From assembly GCA_015501595.1 (NCBI GenBank), contig JADNRX010000135.1, forward strand, positions 62,001-126,000: DNA of 64,000 bases, written 5' to 3'. The position numbers were made by a program, and so were the translations under genes. The notes beneath the pieces were generated by a model, which worked only from the letters and a program-made list of their open reading frames with translations, had not been told where the DNA came from and ran no database searches. Every line of letters starts with the position of its first letter. Position 1 is the first letter of the stretch. This document shows positions 1 to 64,000 of the stretch, in pieces. This stretch comes from Hymenopellis radicata. Lineage: Eukaryota; Basidiomycota; Agaricomycetes; Agaricales; Physalacriaceae.

Positions 1-900
1 CAATATCCACCTGAATGTCTGAACGCTTTGGAAACACTCAGACACCTGTGGATATTGCTGAGACATCCGTTGACAAGTGCGGCAATGTCCAGCTGTACGT
101 CTGAACCCTGTGGATATCTGCAGATATTGCTCGGACATCTGCGAATATTGCTCGGAGATCTGTGGACATGTGAATCAATGTTCACCTGAATTGTGGATAT
201 TGCTGAGACATCCGCGGACATGTGCGACAATGTCCAGCTGTACATCTGAACCCTCTGGATATCTGCGGATATCGCTCAGACATCCGCGGACATGTGTGGC
301 AATGTCCAGCTGTACGTTCGAACCCTCTGGATATCTGCAGATATTGCTCGGAGATCTGCGGACATGTGATGCAATGTCCACCTGAATGTCTGAACCCTTT
401 GGAAATGCTCAGACACCTGTGGATATTGCTGAGACATCCGCGGACAGGTGCGGCAATGTCCAGCTGTACATCTGAACCCTCTGGATATCTGCGGATATCG
501 CTCAGACATCCGCGGACATGTGTGGCAATGTCCAGCTGTAGATCCGAACCCTCTGGATATCTGCAGATATTGCTCAGAGATCTGCGGATATGTGAAGCAA
601 TGTCCACCTGAATGTCTGAACCCTTTGGAAACGCTCAGACACCTGTGGATATTGCTGAGACATCCGCGGACACGTGCGGCAATGTCCAGCTGTACATCTG
701 AACCCTGTGGATATCTGCGGATATCGCTCAGACATCCGCGGACATGTGTGGCAATGTCCAGCTGTACATCTGAACCCTCTGGATATCTGCAGATATCGCT
801 CGGAGATCTGCGGACATGTGAAGCAATGTCCACCTGAATGTCTGAACTCTTTGGAAACGCTCAGACACCTGTAGGTATTGCTCAGACGTCCTAAAACAAT
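1..900. repeat. 226-bp tandem satellite (about four copies)
   Basis: The block repeats with a 226-bp period, seen from the same text recurring at 222, 448 and 674. Each period is built from three diverged units of about 75 bp sharing a core like AATGTCCAGCTGTACATCTG and GGATATCTGCGGATATCGC. Because 226 is not a multiple of three, the open frames that run through it rotate frame from copy to copy, so they are not protein genes. The array runs off the left edge of the window and decays near 900. Confidence 0.9.
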
Positions 901-950
901 GTCTATCTATATTCAGGCTCTCTGGATATTGCTTGAACTCATGTAAGAAC

Positions 951-1800
951 AAGAGAAGCCATGCCCATTTATATATTAGACTTTCCTATTCAAAATTCCT
1001 ATCCTTTAAATTTTAGATTTTTTACCTACTTTTATATTATGTAATTTATCATTATATTTCTCAATTATTTTACCTCATATTTCTTTAATTTTCTACTATT
1101 GATATTCTAATCCTTTGAAATAATTATTCTATTAAATCTCTTGAATTTTCTCTCATATTTTCTATATCATAAATCTACTATAAAACTTAAACTATCTTCT
1201 GCTACAATATATTCAATTACTACTTCTATAAAAACGCAAAGATGTTACTGAATATATCTGAATTCTGTATTTCAATTTTTTTACTATAATCTTTTGTATT
1301 ATTTCATAATCATTTCTATCATTTCTTCTAATATAGGAAATACACTATATATCTTAGATTATTTCCCTTAATTCTGAAATTTACTTTTATAAAAAATTCA
1401 AAACCTATTTTTTAATACAGTCTCTAATATACTATTTAATATTGCTTGTAAAAATATCTCAAATAATTCTGTAAAATTTTGTAATTCTGGATTTCAGATT
1501 TTGTATACATTATTATAGAGCTTTTTTCAGTTATTCTTTTACCTCTATTTCAGTCTAAAAACTCAAAATCTGAGTTTTACATTTTCTAGTTAAATTTAAG
1601 TCTTAAAAATCTTAAAAGTATTTCTATTAATCTTGCAATAAAACTCTTAAATTATTTTACCGATTTTCTACCTACTTTCTTACTATAATATATAGTTCAT
1701 AATTTAAAAGAATTCTTTTAAATTTTTAACTTAAAAAAAAGGTATAAAATGCATAGAATTTTTTACCGATAATTTTACCTCAGAATCTGAAATCTTCAAG
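951..1800. other. AT-rich block without genes
   Basis: About 850 bp of strongly AT-rich sequence with many T runs on the plus strand, sharply different from both flanks. A loose motif TTTTACCT or TTCTACCTACTTT recurs near 1020, 1070, 1540, 1660 and 1765. No coding frame is visible. It could be an AT-rich spacer, a decayed mobile element or organelle-derived DNA; composition alone cannot decide. Confidence 0.6.
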
Positions 1801-2488
1801 CAGTGTATCCGACTCCAGTAGGACTAGAGATGGACGGTACTGCATCCCAAGGAGAGACGTCTGGGTAAGTCAATACGATGTTTAGGTCAACGGAACGAGT
1901 AACTGACGATGGAAGCATGCCGCGTATATGGCTCAGAGCAGCTCGACACAGCGATTTCCATAAACTGGAACCCAAACCCCGTCCCGCACTATGAAATGTG
2001 GGGAGACCAGAATTACGAAGCTGAAAACATGTATGGGCTAGCCTGGGATGCCCTGCCGCTTTTTAACAATGCGGCTCCATTTGAGTACACAGTTCCGTAG
2101 TCAATAATTCCTTGTATTGGCCGGAGACTTTGTAGTACCTTGCTTGTATCATCAGTAACTGATTACTATCACCCAAGTCTGTCTGAGAAGAATGACCGCT
2201 GATTGTCAAACATGAGATAGCGATTTCAAGATAAAGAGCGACAATTTGAGAGAAGACGCCGCATCCCGTTGCAGTAAAACTAAGCAAGAAGACCGGTAAA
2301 AGCATCAGGCATCATTCACACAGGACTAGGCCGCGGGTATGGTTTACATTTTGTAATTGCAAGTATAACTCGTACCAACAGGCGGTGCGGGAAAGCGACG
2401 TGGGCGTGCACAGTACGTAGGTACAACGAAGAGGGATAGTCTGTCCGAGGGATAGGAAAAAATGGAGCAAAAGAGTGTATGGGATTGG
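1801..2488. other. Intergenic; no convincing gene
   Basis: A short plus-strand frame at 1909-2100 encodes 63 residues ending in FNNAAPFEYTVP and could be a 3' exon remnant, but no upstream exon joins it cleanly. The part nearest 2488 is probably the 3' flank of the minus-strand gene that ends at 2489. Confidence 0.4.
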
Positions 2489-3245
2489 CTATTCCGACGC
2501 GTCGAAGACTACCTCCTTGACGTCGAGATTGTAGACGGGCGGACTCTCAACGGGTTGCGTGGCATCGACAAAGTAATAGTCGACGGCACGAGTTTGACGG
2601 CGGTGGGTAAGGGCACGATAAGAAAGTAGACCAATGAGGAAGAAGAATCGGAGGATGACGCCAATTCCGCAGCCTGGAAGACGAATAATGTTAGAAGGAA
2701 ACGTGCGCCGACAAGGAGGATACGCACCGAGAACAAAAGCGACTGCGCGTCCTTCCCAAGGCCCGAGGGACAGAAGCGCATTGTGGAGGCGATCCGCGAC
2801 GGTTTTCGTCTCAACGCTGTAATCAGATGTTACGAGCTTGATCCTATCGCCGCCCTTGGTGTACCCCATCATAGTCGCAGCATCGAACGAGATGCGAGTG
2901 GGAGGGGCGCTGACGTTTGCAACGGGAGCAACAGCAGCTGCGTCAATGGTGGAGATGAGATCCAATCCTAGAGCCTGGCGGAAGGCGTTGGCAATGGAGA
3001 TGGACTTGCTGTGGGCGGGGCAAGGACGCCGCGTGTCGTGGTTAGCGCTACTGCGGATTACGCCCGCCTCGAACGGTGGCGGCAGCAGTGGCTTGGTGTA
3101 CTGGATGGGCTCGGAAAGAATGACTATGCGCGTTGGCGCGGCACTGACTGGAATGCGCGTAAATTAGTTGGAAATGTAGGGCGCGGATGAACGTACCTAA
3201 CGCCGCTGCTACGAAAGCAGTGAATAGGCCGGTGGAGAGCTTCAT
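2489..3245 (-). CDS. Small signal-anchor membrane protein (hypothetical)
   Basis: Three exons, 3245-3197, 3147-2728 and 2673-2489, join through introns of 49 and 54 nt with GTACGT..CAG and GTGCGT..CAG ends, giving an uninterrupted protein of 217 residues. It begins MKLSTGLFTAFVAAAL, a typical signal peptide. A second hydrophobic segment, GCGIGVILRFFFLIGLLSYR, lies near residues 155-175 and is followed by a basic stretch and an acidic tail, so a single-pass type I topology with a short cytosolic tail is likely. The second intron splits the Gly at the start of the membrane segment. I recognise no catalytic domain. Splice joins that keep the frame and a sensible topology support a real gene; function is unknown. 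Confidence 0.7.
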
Positions 3246-3319
3246 TCTGGGAGAATGCTGAGTCGGAGTAGCGCCTTATCGGCAATAGTCCAGTTAATAG
3301 TAGTAGTAGTGGTTAAGCA

Positions 3320-3430
3320 GCGTTTCGCGAGGGGACAGTATAGTCCTCTTATTCGATCAGGCCCCTTTCGTCTGCTTCTTCTTCTTCTTGGTGCCGGCGA
3401 CGAAAAAGGTCAGTTTCGATCAGGGATGTA
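3320..3430 (+). pseudogene. Fragment related to the gene at 15540-16124
   Basis: This stretch matches the reverse strand at about 15565-15655. Both read a run like VLLFDQ..F then several Phe, then VP, in one frame. Here it is an isolated piece with no gene body around it. It is most simply a duplicated or relocated 3' fragment. The rest of the gap from 3246 to 3792 shows nothing else recognisable. Confidence 0.5.
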
Positions 3431-4305
3431 CGGCTACTTTTAGCCTCGGTAATCAAGATATCCGCTTCATCGCGCCCAGGTCGGGTGCGCCTTTCTTCAT
3501 TCGGATTGACAGTTGACAGTCCCCATCGATGGCTTAATCGATGTGAACTCTGCGAGGGTAACGCCCTTAATTAAAAGATGCTGCCGAACGTGGCTATGTG
3601 GCTGGCCCCGGTCGCGCTCTAAACACTGGGCATACGCGATACCTCGACGCGACGCGACGGCTGTGAGCCTAATAGCGGCTGTGTACTACTTGTAATTTTT
3701 CGTTGATTTTAGGATAACTTGGATGTTTGTTTTCTTTCGCCACTCAGTGAAATGTGATCGCTCCGCCTCTTACCTCCTACCATCATCTCAGTATGGATAT
3801 CTCTCTCCTTCTGAACAGCGACACCCCCGTTTCCTCTGCGAACGCGTCAACACCTGTCACAAATTCCCACTCTAGTGCCATTCCTGATACCTATGTTGAT
3901 ATCGCTGCCTTGATGAACAACCTCCAGAATCACTTTCACTCACAGCAAAACCGCGCGCTAGCTCCTCAAGAAGTCGCTGAAGACTTGCGTTCCATTCTGG
4001 ACAGATCAACTTTGACAGGTTCTCGTGACGGATCACCCACTTCGCTGCCTTCATCTTCCAGCGAATCCTCTCATTCCTTGCTGTCTTCGCGATCCTCGCT
4101 GTCCTCCTCCAGTTCCGCGCGCCGCTCACCAGTCTCAAGACCTTCCTTGCCGCTTATCGAGTTCAACGTTCCCATAAACAGGAAGACGCGCCTCTCTAAA
4201 TTGTTGCGTATCGACGATGAAGCTGACACTCCCGAATATCCGGAGACAAGCACGATTGATCCTGTAGGATACCTCCATCGACTAGATCCTACAACCTGGG
4301 TTATA

Positions 4306-4560
4306 CTGTACTATTTCGACCTTGTCTTCATGGGGCGTTATGTGTTATGCATACTCTTCACAGATGTTACTCTTCATTCAGGGTCCAATTTCCTTATATG
4401 GGCAGGCGGGAGCGGCGGCAACAGCCGCCGCGCTAAAAAATTTCCTTTTTGGGCCTTACCTGGGGCCCGATTTTGGCCGTTATGCATTATGGTACCCTCA
4501 ACTCTTCATTTCACAGGCCTCCGTTATGCGTTATGCGAAGATAAGGTCGAAATAGTACAG
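4306..4560. mobile_element. Tc1/mariner-type MITE (255 bp)
   Basis: The ends are inverted copies, CTGTACTATTTCGACCTTGT on the left and its near-perfect reverse complement on the right (one mismatch, about 24 bp), flanked on both sides by TA. The TA duplication and the CTGTA start fit a Tc1/mariner derivative. There is no internal gene. It shares its terminal consensus with elements at 12924 and 34800. Its insertion shifts the frame of the host transposase gene. Confidence 0.85.
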
Positions 4561-4817
4561 TACCTGTACACAACAACGCCTACTCGTGGGGATACCCTCA
4601 AGGCTCGGAGACTGAAGAGCGTGGCAAGCCCATCTTCCACCCTCTGCTCAAGGACGACAAAGGAAACCTCGTTCCTTGCAAGCGCTCACACGGCACATGT
4701 ACGTGCTTCTTATTAACTTGTTAATTCGCGCACTACAGCAGTTATAGGTCAAGGAATCAAAGTGTGCCCGTTCAACAAGAGTCCTAGTCTTGAAGAACGA
4801 CATACGTCTGCGTCTGC

Positions 4818-5951
4818 TAGAGACCTCAACGAGTCCGACGCGAGTCAGACTCGCGATCCGGGACGTGAGTACTCACGTCCAAAAAGGTCCTGCTCAGACT
4901 CGCGTCGCACTCGACTCGCGATGACTCGTGAGTATCTGCGAGTCCACTCGCGAGTCATCGCCTCGAGTCCGAGTCACCTCGGATACTCGTGAGTACTCGC
5001 GAGTCCGTACAGCCGTACACCCCCCAGTATTCATGCCCAGTGAGCATCCCCGGGCAATGGCACGGGGACACTCAGCTGTGCATGAGGTAGGGTGGGGGGT
5101 GGTAGCTGTAGGAAGGGGTGGTGGTGGAGGGGTGGTGGTGAGATGGCGGGAGAGTGGTGAGATGGCGGGAGAGTGGTGAGATGGCGGGAGAGTGGTAGCA
5201 GAGGAGGAAGATGGAGGTGGTGGTAGTAGTCCTGATACAAAGAAAAACTCACCTGTCTCCTGTTCTCCTGCGCAATCTCACTGTCCACCTAACGCGACAC
5301 AATCCTGCCACAACCGCTGGCCACCCGATGCGACACAATCCCGCCACGACCGCTGGCCACCTAACGCAACAGCGTTACCTCCTCCCGCAAACTGTCCCGG
5401 TCGCGATTGTCGTCCTGGGCCTGGTCGTCGTCCTAGTCGTAGTAGTCGTAGTAGTCGTCCTGGTCCTGGTCGTCGTTGTGTCCTATGCTGCTTCACGGAG
5501 ACAGCAGCAGCAGGCCCGGCACAAAGCCGAGGCCAGAAACACACCTCACAGCTGTCTGACAATCGTCAGGACAGCAGAGGCGACAATCGTCGCGCTCTGG
5601 GATGTGGTGATGGTGGTAAGATAGAGAGAGTTAGCATCCGATTAGACGCTTACGCGTCGCTTCGGGACTCGGCCCGAGTCGCCGGATCTGGCGAAATTGT
5701 TGCGTAGAGCTCGTTTGAGCCACGCAAGGGTCCGTTTGAGTTGCTAAAAATTTGTAAATTAAGATAAAATACATACCTAAATATTTGCGAGTCATTGTGT
5801 GATGACTCGTGGTCCGCAGATGGATACTCAGACCCGCGACCAGACTCGCGAGTACGTGACTCGCGAGTCACACGAGTGCGAACGCCGAGGTGCCCGAGGC
5901 GAGTCGAGTCACCAGATGACTCGGTGACTCGGTGACTCGTTGAGGTCTCTA
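4818..5951. mobile_element. Non-autonomous hAT element, family A (copy 1)
   Basis: The element starts TAGAGACCTCAACGAGTC and ends with the inverse, and is flanked by perfect 8-bp duplications GCGTCTGC (4810-4817 and 5952-5959), the hAT signature. The outer 150 bp of both ends are packed with ACTCGCGAGT-type palindromes, probable transposase-binding sites. The interior is GC-rich simple sequence; open frames there (for example 5192-5707) have no domain character and are not conserved as proteins in copy 2 at 47659. It lies in the second exon of the MULE-like gene. Confidence 0.92.
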
Positions 5952-8823
5952 GCGTCTGCTGACGACGTATCTGTTCGCCTTGCCACTGAACGCCATCATC
6001 GACTGGAATCAGGTCCAAACTCTGAGTTCTTTCAACGTACTCAAGCAATCATTATGTCTTTACTAAAACTGGGTTGTCGCGACGAAGAGTCACAAGGCGA
6101 ATCCGGCGAATCCGGTCCTGTCGACAGCCTGCGCGCTCATCATCGATTTCTCCAACGTGGCTACATCGACAAGGTTACTCGCTGCACCGGCAAGATCCAA
6201 TTCAGTCACGACTTTGAAGGAAAACCGCTTCTTCAGTAAGTAATTCATTTGTGAATCTGTACCGTCTCTTCTAACTAATGTACAGCTGTGAACACTACAA
6301 GGCAACGTCAACTCGCTCACACTACGTCCAGTATATCGATGAAGGCTTCTACGATGTCGACTATCTGGAGGCGTATTTCTCTGGTGATATCGAGGAGACA
6401 AGACTTATCGAACTTGCTGCTGCTGATAATGGCTACGGACCTCTCGCATCCTGTACGACAATCACGAATATGTCCAGCCGTCGTCGACATTGTCGTAAGT
6501 TTGTTGAGCCTTTGTATATGAATATCAACCTGATAAGGCAACAGCATTTCCCCACCGTCACAAGGATGGTTCGTTCAAGCAGCCACTTATGGCTCGACAA
6601 TGCTGTAATGTTAAATTCCGCCTATTCGAACCGCTGGAGGAATATCAAGAATGCTGTCCCTACGTCTTTGTCTCCTTCTCTGGCGAGCATACTCATCCGC
6701 CTCCGCTACCGCTGAACACTCCTCGACGTATCCGTCGCGACATATTTGACATTCTCTACTCTATTGGAGAAGACTTGGTTGACTTGACGCCTCGGCGACT
6801 CCTCCGGAACACTGTTCTGTGTCGATACATCAGTTCTCACTGTGGTGACCTGCCAAACGCAACTCTTGGAGATGTACACGTTTCGCTAGCTAACCGCGCC
6901 CACCTTGCCATGTATATACGTCAAGCAAAGGCTCGTGTATATCCACATGGATCTGGCTGGAAAGGTAAGCACTCAGATGTCTTCGCAAATAAGTCTTAAT
7001 CGTTTCCAAAGGTGCTCTTCACATGTATAAGATTGAGCCGGAAATCTATCCCGTCGAAGCACGCTACATCCGCAACATCATCGAGTTCAGTCTGAATGGC
7101 GCTCCAATCAAGATCATCGTGTGCATGACACCAGATGCCAGTCGGCGGTTCAAGAACGCGCAGCGAATACAATGTGATACCTCTTATAAGCGAATCGTTG
7201 GATTTCGAGAGCTGGTAATCGGACATTGGGACAGAGACTCTCACATCAGTCCGTCTGTTCTCTCATCTGTGTACTATGATTAACAACTTGTTAGGCCTTG
7301 TATTCTGTCGAATGTACATCAACAGTGAGACTGCGGAAGCGCATGAGGCAGGTTTCGTAGAAGTGGATCGGCTCATTGAACTGGATACTGGCAGTGGATT
7401 GAAGTGGCGACATCTGGATGCCAAGTCTCTGACTGACTTTGTAGGTACTATTCTGGGGATTACGGGCGACCAAGGCGGCGGCCAGTCAAAAGGTATGTGG
7501 CAAGCCTTCAATTAACCTCTACTAGACATCCATAGGGATTGGACTCTATCTCGTCAAGGCAGCACGGAAGCGGGCACTGAAATACGACTTGTCTGAGCCT
7601 CATCGACTTATACAGGAACTTGGGCCGTACGAACACCTTCATCGTATCTATCGACTTTGCCGAACACATGCCAAGCGCAACATTCGAGAGAGTAGTGTTC
7701 CCCAGAGCGTTCGTAACGATATGCGCAGCCTTTTATGTGTGCGGCATGAGAATTGGGATGCTACGATTGCACGTATCTGTGAGGTAGGGGGAAGACTGGT
7801 CGTGGTAAGGAAGATTCATCTTTTATAACCTTATCTCTCATCGTTGCATTAGATTGGGTCTTCAACAAGCAGGCCAGCGGGTTCGCCTTTGAAGCCATGT
7901 GCTGGGAAAAAAGCAAGATCCCCCTTGAAGTTTGGCTTAGCGGCGACCGTGACGACAATCTCATCGAGTCAAGTCACTTTGATGTCAACCAGGATGGACG
8001 CCACTGCTCCCTGGTCGCAGGATTGGAGAAGGGGAGGCGATTTGACAGCATGAAGATGCAATCCATCAAGGTAACATTCTTGTATCGTCTTCACGCTCAC
8101 AAACTCATTTGCGTTGCAGGCCATCGAGCAATGGAACGTAAGGCCATCATACAAGAGTGGCAGCGCAGTGGAAAGCCAAGAACGGTCCCTCAAACGTCTC
8201 CGTAAGTGTCAAGTTCCTGTTCACTTGAGGAGTTCCGACTTGGTTCTGCAGAACTTGCGCGCGCTCATGCCCTTGAAGCTGAGGATGCCAAAATCGAGTC
8301 ATACAACGCCAAGTTCGACGATGCCAAGTCCAAGTGGTTCAAGGCCAAAGCGACCTACATCGAGCGCCAAGCAAAGCTCCGCAATGCTAATACTCAGCGA
8401 CAGATCGAGATAGCGACAAAATCCATTCAGACGGCGCGGGACTCAATCGAGAGAGAGGCGCGTAATTGGAGGGAAATCGTCAATACTGTTACTACTCTTC
8501 CTCGGGGATCAGGTAAACGTAGGGCTCTAACTTTTACGGATGTTCAATTCTAGTTGTATTGCATGCAATGTATTTTTTTCTCTGAATTCGCAGAAGTCGG
8601 TGGGGCATGTTCGTGGATGACTCTCGTCAAACGCGTTCGACAGCGCTGTGGTAGGTATCCTTGTTAGCGCTGACCTTGCACATAAACACTTTGACCAGCG
8701 TTCCAAGCATCGAAGAATGTCCGACATCACGTTACGGGCCAAGTGCTGGCAGTGGACGAGTCCACGGCCAATGTAAGGTGTTGTCAGCTCTGGAGATGGA
8801 TTGATGTAGACAGAAATTGCTAA

Positions 8824-9085
8824 CAAAACCCATCGCATAATTCAAATTTCACAAGAGCACAGAACGGATGAACCTTGGGTCTGTATTTACTATTTTGAAT
8901 CCTATAGTGAAGCCATGCACGTCGTAATGTGAATATTGGGATCCGTAGAACTAGCGATGTCTATCTACATGCCTCCCAATGCTGCGTCGTCGGTGTCTGT
9001 CGGTGTATCAGGCCACTCCGAACTTCATTCTGAAGAGACTTACTAAGCCGGGGTTATATTCAAGGGCCTCATAACCCCGGATTAG
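8824..9085. repeat. Intergenic, with a 10-bp perfect inverted repeat
   Basis: CCGGGGTTAT at 9048-9057 and ATAACCCCGG at 9071-9080 can form a 10-bp stem with a 13-nt loop. It lies in the gap between the end of the transposase gene and the convergent GMC remnant, so it may sit in either 3' flank. No gene is seen in the gap. Confidence 0.5.
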
Positions 9086-10080
9086 TCACCTGGCTGGATG
9101 TCGAGGAGGTGAGTATACAGAAGCCGCCTACAGAACATTTAGATTATGAAGCCAGAAGAGGGGGGGCAAACGAACCTTCTCGGCGACGGCATACACAGAC
9201 TGCAAGATAGCGACGGACAACATGAAGGGGAAGACGCCTGCATCAACAACACGGACGTTCACGAGACCATACACCTTGAGTGAGTTTGAGACGACACCTC
9301 CCATCTCCTGTAGAGCCATGGCGGTGGAGCCAAGGTAATGAGCAGTGGACTACATGAAGACTCAAGTCAGGTCTTGGGAGCAAAATACGATAGACAACGT
9401 ACACCCGTGCCTGTCGTATACGCCATAGTCTTGAACGACTCGGCGAAAGCCCCCCCGCCGGAGCGGGTAGTCTTGACATTGCGCGCGACGCGCGTACGTG
9501 ATCTTGGCGGTGGGGTCGTGTCCGAGGGTACAGTCGAACGTCTCGCCGGTGATAACATCATTGAGGATGGTGGTCTGCGAGACGAAGCAATCGTCCATGA
9601 TGACGCGCACGGAGCCGGGGCGGTATTCACTAGTGTTCTTGACTTGGCACTATGCATAGTGAGATGTGAAGAAGGAGGATTTACCCACAAGAATAACCGA
9701 GGATCTGCACGGGGAACAGTCACATACGAAAATGTGCACTCAAACGGCAACACGGCGACCGCGACCTGGTGTTCCACGCCGTCGCTGGGAATCGTTGCTT
9801 TACCGTCCACGGCGAACAACATGGCGAGCCGGGTTTCAGTCACGGTTGTACGAGCATCTGATAGTAGCAGAAGGACTTCTTCAAATGCATCGTCAACAGA
9901 TTCCTGTGACGGGGACGGTAGGTGGTGGCAGTTGAATTTGCTGTGCCGGGGAGGATCCAAACAGTGGCGGGTACTGAGTCGCGATTAGTGGGAGAGTCGA
10001 TGTCAAGCGTGTAATTCGATCCATAGCTAGGGTGCTGTAACATGAGTGCCGACCCCCAAAACCAATCGTTGAACATCGCT
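9086..10080 (-). pseudogene. GMC oxidoreductase, C-terminal remnant
   Basis: The clearest part reads, across a GTACGT..TAG intron, FAESFKTMAYTTGTG then STAHYLGSTAMALQEMGG, then LKVYGLVNVRVVDAGVFP, then SVYAVAEK, and ends at 9086 after one more intron. This is the usual C-terminal signature of glucose-methanol-choline oxidoreductases (FAD flavoenzymes such as aryl-alcohol oxidase or cellobiose dehydrogenase flavodomain), with the active-site His region and the VVDAGVFP strand. Upstream pieces (LDIDSPTNRDSV, TTVTETR, EYRPGSVRV) suit the substrate domain but need frame changes to join. No FAD-binding GxGxxG segment was found, so the N-terminal half seems lost or too decayed to read. Confidence 0.5.
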
Positions 10081-10990
10081 GGCGGAGGCTATCTCGTGTA
10101 TGTCGACGATGGAAGAGCAGAGAAAAGCCGAGAGCGGAGCCATATAGAAGATGGGAGTCAGGCCACAAGGACGTCAATCCAAAGATGGTGGCATCGCGTC
10201 GTTGTCGTATAAGTCGCGACAAGGAGGTCGAAGGGTTGGATGGCCATGTATCATCGCCCATAAACACGGTCTATTGTCGAGTTAATGTAGAAGCGAACCC
10301 GAAGAGGAAGGAACACGTACCGTTTTATTCGCTAGTCGTTTGAGTCGAAAGAAGGACAGTGATGCTAAAGACGCATTCTTTCCACACAAATGTAAACCTG
10401 TAAAAAGGTGCCAGTCAGGCAACGCGTAGTGGTGGGGAGATGAGGACAGGAAGAAATACTCTGAAAAGTCAGCTTCAGCACTGGGCTTTGGAAGTAGGCT
10501 CAAGGTCGGCCCGCTGTCGACAGAGCCGCAGTGCTGAAGAAGGCTTTGCGGTGTATGAAAGGAAAGAGGGGAGGAAAGGGAGAAAGGCACAAGAGAAAAT
10601 GGAACTCACCCTTCATTCATGCAAACCCGTTGTTAAATCGGGCTGCAAACATTTAATTTTCTTGAGGCGGCTGGGTGGGAATGAAGCGCGCTCGTCAGTC
10701 AAGTAACAAGTTGTAGGCAACGCTCACCAGTTATCTCAGGGTGCTACAAGCCGAGGCCGTTGCGGGTGAGAATCGCGGGCATGGAGTCTGGACAGCAGAG
10801 ACACGACGAAGGGTAAGAACAATGTAAAAGAGCTCGGGGACGCGTCGAGGACAAAGACAAGGTCCAGACCGTCCAGGAAAGGTAACTCTTCAAAGCCATT
10901 GTTCAACAGAGAACAACATATCACTTCCGTGACTGTGGGTTGTATACTTAGTGTCAACACTCACCACGGGCAACAGGACGCGTCATTTTC
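10081..10990. other. Intergenic; no gene recognised
   Basis: Open frames on both strands are short and have no domain character. It may hold remains of the upstream exons of the GMC gene (minus strand) and the promoter of the plus-strand gene that follows. Confidence 0.35.
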
Positions 10991-11017
10991 GAGCAGAGCG
11001 TGACTCTGTTGATTTGC

Positions 11018-11026
11018 TATATAAAG
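11018..11026 (+). promoter_or_regulatory. TATA box (CTATATAAA)
   Basis: A consensus TATA sequence lies about 260 bp before the chosen start at 11283, followed by a pyrimidine-rich leader (CTGTCTTCTTACTTCCCCC), the usual look of fungal core promoters. The distance allows a long 5' leader or an unrecognised first exon. Confidence 0.5.
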
Positions 11027-11282
11027 GTGAGCTCCCCTGCCTGTCTTCTTACTTCCCCCACCATCGACTCTACCCAGCCCTCGGCTGGCTCACACTTCGG
11101 TGTGCTCATCCCCCCGACTCTACCCCAGCGCCAAGAACGCCTGTTGCAGGCGCGTCGCTGGGCTCGCCGTGTATTCCGTCTGAGGCATGCTTGCTGCCAA
11201 TGGTGCGAAGAGGACGCGTGCTCATTATTCCCCTCATGCTCCCTGTCAACAATTCATGTAGCGTGTCTAACGCACTGGACAG

Positions 11283-12838
11283 ATGCTGGATCTCCCCAAG
11301 AAGCCCCCTCTTACTTCTGTGCATCCCTCCAAGTCGCATCGGGGTGGTGTCAAACGCCACCGCTGCCAGAAATCTGGTGCACCCGCATCCACGGATTCAC
11401 CACCCGCGTCGTTGCTCGAGCCATTTCACCCGCCATTGCAGACAGTGAGGAAACGACCGCGTCTTGCTAGCATTTCCGAGCCTGAAATGTCCGAGGACGA
11501 GGACATCTCTGGAGGGAACATTGACACGAACCCTATCTCTATGTTCGACCTCGAGGAATTCTGTACACAGTTCGACAAAGTGTCTACTGTTCAACCCACC
11601 TTTGAGGACAGTGTTATGGGAGACCTTTCTGATATTTTTGGAGATGAGTCGTATGCCGCCACATATGAGTTTGAAAAGGACAACAAGTGAGTACTTTCGT
11701 TAACATGTTTTGCCGTTCTCATATCTTGTTTAGAGTTCGCGTGCAACGCGAATACACCCAAAAGAACCTCGTCCCTTCATTTGAACGCGACATTACGCGC
11801 ATGGTCAAGGAGGCTAATGCTAACAAAGGTATCACTCTGCCTTTTCACTTGAAAACGTACACTTATCTGTGTCTGTCAGTCATTTGCTCATCATTCGACT
11901 TTTCGAAAGCAACAGGAAGTTCGTCGACTGCTGGCAAACATCTTGCTTTGAACCGCGCCCCAGCTAAGGTTACTGTCTGGGATGATGACATTGCGCGCTG
12001 CCTGTTCTCAAAGGACAACATTCCGCTTGTCTACCATCTTCCTCGATTCCTACGGGAGACCTCAAACGCAAGCTTCCTTTGCTTTTGGCTACCCTCCGAC
12101 TGAACCGCGCTTACAGACGCTCTTAACTCAACATCTCATCAAGTATGGCAAACGTGCCACCCTTTCCATCGGTAAAGGCGCGGATGGTGAAGAGCGAAAC
12201 TCTGCGTCTGCCTATGTGATTCGAGAGGGTGAGCTAGCTGGATGCTCAATCCTCTCTCGACTTTGGCACGGTGTAGGGCATACAGTAAGCATTTCGCTCA
12301 AAGTATAGCTTGAAATACTAACATTCATTAGAAGGATCAACCTACCATCTCGACTACCTTCCTCAAGTCCGGTTCTCAGTTCAACAACGCGACAACGCTT
12401 GTGGATCATCTCCATCTATTATCCGTACGGGTGAACAAGCTTCTTCAGTCTATCGACCCTCATCAGTTCACCACACTCCAAGAACTCGTCCGGAAGGCAG
12501 AGGCGGCTAATCCACATATCAGAGCTTTGGCTACGATTGATCCTCTTCTCATGGAGGGTCGCGCGATTCAATTCAACCAGACAACGCCAAATCACGCTGA
12601 CCGTCTGGATCCTCCGAAGGGATGGGCAGTTATTGTAGTGCTTGGCCACGTTCGTTCGGGGACACTTTTCTTTCCCCGACTCAATCTTCGTGTTCGGTAT
12701 GTGTCTGGAGTTGGAGTCGCACTTCGCGGGCGCCTCTTGAAGCACAAGGTGGAGGTATGGGAGGGAAACCAGCGTATTTCGATTGCACACTTTACGCATC
12801 TTGGGTTGTGGAATTTCTATGGTGTTGTTTGTCCATAG
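11283..12838 (+). CDS. TET/JBP-like 2-oxoglutarate/Fe(II) dioxygenase
   Basis: Exons 11283-11686, 11734-11828, 11916-12284 and 12332-12838 join in phase through introns with GTGAGT, GTATCA and GTAAGC donors. The N-terminal part is acidic and probably disordered. The C-terminal ~150 residues carry the double-stranded beta-helix dioxygenase pattern: an HxD motif in NHADRLD, the strand GWAVIVVLGHVRSG, VRYVSGVGVALRGRLLKHKV with the distal His, and GNQRISIAHFTH with the Arg expected to bind 2-oxoglutarate. This matches the TET/JBP class expanded in mushroom genomes, whose studied members oxidise 5-methylcytosine. One apparent frame change near 12050, between VYHLPRFL and AFGYPPTEPR, is not explained by an intron, so this copy may be damaged. 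Start choice is uncertain. Confidence 0.6.
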
Positions 12839-12923
12839 AGCCCTTCAGGCTGCATCAGGCAGATAAATTCTTGTACTGTAGTAAAGCTTTTTGTAACGTA
12901 CGAGCAGTAAGGATTCGAGAATA

Positions 12924-13167
12924 CTGTAGCGTTTCGACCGCAAATTCACATAACGGGTCACAGAGGTCTTTGAAGTGAAGCTATATATACACCATAACGG
13001 GTCACGGACCACTTTGGCCAGGCACGAGCCTCCAAATAAGGAAATTTCAGGTCCCGCCATAGGCGGGACTGTCCAAATAAGGCAATTTAAGGGTCTGTGA
13101 AGCTGTTCGCTGTAACTTCAGACCATAACGGGTCACAGGCTGTGAAGTTACGGTTGAAACGCTACAG
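12924..13167. mobile_element. Tc1/mariner-type MITE (244 bp)
   Basis: Terminal inverted repeats CTGTAGCGTTTCGACCG and its near-perfect inverse, flanked by TA. The interior has three copies of ATAACGGGTCAC. No gene is inside. It lies just downstream of the dioxygenase stop codon and shares the terminal consensus with the elements at 4306 and 34800. Confidence 0.85.
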
Positions 13168-13334
13168 TATGAGCAGTTAACGTAGCAAAATAAGTGTGTG
13201 AGTTTCGTAAGATCTAAGAGTAGCGTATCTCATTATATGAGTAAGATTCAGTTCGATTAAGTATAAGCAGCACTGTAAACCATGGCCATGAATATCAGGG
13301 CCTCCTGATTGAGAAACGGACTCACAAGATGACT

Positions 13335-15450
13335 CTATTGAAAGCAAGCATGGAGGTGCGCTTCGTGCGCCACAAACGTTCGTGCACGTCCGCACTGTTC
13401 GCAAATTACATATCCCGTAGAAATGAAGCAGAAGATGTCTTCGGGTATCCCAATATAGGACGCCCACAGTGCCCATGCCACGGTTAGCGCATCCTCGAGA
13501 AATTCGACTGATGTGTTGAAGGTAACCGCGTGATCCTTTGGCACAATCAACACAGCTGGTAGGATGTGCACCCTCGCACGAGAAGTGTTATCCACAGTAC
13601 GAACTAAAGTCTGATTAGATTGAGCTTCAAATAAACAAACAGAAAAGGCGAACCATGTTCAAACAGATCTCCATGAGCGCATCGTTGTGTCCCCTTTACC
13701 GTCACGTAATGTTTCAACATCGCCTCCCCTTCGAAGATACGAAGACATGCCGGACACTTGAGAGTTGAGCGAAACAATCCTTGCAGAGCATCGATGTGCA
13801 AACCAATCACCGACGTCAACTGGCGTAACGCCACATTCGCCGGTAGTTCGTCAAAATAGCCGATGACATTCTCTGCACTAGTGGTGCGGTAGGGTTCCAG
13901 GGATACATGGGCAGCATCCGGATGCCCCGGATGCGATTTCGGATAAGCTATTCAGGTGAAGTGAGTCGTGAATCGTGATTACCCGCACATAGAACAAACT
14001 AACCATCATAATGTCCTAGGTCAAAGAGTGACTGAGTTGCATTAATCGAGGCCTGATCTGCAAGAAGATCAGTTGAATAACAGCAACTTAAGAAAGCGGT
14101 CAACTGTACCAACTACTTGGCCTGCGGAAACCTGCTTCCAACTTAACATGTCCAAATCGTTAGCACGATTTCCAAGGGGCACTACGCATTCGATCTTTGA
14201 ATGAATTCCTGCTTTACTAGAAGATGCCGGTGAAGCTGAAGCAGGGGCGGGAGAGTGCTGTCGGCGTTTTTGGGGAGGCGACGGATATGTATCGATTTCG
14301 ATGGGAGTCGGCTTGTCACCCCGAGGCTCTACTCGTCCTTGCCAAGTAATTTCCACCTCGTCGTCGCACTCTTCATTTAGCTTTCGCTTCTGAGAAGATT
14401 TTCGAGAAGAAGTGGCGCCATCTAAGGTAGTGACTTTGGAACCCTTTTCATCAGCAAATGCGTATAAAGTGCCATCAGGAGCTGGCGCTGGATGTGAAGA
14501 ATGACCTGGCGCTGGACGAGGAGGACGAGCTGGTGCTGGGCGATGAGGATAAGCTGGTGCTGGACGAGGAGGACGAGCTGGTGCTTGGTGAGGAGGATAA
14601 GCTGGTGCTGGGCGAGGATGAGCTGGCGGTGGGCGAGGAGGATAAGCTGGTGCTTGGTGAGGAGGAGCCGGCATGGGATGAGGTCCCACGGGAGGAGGAG
14701 GAGGATAGGCATTGATTTCATTTCGATAATCGTATCCGGGATCCGCGCGAGGTACACCTAAGAGTGCACGATATGGGCTATCATGATGATCAACCATCAG
14801 CGGGTTTGTATAGTTAATAACAGGAATGATGAGCTCTTGGCCGACGAATAAATCAGCGTAGGTTTTCTTAGCAGCGTTCTTGACGATGACTAGTGGAGCA
14901 TAGAAGTAAGTATGTGTCGTCTGAAAAAAAGTAGAAATTACTTACTAGTATACGCACACAAGTGCGTCGCAGACGAGAGAGCATCTACGGCTATGCCTCC
15001 AATTTGTCGATTCTGGTGCACCTTGACCCGACACAATTCAAGGTTGTTCGTCGGCTCAGCTGCATGAATACAGAACATATCGTAGGGTAAGAAGTTATTG
15101 AGTCTATCCGCGCCAACTTCGGTTGCCGTATAGTTTCCATGGACTGTAACGGGCCTAACGAAAACTTAAACTGGATTGTTACAAGAGAATAGAAAAAACA
15201 TACCGGGGCAACCCAACCAAATCTCTCTTCTCGCGGCTATATGTTGCGAGCCATCCACGATCATAAAAGTTTCTGAGAGAGTTCTTGTATACGGTGGCCC
15301 AGGGACTTGGGGGCTCTCGCAAACCGACCTGAGCCGGCGAGGGAAGGACCATCTCGATGATGGTGGTCCAGAACCGAGACGCGTCATCCACAGGTGGACA
15401 GTCAAAAATGGGTATATTGAAGTGTGACTATCAAAGAGTGTATGGAGCAC
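13335..15450 (-). pseudogene. Hypothetical protein with proline-rich linker and zinc-finger-like end
   Basis: Exons can be chained in order on the minus strand: IFDCPPVDDASRFWTTIIEM..DLVGLPR, then VTVHGNYTATEVGADRLNN..CRVKVHQNRQIGG, then a His/Tyr-rich stretch, then from 14797 a ~100-residue linker of repeated PAP/PRP units and an NLS-like KKRR-type region, then LPANVALRQLTSVIGLH, a CPACLRIFEGE..RCAHG cysteine pair, and a C-terminal domain ending CEQCGRARTFVAHEAHLHACF. Several introns of about 50 nt join in phase. A one-base frame change near 15430 and an unresolved junction near 14940 suggest decay. The family is not recognised. The Cys pairs hint at a metal site. It may be one gene together with 15540-16124. 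Confidence 0.45.
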
Positions 15451-15539
15451 GAAGGTACGAAGCGAGGAGAAGTCAATATGCGCGCCACTGCCATTTCTAG
15501 CCTGATGGCGCGATAGCGCGATCGTCTAAAAATATTGAA

Positions 15540-16124
15540 TTACCGGTAACCCTCGGATCTAATCGGACCTGTCGGCGGCACCGGGAAGAAGAAGAAGAAG
15601 ACAGAGTGGTCCTGATCGAATAAGAGGACTAAAGGGTAGCCTCGCGTTTCGCACAGCATCAGCATTTGCCGAACATTGAAACTCCGCCAAGCCGACCCCG
15701 CTTGAATCCTTAGCGGAGGATTGAACGATCCCCGAATGCAGAGAAGTAGCTCTCCGAGAGTCTCGTTCCGGTAGAAAGCATGAACTACGGCGAAACGCAA
15801 CCCGAAGGTGGGGATGACCGGCTCTTCTCGATACCCATCGTGATGTATCCACTGTGTGTCCTTGCACAGGCCTGGGAGCGGCCATGTGTGTCCACGGACT
15901 CCCACTAATGCATAGGGTGCCCATTGAGCGTCTTGTGCATGGAATAGTGCCGTGGATCTGATTTCTAACAGGAACTTGTTTCGGCATTCCATCTTTGCTC
16001 GATTGAATGATTGTACACTAGGGAGCTTACTAGTACGAATTAAAAGATTGAACATCGTCCTCGTCCTCACTCTCATCGTCCTCATTCTCGGAGCCATAAT
16101 CGACATCCCATCCTGGAGTAACAC
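15540..16124 (-). pseudogene. Hypothetical; probable 5' part of the gene at 13335-15450
   Basis: A single frame reads ALFHAQDAQWAPYALVGVRG, HTWPLPGLCKDTQWIHHDGY, FGLRFAVVHAFYRNETLGEL and ends with several Phe and PVPPTGPIRSEGYR. It has the regular hydrophobic pattern of a folded domain but no family I can name. The presumed upstream exon near 16080 is acidic in another frame (runs of Glu/Asp). The next frame downstream on the same strand continues at 15434, so a broken single gene is plausible. A copy of its 3' end lies at 3320-3430. Confidence 0.4.
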
Positions 16125-16126
16125 TG

Positions 16127-16997
16127 TCAGTATGAAATACTCTCCTTTGAAAAACGCCTACCGCAGACTGATTCAAGCAAAAAATAAGCTTGACACATTG
16201 CAGAGAAATTAGGTGTCACCCAATAGTTAACCCGAGCGGCTATAGCTTTCAGGAAGCTGCTGCCGGCAACATGGAATGGCAGGCTCGCGAACGATTTGGG
16301 ATAGATACCAACATGCCGAAAGTTGACCATGTACAATTGGTCGGTGTTTGAATCAAACAGGAAGTTCGACGGGCTGATATCCGAGTGATAAAACGTGAGG
16401 GGCTCATCACAAAAGTTGACGGTGATAGATCTGTTGCTGGGCGCAAGAGAAAGCGCCTGAAAGAAGGATTGCCGCTCGTCAGTAGACATTCACATAAGAT
16501 TTGTAACGTACTCTGTTGAAATGGTCCTCGAGCGCCTTGGCCGAGTCAAAGGGCCTCGGAGCGACTTGGTCCCAGAAGATCAAGTGCTGAGCGGACCCAC
16601 CGCCAACTGGACCGAGTGTGTTCGCCGGGATAGGTCGTGTAAGAAGCCACTTGAGTGCTTCTGCAACCTTGTCGTACAGATGTTCGGAATTGGCTTCGTC
16701 TCTCCGTACACATTCCGTAACAGTTGGAGCCTCAATGAACTCCATGACAATGTAACCCTTGTAATCTCCGAACGAGGTGTGAATTTTAGGAATGCGAGGA
16801 GCATGTGGGTCGGCCGCGGCTGCAGCCTGATCGAACATGTACTGCTGCGTCCTCGCCTCGTTTAGGACCTCCGGCCCGAACTTGATAAATAAGGGTAATC
16901 CACCTTCTGGCGTGTGTGTGAAGGTGCTTCCAGCGACGGCCTCACAGAGTGCGAGAATTTCATCCTGAGACGGTATGATAAGTTTCCGGGAAGCCAT
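16127..16997 (-). CDS. APH/protein-kinase-like phosphotransferase, probably pseudo-enzyme
   Basis: Two exons (16997-16512 and 16456-16127) join through a 55-nt GTACGT..CAG intron to give 271 residues beginning MASRKLIIPSQDEILALCEA. An N-lobe-like segment (GGLPLFIKFGPEVLNEARTQ, with a Lys in place for ATP) and YIVMEFIEAPTV as hinge are followed by HSDISPSNFLFD, the catalytic loop of the aminoglycoside phosphotransferase/fructosamine kinase-like fold. The metal-binding position that should be Asp reads Asn (MVNFRHVG, codon AAC), so phosphotransfer is doubtful. Such kinase-like genes are numerous in mushrooms and mostly uncharacterised. Substrate unknown. The stop lies 3 bp from the start of the neighbouring frame at 16124. 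Confidence 0.65.
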
Positions 16998-17384
16998 AGT
17001 TGATCTGTAGGAAGCAGGTTGGAAGCACAAACACAGGCAAACACGACCAGACTCACGGTAAGGGCAGTTCAAGGAGACAGTAAGCAACACAGAGATCGTT
17101 TGCGATGTGGAACGATTGTGGGAATTTCCACGATGCCATCACGATCACGTTCTTGCTCTTAGCCACCACCTCCGCTTGCAACACCGATTCGAGGGATTAA
17201 ATACTGACAAGTCGTTTCATTCGCCCGTAGATGCTGTGTCACTCGTGGCCTCTCCATTATAGAAATCGCTCTCGACTATTTTCCTCAACACCATTCGCGG
17301 AATAACTACAAAGCTCACTCATGTTCGTATGCTGTGAGCGGTACATTCGGGCTTCTACCTGTGGAGATTCTGGACTTGATCCCA
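16998..17384. other. Intergenic; possible F-box-like fragment
   Basis: Upstream flank of the kinase-like gene. If the element at 17396-18743 is removed, a plus-strand frame reads GLLPVEILDLIPPRR and continues past the junction, which resembles the start of an F-box (LPxEILDLI). It is too short for a firm call. Confidence 0.25.
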
Positions 17385-17395
17385 CCTCGTCGACG

Positions 17396-18743
17396 GGCAC
17401 ATAGAAAGTAGCGGGACCCCTCGCGGGACTGTGCGCTAGCGCATACCGCGATCGCGCAAGCTGCGCTAGGGTTACACTAGGGTTGCGCTAGGACCAGAGT
17501 AAACGGTGGGATTTCAGTGGGATTGCGCAAGGTCAAGGATAGTTGGAGAAATTTCTATTTATTTTTTGTAGTTATGCGTAATGTCAATGGACTGTTACCG
17601 TCTGCTCCCCGCCTCTCTCGAAGGCATCGAACAGGCTAGAACGACATGTCTCCAGTCTCTACCCCTAAGTTTTCCCAATTGGGACGCTGCCGCCTTCATG
17701 TACCAGCGCTGTTCACGAGCGGAGGTACTAAAAAGATGATTTCTAGCAGGAGAAGTTCCTACCCACTCGTATGCTGGTACATTCACGGTGTTCGGTACCC
17801 TGTGAGGTCCCACATAATCTGTTCCGATCTCCGATCTCCGAGCCCCAGTTCCTTTCATTCCCCCTCCCTCCCACACGAATAGGTATAGAAGAAGATCTAC
17901 AATCATACGACATGTAGATTTCCTTACCAGAACCTGGTTTCTGCAGTTGGGATGGGCAGGTTCAGTGCTAAGTACGTCCTGGATTGTTCGTATTCATCCA
18001 TGGAATCGACACTGGCAGATCCCACAGTCCGTGACCCATCAACACGCTCTCCACTCATTCTTGATGGGCATTAGTGTTGCCGTTGTCATTTATGAGCTCG
18101 CGCATGGCTGCGCTCAACGGGCTAGCGCTATCCCGCTAGCGCATTGCGCTTGTGCGCTTGTGCGCGAGGCTGCGCGAGGCATGCGCGAGCACTCCCGCGA
18201 GCCGCGCTAACACCCTTCCCGCTAATGCGCGAGCGTGACACCGGCATACATTCTGTATCTTAAGTTGTCAAACAAGACTGGATGGTAAACTCGCGGCCTA
18301 GTGAAGATCTACGGTTCAGGGCATGGAGCCTTGTCAATTCAACCTTGATCCGGGAACGATTGAAAGTACTTACTATTGTGGGCCATGCCGTAGAACTGTG
18401 CTAATGCTGTCTCACCCATCCATTAGGTGAAGTGAATAACACCTCTTCAATCGTGCTAACCGTTAACTTTTGAAAGGACTGGATCGATAGGCCTAGCGTA
18501 CTAAACGGGTTCATCAGGAAAGTCATGCCAAATATACATCAAGTACGTTGCTTTTCATACATCCTATATATACAGAACACTCTTTAACGTGATCTAGCAG
18601 GGAGAGGGAGGACGAGAGTCTGGAATTGCGCGAGGGTTACGCTAGGTTAGAGTGTCACGGCGTGACTGCGCTAGCGCAATGCGCGAGTGCGCGACCCGCG
18701 ACATGCGCTAGTGCGCGAGGGTTCCCGCTAAAATCTATAGGCC
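17396..18743. mobile_element. TIR element with 11-bp flanking duplication
   Basis: The outer sequence GGCACATAGAAAGTAGCGGG is matched in inverse by GGCCTATAGATTTTAGCGGG at the right end, and both ends are flanked by the direct repeat CCTCGTCGACG (17385-17395 and 18744-18754). Long duplications of 9-11 bp are typical of Mutator-like elements. Subterminal DNA is packed with GCGCTAGCGC-type palindromes, again near 18110-18240, so nested or rearranged copies are possible. No transposase is inside. If the ends are instead taken at TAGCGGGA, the 8-bp flanks do not match, which argues against a hAT call. Confidence 0.6.
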
Positions 18744-18754
18744 CCTCGTCGACG

Positions 18755-20433
18755 ACACAGTTACTCTTCTGATGTGCGCACTCGTCTATCTGATTTGGAT
18801 CTCCCGCCTCTTATGCTCGTCATCTCATGATCCCCATGAAGCTTTCATGTTCAGCGGGCGAGACCCATATCCAGAATAACTCTCGTCGGCGATGTGCCAT
18901 TCTTCGACACCCGAAAAAATGCTGCGAGAAAAATTTTAGGACGGTACAACAACTTTTCCTCGTGCCCGTTCCCATAACAAGCTCTTTCAACTTGTTTCAA
19001 GTCTTCAAATAAGTACATCATTCTTCGTTCGGGCGCACTCCTCGCAGTCCTGTCCGCTGGGATCTCACCGCGACCTGCGCATTGTATCAGGAAACCTTGT
19101 TACCAGTCCGGTTCAGGCTTGTCGAGCTGGGGCATGGATCTGCGGGATACAAGAAATTCGGGGGTGGCGTCGACGCTGCTGAGTCGTGTCAGTACGCCGG
19201 CCCATCTGAGGCGCGGGACAAACATGCCGCTTCCGTGGTCTTGCAGGGTCCGTAGCGCGTGAAAGGAATTGGCGCTAGGAGATCGTTTATTATTTTCAAC
19301 TCTGAAGTCTAGCGGATGCTCACCAGTACAACCGACGGCTCCATGGACACCAGGCGCTCTGCACAATCTTCGAGACGGCTGCGCGATCAGCGGGACCACA
19401 ACGTCGGGCGCGCGGGTGTTGGCTGATCATACAGCACCTTCCTCTGGGGCGTCTCGTCGTCGTCATGCGCGAGGGCACAGCGGGAAAAGGGATGACTCAA
19501 ATGCATTGCAAGCTCGTCGTCGTCCTGCTCCTGCTCGCCACCGCACCTTCTCGCGAGGCGGGTGTGGCGTCTCATCTTCCCACGACGCTCCATCCGCCAC
19601 AGTCGCTGTCTGCACTGCCGTCGTATCACGAGACAGTCGCAGAGCGCCCCCGGGACGCTTCCCATATTTAGACCAAGTCAGAGAGCACGACGCATTGTTG
19701 AGCTCGCCGTCAAACGACATCGACGGTCTGTGCGTGATAAAGCTCAAAGCGGAGTGTTGTCGCCGTCGCGGCATCGCTTTATGTTGAAAGGAATTGGGAG
19801 GATTGAGACGCAGTCTTGTACATATTACTGATCTGCATCAGTGGACGCCGTGGGGCGGCTACTGGAAGATAGAGGTGAGCCTAGGACATGGACGCGAGGT
19901 GCTTGGGGAAGGAGCCTTTAGACGAGTGGAATTGGGGATATGGACATGGCCTAGAAAGGTGTTAGCGTCTCGGGGTACAGCTTGACCAATATCTGTCGGG
20001 CCCATTGTCTTGTAGACCTCTTAGAACGCATCCGTGTTAGCGTTCATCTTTACATGACACATCGGTGACGATATGGAGGATGCGGAGCAATGGCGAGATC
20101 GACGCGAAGGATAGGCACTGCGGTTTTGAAGGTCCTTGTGGTGGGATCATCATGGTAGCAGGGCAACCAGTTTATCGAAAAGAGTTCGGCCGACGCGCCG
20201 ACCACATCAGTTCGTCGGCTTCTTCCGATACTCCTGCATCTAGCCGTCATCTCCCAGGTTCATTTCCGCTTTTGCTTTCAAGGTACGTTTCACCCTCTAC
20301 GAATAAAAGTAGTTTGACTCGATATAGGACCTTTAAGTGATCGTCACCTGAAGAGAAACGCGCCCGGGCGGGAGTCGCTGTCAGGTGTGTCTTTAATCCT
20401 GTCTGCACTCCTACGACTGATAGTCCCGTGCAG
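18755..20433. other. Gene-poor region; no recognisable gene
   Basis: Several open frames of 60-170 codons exist on both strands (for example 19269-19787 plus, 19463-19774 minus) but they overlap in antisense, are rich in Arg and Ser, and show no domain pattern. Possible short minus-strand exons start near 20006 (MGPTDIGQAVPRDANTF). I cannot support a gene model. Confidence 0.3.
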
Positions 20434-20500
20434 TGTTCAGCCCCGCTGGTCCTTGTATCCCACTGAAGTGACTACACCCGCCGAACTCACCTGGTCCCAC
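20434..20500 (+). pseudogene. Fragment of the gene at 23243-26128
   Basis: After an intron-like CCCGTGCAG acceptor the frame reads VQPRWSLYPTEVTTPAELTW, which matches FRPRWSLYPTEASTAAELEW at the start of the third exon of the downstream gene, itself right after an acceptor. Similarity stops after about 65 bp. It is a relic of a partial duplication of that gene. Confidence 0.6.
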
Positions 20501-20743
20501 TCGAAGCTTGCAACGCCTCGACGGCCCCAAGACTGCAGAAGAGACTTTAACTTGACCGATGTGCTGTTCATTCTACCAGGCTGGCAGCTTACCTTCGCGT
20601 ACCAAGGCTCAACGATGACATGCTGCTCGTAAAAGGTGAGTCTGTTCAATATGGTAAGTACAGTTGAAGTACATTACACTCATAGCTAATAAATATAAAA
20701 GTACAATCGCGGTCAATTCAACCTGTCTATGGATCATGGCGTC

Positions 20744-22576
20744 CTACCTCTCCGGTGTATACTCGTCGTCGTCTCTCTTTCCCCTCGAGGAGCCGCCAGT
20801 CTTGCCTTTCTTCCCTGCAGCTGCAGCTGTATTCCCTCCGGCCCCCGCCTTTAACGCCCTGTTTGCCACTCTCTTCGCCTGTGTTTGTGCATCCTTTAAA
20901 GCCCGCCACTCCGCCGCGCGCTCCGGGTTGTATCCTTTGCCAAAGCGAGGCCACGTAGTCGGATCGGCCATCTCGGCATATGTTTCGGCCACGCCAGTCC
21001 TCGCCCTTTGGTAAAATTTGCCGCACCCGTAAGTCCGGATCTCCATCAAAGCACCGTAGAAACAAAGAATATCTTTACTTTCTCGAAGGTCGTACAGCAA
21101 CGCTTTGGCCTCTTTTGGTGGCGCGGCGGGGTTCGACAGTACCTGCTCAATGTACACATCATCCATCTAGGAAGACATCATGTCAGCTCGATTGTTTTGT
21201 TTTCTGGAGGAAATTACTCACAGCTTCTTGACCCTTCCTTATCAACCACCCCGTGTATACCTCAACTTGGTCATCCTCTATCAAGAAGCCATAAATGGGG
21301 TAGTCCGTGCCGGATAGATTCAGTTCCGCGTTGAAGTATAGAACAGACGTCATCTGGATGCTGAGCTGCCTAATGCTGGCCTCACGGGCAGTCTGGGGGT
21401 CAGAGTCTATCTTCTCCTTCTTGTACTCGATGACGAGGTAGTAGAAATCGGAGCCTGTCCAAGCCTTTGCGTGCTTGAAGCGGGGCGGTTGGCAGGCGTC
21501 AGCCTTCACGTCGCCTTTAGCTGCCAATCTCAAGTGGGAAATATTCATGAGATGGCGAAAGACCGTGAACCATTTCTCTCGGCTATTTACCGATTTCAGG
21601 ATCTTGGCGAAATTGGAATCCTGGTCTTTGTTGTCCGACTCGATAAATGGAACATGAACGCTGATACCGGTGTCCAACTTGACCGTCTCAGGGTCTATCG
21701 TTCGATCCCCCGCGAGTTTCGGGTTATGGGTCGGCGTCACAATAAGTCTTTCGAGTCTGCAATAAAAATACAGTGAGTTGCCAGATTCCATGAGAGAGAT
21801 GAAATAAAGACACACTCGATGCTATCATTCCTCTTTGCAGAGACCATCACAACAAACATCAAGAGGAAGTCGGTCGCTGTCCGTTTAGTAGCCTCGTTGG
21901 CAGTTTCAGACCTGAATGTCAAATCCTCCCCCTCCAAGGACAATTGTTCGCGGCCGTCCGCCTGTTTATGAGTACGGAGGAATGCCACAAACTTTGCCGT
22001 TGCTTCTTCAGGTGTCATAGCGCGTTGTATGTCCTTCCTCGTGTTGTTCATTTGTCTCACCAAGTCCAGTATGATCACTGTGACCTCGTCGAGACCCGGA
22101 GCGCTCAGGGTTGCTCCTGGCTGCTGGTTCGATGTCCCTTTGGCAAGGTCTGCGAGAAAGGCCTGGCCACCCCAGGACTGGAATAACTTGAAAATTCCCT
22201 TATTAACAATTTAGTATTTGATTTCTGCCTAAAGTTTTGCGGAGCACGCCGCGGGCTTACCGTATCAAACTTCGGTTTCAAGTTCTTGATCTCGATCCTT
22301 GCTTTCTGGTCCACACAGAAGACAGACAGAGGCGTAGGGAATGAGGCTGGTCGCATCTTTGTCATCGTCAACATGCGAAGTGCGCGAATGTGAACGCCTC
22401 TATTCTTGAACCACGTATCGGACTTGGTGATGTTGGTAGCAAGCCTGAAGAAAAGGAATTATGGATGCTGAGGGCTTATGAGATGAGAAAACTCACGCAG
22501 ATGCCGAGATGCCTGTTCCGGATGCAGCAGCCTCGCTAAGCGCACTTTCTTGCTTCTGAGGAATCTCGGGTGTCAT
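20744..22576 (-). CDS. Hypothetical protein, possible PD-(D/E)XK nuclease-like domain
   Basis: Five exons (22576-22497, 22444-22261, 22198-21816, 21756-21222, 21166-20744) splice in phase to 534 residues with no stop. It begins MTPEIPQKQESALSEAA. The central domain holds DFYYLVIEYKKEKIDSDPQ followed by a helix REASIRQLSIQMTS; a hydrophobic strand ending ExK before a helix with Gln is the pattern of PD-(D/E)XK nuclease folds, but the upstream acidic residue was not placed. The C-terminal tail is rich in Ala, Gly and Lys, likely disordered and possibly nucleic-acid binding or nuclear. A TATA box lies about 65 bp upstream. It is divergent to the gene at 23243, which has similar strand motifs. 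The fold is inference. Confidence 0.6.
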
Positions 22577-22640
22577 GGTAGAAGTTGTTGCGCTTTGACG
22601 GATTCAATGTGGGTGAAAGAAAATCGAGTGACCTGCACAC

Positions 22641-22650
22641 TTTATATACG
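22641..22650 (-). promoter_or_regulatory. TATA box of the minus-strand gene
   Basis: On the minus strand this reads CGTATATAAA, 65-74 bp before the start codon at 22576. It is the core promoter on one side of a ~670-bp divergent promoter region; TTTATAAAC near 23165 may serve the opposite gene. Confidence 0.6.
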
Positions 22651-23013
22651 TGCACATCAAAGCGGTCTTAGATATGGTTGCATTCCAGCGTTCTTCATCG
22701 AAAGGAAACCTGTCAAAAGAATGTAAATGGTGACTCAATTCTTCACGTCGAAATATGGAGGGTCGGGCTCAGACAATAATCAAGTGCCTCCCGTCAAGCT
22801 CCGCGGTTACTTATGATGGGATTACATCTCTGGAGCGCCGAGACTCTTCGGCAAGCAAGTGAAGCCGAAGAGAGGCTGCATAATTGCGCCGGAAAGAAGT
22901 AATGTTGTGTGTACACCAGCACACACAATTCGTACATGTGATTTCGTCAAACAATAAGAGAATTGTAACAGAGTACTCATGCCCAGGCCCCACTTCTAGA
23001 GATATGGAACTCA

Positions 23014-23089
23014 TAGAATGGAATGGGAATCGAAGATCGCATAATGGAATGTAGAATGGAATGGGAATCGAAGATCGCATAATGGAATG
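23014..23089. repeat. 38-bp tandem duplication
   Basis: TAGAATGGAATGGGAATCGA plus 18 more bases occurs twice in direct succession without differences. It lies in the shared upstream region of the two divergent genes, so it could duplicate a regulatory site. Confidence 0.85.
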
Positions 23090-23242
23090 TAAAGACGTGG
23101 GCGCGAATGTAGCTGTCGGAGCTTGAAATCTCTGCCGTTATCCGGCCCGTCTTGCCATGCCTCGTTTATAAACCTCCATGTTTTAGGTGACACTACCAAG
23201 ACCCTCTACGACTACCGACATACCATCGAGACAGCCATATCC

Positions 23243-26128
23243 ATGTCTTACGAAGAGCCTCTCTGTGAAAATCTCGCCTGGTACATTTACAGCCCAGACG
23301 ACGAGGTCCGAGAGTAGGTGTCCTTGTTACTCACATGTGTTTATTCTTTCACGTCCTTACAGGCTCTTATACGGTATCCGACGCACTACAACAATTCCGA
23401 ATGACAGCGGTCGCTACGCGTATCGCACTGGCTCTCCCGGAATCTTTGTTGGTCGTGACTTTCCTGAAGAACAGGTCGACTTTGACGCTCGGACGCTTGA
23501 AGCAGCGAACAAGATCTTCATGTGTCGACTACTGGATCTTGAGGCCAGTAGTGACCCTCTTCATTATTCACTTCGGGTGCTAACATCTTGTTCAGGGGCT
23601 GTATATCCAGACACTCACCCTTCCTCTCTCAAACACGAGCTTGAACAGGCTGCGTCATATATTGACTCCATCTCATCAGACCAATCATACATTGAGCGGA
23701 ATTCCGTTGATACACGCACCTTTAATGCCCTCGCCACCTTAAATCATCTGCAGCTTGCCAGGTGCGTTGCAGCCGACACCCAGGATGCCATTCGTAGGCA
23801 CTGTTTCACCAGTCCCAGCAACGATCGCACACAACCAGGTATGCTTGACTCGATACCGGCCTACGACTCCCTGTTTTTAAACGCATGGCATGACGAGCCT
23901 GGACTACGGACAGCTGGAATCAACATCAGGTACTAATAGCATTCGTCCACTCTGCAATCTCCAGCTGACCTTCTTTCTTAGTTTTCGGCCCCGTTGGTCC
24001 TTATATCCCACTGAGGCGAGCACGGCTGCAGAACTGGAGTGGCCAGTGATTGTTCCTGATGTTGTCTTCTCCGTATGTGTCCGACTCCAAGCACACCTCA
24101 GCTCTGCCCGTCGATACCATCCCGGCCATATCTTTTCCGACCGCGATGAATCTCAGGAAAGCACTGTGGAGATCCCCGTCCTCATTGTCGAATACAACAA
24201 AGCATATGCCGATTCGAACATAGATGTTCCAGGTATAGACGAGCACCGCAACCATCTCATGGCCGCTATGGCCGCCGCCTTTCCTTTACATGCCGCGCTA
24301 GGTCTCAAGACTCCACTGGCAGGGCTTTTAATCAACCACGAGAAGCTAGACGCACTCCTAGGTACTCTAGCGGATTCATATGGCCGGATGCTGGTATGCC
24401 TTTCGTCGTTGTCTTTGGCACAATTACTGAACCATCCTGATAGCCACGGATACACAATACTGTACTCGTGACAGGTTCATCTGGAAGCAAAAATGCCAGG
24501 TCTCTGATTTTATATGACCCATGGCATATAATCAACATACGGAACATCATCGCTAACCTCCACGAGAGCGCAAGCTCTATTGCCGCAGAAATTTCTGCCC
24601 TCTCTGACGGTTTACGGTCACTCGACTGGCCAACCAACCAGACTCGACAGGATGCCAACCTGGAAGATACTCGGCGTGTGATTGATACCACACATCCTTC
24701 GTTAGTAGTAGAGGATGTCTTGCTTGAGTGCGTCAAGTTCTCTAAGCTAAACTGCTTTCTCACATGTTCCGTTGTTAGCTTCTTATTTTCTCTTCCTGCT
24801 CAAACAGATATCAATGACTGGCTCGAGATCAGAGGACTCCTCGTGCGCGCGGAGACCAGCGCCAAGTTACCTAGAGATTTCCAGCACTGGATACAAGTCT
24901 TTGAGCAACGCACTCGCTTCGGAAATGCGTATGTTGAGGTAAGTTCAACTTCAGCTCAAAGGCAGGATAACGTAAGACTGATACCATGTTTAGGAGCAAA
25001 TTGAAGCGAGTCAACGAGGAATGCCCACCCGCGCCTACAATCTTCTCTCCCTCTTCACAGAGTCATATCGCAAATTATCGATTTCTGGTGGTCCTCCTCC
25101 GTCTGCGAATGACGCGACCCTTCCCTTTGACGTCAGATGCTCGGTAACATTCTGTCTGTATGCAAGGGATCTCCGAGGCCTCTTTACTGATTCGCATTCC
25201 CTCTCAATACATTGGACTGTTCTCTACAATTCTCTCTTCTCGCGCGCGTGGCGGATGAATGACCAGGGAGTAAATCTAGTCTTGCAGTAAGCCTTCTTTT
25301 CGGCAATAGTCCGACGTCCTAACTAACACTGTTCTTGTAGGCATAATACGTCATGGATTATCCACCCAAATGTACAAATCCGCACTAGAGAACACGACAT
25401 ATCGCACCTCGATGAACTACGCCCAAACTGCGCATTTCTAATCTGCCTCCCGGAAGAACACGTCATCCTAGGGAAACACGGTGGCTCATACGAGGATCTT
25501 GCGCATCTCATGCCTGATTTCACTGTTACCACGTATTCGAGTGACGGCACCGGGATCCACTATGTTCAAATGCCGGTCCTCGTAGTCGAGTACGTCTTGA
25601 TTCCGAATAACGCGAGTGAGAGATCCAAGCACCTTGCACATCTATCCATAGCGCTGCGATCTGCACTTGCTCTTTGGGAACTCCATCACGTCAAGGCACC
25701 AGTCATGGGCTTGCTTATCGATCGCAACATCGTAACAATGGTGTTAGCCTGGATCGACGATGAAGGACAGGTGCGTACTCATCCCCAGTCGGGACCTGTT
25801 CAATGCTAACTGGGAACGTGACTAGTGTATCATCCGCGAAATGTTGGATTATAGATTCGACGTCTTCGATCCGTATGACGCGTTCAGGCTGTTCACGCTG
25901 GTGAAGGCCCACGGCTCGAACGCGTTTGCGGAGCAGATATACCTGCTAATTGACGCACACACGTCTGAGGCGCTCGACGAAGTGCAAGGTCCCGACTACT
26001 TCACATGGAAGGAGGCTCGGCCGACTCGTCCGCCTCCTCCACTTGATGTCCTCAAATGGAGAGCAGACGTCCAGAATGAAATTTCAGAGCCAGACGTCTT
26101 GGGCGTCTCTGGGGGGTACTCTGAATAA
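23243..26128 (+). CDS. Hypothetical protein with two PD-(D/E)XK-like segments
   Basis: The start is MSYEEPLCENLAWYIYSP; exon 1 ends at 23313 and exon 2 is 23363-23929, exon 3 23982-24393, then 24444 onward, with further introns near 24940-24993, 25289-25341 and 25771-25826; all junctions read in phase. Two similar segments occur: VPDVVF..TVEIPVLIVEYNKAY in the first half and LMPDFTV..VQMPVLVVEYVLIPN in the second. PD, then a strand ending ExN/K, is the PD-(D/E)XK pattern; the Lys is Asn in one copy and lost in the other, so catalysis is doubtful. The protein looks like a fused tandem duplication of about 850 residues. A fragment of it lies at 20434. It is divergent from 22576. Function unknown; the fold is inference. 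Confidence 0.55.
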
Positions 26129-26129
26129 T

Positions 26130-27400
26130 GATGCCTGTAATTGAAGAATATATTTACGACAAACCAGATCGAGTTTTATCCGAGTGTACTGAATTGAGAC
26201 AAACTCAATCCAATTGAATGAGCAAATGGCTTGCCCCGCAGATTCCGGCGCCTTGACTCTCGTGGGATCTTGGGTATGTGTAGCATTGTCAGTAACTACG
26301 GGGACAGGATTGGAGGAAGTGATGTTCTGGTAGCGCACGGTGCGGGACTGCCGCCCTCCATTCCTCGATGAACGTGTCATGGACACCAACCTACGGAACT
26401 CTGGTGAGAGCAACAGAATCTTCATGATCACCTTCCCATGACGGGTACGACGACGGCCTCCATTCGAGGTAAAGACGTCCGCCCTCGAAGCAAGGAGTCG
26501 TCCACAGGAGGGGTGTCAAACTCTCGTCATCACGCTCGTCCCGCCAGAGCGTCATTTCCTGATGGCCGGATATGAAAGCAGCGCCGACGGTGATGGAGTG
26601 ATGGAGTTGTGTCAAGCATTGAGGTCGAGTCTGTTCTGTTTGGGAAACGTCAAGTACAGATACAAGCTGAAAACAACTCACCGGACACTAATAAGATCCT
26701 TCGTCCTCGGCATTGAAGACATCGAGCGGGGAATAGCGGTAAGTTGACCGTGTATCCATGTATAAGTGTTCGTCGTGGAGCAAGGGCACGATCACCAACC
26801 TAGAATATACATATGAACATGCTGACTTCCTCGTCCTACACGGAACACTCACCATCGTTGGAGGACGCGGAACACGGTCAGAAAGGGCATCATATCCAGT
26901 GAAACTTCCACCGGCGCGAAGTCAAGTGGGCACTGAACGCGTCTCGTTAACAACGTCCCAAGAAAGTGTCCGCTCCATTTGAAGATGTCCATCCGACGTG
27001 TTCCATCCGACGTGTCGTGATGTTCGTAGTATTTTGATGGTGCTGCCACAGTCCTCACGGGCTTACACGTCGCCTGAGCCGTCGCGTGATTCCGCAACGG
27101 ATAAGTATGCGAAATCAGAGAGAGAGCAAGGCTGTAACCGTAAAACTAAGTTCAACATCCAATTAGGAAATCAACAAGGCCCACTTACCATATGTGTCAA
27201 AGACTGCGCTGCTCGCGACAAAGAGCAAACCGTTCTCATGTCCTCTGCAGGACAATAAGTTTATGGAAGAGAAAAGTGAAGCAAGGCTTACGTACCCTTC
27301 AAGTTCGTTGGCGTGAATATGCCGTGTTGCTAGGCGGTGTTCCAAAGCCAAGTAGTACGCGCTGGTCGTGGTAGTGTTGACTACCGTCGAAGGTGCTGAG
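26130..27400 (-). pseudogene. Degenerate unrecognised gene fragments
   Basis: Exon-like minus-strand pieces appear in order: AYYLALEHRLATRHIHANEL and GLLFVASSAVFDTY around 27370-27200, DIFKWSGHFLGTLLTRRVQC around 26960, LVIVPLLHDEHLYMDTRS and YRYSPLDVFNAEDEGSY around 26740, and TLWRDERDDESLTPLLWTTP around 26500. They have the look of a spliced gene, but I could not chain them without breaks and do not recognise the family. Confidence 0.3.
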
Positions 27401-27579
27401 GGTAAATATGTTTACAATTGACTGTCCATTAACCACGCAACTTTGGCAACTTTGCCAAAAGTTGCGTGAGATCGGGCCGAATATCCGGGTCAGTCACCTT
27501 CAACGTCCAGAACGCGTCTCTCCGCCATCTCTCAAGGGTTTACGTTGGTTTTTGGGGCGTAGGAGGGGTAATCGAGGTC

Positions 27580-28800
27580 GGCGAATCGATTGGCGGCGTC
27601 TACCGGTGCGTATGATGCCTGTACAATGTGCTGCCCCCTTATCAGTGCATTTAGATAAGGATGGGTCGGAGTCTCCTCCCCTTTGGATGTCCTGTGACAC
27701 TAGTCCTGGCCTGTACTACCGTTTATGAGGCCTAGGAATCGATTGGTGTCGTCCCCGGATTCGCGTTCGTCCTAGTTCGCGCGCCAGAGTACCATCACTT
27801 CCTCTCCCCATATTCTGGCCACATTTTCCTGCTTCAAACACATCGATCCCACTCTCCCTGCCGTATCCTACCGTTTTAGAGGGCCGGCAATCGATTGGCG
27901 TCGTTTCTGGAGCCTCGCGACGCTTCGTTCCGGCCTCAGACCATCACCACCACCTCCAGCCATCATCTGGCCGCATTTCCTGTCTTCAGACCCCTCCATC
28001 CCGGTCGTCCTATGCTCTCCCACCGTTTCCGAGGTGTAGGAATCGATTGGCGTCGTTTCCGGAGGCCTACGACGCTTCGCTCCGGCCCCAGACCGTCACC
28101 ACCTCCTCCTTGGGCGCATTTTGCTGTCTTACCAGCCTCTATCCCGGTCGTCCTAGGCTCTCCCACCATTTTCGAGGCCTATGAATCGATTGGCGTCGAT
28201 TACGGAGCCTCGCGACGCGTCTCTCCCGCTCCAGAGCGTCACCACCACCTCCTGGCATGATCTGGCCACCTTTCCCTCTCTTTCAAACCTCTATCGCGCT
28301 CGTCATAGCGTCTCCCACTGTTTTACAGGCCTAAAAATCGATTGGTGTCGTCCCCGGAGCTGCGCGATGCCTTGATACCGCCTCAGGCAATTATCTCCTC
28401 CTCCTACCATCATCTGGACGTATTTCTCTGCCTCCCGCACCTTCATCGCGGACGTCCTAGCCTCTACCGCTGTTTTAGAGGCCTAGGAATCTATTGCTCT
28501 TGTTCCCGGACCCGCACGACAGCTTGATCCGGCTCCCAGACCATCACTACTTAACCCCGCCATTATCTGGCCACATTTCCCTGCCTCCTACCCCTCAATC
28601 GCGGTCGTCCTGCCCTTTAACATCGTTTCAGAGACTCGACAATCGATTAGTATCGTTCCCTGGTGCGCGCGTCGCCGCCCCAGACCATCAGCACCTCCTC
28701 CTGCCATAATCGTTCGCTTTTCCCTATATCTTACTCCTTCATCTCGGTCGTCCTAAGCTTGTCTCCCGTTTTAGTGGTCTTGGAGTCTCATGGACCCGTT
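27580..28800. repeat. ~150-bp tandem satellite (about eight units)
   Basis: The motif AATCGATTGG recurs at intervals of about 145-155 bp (near 27588, 27736, 27887, 28038, 28184, 28335, 28486, 28641), each followed by a GTCGT(C/T)CCCGGA core, CAGACCATCACCACCTCCTC and ATCTGGCCACATTTCCCT. Units differ by many substitutions, so this is an old array. Related units recur at 54955-55200, beyond the retroelement. Short open frames in it are not genes. Confidence 0.85.
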
Positions 28801-28994
28801 TTCGAACCCTGGGTAAAGCCGCGCAGACATACGCCGGGAGCGCACGGCTCTCGTTGCCAGTCTCAAAGACGCCGGATCCCTGTATTCCCGCCCTCAAATC
28901 GACGCCATTTACATCATCCATCTCATTTGACTCGAAAAGATGCCCGTATTCCCTCCCGAACTCCTCCACCCCGCCAGAACCCTTCCACTCAAAC

Positions 28995-29285
28995 ATGGAC
29001 CTACGCTACCCAACCAAATTTCATGCACTTTTAGCCAGTGATGGCGATGCAGATCTGACGGCATTCGGCATTATGGACACATCAGGATGTGTTGGTGACG
29101 TGACTTGGTATGTTACTTTAAGTTTTTCATTTTCTCGCTAATTCATACCTACAATCAGGACCTCATCCTGTCGCAGTGAGCAGCGGCGCTATCGGCGCTG
29201 CTGCAAGATTCTCACCGCGGTGATAACGAGCACTTCTGTACAGGAACTCGATGCCACAGTTCAGCTTTACGTCGAGACCACTTGA
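28995..29285 (+). CDS. Possible small hypothetical protein
   Basis: MDLRYPTKFHALLASDGDAD and then GCVGDVTW precede a GTATGT..CAG intron (about 50 nt), after which a frame runs to a TGA at 29283. The intron ends are good, but the downstream part has no domain character and is Arg-rich. It could instead be the 5' remnant of a larger lost gene. Confidence 0.25.
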
Positions 29286-30985
29286 AACATCGGCGCTGTG
29301 GCCGACCGCGACGGTGTCTTCACTTCCTGTGTCTTTCGCTATGCTCAAATACGCAGAGTTTCAAGATTAACAGGGCCCACATTCATCTTCGTGGGCACAT
29401 GGGTTCGTACCTCCATTTCAGTTCGATCTTTACGGAGCTAACTCATTTTGCAGTTCGTATCCACGGCGAATCAGCGCCGTCCGTTGCACCTTGCCTTGCC
29501 TTGATATCACACAAGCGGGGATGGTTTCTGCTGATAGCGACAAGGCGAGCTCTTGGTGGTGACTATGCCCTCTTAGAATAGTTGATATTTCGAGTAGCTA
29601 GCTGTACATACGTTTGTCGTACAATACCTAATGAAACTTGTATTGCTTAAAACTCCTCTGTTCGAGATCATCATTCCACTTTCCCTTCCTCCCTTTTCCC
29701 TCTCCTCTCCCGGTTCGTGTTACTTCTTCATGTCATACCTTGCTCATCCTTTCTCAGAGCCTCTCCTCGTTCTCCCGCTCATCGTACATTCCGGACACTG
29801 CGACGCGTCCAAACGTGACCGGTTTATGTTTGTTGATGGCGACATGCGGGTTTCTTCCTCCCGCCATCATCATCAACTTCCTTTTCCCTCTCACAACTAT
29901 CTGCATTCCCTCAGCACCTTCTTCACGTCTCTGGTATGTCTCTTTGTTGGTGTTCTCGTCGTCGACGAGCTCGCTGACAACTTTGTCAGAATTTTATTGG
30001 GTGCCGTTGACCACGACGTGGACGCTCTCGACTTCTTTCATCAGCGTCGTCTTCTCTCAGCGCCCTCTGGCATGTCTCTATTTGTTTGTCTTCTCCTCGA
30101 CGACTCGGACCTCGCTGACGAGTTTGTCAAAGTTTTACTGTGCGCCATTGGCCACGACGTGGACGATATTAATTCGTCTGTCACCCTTGGACCAAGCTAC
30201 AAGCTACTGGGTGCGTCATCATTTCCGCCAGGTATCAACACTCCTCGTTTATCACCCTGTCGTCAAACATCAAGTCGGCCGTCGGGGCCTGGCTGTGAGC
30301 CTGGACGGTAAGCTCTTCTGTCCGCCGTCCTTTACACCATGCATTACCGTTGCCGTAGATATGTACCGCTCCGACCTTGGGCTCGAGCCCGGACAACTTA
30401 TTCGAACAACTTTTCCCGCCACTGCCACGCAACACCGCCGACGAGCATGGAGACTATGTTATGCTGACGTCGCTCGTTCTCGCTTCAGACTGTTACTAAC
30501 GACTCTCACAGACTTAGGGAATGTAACCAACATCACCAGCATTGTTTAGGGACGTTGTCTTCGCGACGCGTCCTTAACCCACGTGGCTTGGCGCTGGTGG
30601 GAACAATCAGACGACGACGCTCCTCTGGTACATATCAGTTTGAGGATGATTTCTCCGCCTACACATATGGGCGACACTCAGGTCTCGAATAGGCTGCTCG
30701 TCGCCTTGGGCGCCGTACTCAGCCCATATGCGGGTGAATTCGCCTACACGCTGGACTGTCTGGTAACTCTCGATCTATTTTCTTGTATTCTTCCCTGCCT
30801 GCAGATCAGTCTCGACATCTATTATCATCGTCAGATTTCGCAAATCTTCCGTGATTCGATCTAAAGTTGTTGGGCACTGCAAGTCTTTTTTGTCCGGATG
30901 CCAGTAGGGGATCCGCGATCACACTCGACATGAACGCCATGTCCGCCAATACACACGCATGGATGGGCCTCGTCGTCGTTCTCGG
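29286..30985 (+). other. Decayed coding-like region with an internal duplication
   Basis: A 303-codon frame at 29638-30549 is Ser/Leu/Thr-rich with no fold signature and overlaps another long frame at 29631-30311, so neither is convincing. In the second, a segment like VDELADNFVRILLGAVDHDVD is followed about 160 bp later by a similar LADEFVKVLLCAIGHDVD, showing a tandem duplication at about 29940-30180. No gene model is supported. Confidence 0.35.
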
Positions 30986-31194
30986 CATCATCTTACGCTG
31001 ATACGAGAAGGGCGGAGGTCGCCGCATGGGTCACGCAGGAGCGGGAGATGCGCGAGACGTTGAAGAAGGAAAGGGATGAGAAAGAAGACAGGGAGAAGAA
31101 GCAGCACGAGGAGAAGGAGAAAAAGGAGAAAGAAGAGAAGGAGAAGAAAGAAAGCCCTTCTTCTCTCATCTTTCGTTTCATGAGCTACATGGGC
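30986..31194 (+). pseudogene. Lys/Glu-rich coiled-coil exon, possibly from a BCS1-like gene
   Basis: The frame reads EVAAWVTQEREMRETLKKER followed by about 35 residues of KEK/EEK repeats, then SLIFRFMSYMG and a GTGAGT donor. The AWxxQERExRExLKKE start is repeated at 34390-34470. Such charged tails follow the AAA domain in BCS1-like ATPases of mushrooms, but no AAA domain is present here, so the assignment is inference. Confidence 0.4.
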
Positions 31195-31302
31195 GTGAGT
31201 TGCTAGATATTCCTTTCTTCATCTACGTAGACTGTGATAAAGCATGGATAAGAATGTGTCATACTTCTAAACCCTAGTGGGTTCGTGTTGGAAATGTTAC
31301 AG

Positions 31303-31673
31303 GCTCTGGACAAGATACGAAATAGCGTAGCTGATACTGAGGGGCAGCCACGGTAAAATATAGTTATACATCTCTGCTGCTGTCAAGGGCATGATCTGTT
31401 ACTAACGTTGATCATTCTCTTCCACGTCGTACTATCCTCAACCGGCGAAGAAGTCTTCCTCAAGATCAAGCGCTCTACAAAGCTCGCCAAGCTCCAAGGC
31501 GCATATGCGAACAAGGTCGGAAAGGATATGGCTAGCATTCGGTGGGTGCCACGGTTCCCTTCGTTGAACTCGGGTGTTCTCGTAGATTCCTTTACGGCGG
31601 CAACCGCATAACTGAGGAGGATACACCTGCATTGTTGGAGATGGATCTGCTCCCCACGCAAGTGTCTGCGTAA
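31303..31673 (+). pseudogene. SUMO-like gene, truncated
   Basis: After an acceptor at 31302 a short exon (ALDKIRNSVADTEGQP) is followed by SSTGEEVFLKIKRSTKLAKL, then ANKVGKDMASIR, a phase-2 intron 31542-31585 (GTGGGT..TAG), and RFLYGGNRITEEDTPALLEM. This is the ubiquitin-like fold of SUMO/Smt3 (compare the family pattern GxxVxFKIKR..L..L..AxxxxxGKxxxSxRFLxxGxRI..xDTPxxLxMxD). The protein then stops within 10 residues, lacking the last strand and the C-terminal diglycine needed for conjugation. The acceptor before SSTGEE also seems lost. A pseudogene is the best reading. Confidence 0.6.
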
Positions 31674-33150
31674 TCGAAAACGCTTTTCACATACTGTACA
31701 TCGTGTTATGGAAATGAATTGCCTTCAACCGCCCGGCGGACACGACGCACGACGGCATGCTCGCCTTTCCAGAGGTCCGTCTGACGTTTTGGAGATTGAG
31801 CTCTTCGTGTTCGAGACCGTACTGTTCATTAGTAACGGACTCGTACTCCGTCCTTCGCATTGGTATACGTGTTCTTGAGTGTTTTGGCGCTTATATCACT
31901 GAGGACACATTATTTTCAGATCAGCATCAACATGTATGCGTTGAATTGATAGCCTTTGACAACCAAGAACTTGTGAGCCTCGGACACTTCTTGTTTTCAA
32001 CCTCTTGATCTCATTCCTGAACGGCTACATATATTGCGTGCGTAACCCTACGTACATGATGACCATGCAGCAGATGAAGCTTGGGTTGTATGCAGGCTTC
32101 GGCCGCCCTGCCTCCGCCTTTGTTTTCGCTGAAAACGGGAAGTAACATGTGTCGGAAGGGAAGTAAAACGTGTGATTTGTGGCGGAACTTCGGCGTGATC
32201 TGCCGAAACGCGGGAATGCAATTGGAACTCCGCCAATGCTACCTTTCCGCTTTCTTCGTCATCGCCATTGACGCTTGCTTTCGAATTGGACTTAGCTAGG
32301 CTGCGCGGGAGAATACCGTCGGTACTCGAGACGGTGGCGCCCTGCGGGATCTCTTGATGCCGCCACGCGAAATGGCTGAGCCGTTGCGCTGGACTCCCAC
32401 CATCGTTACCGAATGCTAACTGAATACCGTTGACTTCCGGCTTTGTCTCTCGACCCCCATTTTCCCTTCGCGGTGGGGATAACAAGAACGGAGCGAAATA
32501 ACCTCATCGACGGAATCCATGGACTCACAGCACAGATGGCTTAGCCAGAATTTTGTACGCCTTAATATCTTCTTCGTCTATCATCCTCGCCGGACTTTTC
32601 AGTTTTCAGAAAAGTGGGTCTTTCCTTCTTCTTCTAGATCTGATCAAATTTGCGTAGATTCAACACAGATCTCGGCTATTTCTTTCTCCTTCAATGGAAT
32701 GAGGGAGGCGGCTGCGCCGCCTTCGTAGACGCCACCACACTTCGCATCGCCCTACTTCGACATCACTGCCTCTTAGACACGGATTGTTGGACGTCTCCAG
32801 CCTGGGGTGGCCCCGCTGGCCCGGCTTTTTTCCCAGAGAAAATGTGAGCATTCCTGGATTCATTTTGAAGGCATTTCTGACATGAATTCACTGAAGATTC
32901 AGCAAATCTTCCCATCAAATTCGCTTGGTTTCCGCTTCAGATTCAATCCCTTTCGATCCTGACTATGCAGGTCGGCCGCTTCGCGGCCTCCAGGATTCCC
33001 ACCTCGTACACGACTGTCTTGATACCAGGACCTCAATTTTGGGTTTGAGATTCTCGAGCGCTGTCTGTTTCGCCGGAGAGGCTTGTAATGGTTCGTTCTC
33101 TGTTCCATTTTAGTGCTCTATCTTATGCTATCTAGTACTCACTGCTGTGA
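31674..33150. other. Gene-poor region; no recognisable gene
   Basis: Open frames at 31757-32008 (plus) and 32048-32485 (minus) have no domain signature. GC-rich patches near 32100-32260 and 32690-32830 look like short interspersed repeats, but I found no terminal repeats or target duplications. Confidence 0.35.
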
Positions 33151-33156
33151 CATAGG

Positions 33157-33538
33157 GTGGCGGTAGCTTCAAGAGCGGAGGCTGTCCGGGAGTCAGTCCT
33201 TACAGAGGACTCTTGTATGCCTATCAAAGTCGGCGCCACACCCGCTGAAGCCGTCGTCGCCACTACACCTGCCGAAGTGGTCGCTGCTGCCACACCTGCC
33301 GAATTCGTTGATTCTTCGACACCTTCTCCCCATGCCGACACCTCTGTGCCAGTTATCGAGTAAGAAGCACATCATGATTCCGCTTCGGGGCCCTCCGCAT
33401 CACTCTTCGTTGATGAACCCATCATTCTTACAGCGATCAGTACTACCACAACGACGAGCGGGTAAGTATTCAGCCTGGGAAACCTGCCTTGCAACTAGAT
33501 ATTCTGCAGAAGAAGGCCCTCGCTTCGTGCAAAGGTGA
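33157..33538 (+). CDS. Fragment with Thr-Pro-Ala-Glu repeats
   Basis: The frame holds three copies of TPAE(A/V/F)V separated by short Ala/Thr runs, then SVPVI, a GTAAGA..CAG intron, a small exon DDQYYHNDER, another GTAAGT..CAG intron and RRPSLRAK before a GTGAGA donor. Introns join in phase, so it looks like part of a spliced gene, but no start, domain or end is clear. Confidence 0.3.
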
Positions 33539-34012
33539 GACATGACTGCTTCATTCTTTAGTTACTGATATTGTCTTGTACATGAACGTGCGAGCTTCTA
33601 GAGTGGCGTAGTCGAGGGACTGCGACCTCATTGTAGAGGTCACGCTGTCATTAGTTGCTAGACGTAGCACGAGTACGATTGTAATTAGTTTGTGGGAAGC
33701 AATGAATGCCTTCATTCACGTGGTACGCAGTTTCATTCGGGAGGTTATTACACGTATATGTACGATATTCCTGCTTTCTTCTCTCTCGAAAGTTAAATTA
33801 GTTGTGGGCGAGTGTTCCCTTCTTGATGGATATTTTGCAAGGTAGTACGCAGTGGCGTTGACAACTTTCTGTGCCCACCTTGATTGGATTGTATCCTCGC
33901 CGCGCACTTCAGCGAAAGAGACGATCCTTACCACTGGCTTACGCACTGGATTTCAAAGGCGCGCTTCTCCGAAGATTAATAGATGTGTTTTAATCTAACC
34001 TACAATTCAGCA

Positions 34013-34480
34013 ACATGCTTGGGGCCGTTCTCGGGAATTCAATATCACGACTTGCTCGCTTGGACTCCCAGAGAGAGCTGCGGCTGACGTGGATGATGAG
34101 GAAGAAGATCAAGGTGACGACACGCTTGTTCACGGACGCCGAAAGCGCAAGAAAGTGTTCATAACCACTATAGGGAAGTCATTACAGTGTCGTGGCCGAG
34201 GCCAAGCACGAGTACGAGAAGGACTCGGAAAACCGCGTAGGCATCTACTTGGCGGATTCGTGAGTGTGCATTCCACACGCTCTATCTCCTCTGCCATCAC
34301 ATTCACAACCTAGCCGTCGAGTAACGCGCTATCAAACGGGTTGCCGGTCCACAAGGCTACCTCCTTCGAAACAGAACCCGCCCGCGTGAGTGTGTTGATG
34401 ACGTCGGGGCGTGGATCATCCAGGAGCGTGAGACGCGGGAGAAACTCAAGAAGGAATGTTATCCGGCTTGATCGCCGTAG
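34013..34480 (+). pseudogene. BCS1-like AAA ATPase remnant
   Basis: From an acceptor near 34013 the frame reads NMLGAVLGNSISRLARLDSQ, RKKIKVTTRLFTDAESAR, then after a GTGTTC..CAG intron VVAEAKHEYEKDSENRVGIY and a GTGAGT donor at 34260. The second part resembles the BCS1 N-terminal region that precedes the AAA domain (xAEAKxxYxxxxENxxxIYxxD). About 150 bp later AWIIQERETREKLKKE appears, like the charged C-terminal tail seen at 31040. The AAA core between them is missing, so this is a collapsed gene. Confidence 0.4.
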
Positions 34481-34799
34481 TCTTGAGACAAGACGACTAC
34501 GAGTTGAAATGTCCGCATGTAAGTGGCCTCGCCGACCAGGCACAGTAAAGTCAAACAGAACTGGGACATCGTACGAGAACAAAACCCTGCTTCGGAGACG
34601 TGGATCCGTCCTCTCGGCGTATTCCTGAGGCAGCGAGAAGCGTCAGAAGGCTTTTAGAATCGATACTGGCTCAGCACGTCGAATAGTGATCCTTGTTTGT
34701 CCTAGGATGATGGCTGCGGGACGAGACGGCAGCGATGACCACCTTAAAGCGATGTTGAAGTTTCTGTGTCAACGCCCTCACAGGCCAGGCTTCGAAATA

Positions 34800-35063
34800 C
34801 TGTAGAGTTTCGTTCAATTCGTCGGTCACAGGTCACAAGGGACCCGAAATCGACGAATTGTCACACCAGTCACAGGTCCCGCGGAAATCTGACGAATCTG
34901 GCCAGTAAATTTCACCAAAAATGGCTCTAAAGTCGGCCAAATTGGGGGTATTATGACGAAATTTTTTTGCATGTCACGGCGCCTGCGGCGCCGCGACGAA
35001 TTCAAATTTTCGTCAGGCCGGTCACAGGTCACATGGCCTGACGAATTGAATGAAACTGTACAG
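34800..35063. mobile_element. Tc1/mariner-type MITE (264 bp)
   Basis: The ends CTGTAGAGTTTCGTTCAATT and its near-perfect inverse extend over about 24 bp and are flanked by TA. The interior repeats GGTCACAGGTCAC-like motifs and has a GGCGCCTGCGGCGCC palindrome. There is no internal gene. It lies 42 bp left of the Ty3 element. Confidence 0.85.
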
Positions 35064-35105
35064 TACTCCAGAAACGACTAAAGGAGAGTTAGAATTGAAG
35101 CCCGG

Positions 35106-35356
35106 TGTAGACGTAGACGTCAGTCTGTGCGTCGAATATGTATGTGCGAGGTATAGTCAGTTGCGATAGGAGCTGGTCGAAGCCGTAAGTCGAGTGATCA
35201 GATGTGAAATGTAGAGTACGTCTCGAATGAATATGCTCTGCTCCTTCTTGCACTCCGTGCTCTGAGCGTCAAGCGAAATCAAGGCGTAAGAGAATGAGAT
35301 TCTGACTGTGGTGGTAAGAAGGTAAGGTAGGTATGGGTCTAAGCCTACAGTAACTA
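35106..35356 (-). repeat. Left LTR, outer part (split)
   Basis: Begins TGTAGACGTAGACGTCAG on the plus strand and matches 52287-52537 of the right LTR. The remaining 233 bp lie at 41449-41681, ending CACTACTACA. Together with one copy of the 9-bp duplication they make exactly the 484 bp of the intact right LTR, confirming that the inserted element removed nothing. Confidence 0.9.
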
Positions 35357-35469
35357 TAGTCTTATGGTAATCGCGCCCCCTTTGGCAGGTGAGCGGTTGA
35401 TTACGCAATCACCCAATTAGGCAGTTCACTTTTTTCCTTCTACTACGACGACCTCGACGCGTCCGCGCC

Positions 35470-38400
35470 ATGTCTGCGCCTAACGACGCGTCGGCGTTTG
35501 TCCAATATGATCCAAATATCCCTAAAAAGTCGAAACCACGCAGAAATTGGGCTTCTCCGCCATTGCCAGTGCCTACAATTGCCCCCATTCCTTCTAATGC
35601 TGCCGAATATCGACTCTCACCTTCCGATACTCCACTATCCCCCCTTCAAATGAACACAAACACTCCCCTAAACAACTTTTTCGAGCCCTTAGGGTCGCCA
35701 TACTCCCCCACCACCTCGCTTAGCAGCACTCTTCGGCAGCTTCATCTCAGCGCCCAGGACTCTCCCGAGCTTTTTAAGCCTTCGCCCCGGCTTTCAAAAT
35801 GGGACCACGTCACGGCGGTGTTGACCTGCATTTCTGAGCACTTTCCGGCATTTGGAGACTTCGCCGAAGCGTTTACTGAGAATATTCCCCGCGGCGATGT
35901 TGATCCACGTTCCGAGATGCATATTAAAATGCTCTCTTCATGGTTAGGCGGTCGTAACCGTTTCGGACCGGTGGACCTCACGCAGGCGATGTATCGCAAT
36001 CGTCTCAGCGTCCCTCGGTACAATAGCGTCCATGCTGACGAGCTCGCCTATGCCTTTGATGCTGAGCGCACCCTTTCCGATATCCACTTTGCGCGCATCG
36101 GTCTCTCGATCTGGGCAACCCAACTGGTTGGCAAGCGATGTGCAGCGGAGGTTGGGAAGCTGGGCAAGGAGGACTCTAACCACCCAGAACTCCGGGTGCA
36201 TTTACGGGCATCTGCGAACCAACGCATGAAGGACAGCCGGACTCTCGTGAACGAGAACGATATTTTCGCGTTCAGCATGCAGCGTACGGCCGGAGTCTTG
36301 AAGAAGAGGGCCTGTGCAACGTGGTATTTGACTGAGTGTATGGCTGCAACACGAGTAAATGGTGAAGTCGTTGTGCGCGACAAGCGACCGCATCCATTGG
36401 TATGTATATTATTGACTGATGCTACCCGTATTTGATTTCTTTCTCAGATACAAGCCGCCTCCATTAGTGCATTCGCTCTTTGTCGCAATAAATCTGCTAA
36501 TGGTTACCTTGCTTTGCCAATCGCTGTCTGGCTCTTTTCGTGCAAGGCACATTCCGATATCAAACGTGTATTTTCGCGACTTGGACTTGCTGTCGATGAT
36601 AAGACCGCGCGTCGTGCTCTCAATGCCCTGGGCGAGGCGCGATTGGCCGCTCTGCGGCGTGCGACAGCGGAGGCGCTCGAAAAGAAGGAACCCTACTGCC
36701 GCAAGGTGCTGGACAACATTCAGCAGTATCAACTTGTGCACGAGCATAACATCGGCAAGAAGAGTATGCTTATTACGGGTACCGCGGCAACGGCTATTCG
36801 TCTTGATGACTGCGAGCCCGGAGCCTTCAACCTTGACGACTACCACGATCGTCTTGTTCGAAATGAACGCTCTACGCTGACGACTGAGGGTCTTTTCCAA
36901 GATGTTGACTTTGAACATCTTCATCGTGTCATGTGTCTTCACGTTGTTCGCATGCTTTGCGAACATGTTCCTTCCCTTGATCCCCTCCGTCCCCGCATTT
37001 CCGAACGCTTTCGCTCTGATCCCATCCAGAAACACCGTATGCGGGAAGGACGCAAGTCGTACGTTGTACCGCTTGGAGCGAACAGTCATTACGAGATGGA
37101 GGCGCATGGCATGAAAGAGGCACAGAAGGACTTCGATACTCAGGTTGGCTACAAGCCTGATGAGGTCGTCAAAGCGAACATCCTTATCTGGGATGGGGGT
37201 GATGGCGGTTCATTTCTCTCTGGTGGTAACGTCAAGCGCCATCTCTTCCCACAGATGGTGCAGCTAGACGTGTATTACTCCTTCGTCAACCGTCTTTGGA
37301 CCACGGACATTTGGCACGTCAAGGCTAACATGCTCAATGTTATGGCCGTCAACTATTATGGGCCAAAGACTACAAAAGACCCTTCGGCATTATCTCGCTC
37401 CGCCGCCGCCGCCAATCTGTACGTTCCTACCAAGCCAAGTGCCTGTAACTTCTATCCCGCCTCGAGAGCCATGCGCACGATCTGCGAAGCCCAAGTTCTC
37501 GATATTTGGGATCTTCACCTTACGGAACATACAGGGCTTCTACCGCACTTCGAAGAGTTAGCGGCGCGTGATGCACTTCCCAACCTTGATGAGCTCTTGG
37601 AGCACGCGGATACTCTCGTTACTCGTTATATGTCTGCTAGCGGATATCGCACCGCACTATCCTCATCCCGACTTGAACGTGCGCCGGCTATTCACCGCTT
37701 TCCAATTGGACGTTCATGGGTAGCTCAGGCTGAGCCATCTGAGCCGGATCCATCCACAGATAATCCTGGGTCTTCCACTGCAGAGAATATGAGTGCAGGT
37801 GAAGCAACCACGGCTAGCGCTGAGGAGGAAACGTCAGGTACCAAGGCGCATGTCGAGGCCGACAACTTCTCAGGCGACCGTGTCTTAGCAAACTCCATTC
37901 TCTTTCGTCGTGACTTCCTGTGGTGGATTGAGCTTTCGTATGCCGTTTCTGATGGTGATATCGGACGTGTTATGGAGATTATGAAGGTCTGTTATCAGCT
38001 CCGCACGTTCGGAGTCGCGCTTATCAGTATCTTACATAGATCTGGATTTTTATGTTTGCCGGTGCTTCGAAACAAAACTATACGTCTATCCTTCTCGAAT
38101 TATACTGTCTCTTCCGTTACGAGGCCTCGGAAAAGCTGAAGGATGGGATTTGGAATAACTGGCTTGTTAATATCTCGGGAGAGTTGGGTAAATGGATTGA
38201 GGACGGATTGCTCCAAGAGCACTATAATAAGTGGCTGGAGGATATGATTGCGAAACACGGCGGGACCTTCGACGACTTGTTCTTCCGAACAACAATCTCT
38301 CCCAACGTCGACTTTTTCCTACGTCTCAAGGAAGAGCTCGAGTCAGCATTCGAACTGTGTAGTCGAGGCAAGACACATACGTCGTCCAGCCTTTCTGATG

Positions 38401-38870
38401 CAAATCGGATGCTCATGGCAATGTATCGCGAGGATCAGCTTAGCTACTTTCGACGTCGACGAAGCATGGGATTCGCCGCTCATGAACTTATCAACAGAGG
38501 ATATCAGACGATGGATAACTACAAAATGCCTGAATTTCAAGCTAAGTCTACGAAACATGCTAAACTACTTGATCTCTTCCGCAAGCTACGTGCTGCCGAA
38601 TCTACACCGTCGCCATCAGATCTCAGCGCATTGGAAGGGATTATTTCAGGAGGTACAGACTTGGACTTCGACTGCTCGGAAGAGATGTATGAGAGTGTTC
38701 GTGAACGGACTGGACCTGAAGCATCATCTTGGCAGTTTCATATGGATGGAGAGGATTTGGGTATCGATGATGGTGACGATGGGTCTGATGGGCCGGATGA
38801 GGGAGACGGTAACGATCCTGATGTTGATGTTGATGAATGGTCTGAAGAGAATGATGCATTAGATAGTTAA
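35470..38870 (+). CDS. DUF6589-like protein (candidate transposase)
   Basis: Three exons, 35470-36399, 36448-37986 and 38040-38870, splice in phase to 1099 residues; introns are 48 and 53 nt with GTATGT and GTCTGT donors. Residues 1-130 are Pro/Ser-rich and low complexity. The middle holds CRNKSANGYLALPIAVWLFS, then an NILIWDGGDGGSFLSGGN acidic/Gly segment, LFPQMVQLDVYYSFVNRLWT and DIWHVKANMLNVMAVNYYGP. The end of exon 2 and start of exon 3 read VSDGDIGRVMEIMK then IWIFMFAGASKQNY, LLELYCLFRYEASEKLKDG and NNWLVNISG, the run I associate with DUF6589 proteins of mushrooms. Conserved Asp in GDGG-type and SDGDIGR motifs, plus Glu, could form a DDE-like site (inference). The C-terminus is an Asp/Glu/Gly tail. 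Its stop lies 8 bp from that of the helicase. Confidence 0.75.
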
Positions 38871-38878
38871 CGGTAATT

Positions 38879-41234
38879 TCATTCTTCATACCATGCTCTT
38901 TCGCGTGCTCGTCTGTTGTTAGTTCTCTTGGGTCCATAATCAGCCATGATATCCTTTACTGTTGCTGTAGTCTGTTGACGTGGACGAACTGTGCGAACAG
39001 GTGGTTGGTTCGTGAGATCCTCCAGAACACGCTTAGAGCGACGCGGTGCTATCGGGACCGAAGGTGTCGACTCAGAGGGAGCGATAGAATCCATTTCCAT
39101 GGCGTGTTCATCACCCATGTCATCCTCTCCACCAGCTGCCTCTGCCTCTTCTGATTCTTCTGATTCCTCTGAATCCTCTTCTTCAACATCCGATTCCGCC
39201 TCATCAGATTCTGATGCAGAGCTTTCCTCCCATGGCTGTCGCTTCTTTGCCTGTTTTCGTGGGCGAGCGCGTGTGTTTCCTGATGCCTGTATCCTTGGCC
39301 GCGCTTTGGGACGTGCACTGTTGATGGTATATTGAATATCGAGGATCAGCGCGAAGAGTTTGTCCTTCCACGTAACACGGAAGCGCCAGTCGAAGTCATT
39401 TAGAAGAGCGTCGAGTGTTTCGACTGTAACAAGATGGAGAATTTGATCCGTGAGTTTCGTCTGAAGAGAAAGCGGGAAGAATGAAGAATCTGGCCGGTTC
39501 GCATTAGCAGGTTCGTACAACTCGGTTTCCAAGATTTCATGTCCGAATTGAGCAAGCTTCTCGACTACAATTGGTCTCTCCTTCTTCTTCAGCTTCAGTA
39601 CGGCAGGAACTAATGGAGTAGTCGTTTTGGAGACTGGAGTAAGGAATGGCGGATGAACAGACTCTCGATCAGGGAATGTGACTGAGATCCCTTCTCTTTT
39701 AGCACAGAGCGAGCAGGGCAGAGGTCGATTCGCTTCGATACAGGTAAGAGATGTGGTCTCGATTGGTGAATTTTGCCAGCGACGGTTTTTAGCAGCAACT
39801 AGGCAGATCGTTTCCGTAAGAACTTCCGCTTTGGCGGGATCCATGAATTCTACTTTCTTTTTCTTGTTCTTTCGACCTGTCGCGGGAGTCGGCGTCATCG
39901 TTGTCACAGTCGACGCTCCAAGACCTAGCAATTGCGTTAGGTTTCTTAATGATAGTAGTACAGTCACAAATTCACATACTAGCTAAGTATTTAGCAGCAT
40001 TCTTGATGTCGCTTTTCTGTACAAGAACGACGGCCTTTCCTGTAGCATCCGGGGGACGTGATGCTCGACCGGCTTGCTGTTCGGTCTGGGACAGCGTTGA
40101 AGGCATGCCGAGGGAAATGCTATCGTCGAGAGAAGGAATATGTACACCGTTTGCTAGCGCTATCGTTGCAAGGACTATTTGTAGTCTCGGATCTGTTTTC
40201 GCAAGAGAAAGTGTTTCGAGATTGAACTCGGCTTCGCAGAGGGCAGTGTACGGGCGCACGCGCTGGGCATGATTGACGCCCGGAGGTTCCATAGAGAATA
40301 GATAAAGATAGAGCTTTGTAACAATTTCGAGTGTCGGAGCGTAGATAACGACTTTGCGTCCTGTGTTGAGGTACGGAAGCAGCTGCGGAAACGAATTGTT
40401 GTTGATTCCGTGCTCTAGTGGCTCGATAATGAATTGAAGGTCCTGTCGCTCGTTACTGTATCGAAAGAGTGTGAAACTGCCAGCACGAAAACCGAGAATT
40501 TTGCAAAGAGCTGTTGTTGGTGCACCAGGCTCGAGCGTCGCAGAGATGCTGAAAACAGGAACATGGGAAGGGAGTCGTCCACGTAGAAAGGTGCCGATGT
40601 TGTTGTACGCGTCACGGAAAGTCGGACCCCATTCTCCCGCAACATGACCTTCCTCAAGACAAGCATAAATCAGATTCGACTGAAAGACCGTGTCATCCAG
40701 GATTTTGCGCCAGGCAGGAGCGTGCAAGTGCTCAGGATCGATACAGATAACTTGAAAGAGAGTGCAGCAAGTGATCTCCTCAATGAGATTTCGGCGGCTA
40801 ATGTTTGCGCGCGAGATTGTCTGGCGGTCGTATGCAAGGGCAGTGATACCGTGTTCAGCAAGGGTTAGGACCTAAGGATAGACATCATTTAGTAACTAGA
40901 TAGTACAAGCAGAGTATATACTCACAATATCTCCTGCGAGGCCCTTTGTTGGTGTGATAACCAATCCCACGGGGTGCTTCCGGACACGAAAATTTGAATA
41001 GTCTTCTGGATGTCGGCTGACTTCTTCATGGCAAAGGATGGGAACTGTGAAGAGTGCTGACTTTCCGTCTCCTGTCGCAGTGCACAAAAGGACATCCTTC
41101 CCGTCGAGAATCAACAATGTTGGCTCTTCCTGCCGCTCATGCAACCCATCCGTCCAGTCGGGTATTCGCTTGACGACGATACGTTTGACAGCTGCCTTGC
41201 CCTCTGGCGAGTTCCAGGAGACGTATGCCGGCAT
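38879..41234 (-). CDS. RecQ-like DEAD/H helicase of the transposon
   Basis: Exons 41234-40926, 40871-39980 and 39924-38879 splice in phase to 748 residues (introns 54 and 55 nt). Helicase motifs in order: motif I TATGDGKSALFTVPIL, Ia LVITPTKGLAGDIV, motif II position LIYACLEEGHVAGEWG, motif III FSISATLEPGAPT, then VVIYAPTLEIV in the second RecA domain, IVLATIALANGVHIPSL and motif VI QTEQQAGRASRPPD. Motif II reads EEGH where RecQ has DEAH/DEGH (Asp to Glu, codon GAG), which might lower ATPase activity. The C-terminal ~350 residues are unique: two Cys pairs, basic KNKKKK and RPRKQAKKRQPWEESS patches and a long Glu/Asp/Ser stretch. RQC and HRDC domains are not evident. It converges on the DUF6589-like gene. 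Confidence 0.85.
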
Positions 41235-41448
41235 TTTGGGCTGAGAGACGCGAAAATGAACGAAAAACAGCGGCTATATTGCAGGCGATCGTGGTGGTAG
41301 GGATATAGACGCGTGTTCCTAATTGGGCGATTGCGTAATCAACCGCTCACCTGCCAAAGGGGGCGCGATCTCCCACAGACTACATACCAGTACTTACTCG
41401 CTTCGTCACTGGTATCGTCTGTATGTTTATAAGAGACTACAGTAACTA

Positions 41449-41681
41449 GGCCCATGGTCTAGAGGGTGAAGAGTGGTGTGATCCTAGGAATTAAATAAGT
41501 GGTGTGATATAGGTCTGGACTAAGCCAGAGGAATGGAGACTGAGGTGGGCTGATCTGTGAGTAAAAGCAAGTAGGTAAGCATAAAGTAAAGGCAGAGAGT
41601 CAAATCCCAAGTCGAGGAACTGTCACCGGTGAATGAACCCAATCCGACTCTGCGACGAGCGCACTAAGGTGCACTACTACA
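41449..41681 (-). repeat. Left LTR, inner part
   Basis: Continues the split left LTR after the inserted transposon and matches 52538-52770. It ends CACTACTACA, so on the element's own strand the LTR starts TGTAGTAGTG and shows the TG..CA ends usual for LTRs. Confidence 0.9.
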
Positions 41682-41716
41682 GTGACGGAAACAAGATAGA
41701 CGTCGCCCCCGACGTC

Positions 41717-42778
41717 TCAATGTCCATGCAGTCCATCATCATGGCCACAGTGATCGCACCGTGCGTAGCGGCCGTGATGGTGGTTCAAGACGTCTATCAT
41801 CATCCTTTTCGATCGACGCTCCGCATCAATGAAGAACATGTTCGTCTCCTCAGAGACAAGCTCGGCGAAGCCAGTGATGCCATATGAGACTGGGAGATAT
41901 GTATCCTTCTTCCTATCCATCAACTTCTGTGCAGCAGCCTCGAAACCATTGGGATCTTGGCATATGAGGCGGCCTGTATCCCTATGGTAAAGTGGGAAGG
42001 TTGAGTAGTCGAGGGAGTAGTAGTCGATGCCAGCAGGTGGCTGGATGTGGTTGTTGTCAAAGTCAACGACATCCACAATCTGCGCACGGATGTCCGAGAT
42101 GTACGTAGAGTTCCAAGGATAGAACAATGCTTCATCCAGCATGAAACGCTCGGGGTAGTAATGAAGGAAACGACCGATGGCCCGCAACTCGAGCCAGGTG
42201 AGGTTGTCATCCCGGACGTGCACATCGGGATTACCACGAATGCAAAGTTGGCGGGTAAATGTGCCGGGTTGTTGGCAGATGAAGCGATAGGTGGATACGA
42301 GAGCGGTCTGCAGAGCGTGGTTGTAGTGGTGACGAGGCTTGGGAACATGGAAGCTGGGTTTGAAATCGGGTGTGCAGGTGTCAGTGACAACCTGGAAGCC
42401 ATCGCCGTCAAGCTTGTTGGAGTAGACGAACCTATATGCGTCACGCTCGGATTTGGTGACACAGGCCTCGTTCTCTTGATAGTGCTGGAAGACTCGAGCT
42501 GTGTGAAGATGAGCAGTATAGACTCGGCCTCCGCACTTGTAGCCTGGCAGTGGCACACCGAAGCCAATGGGGTCTGCAATGGGATGAGGAGGGTGGAGGG
42601 TATGATGATGTGGGTTTTCGAATGGATTTGGGATCTCTGTGGGCAAGTCGTCGTCTCCAGGCTCGGAAGCAGCCATGGGTACGTCCACTGGTACAAGTTC
42701 GAACTTCGGAAAAGCAGGAACAGGCGGGTTATCGAGAGGATAAGGAGAGAAACGTCCACCATCGAAGTGGACAGACAT
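41717..42778 (-). CDS. Extra ORF of the Ty3 element, downstream of integrase
   Basis: From ATG at 42778 the frame encodes 353 residues starting MSVHFDGGRFSPYPLDNPPV and ends 35 bp before the LTR. It has Pro-rich and acidic N-terminal parts, then PLPGYKCGGRVYTAHLHTAR, YRFVYSNKLDGDGFQVV, LTWLELRAIGRFLHYYPERF and a His/Cys-rich end (HHHGRYARCDHCGHDDGLHG). The frame is open through the whole region, so it seems maintained. It occupies the place of an env-like gene, but no signal peptide or membrane segment is visible; the Cys/His end suggests a metal site. It may be a captured or accessory gene. A longer start at 43021 seems unlikely because that part is Ser/Leu low-complexity. Confidence 0.6.
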   Translation of the reverse strand: MSVHFDGGRFSPYPLDNPPVPAFPKFELVPVDVPMAASEPGDDDLPTEIPNPFENPHHHTLHPPHPIADPIGFGVPLPGYKCGGRVYTAHLHTARVFQHYQENEACVTKSERDAYRFVYSNKLDGDGFQVVTDTCTPDFKPSFHVPKPRHHYNHALQTALVSTYRFICQQPGTFTRQLCIRGNPDVHVRDDNLTWLELRAIGRFLHYYPERFMLDEALFYPWNSTYISDIRAQIVDVVDFDNNHIQPPAGIDYYSLDYSTFPLYHRDTGRLICQDPNGFEAAAQKLMDRKKDTYLPVSYGITGFAELVSEETNMFFIDAERRSKRMMIDVLNHHHGRYARCDHCGHDDGLHGH

Positions 42779-44024
42779 AATTGAAAGTGAGTGTAAGTAA
42801 AGGAAAAGGGAATGATAGGAAAATGGAAACAAGGGAGAATGCGTCGTTCTGGACGCAAAAATGGTGTGATTGAAAGTGGTGAGACTCTGCGGGCCCGAGA
42901 CAAAGTGTAGAACCTTGTGGACTCGGGTCCAGAATGATCGGGGTGGCGGGAGGCTGGAACGGGATACCGGGACAGTTGTGGACCAATGTGGGCTGCAAAA
43001 TACGCGTTCCAGACGTGTCATTAACGCCTGGAAAGCCGCGCTCGAAGTGCGTACACTTCCCGAAGTGTGGAGGCAGGATTGACTCGAGTCGGGTCCTCCA
43101 CAGCGGGAATTTTGAGTCCGGTCTTGAGTGTCTGATGGTCCGGTCGGTAATAGAACAGTCGTAGACGACGTATATTGACATGTCCTTTGAGAATCGCGCC
43201 TGAGAGTTCCCGTAGGACGAAGCTATCGTGGTCGCGCTTCTGGTGGATGATGTACGGGCCGGCGTAAGTCCATTGTCCTTTGCCGCCCTTGATCTCGTCG
43301 AGTTTTGACTCTCTGAGCCAAACGTACATTCCTTCTTCGTATCCTGAAAAGTCGAAACGGAAATGAGCGCGTTTGGCGAGATCCTCAATAGCGCGTTTGC
43401 GTGTCTGCCGGAGGGTCTCGTTCGCCTCTTTCATCTTCTCGTCCCGTCTCGAGATCTGACGCGCGCGAATTGCAATGAGCTCCTCTTCGGTACGAACAGT
43501 GTGCCAGTCGAGCGTCTGCCATGTAATCTCCGCATCGTCGAATGAGAAAACAGGGTGTTGGCCATATAGCAGGTAGTACGGGGAAAATCCGGTAGCTCTG
43601 GAGATGGTGACTCGAAGCGCGAATAGAACTGCACAAAGAAGCTTGGGCCAATTGCCCTTCGCATCGCCCGTGAGTTTGAACAGAGGGCCAGTGATCATCT
43701 GGTGGTGGCGTTCGAGGGGTGCATTTCCTTCTGGGTGATACGGAGTCGAGAGTATGACGGTGCATCGATATAATGTGGAAAGGAGATGTCGCACCTCTCC
43801 CATGAATTCGGGTCCTCCGTCGATGGTAATGACGGGTACGCATGCATATCGGCACACAATATCCTCGTAAATGAATTTGGCAACGGTCTTCGCGTTTGCG
43901 GCCTTCATTGCACGTGCCTCGGGCCAGAGAATCGTTCGTTCAATCGCCTGAATAATGTACTCGAAGCCGCCTGCTCCAGTAGGTACGTGGATCGTGTCGA
44001 GATCCCAGTGCCTAAGGAGAGGGG

Positions 44025-45237
44025 TAGTGAATAGCCCGGGTCGGAGCACCCGGTCCGGGTCACGGATGCGGGTGTGTCAGGGTCCGGGTAGGGGTCTCGG
44101 TCCGAGTACCCGCTGAAACCCGCACCACCCTTTGTTACCCGTGCTGTGATCCAGTTGGACCACATATCATAATACAATTATTATATATATATTTTAATGT
44201 AAATTATCGAATTTATTTGGGCTCAAACGAGCCCATCGTCGCCCCAAAACGACGTCGCGAACGAATTTCCTCGATCGCCGAGCTGACCGAACGTCCCGGC
44301 AACTGCCGGATAACGATCGATCAGCTAAGATCGCATCTCCTTGGCTTTCACCACCACCACTGTCGTGTTCCTTGGCCCCAGAACTTCTTCTGGGGCTTGT
44401 TTTACTTTCTTTCTCTGCTCAGCTCTGCTTTTCCCGTGCGGTTTGGCTTTGCGCCGACCGCTGCGCCCTCGGATACGTTCCGGGGTGCGTTCTGGTGCTC
44501 GTCTGCGCGACGGCACCAATTCGACGAGGATCCTACCAACCACGACGACGACGACGGATACCTGTCCTTGCGACGGCACTTCCTTGGCCTCGACCTCGAC
44601 GCGTAAGCCCTCAAATGAGGCCGCCATGGACTACTTTTTCGTGCTCTGCTCTCTCGATGAGCAGCGCGAACGCGTCAGCCTCCTCGACGGAGCCGCAACG
44701 TCTCTAGATGACGACGACGGGCTTCAAGAGGCTAGATGGGCCCCCGCGCCGTCTCGTTCTTGCCTCCAACGAGGCAATGGGTGGATTTTTTTGGGGCTGG
44801 AGGGCGTCGCGGACGCATCCAGCCCCAGCGGTGCGTATTTAGTATATTTTTTCTCTCCTTCCTCATTCACGTTGCGCAGGCTGTCCTCGCCTGCTCCGCA
44901 CCCAACATATCCTCGCACCCACCGTATCCTCGCGCTCAACGTCGCATCGCGCCCAACGTCTCCTCGTACCATCATCTCCTCCCTCGCACCACGTACTTCT
45001 GTCTTGTCCCTTCTCTGTTGTTAAACAACAGGGTGGGCTTGACTATGTATATCGTGCGCGTCGATAGCCCCCCTGCCATTGCCGGGGGGTCGTCGGCGTG
45101 CACGAACAGTGGCCAAGCACCATAACCCGACATCATTTCGGCGGGTAACCCGCACCCGCATCACGGGATAGGGTAAGTCGAGGGTACGGGTAGGGGTCCA
45201 AGATGAAATACCCGCGGGCAACCCGCGCTACTCACTA
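44025..45237. mobile_element. Non-autonomous hAT element, family B
   Basis: The ends TAGTGAATAGCCCGGGT and (inverted) TAGTGAGTAGCGCGGGT are flanked by identical 8-bp duplications GAGAGGGG (44017-44024 and 45238-45245). Outer 150 bp are packed with ACCCG and CGGGT repeats. Its interior, with CCTCGATCGCCGAGCTGACC and AACGTCCCGGCAACTGCCGG, is shared in inverse with the element at 61197, whose ends differ. The frame at 44341-45024 is not a transposase. It sits in the integrase gene. Confidence 0.92.
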
Positions 45238-47658
45238 GAGAGGGGCCAGCCACGATTCGTTGTAGGGAAGAACGGGCTTACGTTGGATGGATTTCTGACA
45301 TTCGATGCAGGATCGAATGAAATATGACACGTCGTCGTAAAGATTCGGCCAGTAGAAGCGATCTGCCAACAATCGATATGTGGCGTCGCGTCCGCGATGT
45401 CCTGTCTGCAAATGTGCTTCCATCATCAGATCACGACGTTTCGCGATGTCCTCGATAACGAGACGCGGCATCTTCTCGTCGGAACGTTTGGCCATCAGCC
45501 AGAGACGATCCTCTGCCAGTATGTATCTCCTGGACCTCTTGAGGAACGCGAGTTTTGTCTTGTCCGTCTTGCATTTCAGCGGGTATGTTCCTTCATGAAG
45601 GAAAAGTCGGAGCTCCTGCCAGAACAGTCCATCATCCTGGTCTCGCGTACCGTGTTTGTGTCCGGCTGCGTTTGCGAGCTCGGATTGTCCAAGGGGACGC
45701 AAGTCCGTTATCTCTGTAATCGCGTCTGTAAACAGCGTGGAAAATTCTTCTCCAGCTAAGGAGACAGTAGCAGAGAATTGTCTGGTGGATTTTCGATCAA
45801 AGAACTCTGGAAGAGGTCTGGAAGTGGAAACGTCTGTGTTGGCTAGAGCAGCACAATGGAACAGAGAGTACGCGTCGTCTTGCAGAAACGAGTCGGCGTG
45901 GTCGCCGTAACGGTCGTGTGTGTCAATCTGGAGACCAACAGAGGTGTGGAAAACAGGTATATTCGCCGCCATGGCGGCTCGAGTCAAGAACGGATTAGAC
46001 GCCCGTATTCGAAGCGCGCTAAGCGCGAACCGAACAACGTGGGTCAGCGTGATTTCGTATATTGATGCCGAGTTGTCTGATCCGTTCCCGTCTTCGTCTT
46101 CCGTGTTCTTGCCGCCATCGTCTGTCCTCGACAGCATGCACTCATCATCGACATCAGGCTTGATCTGGCCATCGTTCTGGACGTCTTGAGGCTCGGGAGT
46201 GCGCGTACTGCGCGGATTTGATGCCACCATCTCGGCATCTTTCTCCTCCTCTGGTTCTCTCCTTCTCTTCTGCTGCTTGCTCCTGCGGGAATTGGATACT
46301 TCTGGACGCTGGAAGATGATATCGGGATCATCCCGGAATGGTGAGTCGTGTTCTTGTGGCTCTGGGTTGATGTTGATCTCGGCTGCCATAGTTCCTTGGC
46401 TGCTCTTGTTCCCATCTCTCGGTTGCGCGTTCTGGATGGATTCTGTGCGCGTTCCGGATGAACGTCGTTCCAAGATGATGTCGGGAATGCCTGGATGGCG
46501 CTGCTCGGTCCTTTCGTCCTTGCAGACGTGCATCTTTGCATTGCGATACTCGTCTCGGTCGACGCGCGTCCCGTATGCTAAGTCGTACGCGTCGAGGAAT
46601 GCTTCTGCATCGTCTGCTGGGTTACTGTGGCCAGTATCGATTTCTGGAGCTCGAGATAACGCGTCTTCCATCTTGAACGCGGTCGCAGGTACGTGTTTCG
46701 TTTCGAAATCAAATAATTGAATCCAACAAACCCATCGCAGCATTGGCGCATTGGGGACATCGTCGGGTCGTCGTAGCATCGCGGCCAACGATATAGCATC
46801 GTGTTCCAGGCGGAAATATACGCCCCACACACGGTGACGAAGGGCTTTCAAGGCTATGAACACTCCGAACACCTCAGTCTTCGGCTGCCCATAGTTTTGC
46901 TGTGATTTAGCGAACGTACAGGATCCGTACAACGTTGGATGCTTTTCTTCGTCGGTGATCTGGTAAAGGACCCATCCGGAGCCCATCCAACTGGAGTCGA
47001 CGCCCAGCACGATGAGTCCGTCATCCGAAGTACGTGGCGGTCGATTTATCAACTTCGCGCGGTCGTAGTCCATTCGGGCTAACACAGGAGCCGTTGTAAC
47101 TCGTTTCTTGAGTACTTCGACTGCGTCTTCGCCTGCGTCGGTCATCTGGAACTCTTCCTCTGACTTGATAAGCAACACGGTGAGTGGCTTCGTGATCATC
47201 GCGTAGTTTTTGATCCATCGACGAGCACCTCCTGCTAGGCCAAGGAACATCCGTACTTCGCCCACGGATATGGGTATAGGCCATTTGAGGATTTTCTCAA
47301 CGAGTTCGGGCCCGAGGATCCAGCCTTCGTAGGAGACGACGGATCCAACGATTGTGAGCTTGAATATGGCAAGTATGGTCTTGTATCCGGAGATGGTGAT
47401 CCCCGCCGCCTCAAGAGCAGAGAAGAATGCGTCTAGACGAGGTATGAACTCCCATATGAATCGTCTGAACTGCTCCTCTTTGTCAACAGTCTCGTTGTTG
47501 TAACGCGATAGTGGCCCACGGATGCCGCAGTCATCCATGAAGTTGTCGCCCCATTGTTTGACTTTCACAGGTTTCAGAGCGTGGTCCGTTCATCGACAGA
47601 ACTCTTGTACAGAGTTTGTACACCCTTGAACGAGAGTGCACGATTGCACCGGATGATC

Positions 47659-48804
47659 TAGAGACCTCAACGAGTCCGACGCGAGTCAGACTCGCGACTC
47701 GTGACGCGAGTACTCACATAAAAAGAAGTCCAGTTCAGACTCGCGTCAGACTCGACTCGCAATGACTCACGAGTCATCGCGAGTCCACTCGCGAGTACTC
47801 ACCATGAGTCCGAGTCATCTCGGATACTCACGAGTACTCGCGAGTCCATACACCCCCAAGCATTCATGCGCAGCGAGCATCCCCGGGCAATGGCACGGGG
47901 ACAGTCAGCTGGGCATGAGGGTATGGTGGGGGTGATGGTGGAAGGACGGTGGTGGTGGTGGAAGGATAGTGGTGGTGGAGGAAGGTGGTGGTGGAGGATG
48001 GTGGTGGTGGTGGTCGACTCCGAACGACTCGTCGTCGCATCCATCTCGCATCATCCGCCTCATCGCATCACATCCCCCTCCTCATCACATCATCATCATC
48101 ATCGTGCCGTCGTCGTCGTCGTCCTCATCCATCATCGGCGCCGCGATCCAGTGACTGAATCGTGTACTGCCCGTTTGCGGGGCTTACGCGTGCTGGAGAC
48201 GACTTTTAAGTCGTCTCCATCGACGCCGACTCAAAGTCGAGCGCCGCTCGTGTCGACGCCGACTTGAAGTCGAGCGGTGATAGTGTCGTTGCCGACTTGA
48301 AGTCGAGCAACGGGTCGTGTTCCAGCTCTGCTACTGGCGCAGAGCCAGCAGCAGCGGGTCCGGCACAAAGCCGAGGCCAAAAACACACCCTACAGCTGGC
48401 TGACAATCGTCAGCGCAGCGGGAGCGACAATCGTCACTCCCTGGGTGTTGGCGGTGTTCGTGGTGGTGGTTGAGAAGAGAGTAATACCACTCGATCAGAC
48501 GCTGACGCGTCGCTTCGGGACTCGGCCCGGATCGCCGGATCGAGCAGGATAATCGCGCACGTCTCGTTCTCGAGACGTTGCGGACCATTTGCTCTGCAAA
48601 AAATTGGTAAATTTAGTTTAAATATATATCTAAATATTTGCGAGTCATCGTGTGATGACTCGCGGTCTGAAAATGGATACTCAGACTCGTGCTCGGACTC
48701 GCGAGTATGTGACTCGCGAGTCACACGAGTGCGAACACCGACGTGCCCGAGGCGAGTCGAGTCACCAGATGACTCGGTGACTCGGTGACTCGTTGAGGTC
48801 TCTA
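47659..48804. mobile_element. Non-autonomous hAT element, family A (copy 2)
   Basis: Same termini as 4818-5951 (TAGAGACCTCAACGAGTC), flanked by GGATGATC duplications at 47651-47658 and 48805-48812. Ends have arrays of ACTCGCGAGT-type palindromes; the interior has GGTGGTGGTGG runs, shared text GGCACAAAGCCGAGGCC, and the CCCCGGGCAATGGCACGGGG near-palindrome. No transposase. It splits the RT domain of the Ty3 element. Confidence 0.93.
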
Positions 48805-49777
48805 GGATGATCCAATGCGTGACATGTGGTGAGTGGTCGGGAAATCTTTGCAAGACGACAGGCATCGTAGCCTGAAAACATGTCTCCGATGCAGTAAACT
48901 GAATATCCCACATAGGATTCAGCAAACTCGTTGATGTTCGGGGGAAGTGAGGCATCTCGAACTGTGACTGCGTTGAGCTCTTCGACATTGATAACCAAAC
49001 GGACTGGTGGACTCGAGCCGGGTTTCTTCGCAACCGGAAATATTACAGATCGATAGCTGGCCACGGATGGCTCAAACTTGCCAGCCTGTTCGAGCCGTCG
49101 GATTTCGTCTCTAACGTGATCGCGGAGCGCAATAGGAATGAAGATTGGTGGTCTCTGCCACGGGGTGTGTTCGATAACGGGGATCTCGTAGTCGGGGTAG
49201 TATTCTGGGCTGAACTCGCCCTTCTCGGAATAATCGAATGCAAAGGCATTTGGGTGCAGCATCACCACGTAAGCCATTGCGCGCATCTCTTTCGGAGTGA
49301 GGGTATCTGGAGGAATCTTGGAAAGCAACAAGTCCAGCCGCTCACGCGTGATGCGGCCAGAGAAATCAAGGGAATCAATAGGAGGTGGATCAAGTGGAAT
49401 GGGATTTGGGGGATGTTCGGGTATGTCTTTGAAGACTTGTGCAGCTGGATCGGGCATATAGGATGGTACTGGTCTGTACTTCCGTGCAACGGGTTTGAAA
49501 TGACGTCCTGTCTTCTTCGGTCGGGGTTGTGAGATCTGGTTTGCCGGGTTAGCGCCATACATATGCAAGGCGCGGTCCGTCCATCGGGTAGAGGGAATGT
49601 GGTTCGGGTCTATGCCCGAGGAATGAATGTAATCGTGTATAAGAGAATCAAAATGTTCGGGTGGCTGTGTGTTCATTAAGAAATCGTGATCGGAATAGGC
49701 AGGATTGCCCATTAAACATTCGAAGGATCTTCCTAAGGTGGCTGGGTTGGAGCGGAAGACCTTCTCTTCGCACTCCT

Positions 49778-52219
49778 TCAATAAAAATCCTTGTCGTCTT
49801 CGTCCGGCACTTCCTCAATGCGAGACGTATGAGTATGTTTCGTCTTGATCTCTGTCTGATTCCGTGGATCCTCTGGTGAAGCGATGATAACCGAAAGCGT
49901 GGGTGCATAAGACTGGTCTCCATTCTTCCAAAGCAGAAGCTGAACCTCTCCAGTTCTCGAGTAGTTGATCCGAGCCGTGTAGTAATGGAGGAATGGCTGT
50001 CCAAGGATCAGGTCATATGAAGTCCCGATGTTCTCCATCCTCGAAACGAACAGGTGATGTGTGAAGTCGTGTGAGCCGATAACGAGAGGTGCATCCAAGC
50101 AACATCCAAGCAATCTCTCTGCATCTCCATGAATTCCTTTGAGTGACCAATTCGCGCCAGCGAAATCCAAAGCAAGTCCACTCTTGTTCGCAATCCGTTG
50201 ACCTGTGATGTTCAACTCTGATCCTGTATCAATCATAGCCCGATAGGAAACTCCGTTGATCTTGACGTTCACGATTCCGGTAACCATTGCAAAGAACGGT
50301 TTATCGATAACTGCAATAGCACTCGTGTGGTATCGGATGAATTCCTCCACCTCCTCGACATTGTCTGCACCGCACTCCAAGGTCATACCCTGGAATGGGT
50401 TATTCCCTTCTGCCTTTGTCGCATAGACGGTGTCGACTTGCTCCACAAAGTCGCTATACTCTGCTGCTCGGTTGGTGTACTCGCGTCGGGACTTGGTGGC
50501 ATCGTTAACCGATTGACGTAGTGCAGGACTCATTCCTACGAGATCCTTGACAGAGATGGTGATCTGGTTGTCCATAACCCTCTGATAAACCGATTTGACG
50601 TCGACGTTCTCTTGGATATCAGACGTGAAGCGCCAGGCGGGAGGCTTTGCAGCCTTCGAGTTCGTATCATCCTTCATTGCAACGTCCGGCTTGTCTCGTG
50701 ATGGCTGAGAGGCTTTCCATCCTTCCTCTCTGTTGATAGGATTCGGTGGAGGCGTGATGTTCATCGGCTTCGGCGCAGGCGGTTTGACAACTCGTGCAGG
50801 AGGAATAACTGGAGTAGTACCCTCCCAATGCTTTCCTTTTCCATCAGATGCCTGGGTAGGATTGTAGCGATTGTCCTTCGTTTGAGATCGAGTAGCAGGG
50901 TCTGACATGTGCGGCGTCAACGTGGCAACTCCGAAGATTCCTCTACCCAACTGCAGAACCTGTCCACCATTGTCAAAATAGGCACCAAGGTTGCTGGTGG
51001 AGGCACTTGTAGAGGGCTGAGAAGGCGTTATCCTTGTCGTAGGCGGAGCAGCTGTCTGCTGGCGCAAGTATCCAGCCAAACCTCCAACTGTGTTTCTGGG
51101 CACCATTGGAAGATCAGCACCATTCGGGAGCGTGTATCGATTGCCGTTCATCTGCACAAGTCCTTCCTGAATCAAAGGAAGCATAGCTGGGCAACGATGT
51201 GGACTTGGAGGATGGGTATTCGTGTACTCTCCACAGATCCAGCACCGACGAGTGGCAGGAGTGAAGCGTGAGTCGCTCTGGTGTTCGTTCTTGAGCTCTG
51301 CCAGACTAAGCTGCATCTTGCGCATCGCTTCTGTCAAATCCTCGATCTGTGAAGACGTGGCCTGGGGTTTTGCTGATGGACCAGGAGTAGGAGGACGAGG
51401 AGCTGGAGTGATCTCCTCTGTAACACGATTCCCATCGTCATCAAAGCGCAACTCCTTGTCTTTAGCAGGCTTGGACTTCCACTCTTCGTACAGAATGCTG
51501 TCCGAATCGAAGCGTGCCTTCAACAGCTTCACAACGGCCATAACCTTGGGTGGAGAAGTCTTCTTTCGCTGAGCCTCCGGCAACAGGTTGTGCAGCCAGA
51601 CCTTCAGGGAAGTGGGTACACCTTCGACGAAGAAATTGTCGTACTGTGCGTCTGTGATCAACTTGTTCTTCTTCAACGGGGCAGCGTTCTTCACGAAGTC
51701 GCGATAATAGTCCGTGACTGCCTCTTCCGATGCGAAGGGAGCCTTAGCAGCGCACTGGTGAACGAAGATCTTGAACTCCTCGACAGTATACTTCTTCGGT
51801 TGATCTCGTCCTCCATAAAGCTCTTTGAGGACTTCGACGGCTTTGTCCCACGTGCGTCCTGCCTCATCCTTATCGAACTCTGGGAGGAAGCGAAGTTGCT
51901 CTTTTACTTCGTCTGATGAATAGCGGAGGATGTAGTCGACGAGGGCATCCTTGTTAGAGATGCCAGCATTGGATCCGTGACTGGATACGATGTCGAGGAA
52001 ATCATCGGTGAAACGGCCATTGTAACGAGGTGCACCAACTGTCCCGGGAATGGGCATGGGCACGAGTAATGTTGAGAAGCTCATCTGGGGCTGTTGTTGG
52101 GTAGCTGTCTGTAACTGGGATTGTGTTTGGGATTGGGATTGGGGATTCGGTTGTACTGGGTTTGTCGAGGAACTAGCTGGCATGGACTGCCTTGGAATGG
52201 GAAATGGCAACAAGGACAC
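49778..52219 (-). CDS. Ty3 gag-protease polyprotein
   Basis: An intact frame of 813 residues from MSLLPFPIPRQSMPASS. An N-terminal Pro/Gln/Ser stretch precedes the capsid-like region (YNGRFTDDFLDIV..SSDEVKEQLRFL..RDQPKKYTVEEFKIFVHQ, residues about 55-250). A zinc-knuckle-like CWICGEYTNTHPPSPHRC lies near residue 330, then a Pro-rich linker. The retropepsin site is AMIDTGSELNITGQR near residue 680. The stop TGA at 49778-49780 overlaps the pol frame (TTGA), just after a run of five T, so pol may be made by -1 frameshift or by reinitiation. The protein assembles particles and cleaves the polyproteins in relatives. Confidence 0.9.
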   Translation of the reverse strand: MSLLPFPIPRQSMPASSSTNPVQPNPQSQSQTQSQLQTATQQQPQMSFSTLLVPMPIPGTVGAPRYNGRFTDDFLDIVSSHGSNAGISNKDALVDYILRYSSDEVKEQLRFLPEFDKDEAGRTWDKAVEVLKELYGGRDQPKKYTVEEFKIFVHQCAAKAPFASEEAVTDYYRDFVKNAAPLKKNKLITDAQYDNFFVEGVPTSLKVWLHNLLPEAQRKKTSPPKVMAVVKLLKARFDSDSILYEEWKSKPAKDKELRFDDDGNRVTEEITPAPRPPTPGPSAKPQATSSQIEDLTEAMRKMQLSLAELKNEHQSDSRFTPATRRCWICGEYTNTHPPSPHRCPAMLPLIQEGLVQMNGNRYTLPNGADLPMVPRNTVGGLAGYLRQQTAAPPTTRITPSQPSTSASTSNLGAYFDNGGQVLQLGRGIFGVATLTPHMSDPATRSQTKDNRYNPTQASDGKGKHWEGTTPVIPPARVVKPPAPKPMNITPPPNPINREEGWKASQPSRDKPDVAMKDDTNSKAAKPPAWRFTSDIQENVDVKSVYQRVMDNQITISVKDLVGMSPALRQSVNDATKSRREYTNRAAEYSDFVEQVDTVYATKAEGNNPFQGMTLECGADNVEEVEEFIRYHTSAIAVIDKPFFAMVTGIVNVKINGVSYRAMIDTGSELNITGQRIANKSGLALDFAGANWSLKGIHGDAERLLGCCLDAPLVIGSHDFTHHLFVSRMENIGTSYDLILGQPFLHYYTARINYSRTGEVQLLLWKNGDQSYAPTLSVIIASPEDPRNQTEIKTKHTHTSRIEEVPDEDDKDFY

Positions 52220-52269
52220 GTGTTATCGAATGGAAACACTGGACAAGGGGCTTCTGGTTCGACTATTCC

Positions 52270-52285
52270 CTCGCGGTGGGCTCCA
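52270..52285 (-). promoter_or_regulatory. tRNA primer-binding site of the Ty3 element
   Basis: On the minus strand, one base after the 5' LTR, the sequence TGGAGCCCACCGCGAG begins with the TGG that pairs with a tRNA CCA end. The matching tRNA would end CTCGCGGTGGGCTCCA; I cannot name it without a tRNA set. Confidence 0.75.
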
Positions 52286-52286
52286 C

Positions 52287-52770
52287 TGTAGACGTAGACG
52301 TCAGTCTGTGCGTCGAATATGTATGTGCGAGGTATAGTCAGTTGCGATAGGAGCTGGTCGAAGCCGTAAGTCGAGTGATCAGATGTGAAATGTAGAGTAC
52401 GTCTCGAATGAATATGCTCTGCTCCTTCTTGCACTCCGTGCTCTGAGCGTCAAGCGAAATCAAGGCGTAAGAGAATGAGATTCTGACTGTGGTGGTAAGA
52501 AGGTAAGGTAGGTATGGGTCTAAGCCTACAGTAACTAGGCCCATGGTCTAGAGGGTGAAGAGTGGTGTGATCCTAGGAATTAAATAAGTGGTGTGATATA
52601 GGTCTGGACTAAGCCAGAGGAATGGAGACTGAGGTGGGCTGATCTGTGAGTAAAAGCAAGTAGGTAAGCATAAAGTAAAGGCAGAGAGTCAAATCCCAAG
52701 TCGAGGAACTGTCACCGGTGAATGAACCCAATCCGACTCTGCGACGAGCGCACTAAGGTGCACTACTACA
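52287..52770 (-). repeat. Right (5') LTR of the Ty3 element
   Basis: 484 bp with TG..CA ends. On the plus strand it runs from TGTAGACGTAGACGTC to GGTGCACTACTACA. It looks identical to the two pieces of the left LTR. It drives transcription on the minus strand. Confidence 0.95.
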
Positions 52771-53319
52771 CCGGACGCACAGACGATGGTACACCTTACC
52801 AGCAATACACTCCCATCAATTCACAATCGTGCCAAAGTCTCGATGGAGGCATGGGATCGCGTCTTGACAATCAGGTAGGCGACGATGAGGAAATACCCGT
52901 GAGAACGAACCAAGAGAGGGTCTTCTCTTGCTTGCCAGTGAGATAAAGCTGAGGGACATATTAGGAACGAGCTATGAAGGTATAGGAGCTTAGACAACAT
53001 GCCGAAAGGATGTCGTGCTCTCGAGGCAACAATTTGTCAGCTCAGAGCATTCCACAGCGAGGAATGTACCTGCAAGCCTGGTACGGACAGGACGACTCAA
53101 CACTGGCAGATTCTCGATCCACGACTCGGAGGGTCGCCTCGCTGGCGGGCTTTTGAGTGGAGGAAAATAGACCTAACAGTAGTACGTGAGAAAGTCGGTA
53201 CAAATGGTAGTAAACGGTGCACTTACAGCATAAAAGACCAACGAAATCGTGGTAGACTTGAAGCGCCATATGGTGGCCTCGCTGGCGGTGCATCAAGAGT
53301 CGAGAAATGAGAATAGGTC
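52771..53319. other. Intergenic flank of the Ty3 element
   Basis: No gene recognised. A near-repeat GGTCGCCTCGCTGGCGGGC / GGTGGCCTCGCTGGCGG occurs near 53130 and 53272, of unknown meaning. Confidence 0.35.
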
Positions 53320-53721
53320 CTAGGCGAATGATTTAGCGGAATGAGCCAAAAGAGCAAAATCACGTACAACAGTTCCGTCACCATGATCTAAAGGAAAGTC
53401 GTGATATAGGAATGAGACAATTACGGGACGAAACATACCGCGGTTTATGCTCAATCTGGTCGAATCCTACATGAAGAAGACAGGTCAATAATGAAGATCA
53501 AAATGAACCAAAAGACATACCACGTATCCAGGGCCAAAAGACAGTCCGGCGAGGACACCGGCAGCTGCCCTGTCTTCAAGACTCAGTTCCCATGGAAAGG
53601 ACACCGAGAACGCAGTCCACACGCGGTCGAATGTAATATCCGGCAAGAATATCAGCATTAAAATGGTAAACAAAAGGGCAAGAAAAGCGCAATCGAGTTG
53701 TCCAGATTTCAGAATAGTCAA
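53320..53721 (-). CDS. Small hypothetical membrane protein
   Basis: From MTILKSGQLDCAFLALLFTI the first exon carries one clear membrane segment (AFLALLFTILMLIFL) and a second weaker hydrophobic stretch (AAAGVLAGLSFGPGYV). Two introns (GTATGT..TAG each, about 50 nt) lead in phase to DSTRLSINR and HGDGTVVRDFALLAHS, ending at 53320. Total about 100 residues. No family recognised; it may be a shortened gene. Confidence 0.4.
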
Positions 53722-54559
53722 CGTGGGTTCCTAGTAATTCGCTGAGAGTGACGAAACCGAATCCGAAGCGCCCACGGGTCGAAACAGGGCTAGGAGGAAG
53801 AGGGACATGACGGTTAGAGGGAAGGAGACCACTTTGATCTTTGATCGCCTAGATCCAAATGCGGCAAGGCAGAGGTTCGTCTTTCCCCATCATCATCAAC
53901 GAGATGAACACTGATTATTTTCAGACACTACGCGTCCTGCTGTCCTCAAACGCTATCTGACCACGATTTTCGAATTCTGGACCGATTCCAGCGCAACCTG
54001 GATGAATTCTCACGATTTGAAGTTTGACCAGGGCAAATTTACTTGCTGTAGATACGTTAGTTGGACAAGAGGCGCGTTTCTTGAGGTGTTACTGCAGTTG
54101 AAATCCTGACAGACTTTCAAAGGGAATCTTGAGTCTTCGCTTGAAATGGCCCTCGTGAGGTACAGCATTTGAACTCGAACTGCGACGGGGAGGACTAGCT
54201 TTGACAGAGATCCGCGATTCACCTCGCTAATACGCTGCGAGTCATACGACGCCGTCTCATAGGATGACGCACTTCCGCCGGGTGAAGCGCGTCGTTTCAT
54301 GTTCTGCTCCCGGCTATTCTGGTATTGCCTGGACTTCCCACGCACATCTACCCGCATGGATTCGCCGACTCACTTTCGGATAAACTGCCGTTGATTGAGA
54401 TCTGGCTCTTGCGGTGTTCGGCTTTATTTTCTGATTTGGACATATGGACGGCGAACTCATTCTCGCGGATAAGTATGCCTTGGTCTGCTTGAATCCTTAT
54501 GCTAATATTCTTCGCCTGGACCCACGCCCGTGGGTCCAGGCACACCATGTGCAGAAATC
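53722..54559. other. Gene-poor region with a 12-bp inverted repeat
   Basis: A minus-strand frame at 54010-54357 has no domain signature. CCTGGACCCACG and CGTGGGTCCAGG near 54517-54543 form a perfect inverted repeat just before the minisatellite begins. Confidence 0.4.
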
Positions 54560-54830
54560 CTCCGCGCGTAGGATTTCCGCAGGTTGGACCCTGTCGAATC
54601 TCTCCGCGCGTAGGATTTCTGCAGGGACCCGAGTAGTGGACCCTGTTGAATCTCTACGCGCGTAGGATTTCCGCAGGTTGGACCCTGTCAAATCTCTCCG
54701 CGCGTAGGATTTCCGCGGGGACCCGAGTACTGGACCCTGTCGAATCTCTACGCGCGTAGGATTTCGACATGGACCCGAGTAGTGGACCCTGTTGAATCCC
54801 TACGCGCGTAGGATTTCCGCATCAGACTCT
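54560..54830. repeat. Palindrome-bearing minisatellite (six units)
   Basis: Six units, alternating about 42 and 52 bp, each with (C/A)CGCGCGTAGGATTTC followed by GGACCCTGT(C/T)(G/A)AATCTCT. Several units hold the perfect 12-bp palindrome CTACGCGCGTAG. No coding meaning. Confidence 0.85.
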
Positions 54831-55700
54831 CACCCGGGCAATCTCCTAGTCCCCATCCTGCGGGTACAGATTGCTGGATGCTGGGTCTCCTAGGGTTTTC
54901 AACACCCAGGAATCCGAATTCACGCCCTGATTGGCGGTGCCTATCCTCGTTCGCGTGCTAGGACACCATCTCCTCCTTTAGCCATAGTCTGGCTGCATTT
55001 CGCTCTCTCCCGGCGCTCTCTCTACGTCGTCCTGGCGTATCTGACCGTTTTAGACGTCTGGAAATCGATTCCAGCCGTTCCCGGACCCGCGCGACGCCTC
55101 GTTGAGGCTCCAGCCTATCATCTCCTCCTCTAGCAATATTCTGGGTGCATTTCGCTCTCTTCTGGGGCTCCATTTACCTATCCCTCGTGCATCCGGGGGG
55201 TTTGGACACCCAGAAGTCCGAATCCGCGCTCCGCTTGACCTCCCCTGTCCTCGTTCTTTCGCCAGACTATCCTGCTCTCATCACTCTTCCTGGGCTTCAT
55301 ACCTCCGCATCTGCAACTCCAGATATTCGTGTCTGCATTTTCCTAATGTATTTGAGGTCCAGGAACTCGAATCTGGTGTCTGATTGACCGCGCCTGTTCG
55401 CGTTGCCGCACTAGGACATCCAGTACTGCATTTCCTTTCATATTCCGCATCTCACTATAACTGTGTACTCAGTTCTTCGAGTGAGTATCACCTCACTGTT
55501 TAAGACCTTCAGGAATGAGAATTCAGCACCAGTTTGACCGTGCATGTCATACATCTCTCTGTGGATCTCTGTGTGACTTTGGTCGGGCTTGTCCGGCTCC
55601 GACCGGCATCGACCGGCATCGACCGGCTTCATCCGGCACATCTGGATTCTACTGGGAGCAGGATGAGTGCAGTCAAACGGACAGTATACTGTGAATGCTA
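54831..55700. repeat. Diverged units of the ~150-bp satellite, then unannotated DNA
   Basis: From about 54955 to 55200 the text matches units of the satellite at 27580-28800, including AAATCGATT, CGTTCCCGGACCCGCGCGACG and TTTCGCTCTCT. After 55200 the similarity fades. A GACCGGCATC triplet occurs near 55595-55630. No gene seen. Confidence 0.6.
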
Positions 55701-55864
55701 GATGTCAGGAAGCGTAGTTCACCAGCCAGTTAGGTATATCCATGTTCAGATGTGGTGCGAGTGTCTGGGCAGAGAGATCTGTTCCCGTCTGTAGTGGCCA
55801 GCGCGGTGTCTGTGGGAAAATGAGACCTGGGGTGACAAAATATGAGAGGTGAGTACAGATAGTA

Positions 55865-57840
55865 AGCTGGAAGAATAGGCGAGACTGCAACTGCGTTAAC
55901 GAGTGAGGAGAGAATGCAAGTGAGTATCTGAGTCTCCGTCTGTGGGAAACGGACACCCGAGTGAGTGAATTCAAGGCGAGGGACAGTAAATTTTCAGCGC
56001 AAGACCCGAATGGTGTTGACGAGCGAGTGTCTATAGAGGCGAGGACCCAATGAAGACGCCGTTGAAGATCTGTGTGCGAAACCTGAATGTGGAGTACGTA
56101 ATGTGTGTCTGATGATCCGTAGGATGTGTTTGAGAGGCTCTGTAGTGGATTCAAGTGTTTCCGACTGAGGATGGAGAAGAAGAACAGTAAATATTCAGCG
56201 CAAGACCCGAAGTGTGTTAACGAGTGAGGATCTGAATGCAAGTGAGTGTGAGACTCTATGTGCGGATGTGAAGATGGAGAGACTGCGTAGGTGAATCTGT
56301 CTGTGGGAAACGGACAACCGAGAGACTGAATTCGAGAGGGAGACTCTGCGAGAGCTGATGTGTATCTGTCGGATGTGTTTAAGAGACTGGTGAGTGAATT
56401 CGAGTGTTTCCGACTGTGTGTGTGGGCGAAGAACAGTAAATTTTCAGCGCAAGACCCGAACTGCGTCAACGAGCGAGTGTCTATAGAGGCGAGGACCCAA
56501 TGAAGACGCCGTTGAAGATCTGTGTGCGAAACCTGAATGTGGAGTACGTAATGTGTGTCTGATGATCCGTAGGATGTGTTTGAGAGGCTCTGTAGTGGAT
56601 TCAAGTGTTTCCGACTGAGGATGGAGAAGAAGAACAGTAAATATTCAGCGCAAGACCCGAAGTGTGTTAACGAGTGAGGATCTGAATGCAAGTGAGTGTG
56701 AGACTCTATGTGCAGATGTGAAGATGGAGAGACTGCGTAGGTGAATCTGTCTGTGGGAAACGGACAACCGGGAGACTGAATTCGAGAGGGAGACTCTGCG
56801 AGAGCTGATGTGTATCTGTCGGATGTGTTTAAGAGACTGGTGAGTGAATTCGAGTGTTTCCGACTGTGTGTGTGGGCGAAGAACAGTAAATTTTCAGCGC
56901 AAGACCCGAACTGCGTCAACGAGCGAGTGTCTATAGAGGCGAGGACCCAATGAAGACGCCGTTGAAGATCTGTGTGCGAAACCTGAATGTGGAGTACGTA
57001 ATGTGTGTCTGATGATCCGTAGGATGTGTTTGAGAGGCTCTGTAGTGGATTCAAGTGTTTCCGACTGAGGATGGAGAAGAAGAACAGTAAATATTCAGCG
57101 CAAGACCCGAAGTGTGTTAACGAGTGAGGATCTGAATGCAAGTGAGTGTGAGACTCTATGTGCAGATGTGAAGATGGAGAGACTGCGTAGGTGAATCTGT
57201 CTGTGGGAAACAGACAACCGGGAGACTGAATTCGAGAGGGAGACTCTGCGAGAGCTGATGTGTATCTGTCGGATGTGTTTAAGAGACTGGTGAGTGAATT
57301 CGAGTGTTTTCCGACTGTGTGTGTGGGCGAAGAACAGTAAATTTTCAGCGCAAGACCCGAACTGCGTCAACGAGCGAGTGTCTATAGAGGCGAGGACCCA
57401 ATGAAGACGCCGTTGAAGATCTGTGTGCGAAACCTGAATGTGGAGTACGTAATGTGTGTCTGATGATCCGTAGGATGTGTTTGAGAGGCTCTGTAGTGGA
57501 TTCAAGTGTTTCCGACTGAGGATGGAGAAGAAGAACAGTAAATATTCAGCGCAAGACCCGAAGTGTGTTAACGAGTGAGGATCTGAATGCAAGTGAGTGT
57601 GAGACTCTATGTGCGGATGTGAAGATGGAGAGACTGCATAGGTGAATCTGTCTGTGGGAAACGGACAACCGGGAGACTGAATTCGAGAGGGAGACTCTGC
57701 GAGAGCTGATGTGTATCTATCGGATGTGTTTAAGAGACTGGTGAGTGAATTCGAGTATTTCCGACTGTGTGTGTGGGCGAAGAACAGTAAATTTTCAGCG
57801 CAAGACCCGAACTGCGTCAACGAGCGAGTGTCTGATGAAG
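55865..57840. repeat. 450-bp tandem satellite (about 4.4 copies)
   Basis: The landmark GAGGACCCAATGAAGACGCC recurs at 56041, 56491, 56941 and 57392, a 450-bp period (451 in the last, from an extra T near 57310). Each unit has two diverged halves sharing CAGTAAAT(T/A)TTCAGCGCAAG. Since 450 is divisible by three, a minus-strand frame stays open for 478 codons (57141-55705). Copies are nearly identical, so the array was recently expanded or homogenised. Confidence 0.92.
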
Positions 57841-57933
57841 AGGTGAGTGAATTCGAGTACCCGACTGAGAGACTGTATATGTGAATGATGCTTTATATTA
57901 AAAAACGGCCCGATTCCTAACAATCTAATCCTA

Positions 57934-57951
57934 GCAGGTAAGCTTACCTGC
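57934..57951. repeat. Perfect 18-bp palindrome, arm GCAGGTAA
   Basis: GCAGGTAAGCTTACCTGC, followed at 57980-57987 by a third copy of the arm, GCAGGTAA. It occupies the same place in its repeat unit as the palindromes at 58802, 60929, 62513, 62548 and 62891. Confidence 0.9.
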
Positions 57952-58801
57952 CAGGGTCGCCCTACCTCGGGTCCCATCGGCAGGTAACAAATCCAGATTT
58001 CGCGCCTCCAGGGAACCCCGACCACCTATGGGGTTATTTTCCTCTAATTTTGACTCGGGTCAGCCTGTACCCTAAGCTATTTCTGTGCGCTTTCATATTA
58101 TTTGTCTTCCAAGTTGCGCACTCGCATCTTAGAAGAAACAGATATGACGAAGCCTCTAGTTAACAATATGCATATGCATCACTCGACTTCAGCCTAAGAA
58201 AATATGTATCATCGCAGCAGAAATAGAGCCAACTATATGGTGCGTCATATCTTTCAAGTTGCTGATCCGCATCTTAGAATATTTTTATTAGATGGCATGT
58301 CGTTATATCATCCTGAACAGGTAAAGATCATACCAATTAACACGGAGACAAGCAAAGCTTGATCATGAAGCGAGGATACTACACATCGAGAAGGCACACT
58401 CCAAGTTATCAATTCACATGGTAGAAGATCTGTTCGCTTGCTTAGAGTGCACTCGAAGGGTTAAAGTACAATCGATGTAGTCACTCATAGACCGCAGCTG
58501 ATTCCTGCTCTCTCCTCCAAGTTACTGAATGGAATCTTAGAAAAATATTTACATATACGTCCTCTAGCTACGTACTGTCAGAACTGATGTCAACAGTAAT
58601 GCGATTCATATCTCCGTACGAGAACTCTCAGATGGCGCAGTAGACGCTTCGAGTGTCTTTCCGATTCATATGAATAACAAGCGATAACTCTTGTACAGTA
58701 GCTGCACTCGCATACAGCTGCTTCAGATACCTTTCTATGAGCTACATCCTAACAATCTAACCCTCATGCCTAAGCTTAGATGCCTTAACTATCTAACCTT
58801 C

Positions 58802-58817
58802 GCCCTAAGCTTAGGGC
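58802..58817. repeat. Perfect 16-bp palindrome, arm GCCCTAA
   Basis: GCCCTAAGCTTAGGGC with the arm repeated as GCCCTAA at 58825-58831. An imperfect relative (TGCCTAAGCTTAGATGCC) lies just before it at about 58768. Confidence 0.9.
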
Positions 58818-60928
58818 CAGGGTCGCCCTAACAAATCCAGATTTCGCGTCTCCAGGGAACCCCGACCTCCTATGGGTTATTTTCTTTCAATTTTACCTCG
58901 AGGTCAAGCTGTACCTCGAGCAATTATAGACAGTTTCACATTTTCTAAGTTGCTAATCCGCATCTTAGAATAATTATCTGCTGTTCTGTACTTAGTCGCT
59001 GCTATGTTACTTATCCACATCCTAGACAATCTGTTATGACTGTCTATGCAGCAGCCGATTCCCGCTCGCTCTTCTAAGTTACTGAATGGAATCTTAGAAA
59101 AATATTTGTACACACGTCCTCTAGCTATGTACTGTCGGAACTGATATCAATAGTACTGCGATTCATGTCTCTGTACGAGAACTCGCAGATGGCGCAGTAG
59201 ACGCTTCAAGTGTCGTTCCGATCCATATGAATAAATGAGCAATAACTCTTGTATAGCAGCAGCACTCGCATACAGCGGCTTCAGGTGCCTTTCTATGAGC
59301 TACGTCCTGTGTGCGTGAGACGGCCCGGTTCCCCGACTGTAGTGGCCAGCGCGTAAAGTGAGGCTGCGAGAGATGTAGCTGGTGGCGTAGGTGATCAGAG
59401 TTTATGCTTAGTACCGCAGCCGATTCCCGCTCGCTCTTCCAAGTTACTGAATGGAATCTTAGAAAAATATTTGCACGGTACGCTTATGTCCGAACTGATC
59501 TAGAGACGTCTACGGGGATTTATCTGATTTCGCTCAGTCTCCCTACAAGTCATGGATGGCGCAAGGGATGGCCGCAGAGATAAGTAGATGTGCGACTGAC
59601 CTATCGGCTGTATACGTCTAGACATGGTTTCGGCTGAGAACTGTCTATGCTGCCTATATAAGTGATAACTCTTATACAGCAGTCGCACTCGCTATGTCGA
59701 GGCATGACTTGGTGCTCGGAGCCTAACTGTGTGTGTCGGCCCCGGTTCCCGACTGTAGTGGCCGGCGTAGAGGTGGCGCCTTTGTAATTTACTCTATGAA
59801 AAAGACGGCCCGGTTCTCGACTGTAGTGGCCAGCGCGTAAAGTGAGGGTGTGAGAGAAAATGCCCGGCACGTTCCAAGTTGCTGAATTGCATCTTAGAAA
59901 GATGTCGCTCATAGTAGGTGATCAGAGTTTATGCTCTTGCTCTTCCAAGTTACTAAATGGAATCTTAGAAAAATATTTGCATGGTACGCTTATGTCCAAA
60001 CTGATGTAGAGAGGTCTACGGTCATGCGATTTATCTGATTTCGCTCAGTCTCCGTACAAGTCAAGTATGCGAACTCTTGGATGGCGCAAGGGATAGCCGC
60101 AGAGATAAGTGACTGACCTATCGAGCGCTTGGAGCCTAACTGTATGTGTCGGCCCCGGTTTCCGACTGTAGTGGCCAGCGGACGTAATGCTATGCTGCGA
60201 GGAATGGTTAGGGTGAGTAGAGGTGACGCCTTGCTAATTTACTCTATGAAAAAACGGCCCGGTTCCCGACTGTAGTGGCTGGCACGTAAAGTGACGCTGG
60301 GAGGAATGGTTAGGGTGAGTAGAGGTGGCGCCTTTGTAATTTACTCTATAAAAAAGACGGCCCGGTTCCCCGACTGTAGTGGCCAGCGCGTAAAGTGAGG
60401 CTGCGAGAGATGTAGCTGGTGGCGTAGGTGATCAGAGTTTATGCTTAGTACTGCAGCCGATTCCCGCTCGCTCTTCCAAGTTACTGAATGGAATCTTAGA
60501 AAAATATTTGCACGGTACGCTTATGTCCGAACTGATCTAGAGACGTCTACGGGGATTTATCTGATTTCGCTCAGTCTCCCTACAAGTCATGGATGGCGCA
60601 AGGGATGGCCGCAGAGATAAGTAGATGTGCGACTGACCTATCGGCTGTATACGTCTAGACATGGTTTCGGCTGAGAACTGTCTATGCTGCCTATATAAGT
60701 GATAACTCTTATACAGCAGTCGCACTCGCTATGTCGAGGCATGACTTGGTGCTCGGAGCCTAACTGTGTGTGTCGGCCCCGGTTCCCGACTGTAGTGGCC
60801 GGCGTAGAGGTGGCGCCTTTGTAATTTACTCTATGAAAAAGACGGCCCGGTTCTCGACTGTAGTGGCCAGCGCGTAAAGTGAGGGTGCGAGAGAAAATGC
60901 CCAGCACGTTCCTAACTATCTAACCCTC

Positions 60929-60946
60929 GCACCTAAGCTTAGGTGC
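60929..60946. repeat. Perfect 18-bp palindrome, arm GCACCTAA
   Basis: GCACCTAAGCTTAGGTGC, with GCACCTAA again at 60965-60972. Confidence 0.9.
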
Positions 60947-61196
60947 CTACCTCGGTCCCCAACGGCACCTAACAAATGCAGATTTCGCCCCTCCAGGGAA
61001 CCCCGACCATCTATGGGTTATTTTCCTCTGATTTTCACGTGCAGTCAGCCTGTACCCCAAGCTATTCCTGTGCACTTTCACATTATTCATCTTCTAAGTT
61101 GTGCACTCGCATCTTGGAAGAAACTGATATGCTGAAGCCTCTAGTTAATAATATGCATATGCATCACTCGACTTCAGCCTAACTATCTAACCCTCA

Positions 61197-62484
61197 TAGA
61201 GCAAGGCACGAGTGTATACCCGGGTGCACCCGACACCCGTCCGGCAAATACTTGCTGCCGGAAAGCCGGACTTGCCACCCGGCAGCACACCCGGGTACAC
61301 GCAAGTACTTGACCCGCGGGTCAAGTACTTGGCAAGTACTTGCCTTGCGGGTGTGCAAGTACTTGTCAGGTATGCACCTATTGTTTGATTTTTTCGTGCG
61401 CGCCGACGACCCCCGGGCAATTGCACGGGGGTTATCGACGAGCACGAGCCATGAGCTTTGAGTCCCGGCTGCTTGAACAGACAAGCACCGGGATCAAACA
61501 GCATGGGTGGGAGACGGGTGCGGTTTGACAATGGTGGGAGGTAAGCGGGGGTATGGTGACATCTGGAGCCGTATGTTGTCGGCATCGTGCTCGCTGTCGG
61601 CGCCTGTGGGACGAGAGCACTACAACAGGTTAGAGAAGAACATAAAGAAAGAGAAATGCGCACCGTTTGGGGCTGGACGCGTCCGCGACGCCCTCCAGCC
61701 CGCAAAGCCGTCACCAGTCATTGCCGCCACCGCTATAATCTGGCGGCTAAGCGCCCGCGCCCACTGGTCAGGAGTACGGCGGCCTTGTCCCAAGGGCTTA
61801 CGCGTCGCGGAAATCGTCGGGTTGCTGTCGTCTTGAAGACGCAACAGCAGCATGTGCCCCGGAGTGCATCCGAGGGCGCAGGGGCCGGCGCTGAGCCAAG
61901 TCGAAGGTCCTATATCAAGGCGGCCTCGTCCTGAGGGCTTACGCCGTTCGAATCCAGTCCAGGTGGCGTTGTCGCGAAGACAAACGCAAAGAATCGCCCC
62001 GGAACGTATCCGAGGGCGCAGCGGTTGGCGCGAAGCCAAACCGCACCAGAAAAAAGAAGAGAACACGCAGAACAAGCCCCAGAAGCAGTTCTGGGGCCGA
62101 CAAGCACGACGTTCAAGTCGTGCTGTGGTGGTAGGAAGGCAAGAGCTCTGATCTGACCAGATCGATCGTTATCCGGCAAGTGCCGGGACGCTCGGCCTGC
62201 TCGGCAATCAAGGAAATTCGTCCGCGACGTCGTTTCTGAACGACGTTGGGCTCGTTTGAGCTCGAATAAATTATGAAAAATCTCTAAAAATATATATTAG
62301 CATTGAGGCAAGTATTGGGCAAGTACTTGCCCCAAATACTTGCCTAGCCAACCCCGTACTTGCCACCCGTGCACCACCCGGGTGGTGGCAAGTGCCGGGT
62401 GTGCAGGTGCCGGGTGCGGCACCACCCGGGTGATGCCAATACCTGCAAGTACTTGTAAGTACTTACCACTCGTGCCTTGCTCTA
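61197..62484. mobile_element. Non-autonomous hAT element, family C
   Basis: The ends TAGAGCAAGGCACGAGTG and its inverse are flanked by AACCCTCA (61189-61196) and AACCCTCG (62485-62492), an 8-bp duplication with one difference. Outer parts hold many CAAGTACTTG palindromes. The interior is shared in inverse with family B at 44025. No transposase. It is inserted next to a palindrome of the repeat mosaic. Confidence 0.88.
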
Positions 62485-62512
62485 AACCCTCGCACCTAAC
62501 TATCTAACCCTC

Positions 62513-62565
62513 GCACCTAAGCTTAGGTGCCTAACTATCTAACCCTCGCACCTAAGCTTAGGTGC
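62513..62565. repeat. Two perfect 18-bp palindromes, arm GCACCTAA
   Basis: GCACCTAAGCTTAGGTGC occurs at 62513-62530 and 62548-62565, with the downstream arm copy at 62584-62591. The local unit CTAACTATCTAACCCTC is also duplicated. Confidence 0.9.
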
Positions 62566-62890
62566 CTACCTCGGTCCCCAACGGCACCTAACAAATGCAG
62601 ATTTCGCCCCTCCAGGGAACCCCGACCATCTATGGGGTTATTTTCCTCTGATTTTCACGTGCAGTCAGCCTGTACCCCAAGCTATTCCTGTGCACTTTCA
62701 CATTATTCATCTTCTAAGTTGCGCACTCGCATCTTGGAAGAAACCGATATGCTGCGCTTCACAGAGGAAGATGAAGCCTTTAGTTAATAATATGCATGTG
62801 CATCACTCGACTTCAGTTCAAGTAGATGTGTATCCTCACAGCTGAACGGAGATCTGCATGTCGTTGTACGATCCTAACAATCTAATCCTA

Positions 62891-62908
62891 GCAGCACAGC
62901 TGTGCTGC
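62891..62908. repeat. Perfect 18-bp palindrome, arm GCAGCACA
   Basis: GCAGCACAGCTGTGCTGC. The downstream position here reads GCAGGTCA, so the arm echo is imperfect in this unit. Confidence 0.9.
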
Positions 62909-64000
62909 CAGAGTCGCCCTACCTCGGTCTCCAACGGCAGGTCACCAATCTGAATTTCACCCCTCTAGGGAACCCCGACCTCCTATGGGTTATTTTCTTT
63001 CGATTTTACCTCGAGGTCAAGCTGTACCCCGAGCAATTATAGGCAGTTTCACATCTTCCAAGTTGCTAATCCGTATCTTAGAATAGTTATCTGCTGTTCT
63101 GTATTTAGTCACTGCTATGTTACTTATCCACTCCCGAGACGATCTGTTATAACTGTCTACGCAGCAGCCGATTCCTGCTCGCTCTTCTAAGTTACTGAAT
63201 GGAATCTTAGAAAAATATTTGCACACACGTCCTCTAGCTACGTACTGTCGGAACTGATGTCAACGGTAATGTGATTCATGTCTCTGTACGAGAACTCGCA
63301 GAGGGCGCAGTAGATACGTCAAGTGTCATTCCGATCCATATCAATAAACGAGCCATAACTCTTGTACAGCAGCAGCACTCGCTATGTCGAGGCAGGACTT
63401 GGTGCTCAGAGCCTAACTGTGTGTGTCGGCCCCGGTTCCCGACTGTAGTGGCCGGCGTAGAGGTGGCGCCTTTGTAATTTACTCTATGAAAAAGACGGCC
63501 CGGTTCTCGACTGTAGTGGCCAGCGCGTAAAGTGAGGGTGCGAGAGAAAATGCCCGGCACGTTCCAAGTTGCTGAATTGCATCTTAGAAAGATGTCGCTC
63601 ATAGTAGGTGATCAGAGTTTATGCTCTTGCTCTTCCAAGTTACTAAATGGAATCTTAGAAAAATATTTGCATGGTACGCTTATGTCCGAACTGATGTAGA
63701 GACGTCTACGGTCATGTGATTTATCTGATTTCGCTCAGTCTCCGTACAAGTCAAGTATGCGAACTCTTGGATGGCGCAAGGGATAGCCGCAGAGATAAGT
63801 GACTGACCTATCGAGCACTTGGAGCCTAACTGTGTGTGTCGGCCCCGGTTTCCGACTGTAGTGGCCAGCGGACGTAATGCTATGCTGCGAGGAATGGTTA
63901 GGGTGAGTAGAGGTGACGCCTTGCTAATTTACTCTATGAAAAAACGGCCCGGTTCCCGACTGTAGTGGCCGGCGCGTAAAGTGACGCTGGGAGGAATGGT

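Follow-up and report, generated by a model that had tools for sequence, protein, structure and literature searches.

A two-gene DNA transposon of the mushroom Hymenopellis radicata combines a probable DUF6589 transposase with a RecQ-like helicase

INTRODUCTION

DNA transposons that encode a helicase are known from fungi. The founding description of one such group, AcademH of the Academ superfamily, is reportedly that of Kojima (2020, Mob DNA 11:15). In the portions of the literature drawn on here, AcademH is given duplications of 9 or 10 bp, with a link to its helicase suggested (PMC10045372), and is placed in Basidiomycota, Ascomycota, and Mucoromycota, with DEAD and Helicase_C domains named for AcademH, KolobokH, or Helitron (PMC10799480). 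A 'RecQ Helicase in Academ' is also named (PMC3627910). KolobokH is portrayed in the same partial way as a Kolobok lineage of fungi that carries a RecQ helicase, and a red-algal Kolobok as having RecQ on the complementary strand (PMC9587614). Such excerpts give Kolobok duplications as TTAA and hAT duplications as 5 to 8 bp, usually 8. P elements duplicate 8 bp, and we know of no helicase gene in hAT or P elements.

Here, we describe an element with a DUF6589 gene and a RecQ-like gene, found in a 64,000-nucleotide stretch of Hymenopellis radicata DNA (the window), and follow its relatives through the genome of that fungus (75.5 Mb, 1,405 contigs).

RESULTS

A complete element inside a young LTR

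The element, its flanks, and its target are laid out as follows.

35357..41439, no strand: whole element, 6,083 bp, defined by inverted repeats, duplications, and empty site
35348..35356, no strand: target-site duplication, left copy, CAGTAACTA, perfect match to the right copy
41440..41448, no strand: target-site duplication, right copy, CAGTAACTA, perfect match to the left copy
35357..35421, plus strand: left terminal inverted repeat, starting TAGTCTTATGGTAATCGCG, from repeat comparison and other copies in the genome
41318..41382, minus strand: right inverted repeat, subterminal copy, from repeat comparison
35106..41681, plus strand: target LTR of a retrotransposon, 484 bp without the insert; partner LTR at 52287-52770

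A preliminary description of this DNA had reported a perfect 9-bp duplication inside an LTR, and we find the same 9 bp on both sides and an LTR with 0 mismatches to its partner over 484 bp. The empty site, reconstructed as 203 bp from both flanks and a single copy of the duplication, matches four further places in the genome at 203 of 203 bases (100%), among them the retrotransposon's own partner LTR. Given the identical LTRs and the perfect empty sites, both the transposon insertion and the retrotransposon insertion look recent, in line with the recent movement proposed at the outset. The retrotransposon that served as target spans 35106-52770 of the window, with mutually identical 484-bp LTRs.

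The same description had claimed 65-bp terminal inverted repeats. Their length stands (65 nt, 91% complementary, 35357-35421 versus 41318-41382); their position needs correcting on the right, where the repeat lies 57 bp inside the end and a hairpin module (41383-41439) lies outside it.

A probable DDE transposase and a RecQ-like helicase

The element's two genes are convergent and their stop codons are separated by 8 bp (38871-38878), just as had been read from the sequence originally. Each gene is open after the splicing of two short introns.

35470..38870, plus strand: DUF6589 gene, 1,099 aa, probable DDE transposase; exons 35470-36399, 36448-37986, and 38040-38870; from ORFs, a Pfam domain, and a relative's predicted fold
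38879..41234, minus strand: RecQ-like SF2 helicase gene, 748 aa; exons 41234-40926, 40871-39980, and 39924-38879; from domain and structure matches

The first protein matches Pfam DUF6589 at residues 449-936 of 1,099 (E=1.3e-103). A relative is predicted to adopt an RNase H-like DDE transposase fold with an insertion domain, and the best 13 structural matches of this predicted fold are all DNA transposases or RAG1. Modeling thus indicates a DDE fold, acidic residues are conserved, and the recombinase role originally suggested for the protein gains support from both. The dN/dS indicates purifying selection. A search with an 81-sequence profile (7,999 candidates scored) gave 36 matches, of which those with an organism name are all from what we take to be mushroom-forming fungi; animal relatives were not reached among these candidates.

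MULEs (Mutator-like elements) make duplications of about 9 bp, and one that had acquired a RecQ gene could resemble this element. We consider that origin very improbable: the Pfam search up to E=1 returned DUF6589 alone and did not find the MULE transposase domain, and Hermes scores higher in comparisons with the predicted structure.

The second protein carries Pfam DEAD and Helicase_C domains. Its best NCBIfam match is the RecQ model TIGR00614 (E=6.5e-20; 71 bits, below the model's cut-off of 220), and its top match among solved structures is a RecQ (2.6e-8). Across up to 86 relatives, Walker A GKS is conserved at 99% for each residue, the second residue (E) and last residue (H) of the DExH box at 96% and 98%, and Q, G, R, and R of motif VI at 94-99%; the first DExH residue is D in 61% and E in 35%. 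The element's own box reads EEGH (residues 176-179, window 40644-40655).

The two genes are linked and co-inherited

The DUF6589 profile found at least 88 pieces in the genome, merging into at least 46 loci, and the RecQ-like protein at least 66 pieces in at least 35 loci; these counts are lower bounds and include possible second copies of one locus (C1295/C1342, possibly C349/C763 and C551/C700). A RecQ-like gene lies within 6 kb of 31 of the 46 DUF6589 loci, downstream and convergent in 31 of 31, and about 0.3 such pairs are expected by chance (46 × 35 × 12 kb / 75.5 Mb). Linkage, one of the checks set for the preliminary description, is therefore seen in this genome with 15 exceptions. In two of these, other insertions have split the copy (C1295 and, by analogy, C1342), three sit at contig ends (C90, C212, and C1212), and the other ten are accounted for by neither. 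Five of the 35 RecQ-like loci have no DUF6589 within 6 kb, four of them pieces shorter than 250 bp. Contig C480 bears three DUF6589 fragments (at 1597, 12715, and 24023), about 11 kb apart on the same strand and with no RecQ match, which suggests a tandem repeat.

Distances between DUF6589 proteins correlate with those between RecQ-like proteins (r=0.90, 13 loci): the two are co-inherited. The pairing extends to a protein collection, where 19 of 83 RecQ-like relatives sit on a contig that matches, in species and size, that of a listed DUF6589 protein (the two lists, of 87 and 99, were each shortened by 4 proteins that lacked an organism name). Outside Hymenopellis the figure is 13 of 76, in 12 species, and a control pairing equally sized contigs of different species gave 0 cases. 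Locus tags are adjacent in Mycena sanguinolenta (1107948/1107949) and Marasmius tenuissimus (024860/024859). An unpaired protein in this collection is no evidence of absence, because only candidates sharing most words were scored.

Copies share ends and 9- or 10-bp duplications

We tabulated 26 copies whose duplications are exact: 8 carry both genes and 18 are about 500 bp long. All end in TAGTC, so that the ends are shared between copies, another of the checks set at the outset, and their duplications, of varied sequence, measure 9 bp in 22 and 10 bp in 4. Exact repeats outside the same terminal bases in so many copies answer the objection that the duplication might be chance, and together with the linkage to RecQ they bear out the self-contained mobile pair first proposed.

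Some loci gave no duplication. Among the 15 two-gene loci whose sides were compared, exact duplications flank eight (C391, C471, C491, C763, C627, C1295, C704, and C796); C714 and C963 have inverted repeats, with no duplication found, and no pair of ends was found at C958, C851, or C993, the last having a good right end only. At C845 (L034, L053, L097, L098, and L111; 3.3-18.3 kb), two inverted neighbors, C845a and C845b, have swapped flanks: the 9-bp flank of each end is the reverse complement of that at the other copy's opposite end, as expected if recombination between the two copies had produced an inversion or if the contig is misassembled. The C1295 copy (L005 and L025; C1295:245275-261651) is swollen to 16.4 kb by nested insertions, which include a near-perfect palindrome with 995-bp arms. 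C1342 (L042) repeats its flank and may be the other haplotype of that locus.

A right-end query met at least 40 places in the genome, 40 of 40 beginning at the query's first base (40 of 64 candidates scored). At 13 of 20 newly fetched places, the other end lies no more than about 510 bp away and the duplication is exact, the second end having been sought as GACTA followed by the duplication, a procedure that favors finding matches; the remaining 7 lack the other end or exact duplication, one of them at a contig end. In copies where both ends had been fixed by end motifs before the flanks were compared, duplications were exact in 11 of 11.

A gene-less family of 494-510 bp (L077-L096, L073-L075, L007, and L008) shares both ends and the hairpin, and 18 members have exact duplications. 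Copies of about 500 bp without either gene have thus moved, so mobilization in trans occurs. The same movement would be seen if DUF6589 and RecQ were passengers of an element moved by a transposase encoded elsewhere. We regard this as very unlikely in view of the predicted DDE fold and conserved acidic residues of DUF6589, the dN/dS, the coupled inheritance of both proteins, and the same-contig gene pairs in 12 other species.

The right end carries a covarying hairpin

41383..41439, minus strand: outer right-end module, TAGTCTCTTATAAACA plus most of the hairpin, 57 bp; at a single end only in the copies read
41375..41422, minus strand: right-end hairpin; inner stem 41408-41415 / 41384-41391, outer stem 41417-41422 / 41375-41380

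We compared 32 right ends, 28 of them distinct. TAGTCTCT is invariant across the 28, and pairing holds in 98.1% of inner-stem and 89.3% of outer-stem cells, falling to 12-55% when the stems are slid. Three inner-stem pairs are changed on both sides; in the outer stem, none is. Doubly changed cells number 14, against 4.1 in shuffles, and 0 of 500 shuffles reach 14. Of five covariation measures in all, two do not exceed shuffles: the count of pairs changed on both sides is reached in 119 of 500, and that of further pair types in 382 of 500. Interchangeable stem types include ACAGT/ACTGT, ACAAT/ATTGT, and ACACAT/ATGTGT; stem length varies on both sides together, and much of the loop is conserved. 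The hairpin stem thus covaries between copies. As DNA, the window's single right end folds only weakly better than shuffles (z -1.76, 11 of 200 at least as good), and the case for the hairpin therefore rests on covariation and not on energy.

The hairpin is on the RecQ side at C391, C491, C763, C471, C627, C993, and C1295 and on the DUF6589 side at C704, C796, C845a, C714, and C845b. At least once, therefore, the module has changed its place or the two genes have been turned around together with respect to the ends.

DISCUSSION

Linkage to RecQ, shared ends and duplications, and a predicted DDE fold whose best matches are transposases or RAG1 make DUF6589 very probably the transposase of this element. 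With its ends, duplications, empty site, and gene linkage in hand, we judge it likely that the whole moves autonomously as a cut-and-paste DNA transposon with two genes, most plausibly of the AcademH lineage. In the mechanism that we propose, the DUF6589 transposase, using a putative catalytic triad of D399, D562, and E883, would cut at the TAGTC ends and join them to target DNA cut with a stagger of 9 bp or, in some cases, 10. The RecQ-like helicase would be a dedicated partner, its probable task being to open or clear the DNA of the ends or else to resolve the gap or target intermediate. The hairpin module at one end would probably be a structural recognition signal.

More tentatively, and in our view less likely than not, the hairpin end could be a folded-DNA signal that is opened by the RecQ-like partner or read by the transposase. 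If so, the transpososome would be asymmetric by structure and not by sequence alone, and DUF6589, which Pfam lists in mushrooms as a domain of unknown function, would represent a family of transposases coupled to a helicase.

Public records name these proteins generically ('hypothetical protein', 'P-loop', 'DNA 3'-5' helicase'), and our analysis gives a probable function to DUF6589 and its paired RecQ-like genes in mushrooms. It also supplies a resource: a young and apparently complete element whose empty site is known, many relatives of short length, and an end with a hairpin that covaries. With these, why some cut-and-paste transposons carry a helicase becomes directly testable.

Comparison with known transposons

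The literature searched did not contain the word DUF6589, had PF20231 only in one unrelated optics paper, and yielded neither DUF6589 as this transposase nor a covarying hairpin end; the AcademH founding paper may contain either. This absence would suit an element that works as described here with DUF6589 as a transposase superfamily separate from Academ. We think such a separation unlikely, however, since a helicase gene and 9- or 10-bp duplications in fungi match the AcademH descriptions, as far as these excerpts go.

KolobokH shares with our element a fungal host and a RecQ-type helicase, and the red-algal Kolobok even has its RecQ on the opposite strand. In the partial account available, the KolobokH RecQ lies downstream of the transposase domain, whereas ours is a convergent second gene. 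Kolobok duplications are given there as TTAA, against 9-10 bp of varied sequence in our 26 tabulated copies, and we reject a KolobokH identity as wholly improbable. Membership of the hAT or P groups is also rejected, with duplications of 9-10 bp versus 8 bp. The structural likeness is retained: Hermes (hAT) and P-element transposases share with the predicted DUF6589 fold an RNase H-like core in which an insertion precedes the last E, and are its best structural matches, at 8-10% sequence identity in aligned parts.

AcademH is the closest described system. The novelty implied by the preliminary description is not supported, since a lineage of transposons that encode a helicase and duplicate 9 or 10 bp is in print (PMC10045372), as is the naming of a RecQ helicase in Academ (PMC3627910). 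None of the partial AcademH descriptions that we found mentions a hairpin module of this kind. Likened by these descriptions, both are helicase-encoding DNA transposons of fungi with 9- or 10-bp duplications, and a RecQ helicase is named for Academ where ours is RecQ-like. We therefore file the element under the name AcademH as a probable member, by description only, and probably not a new kind of transposon.
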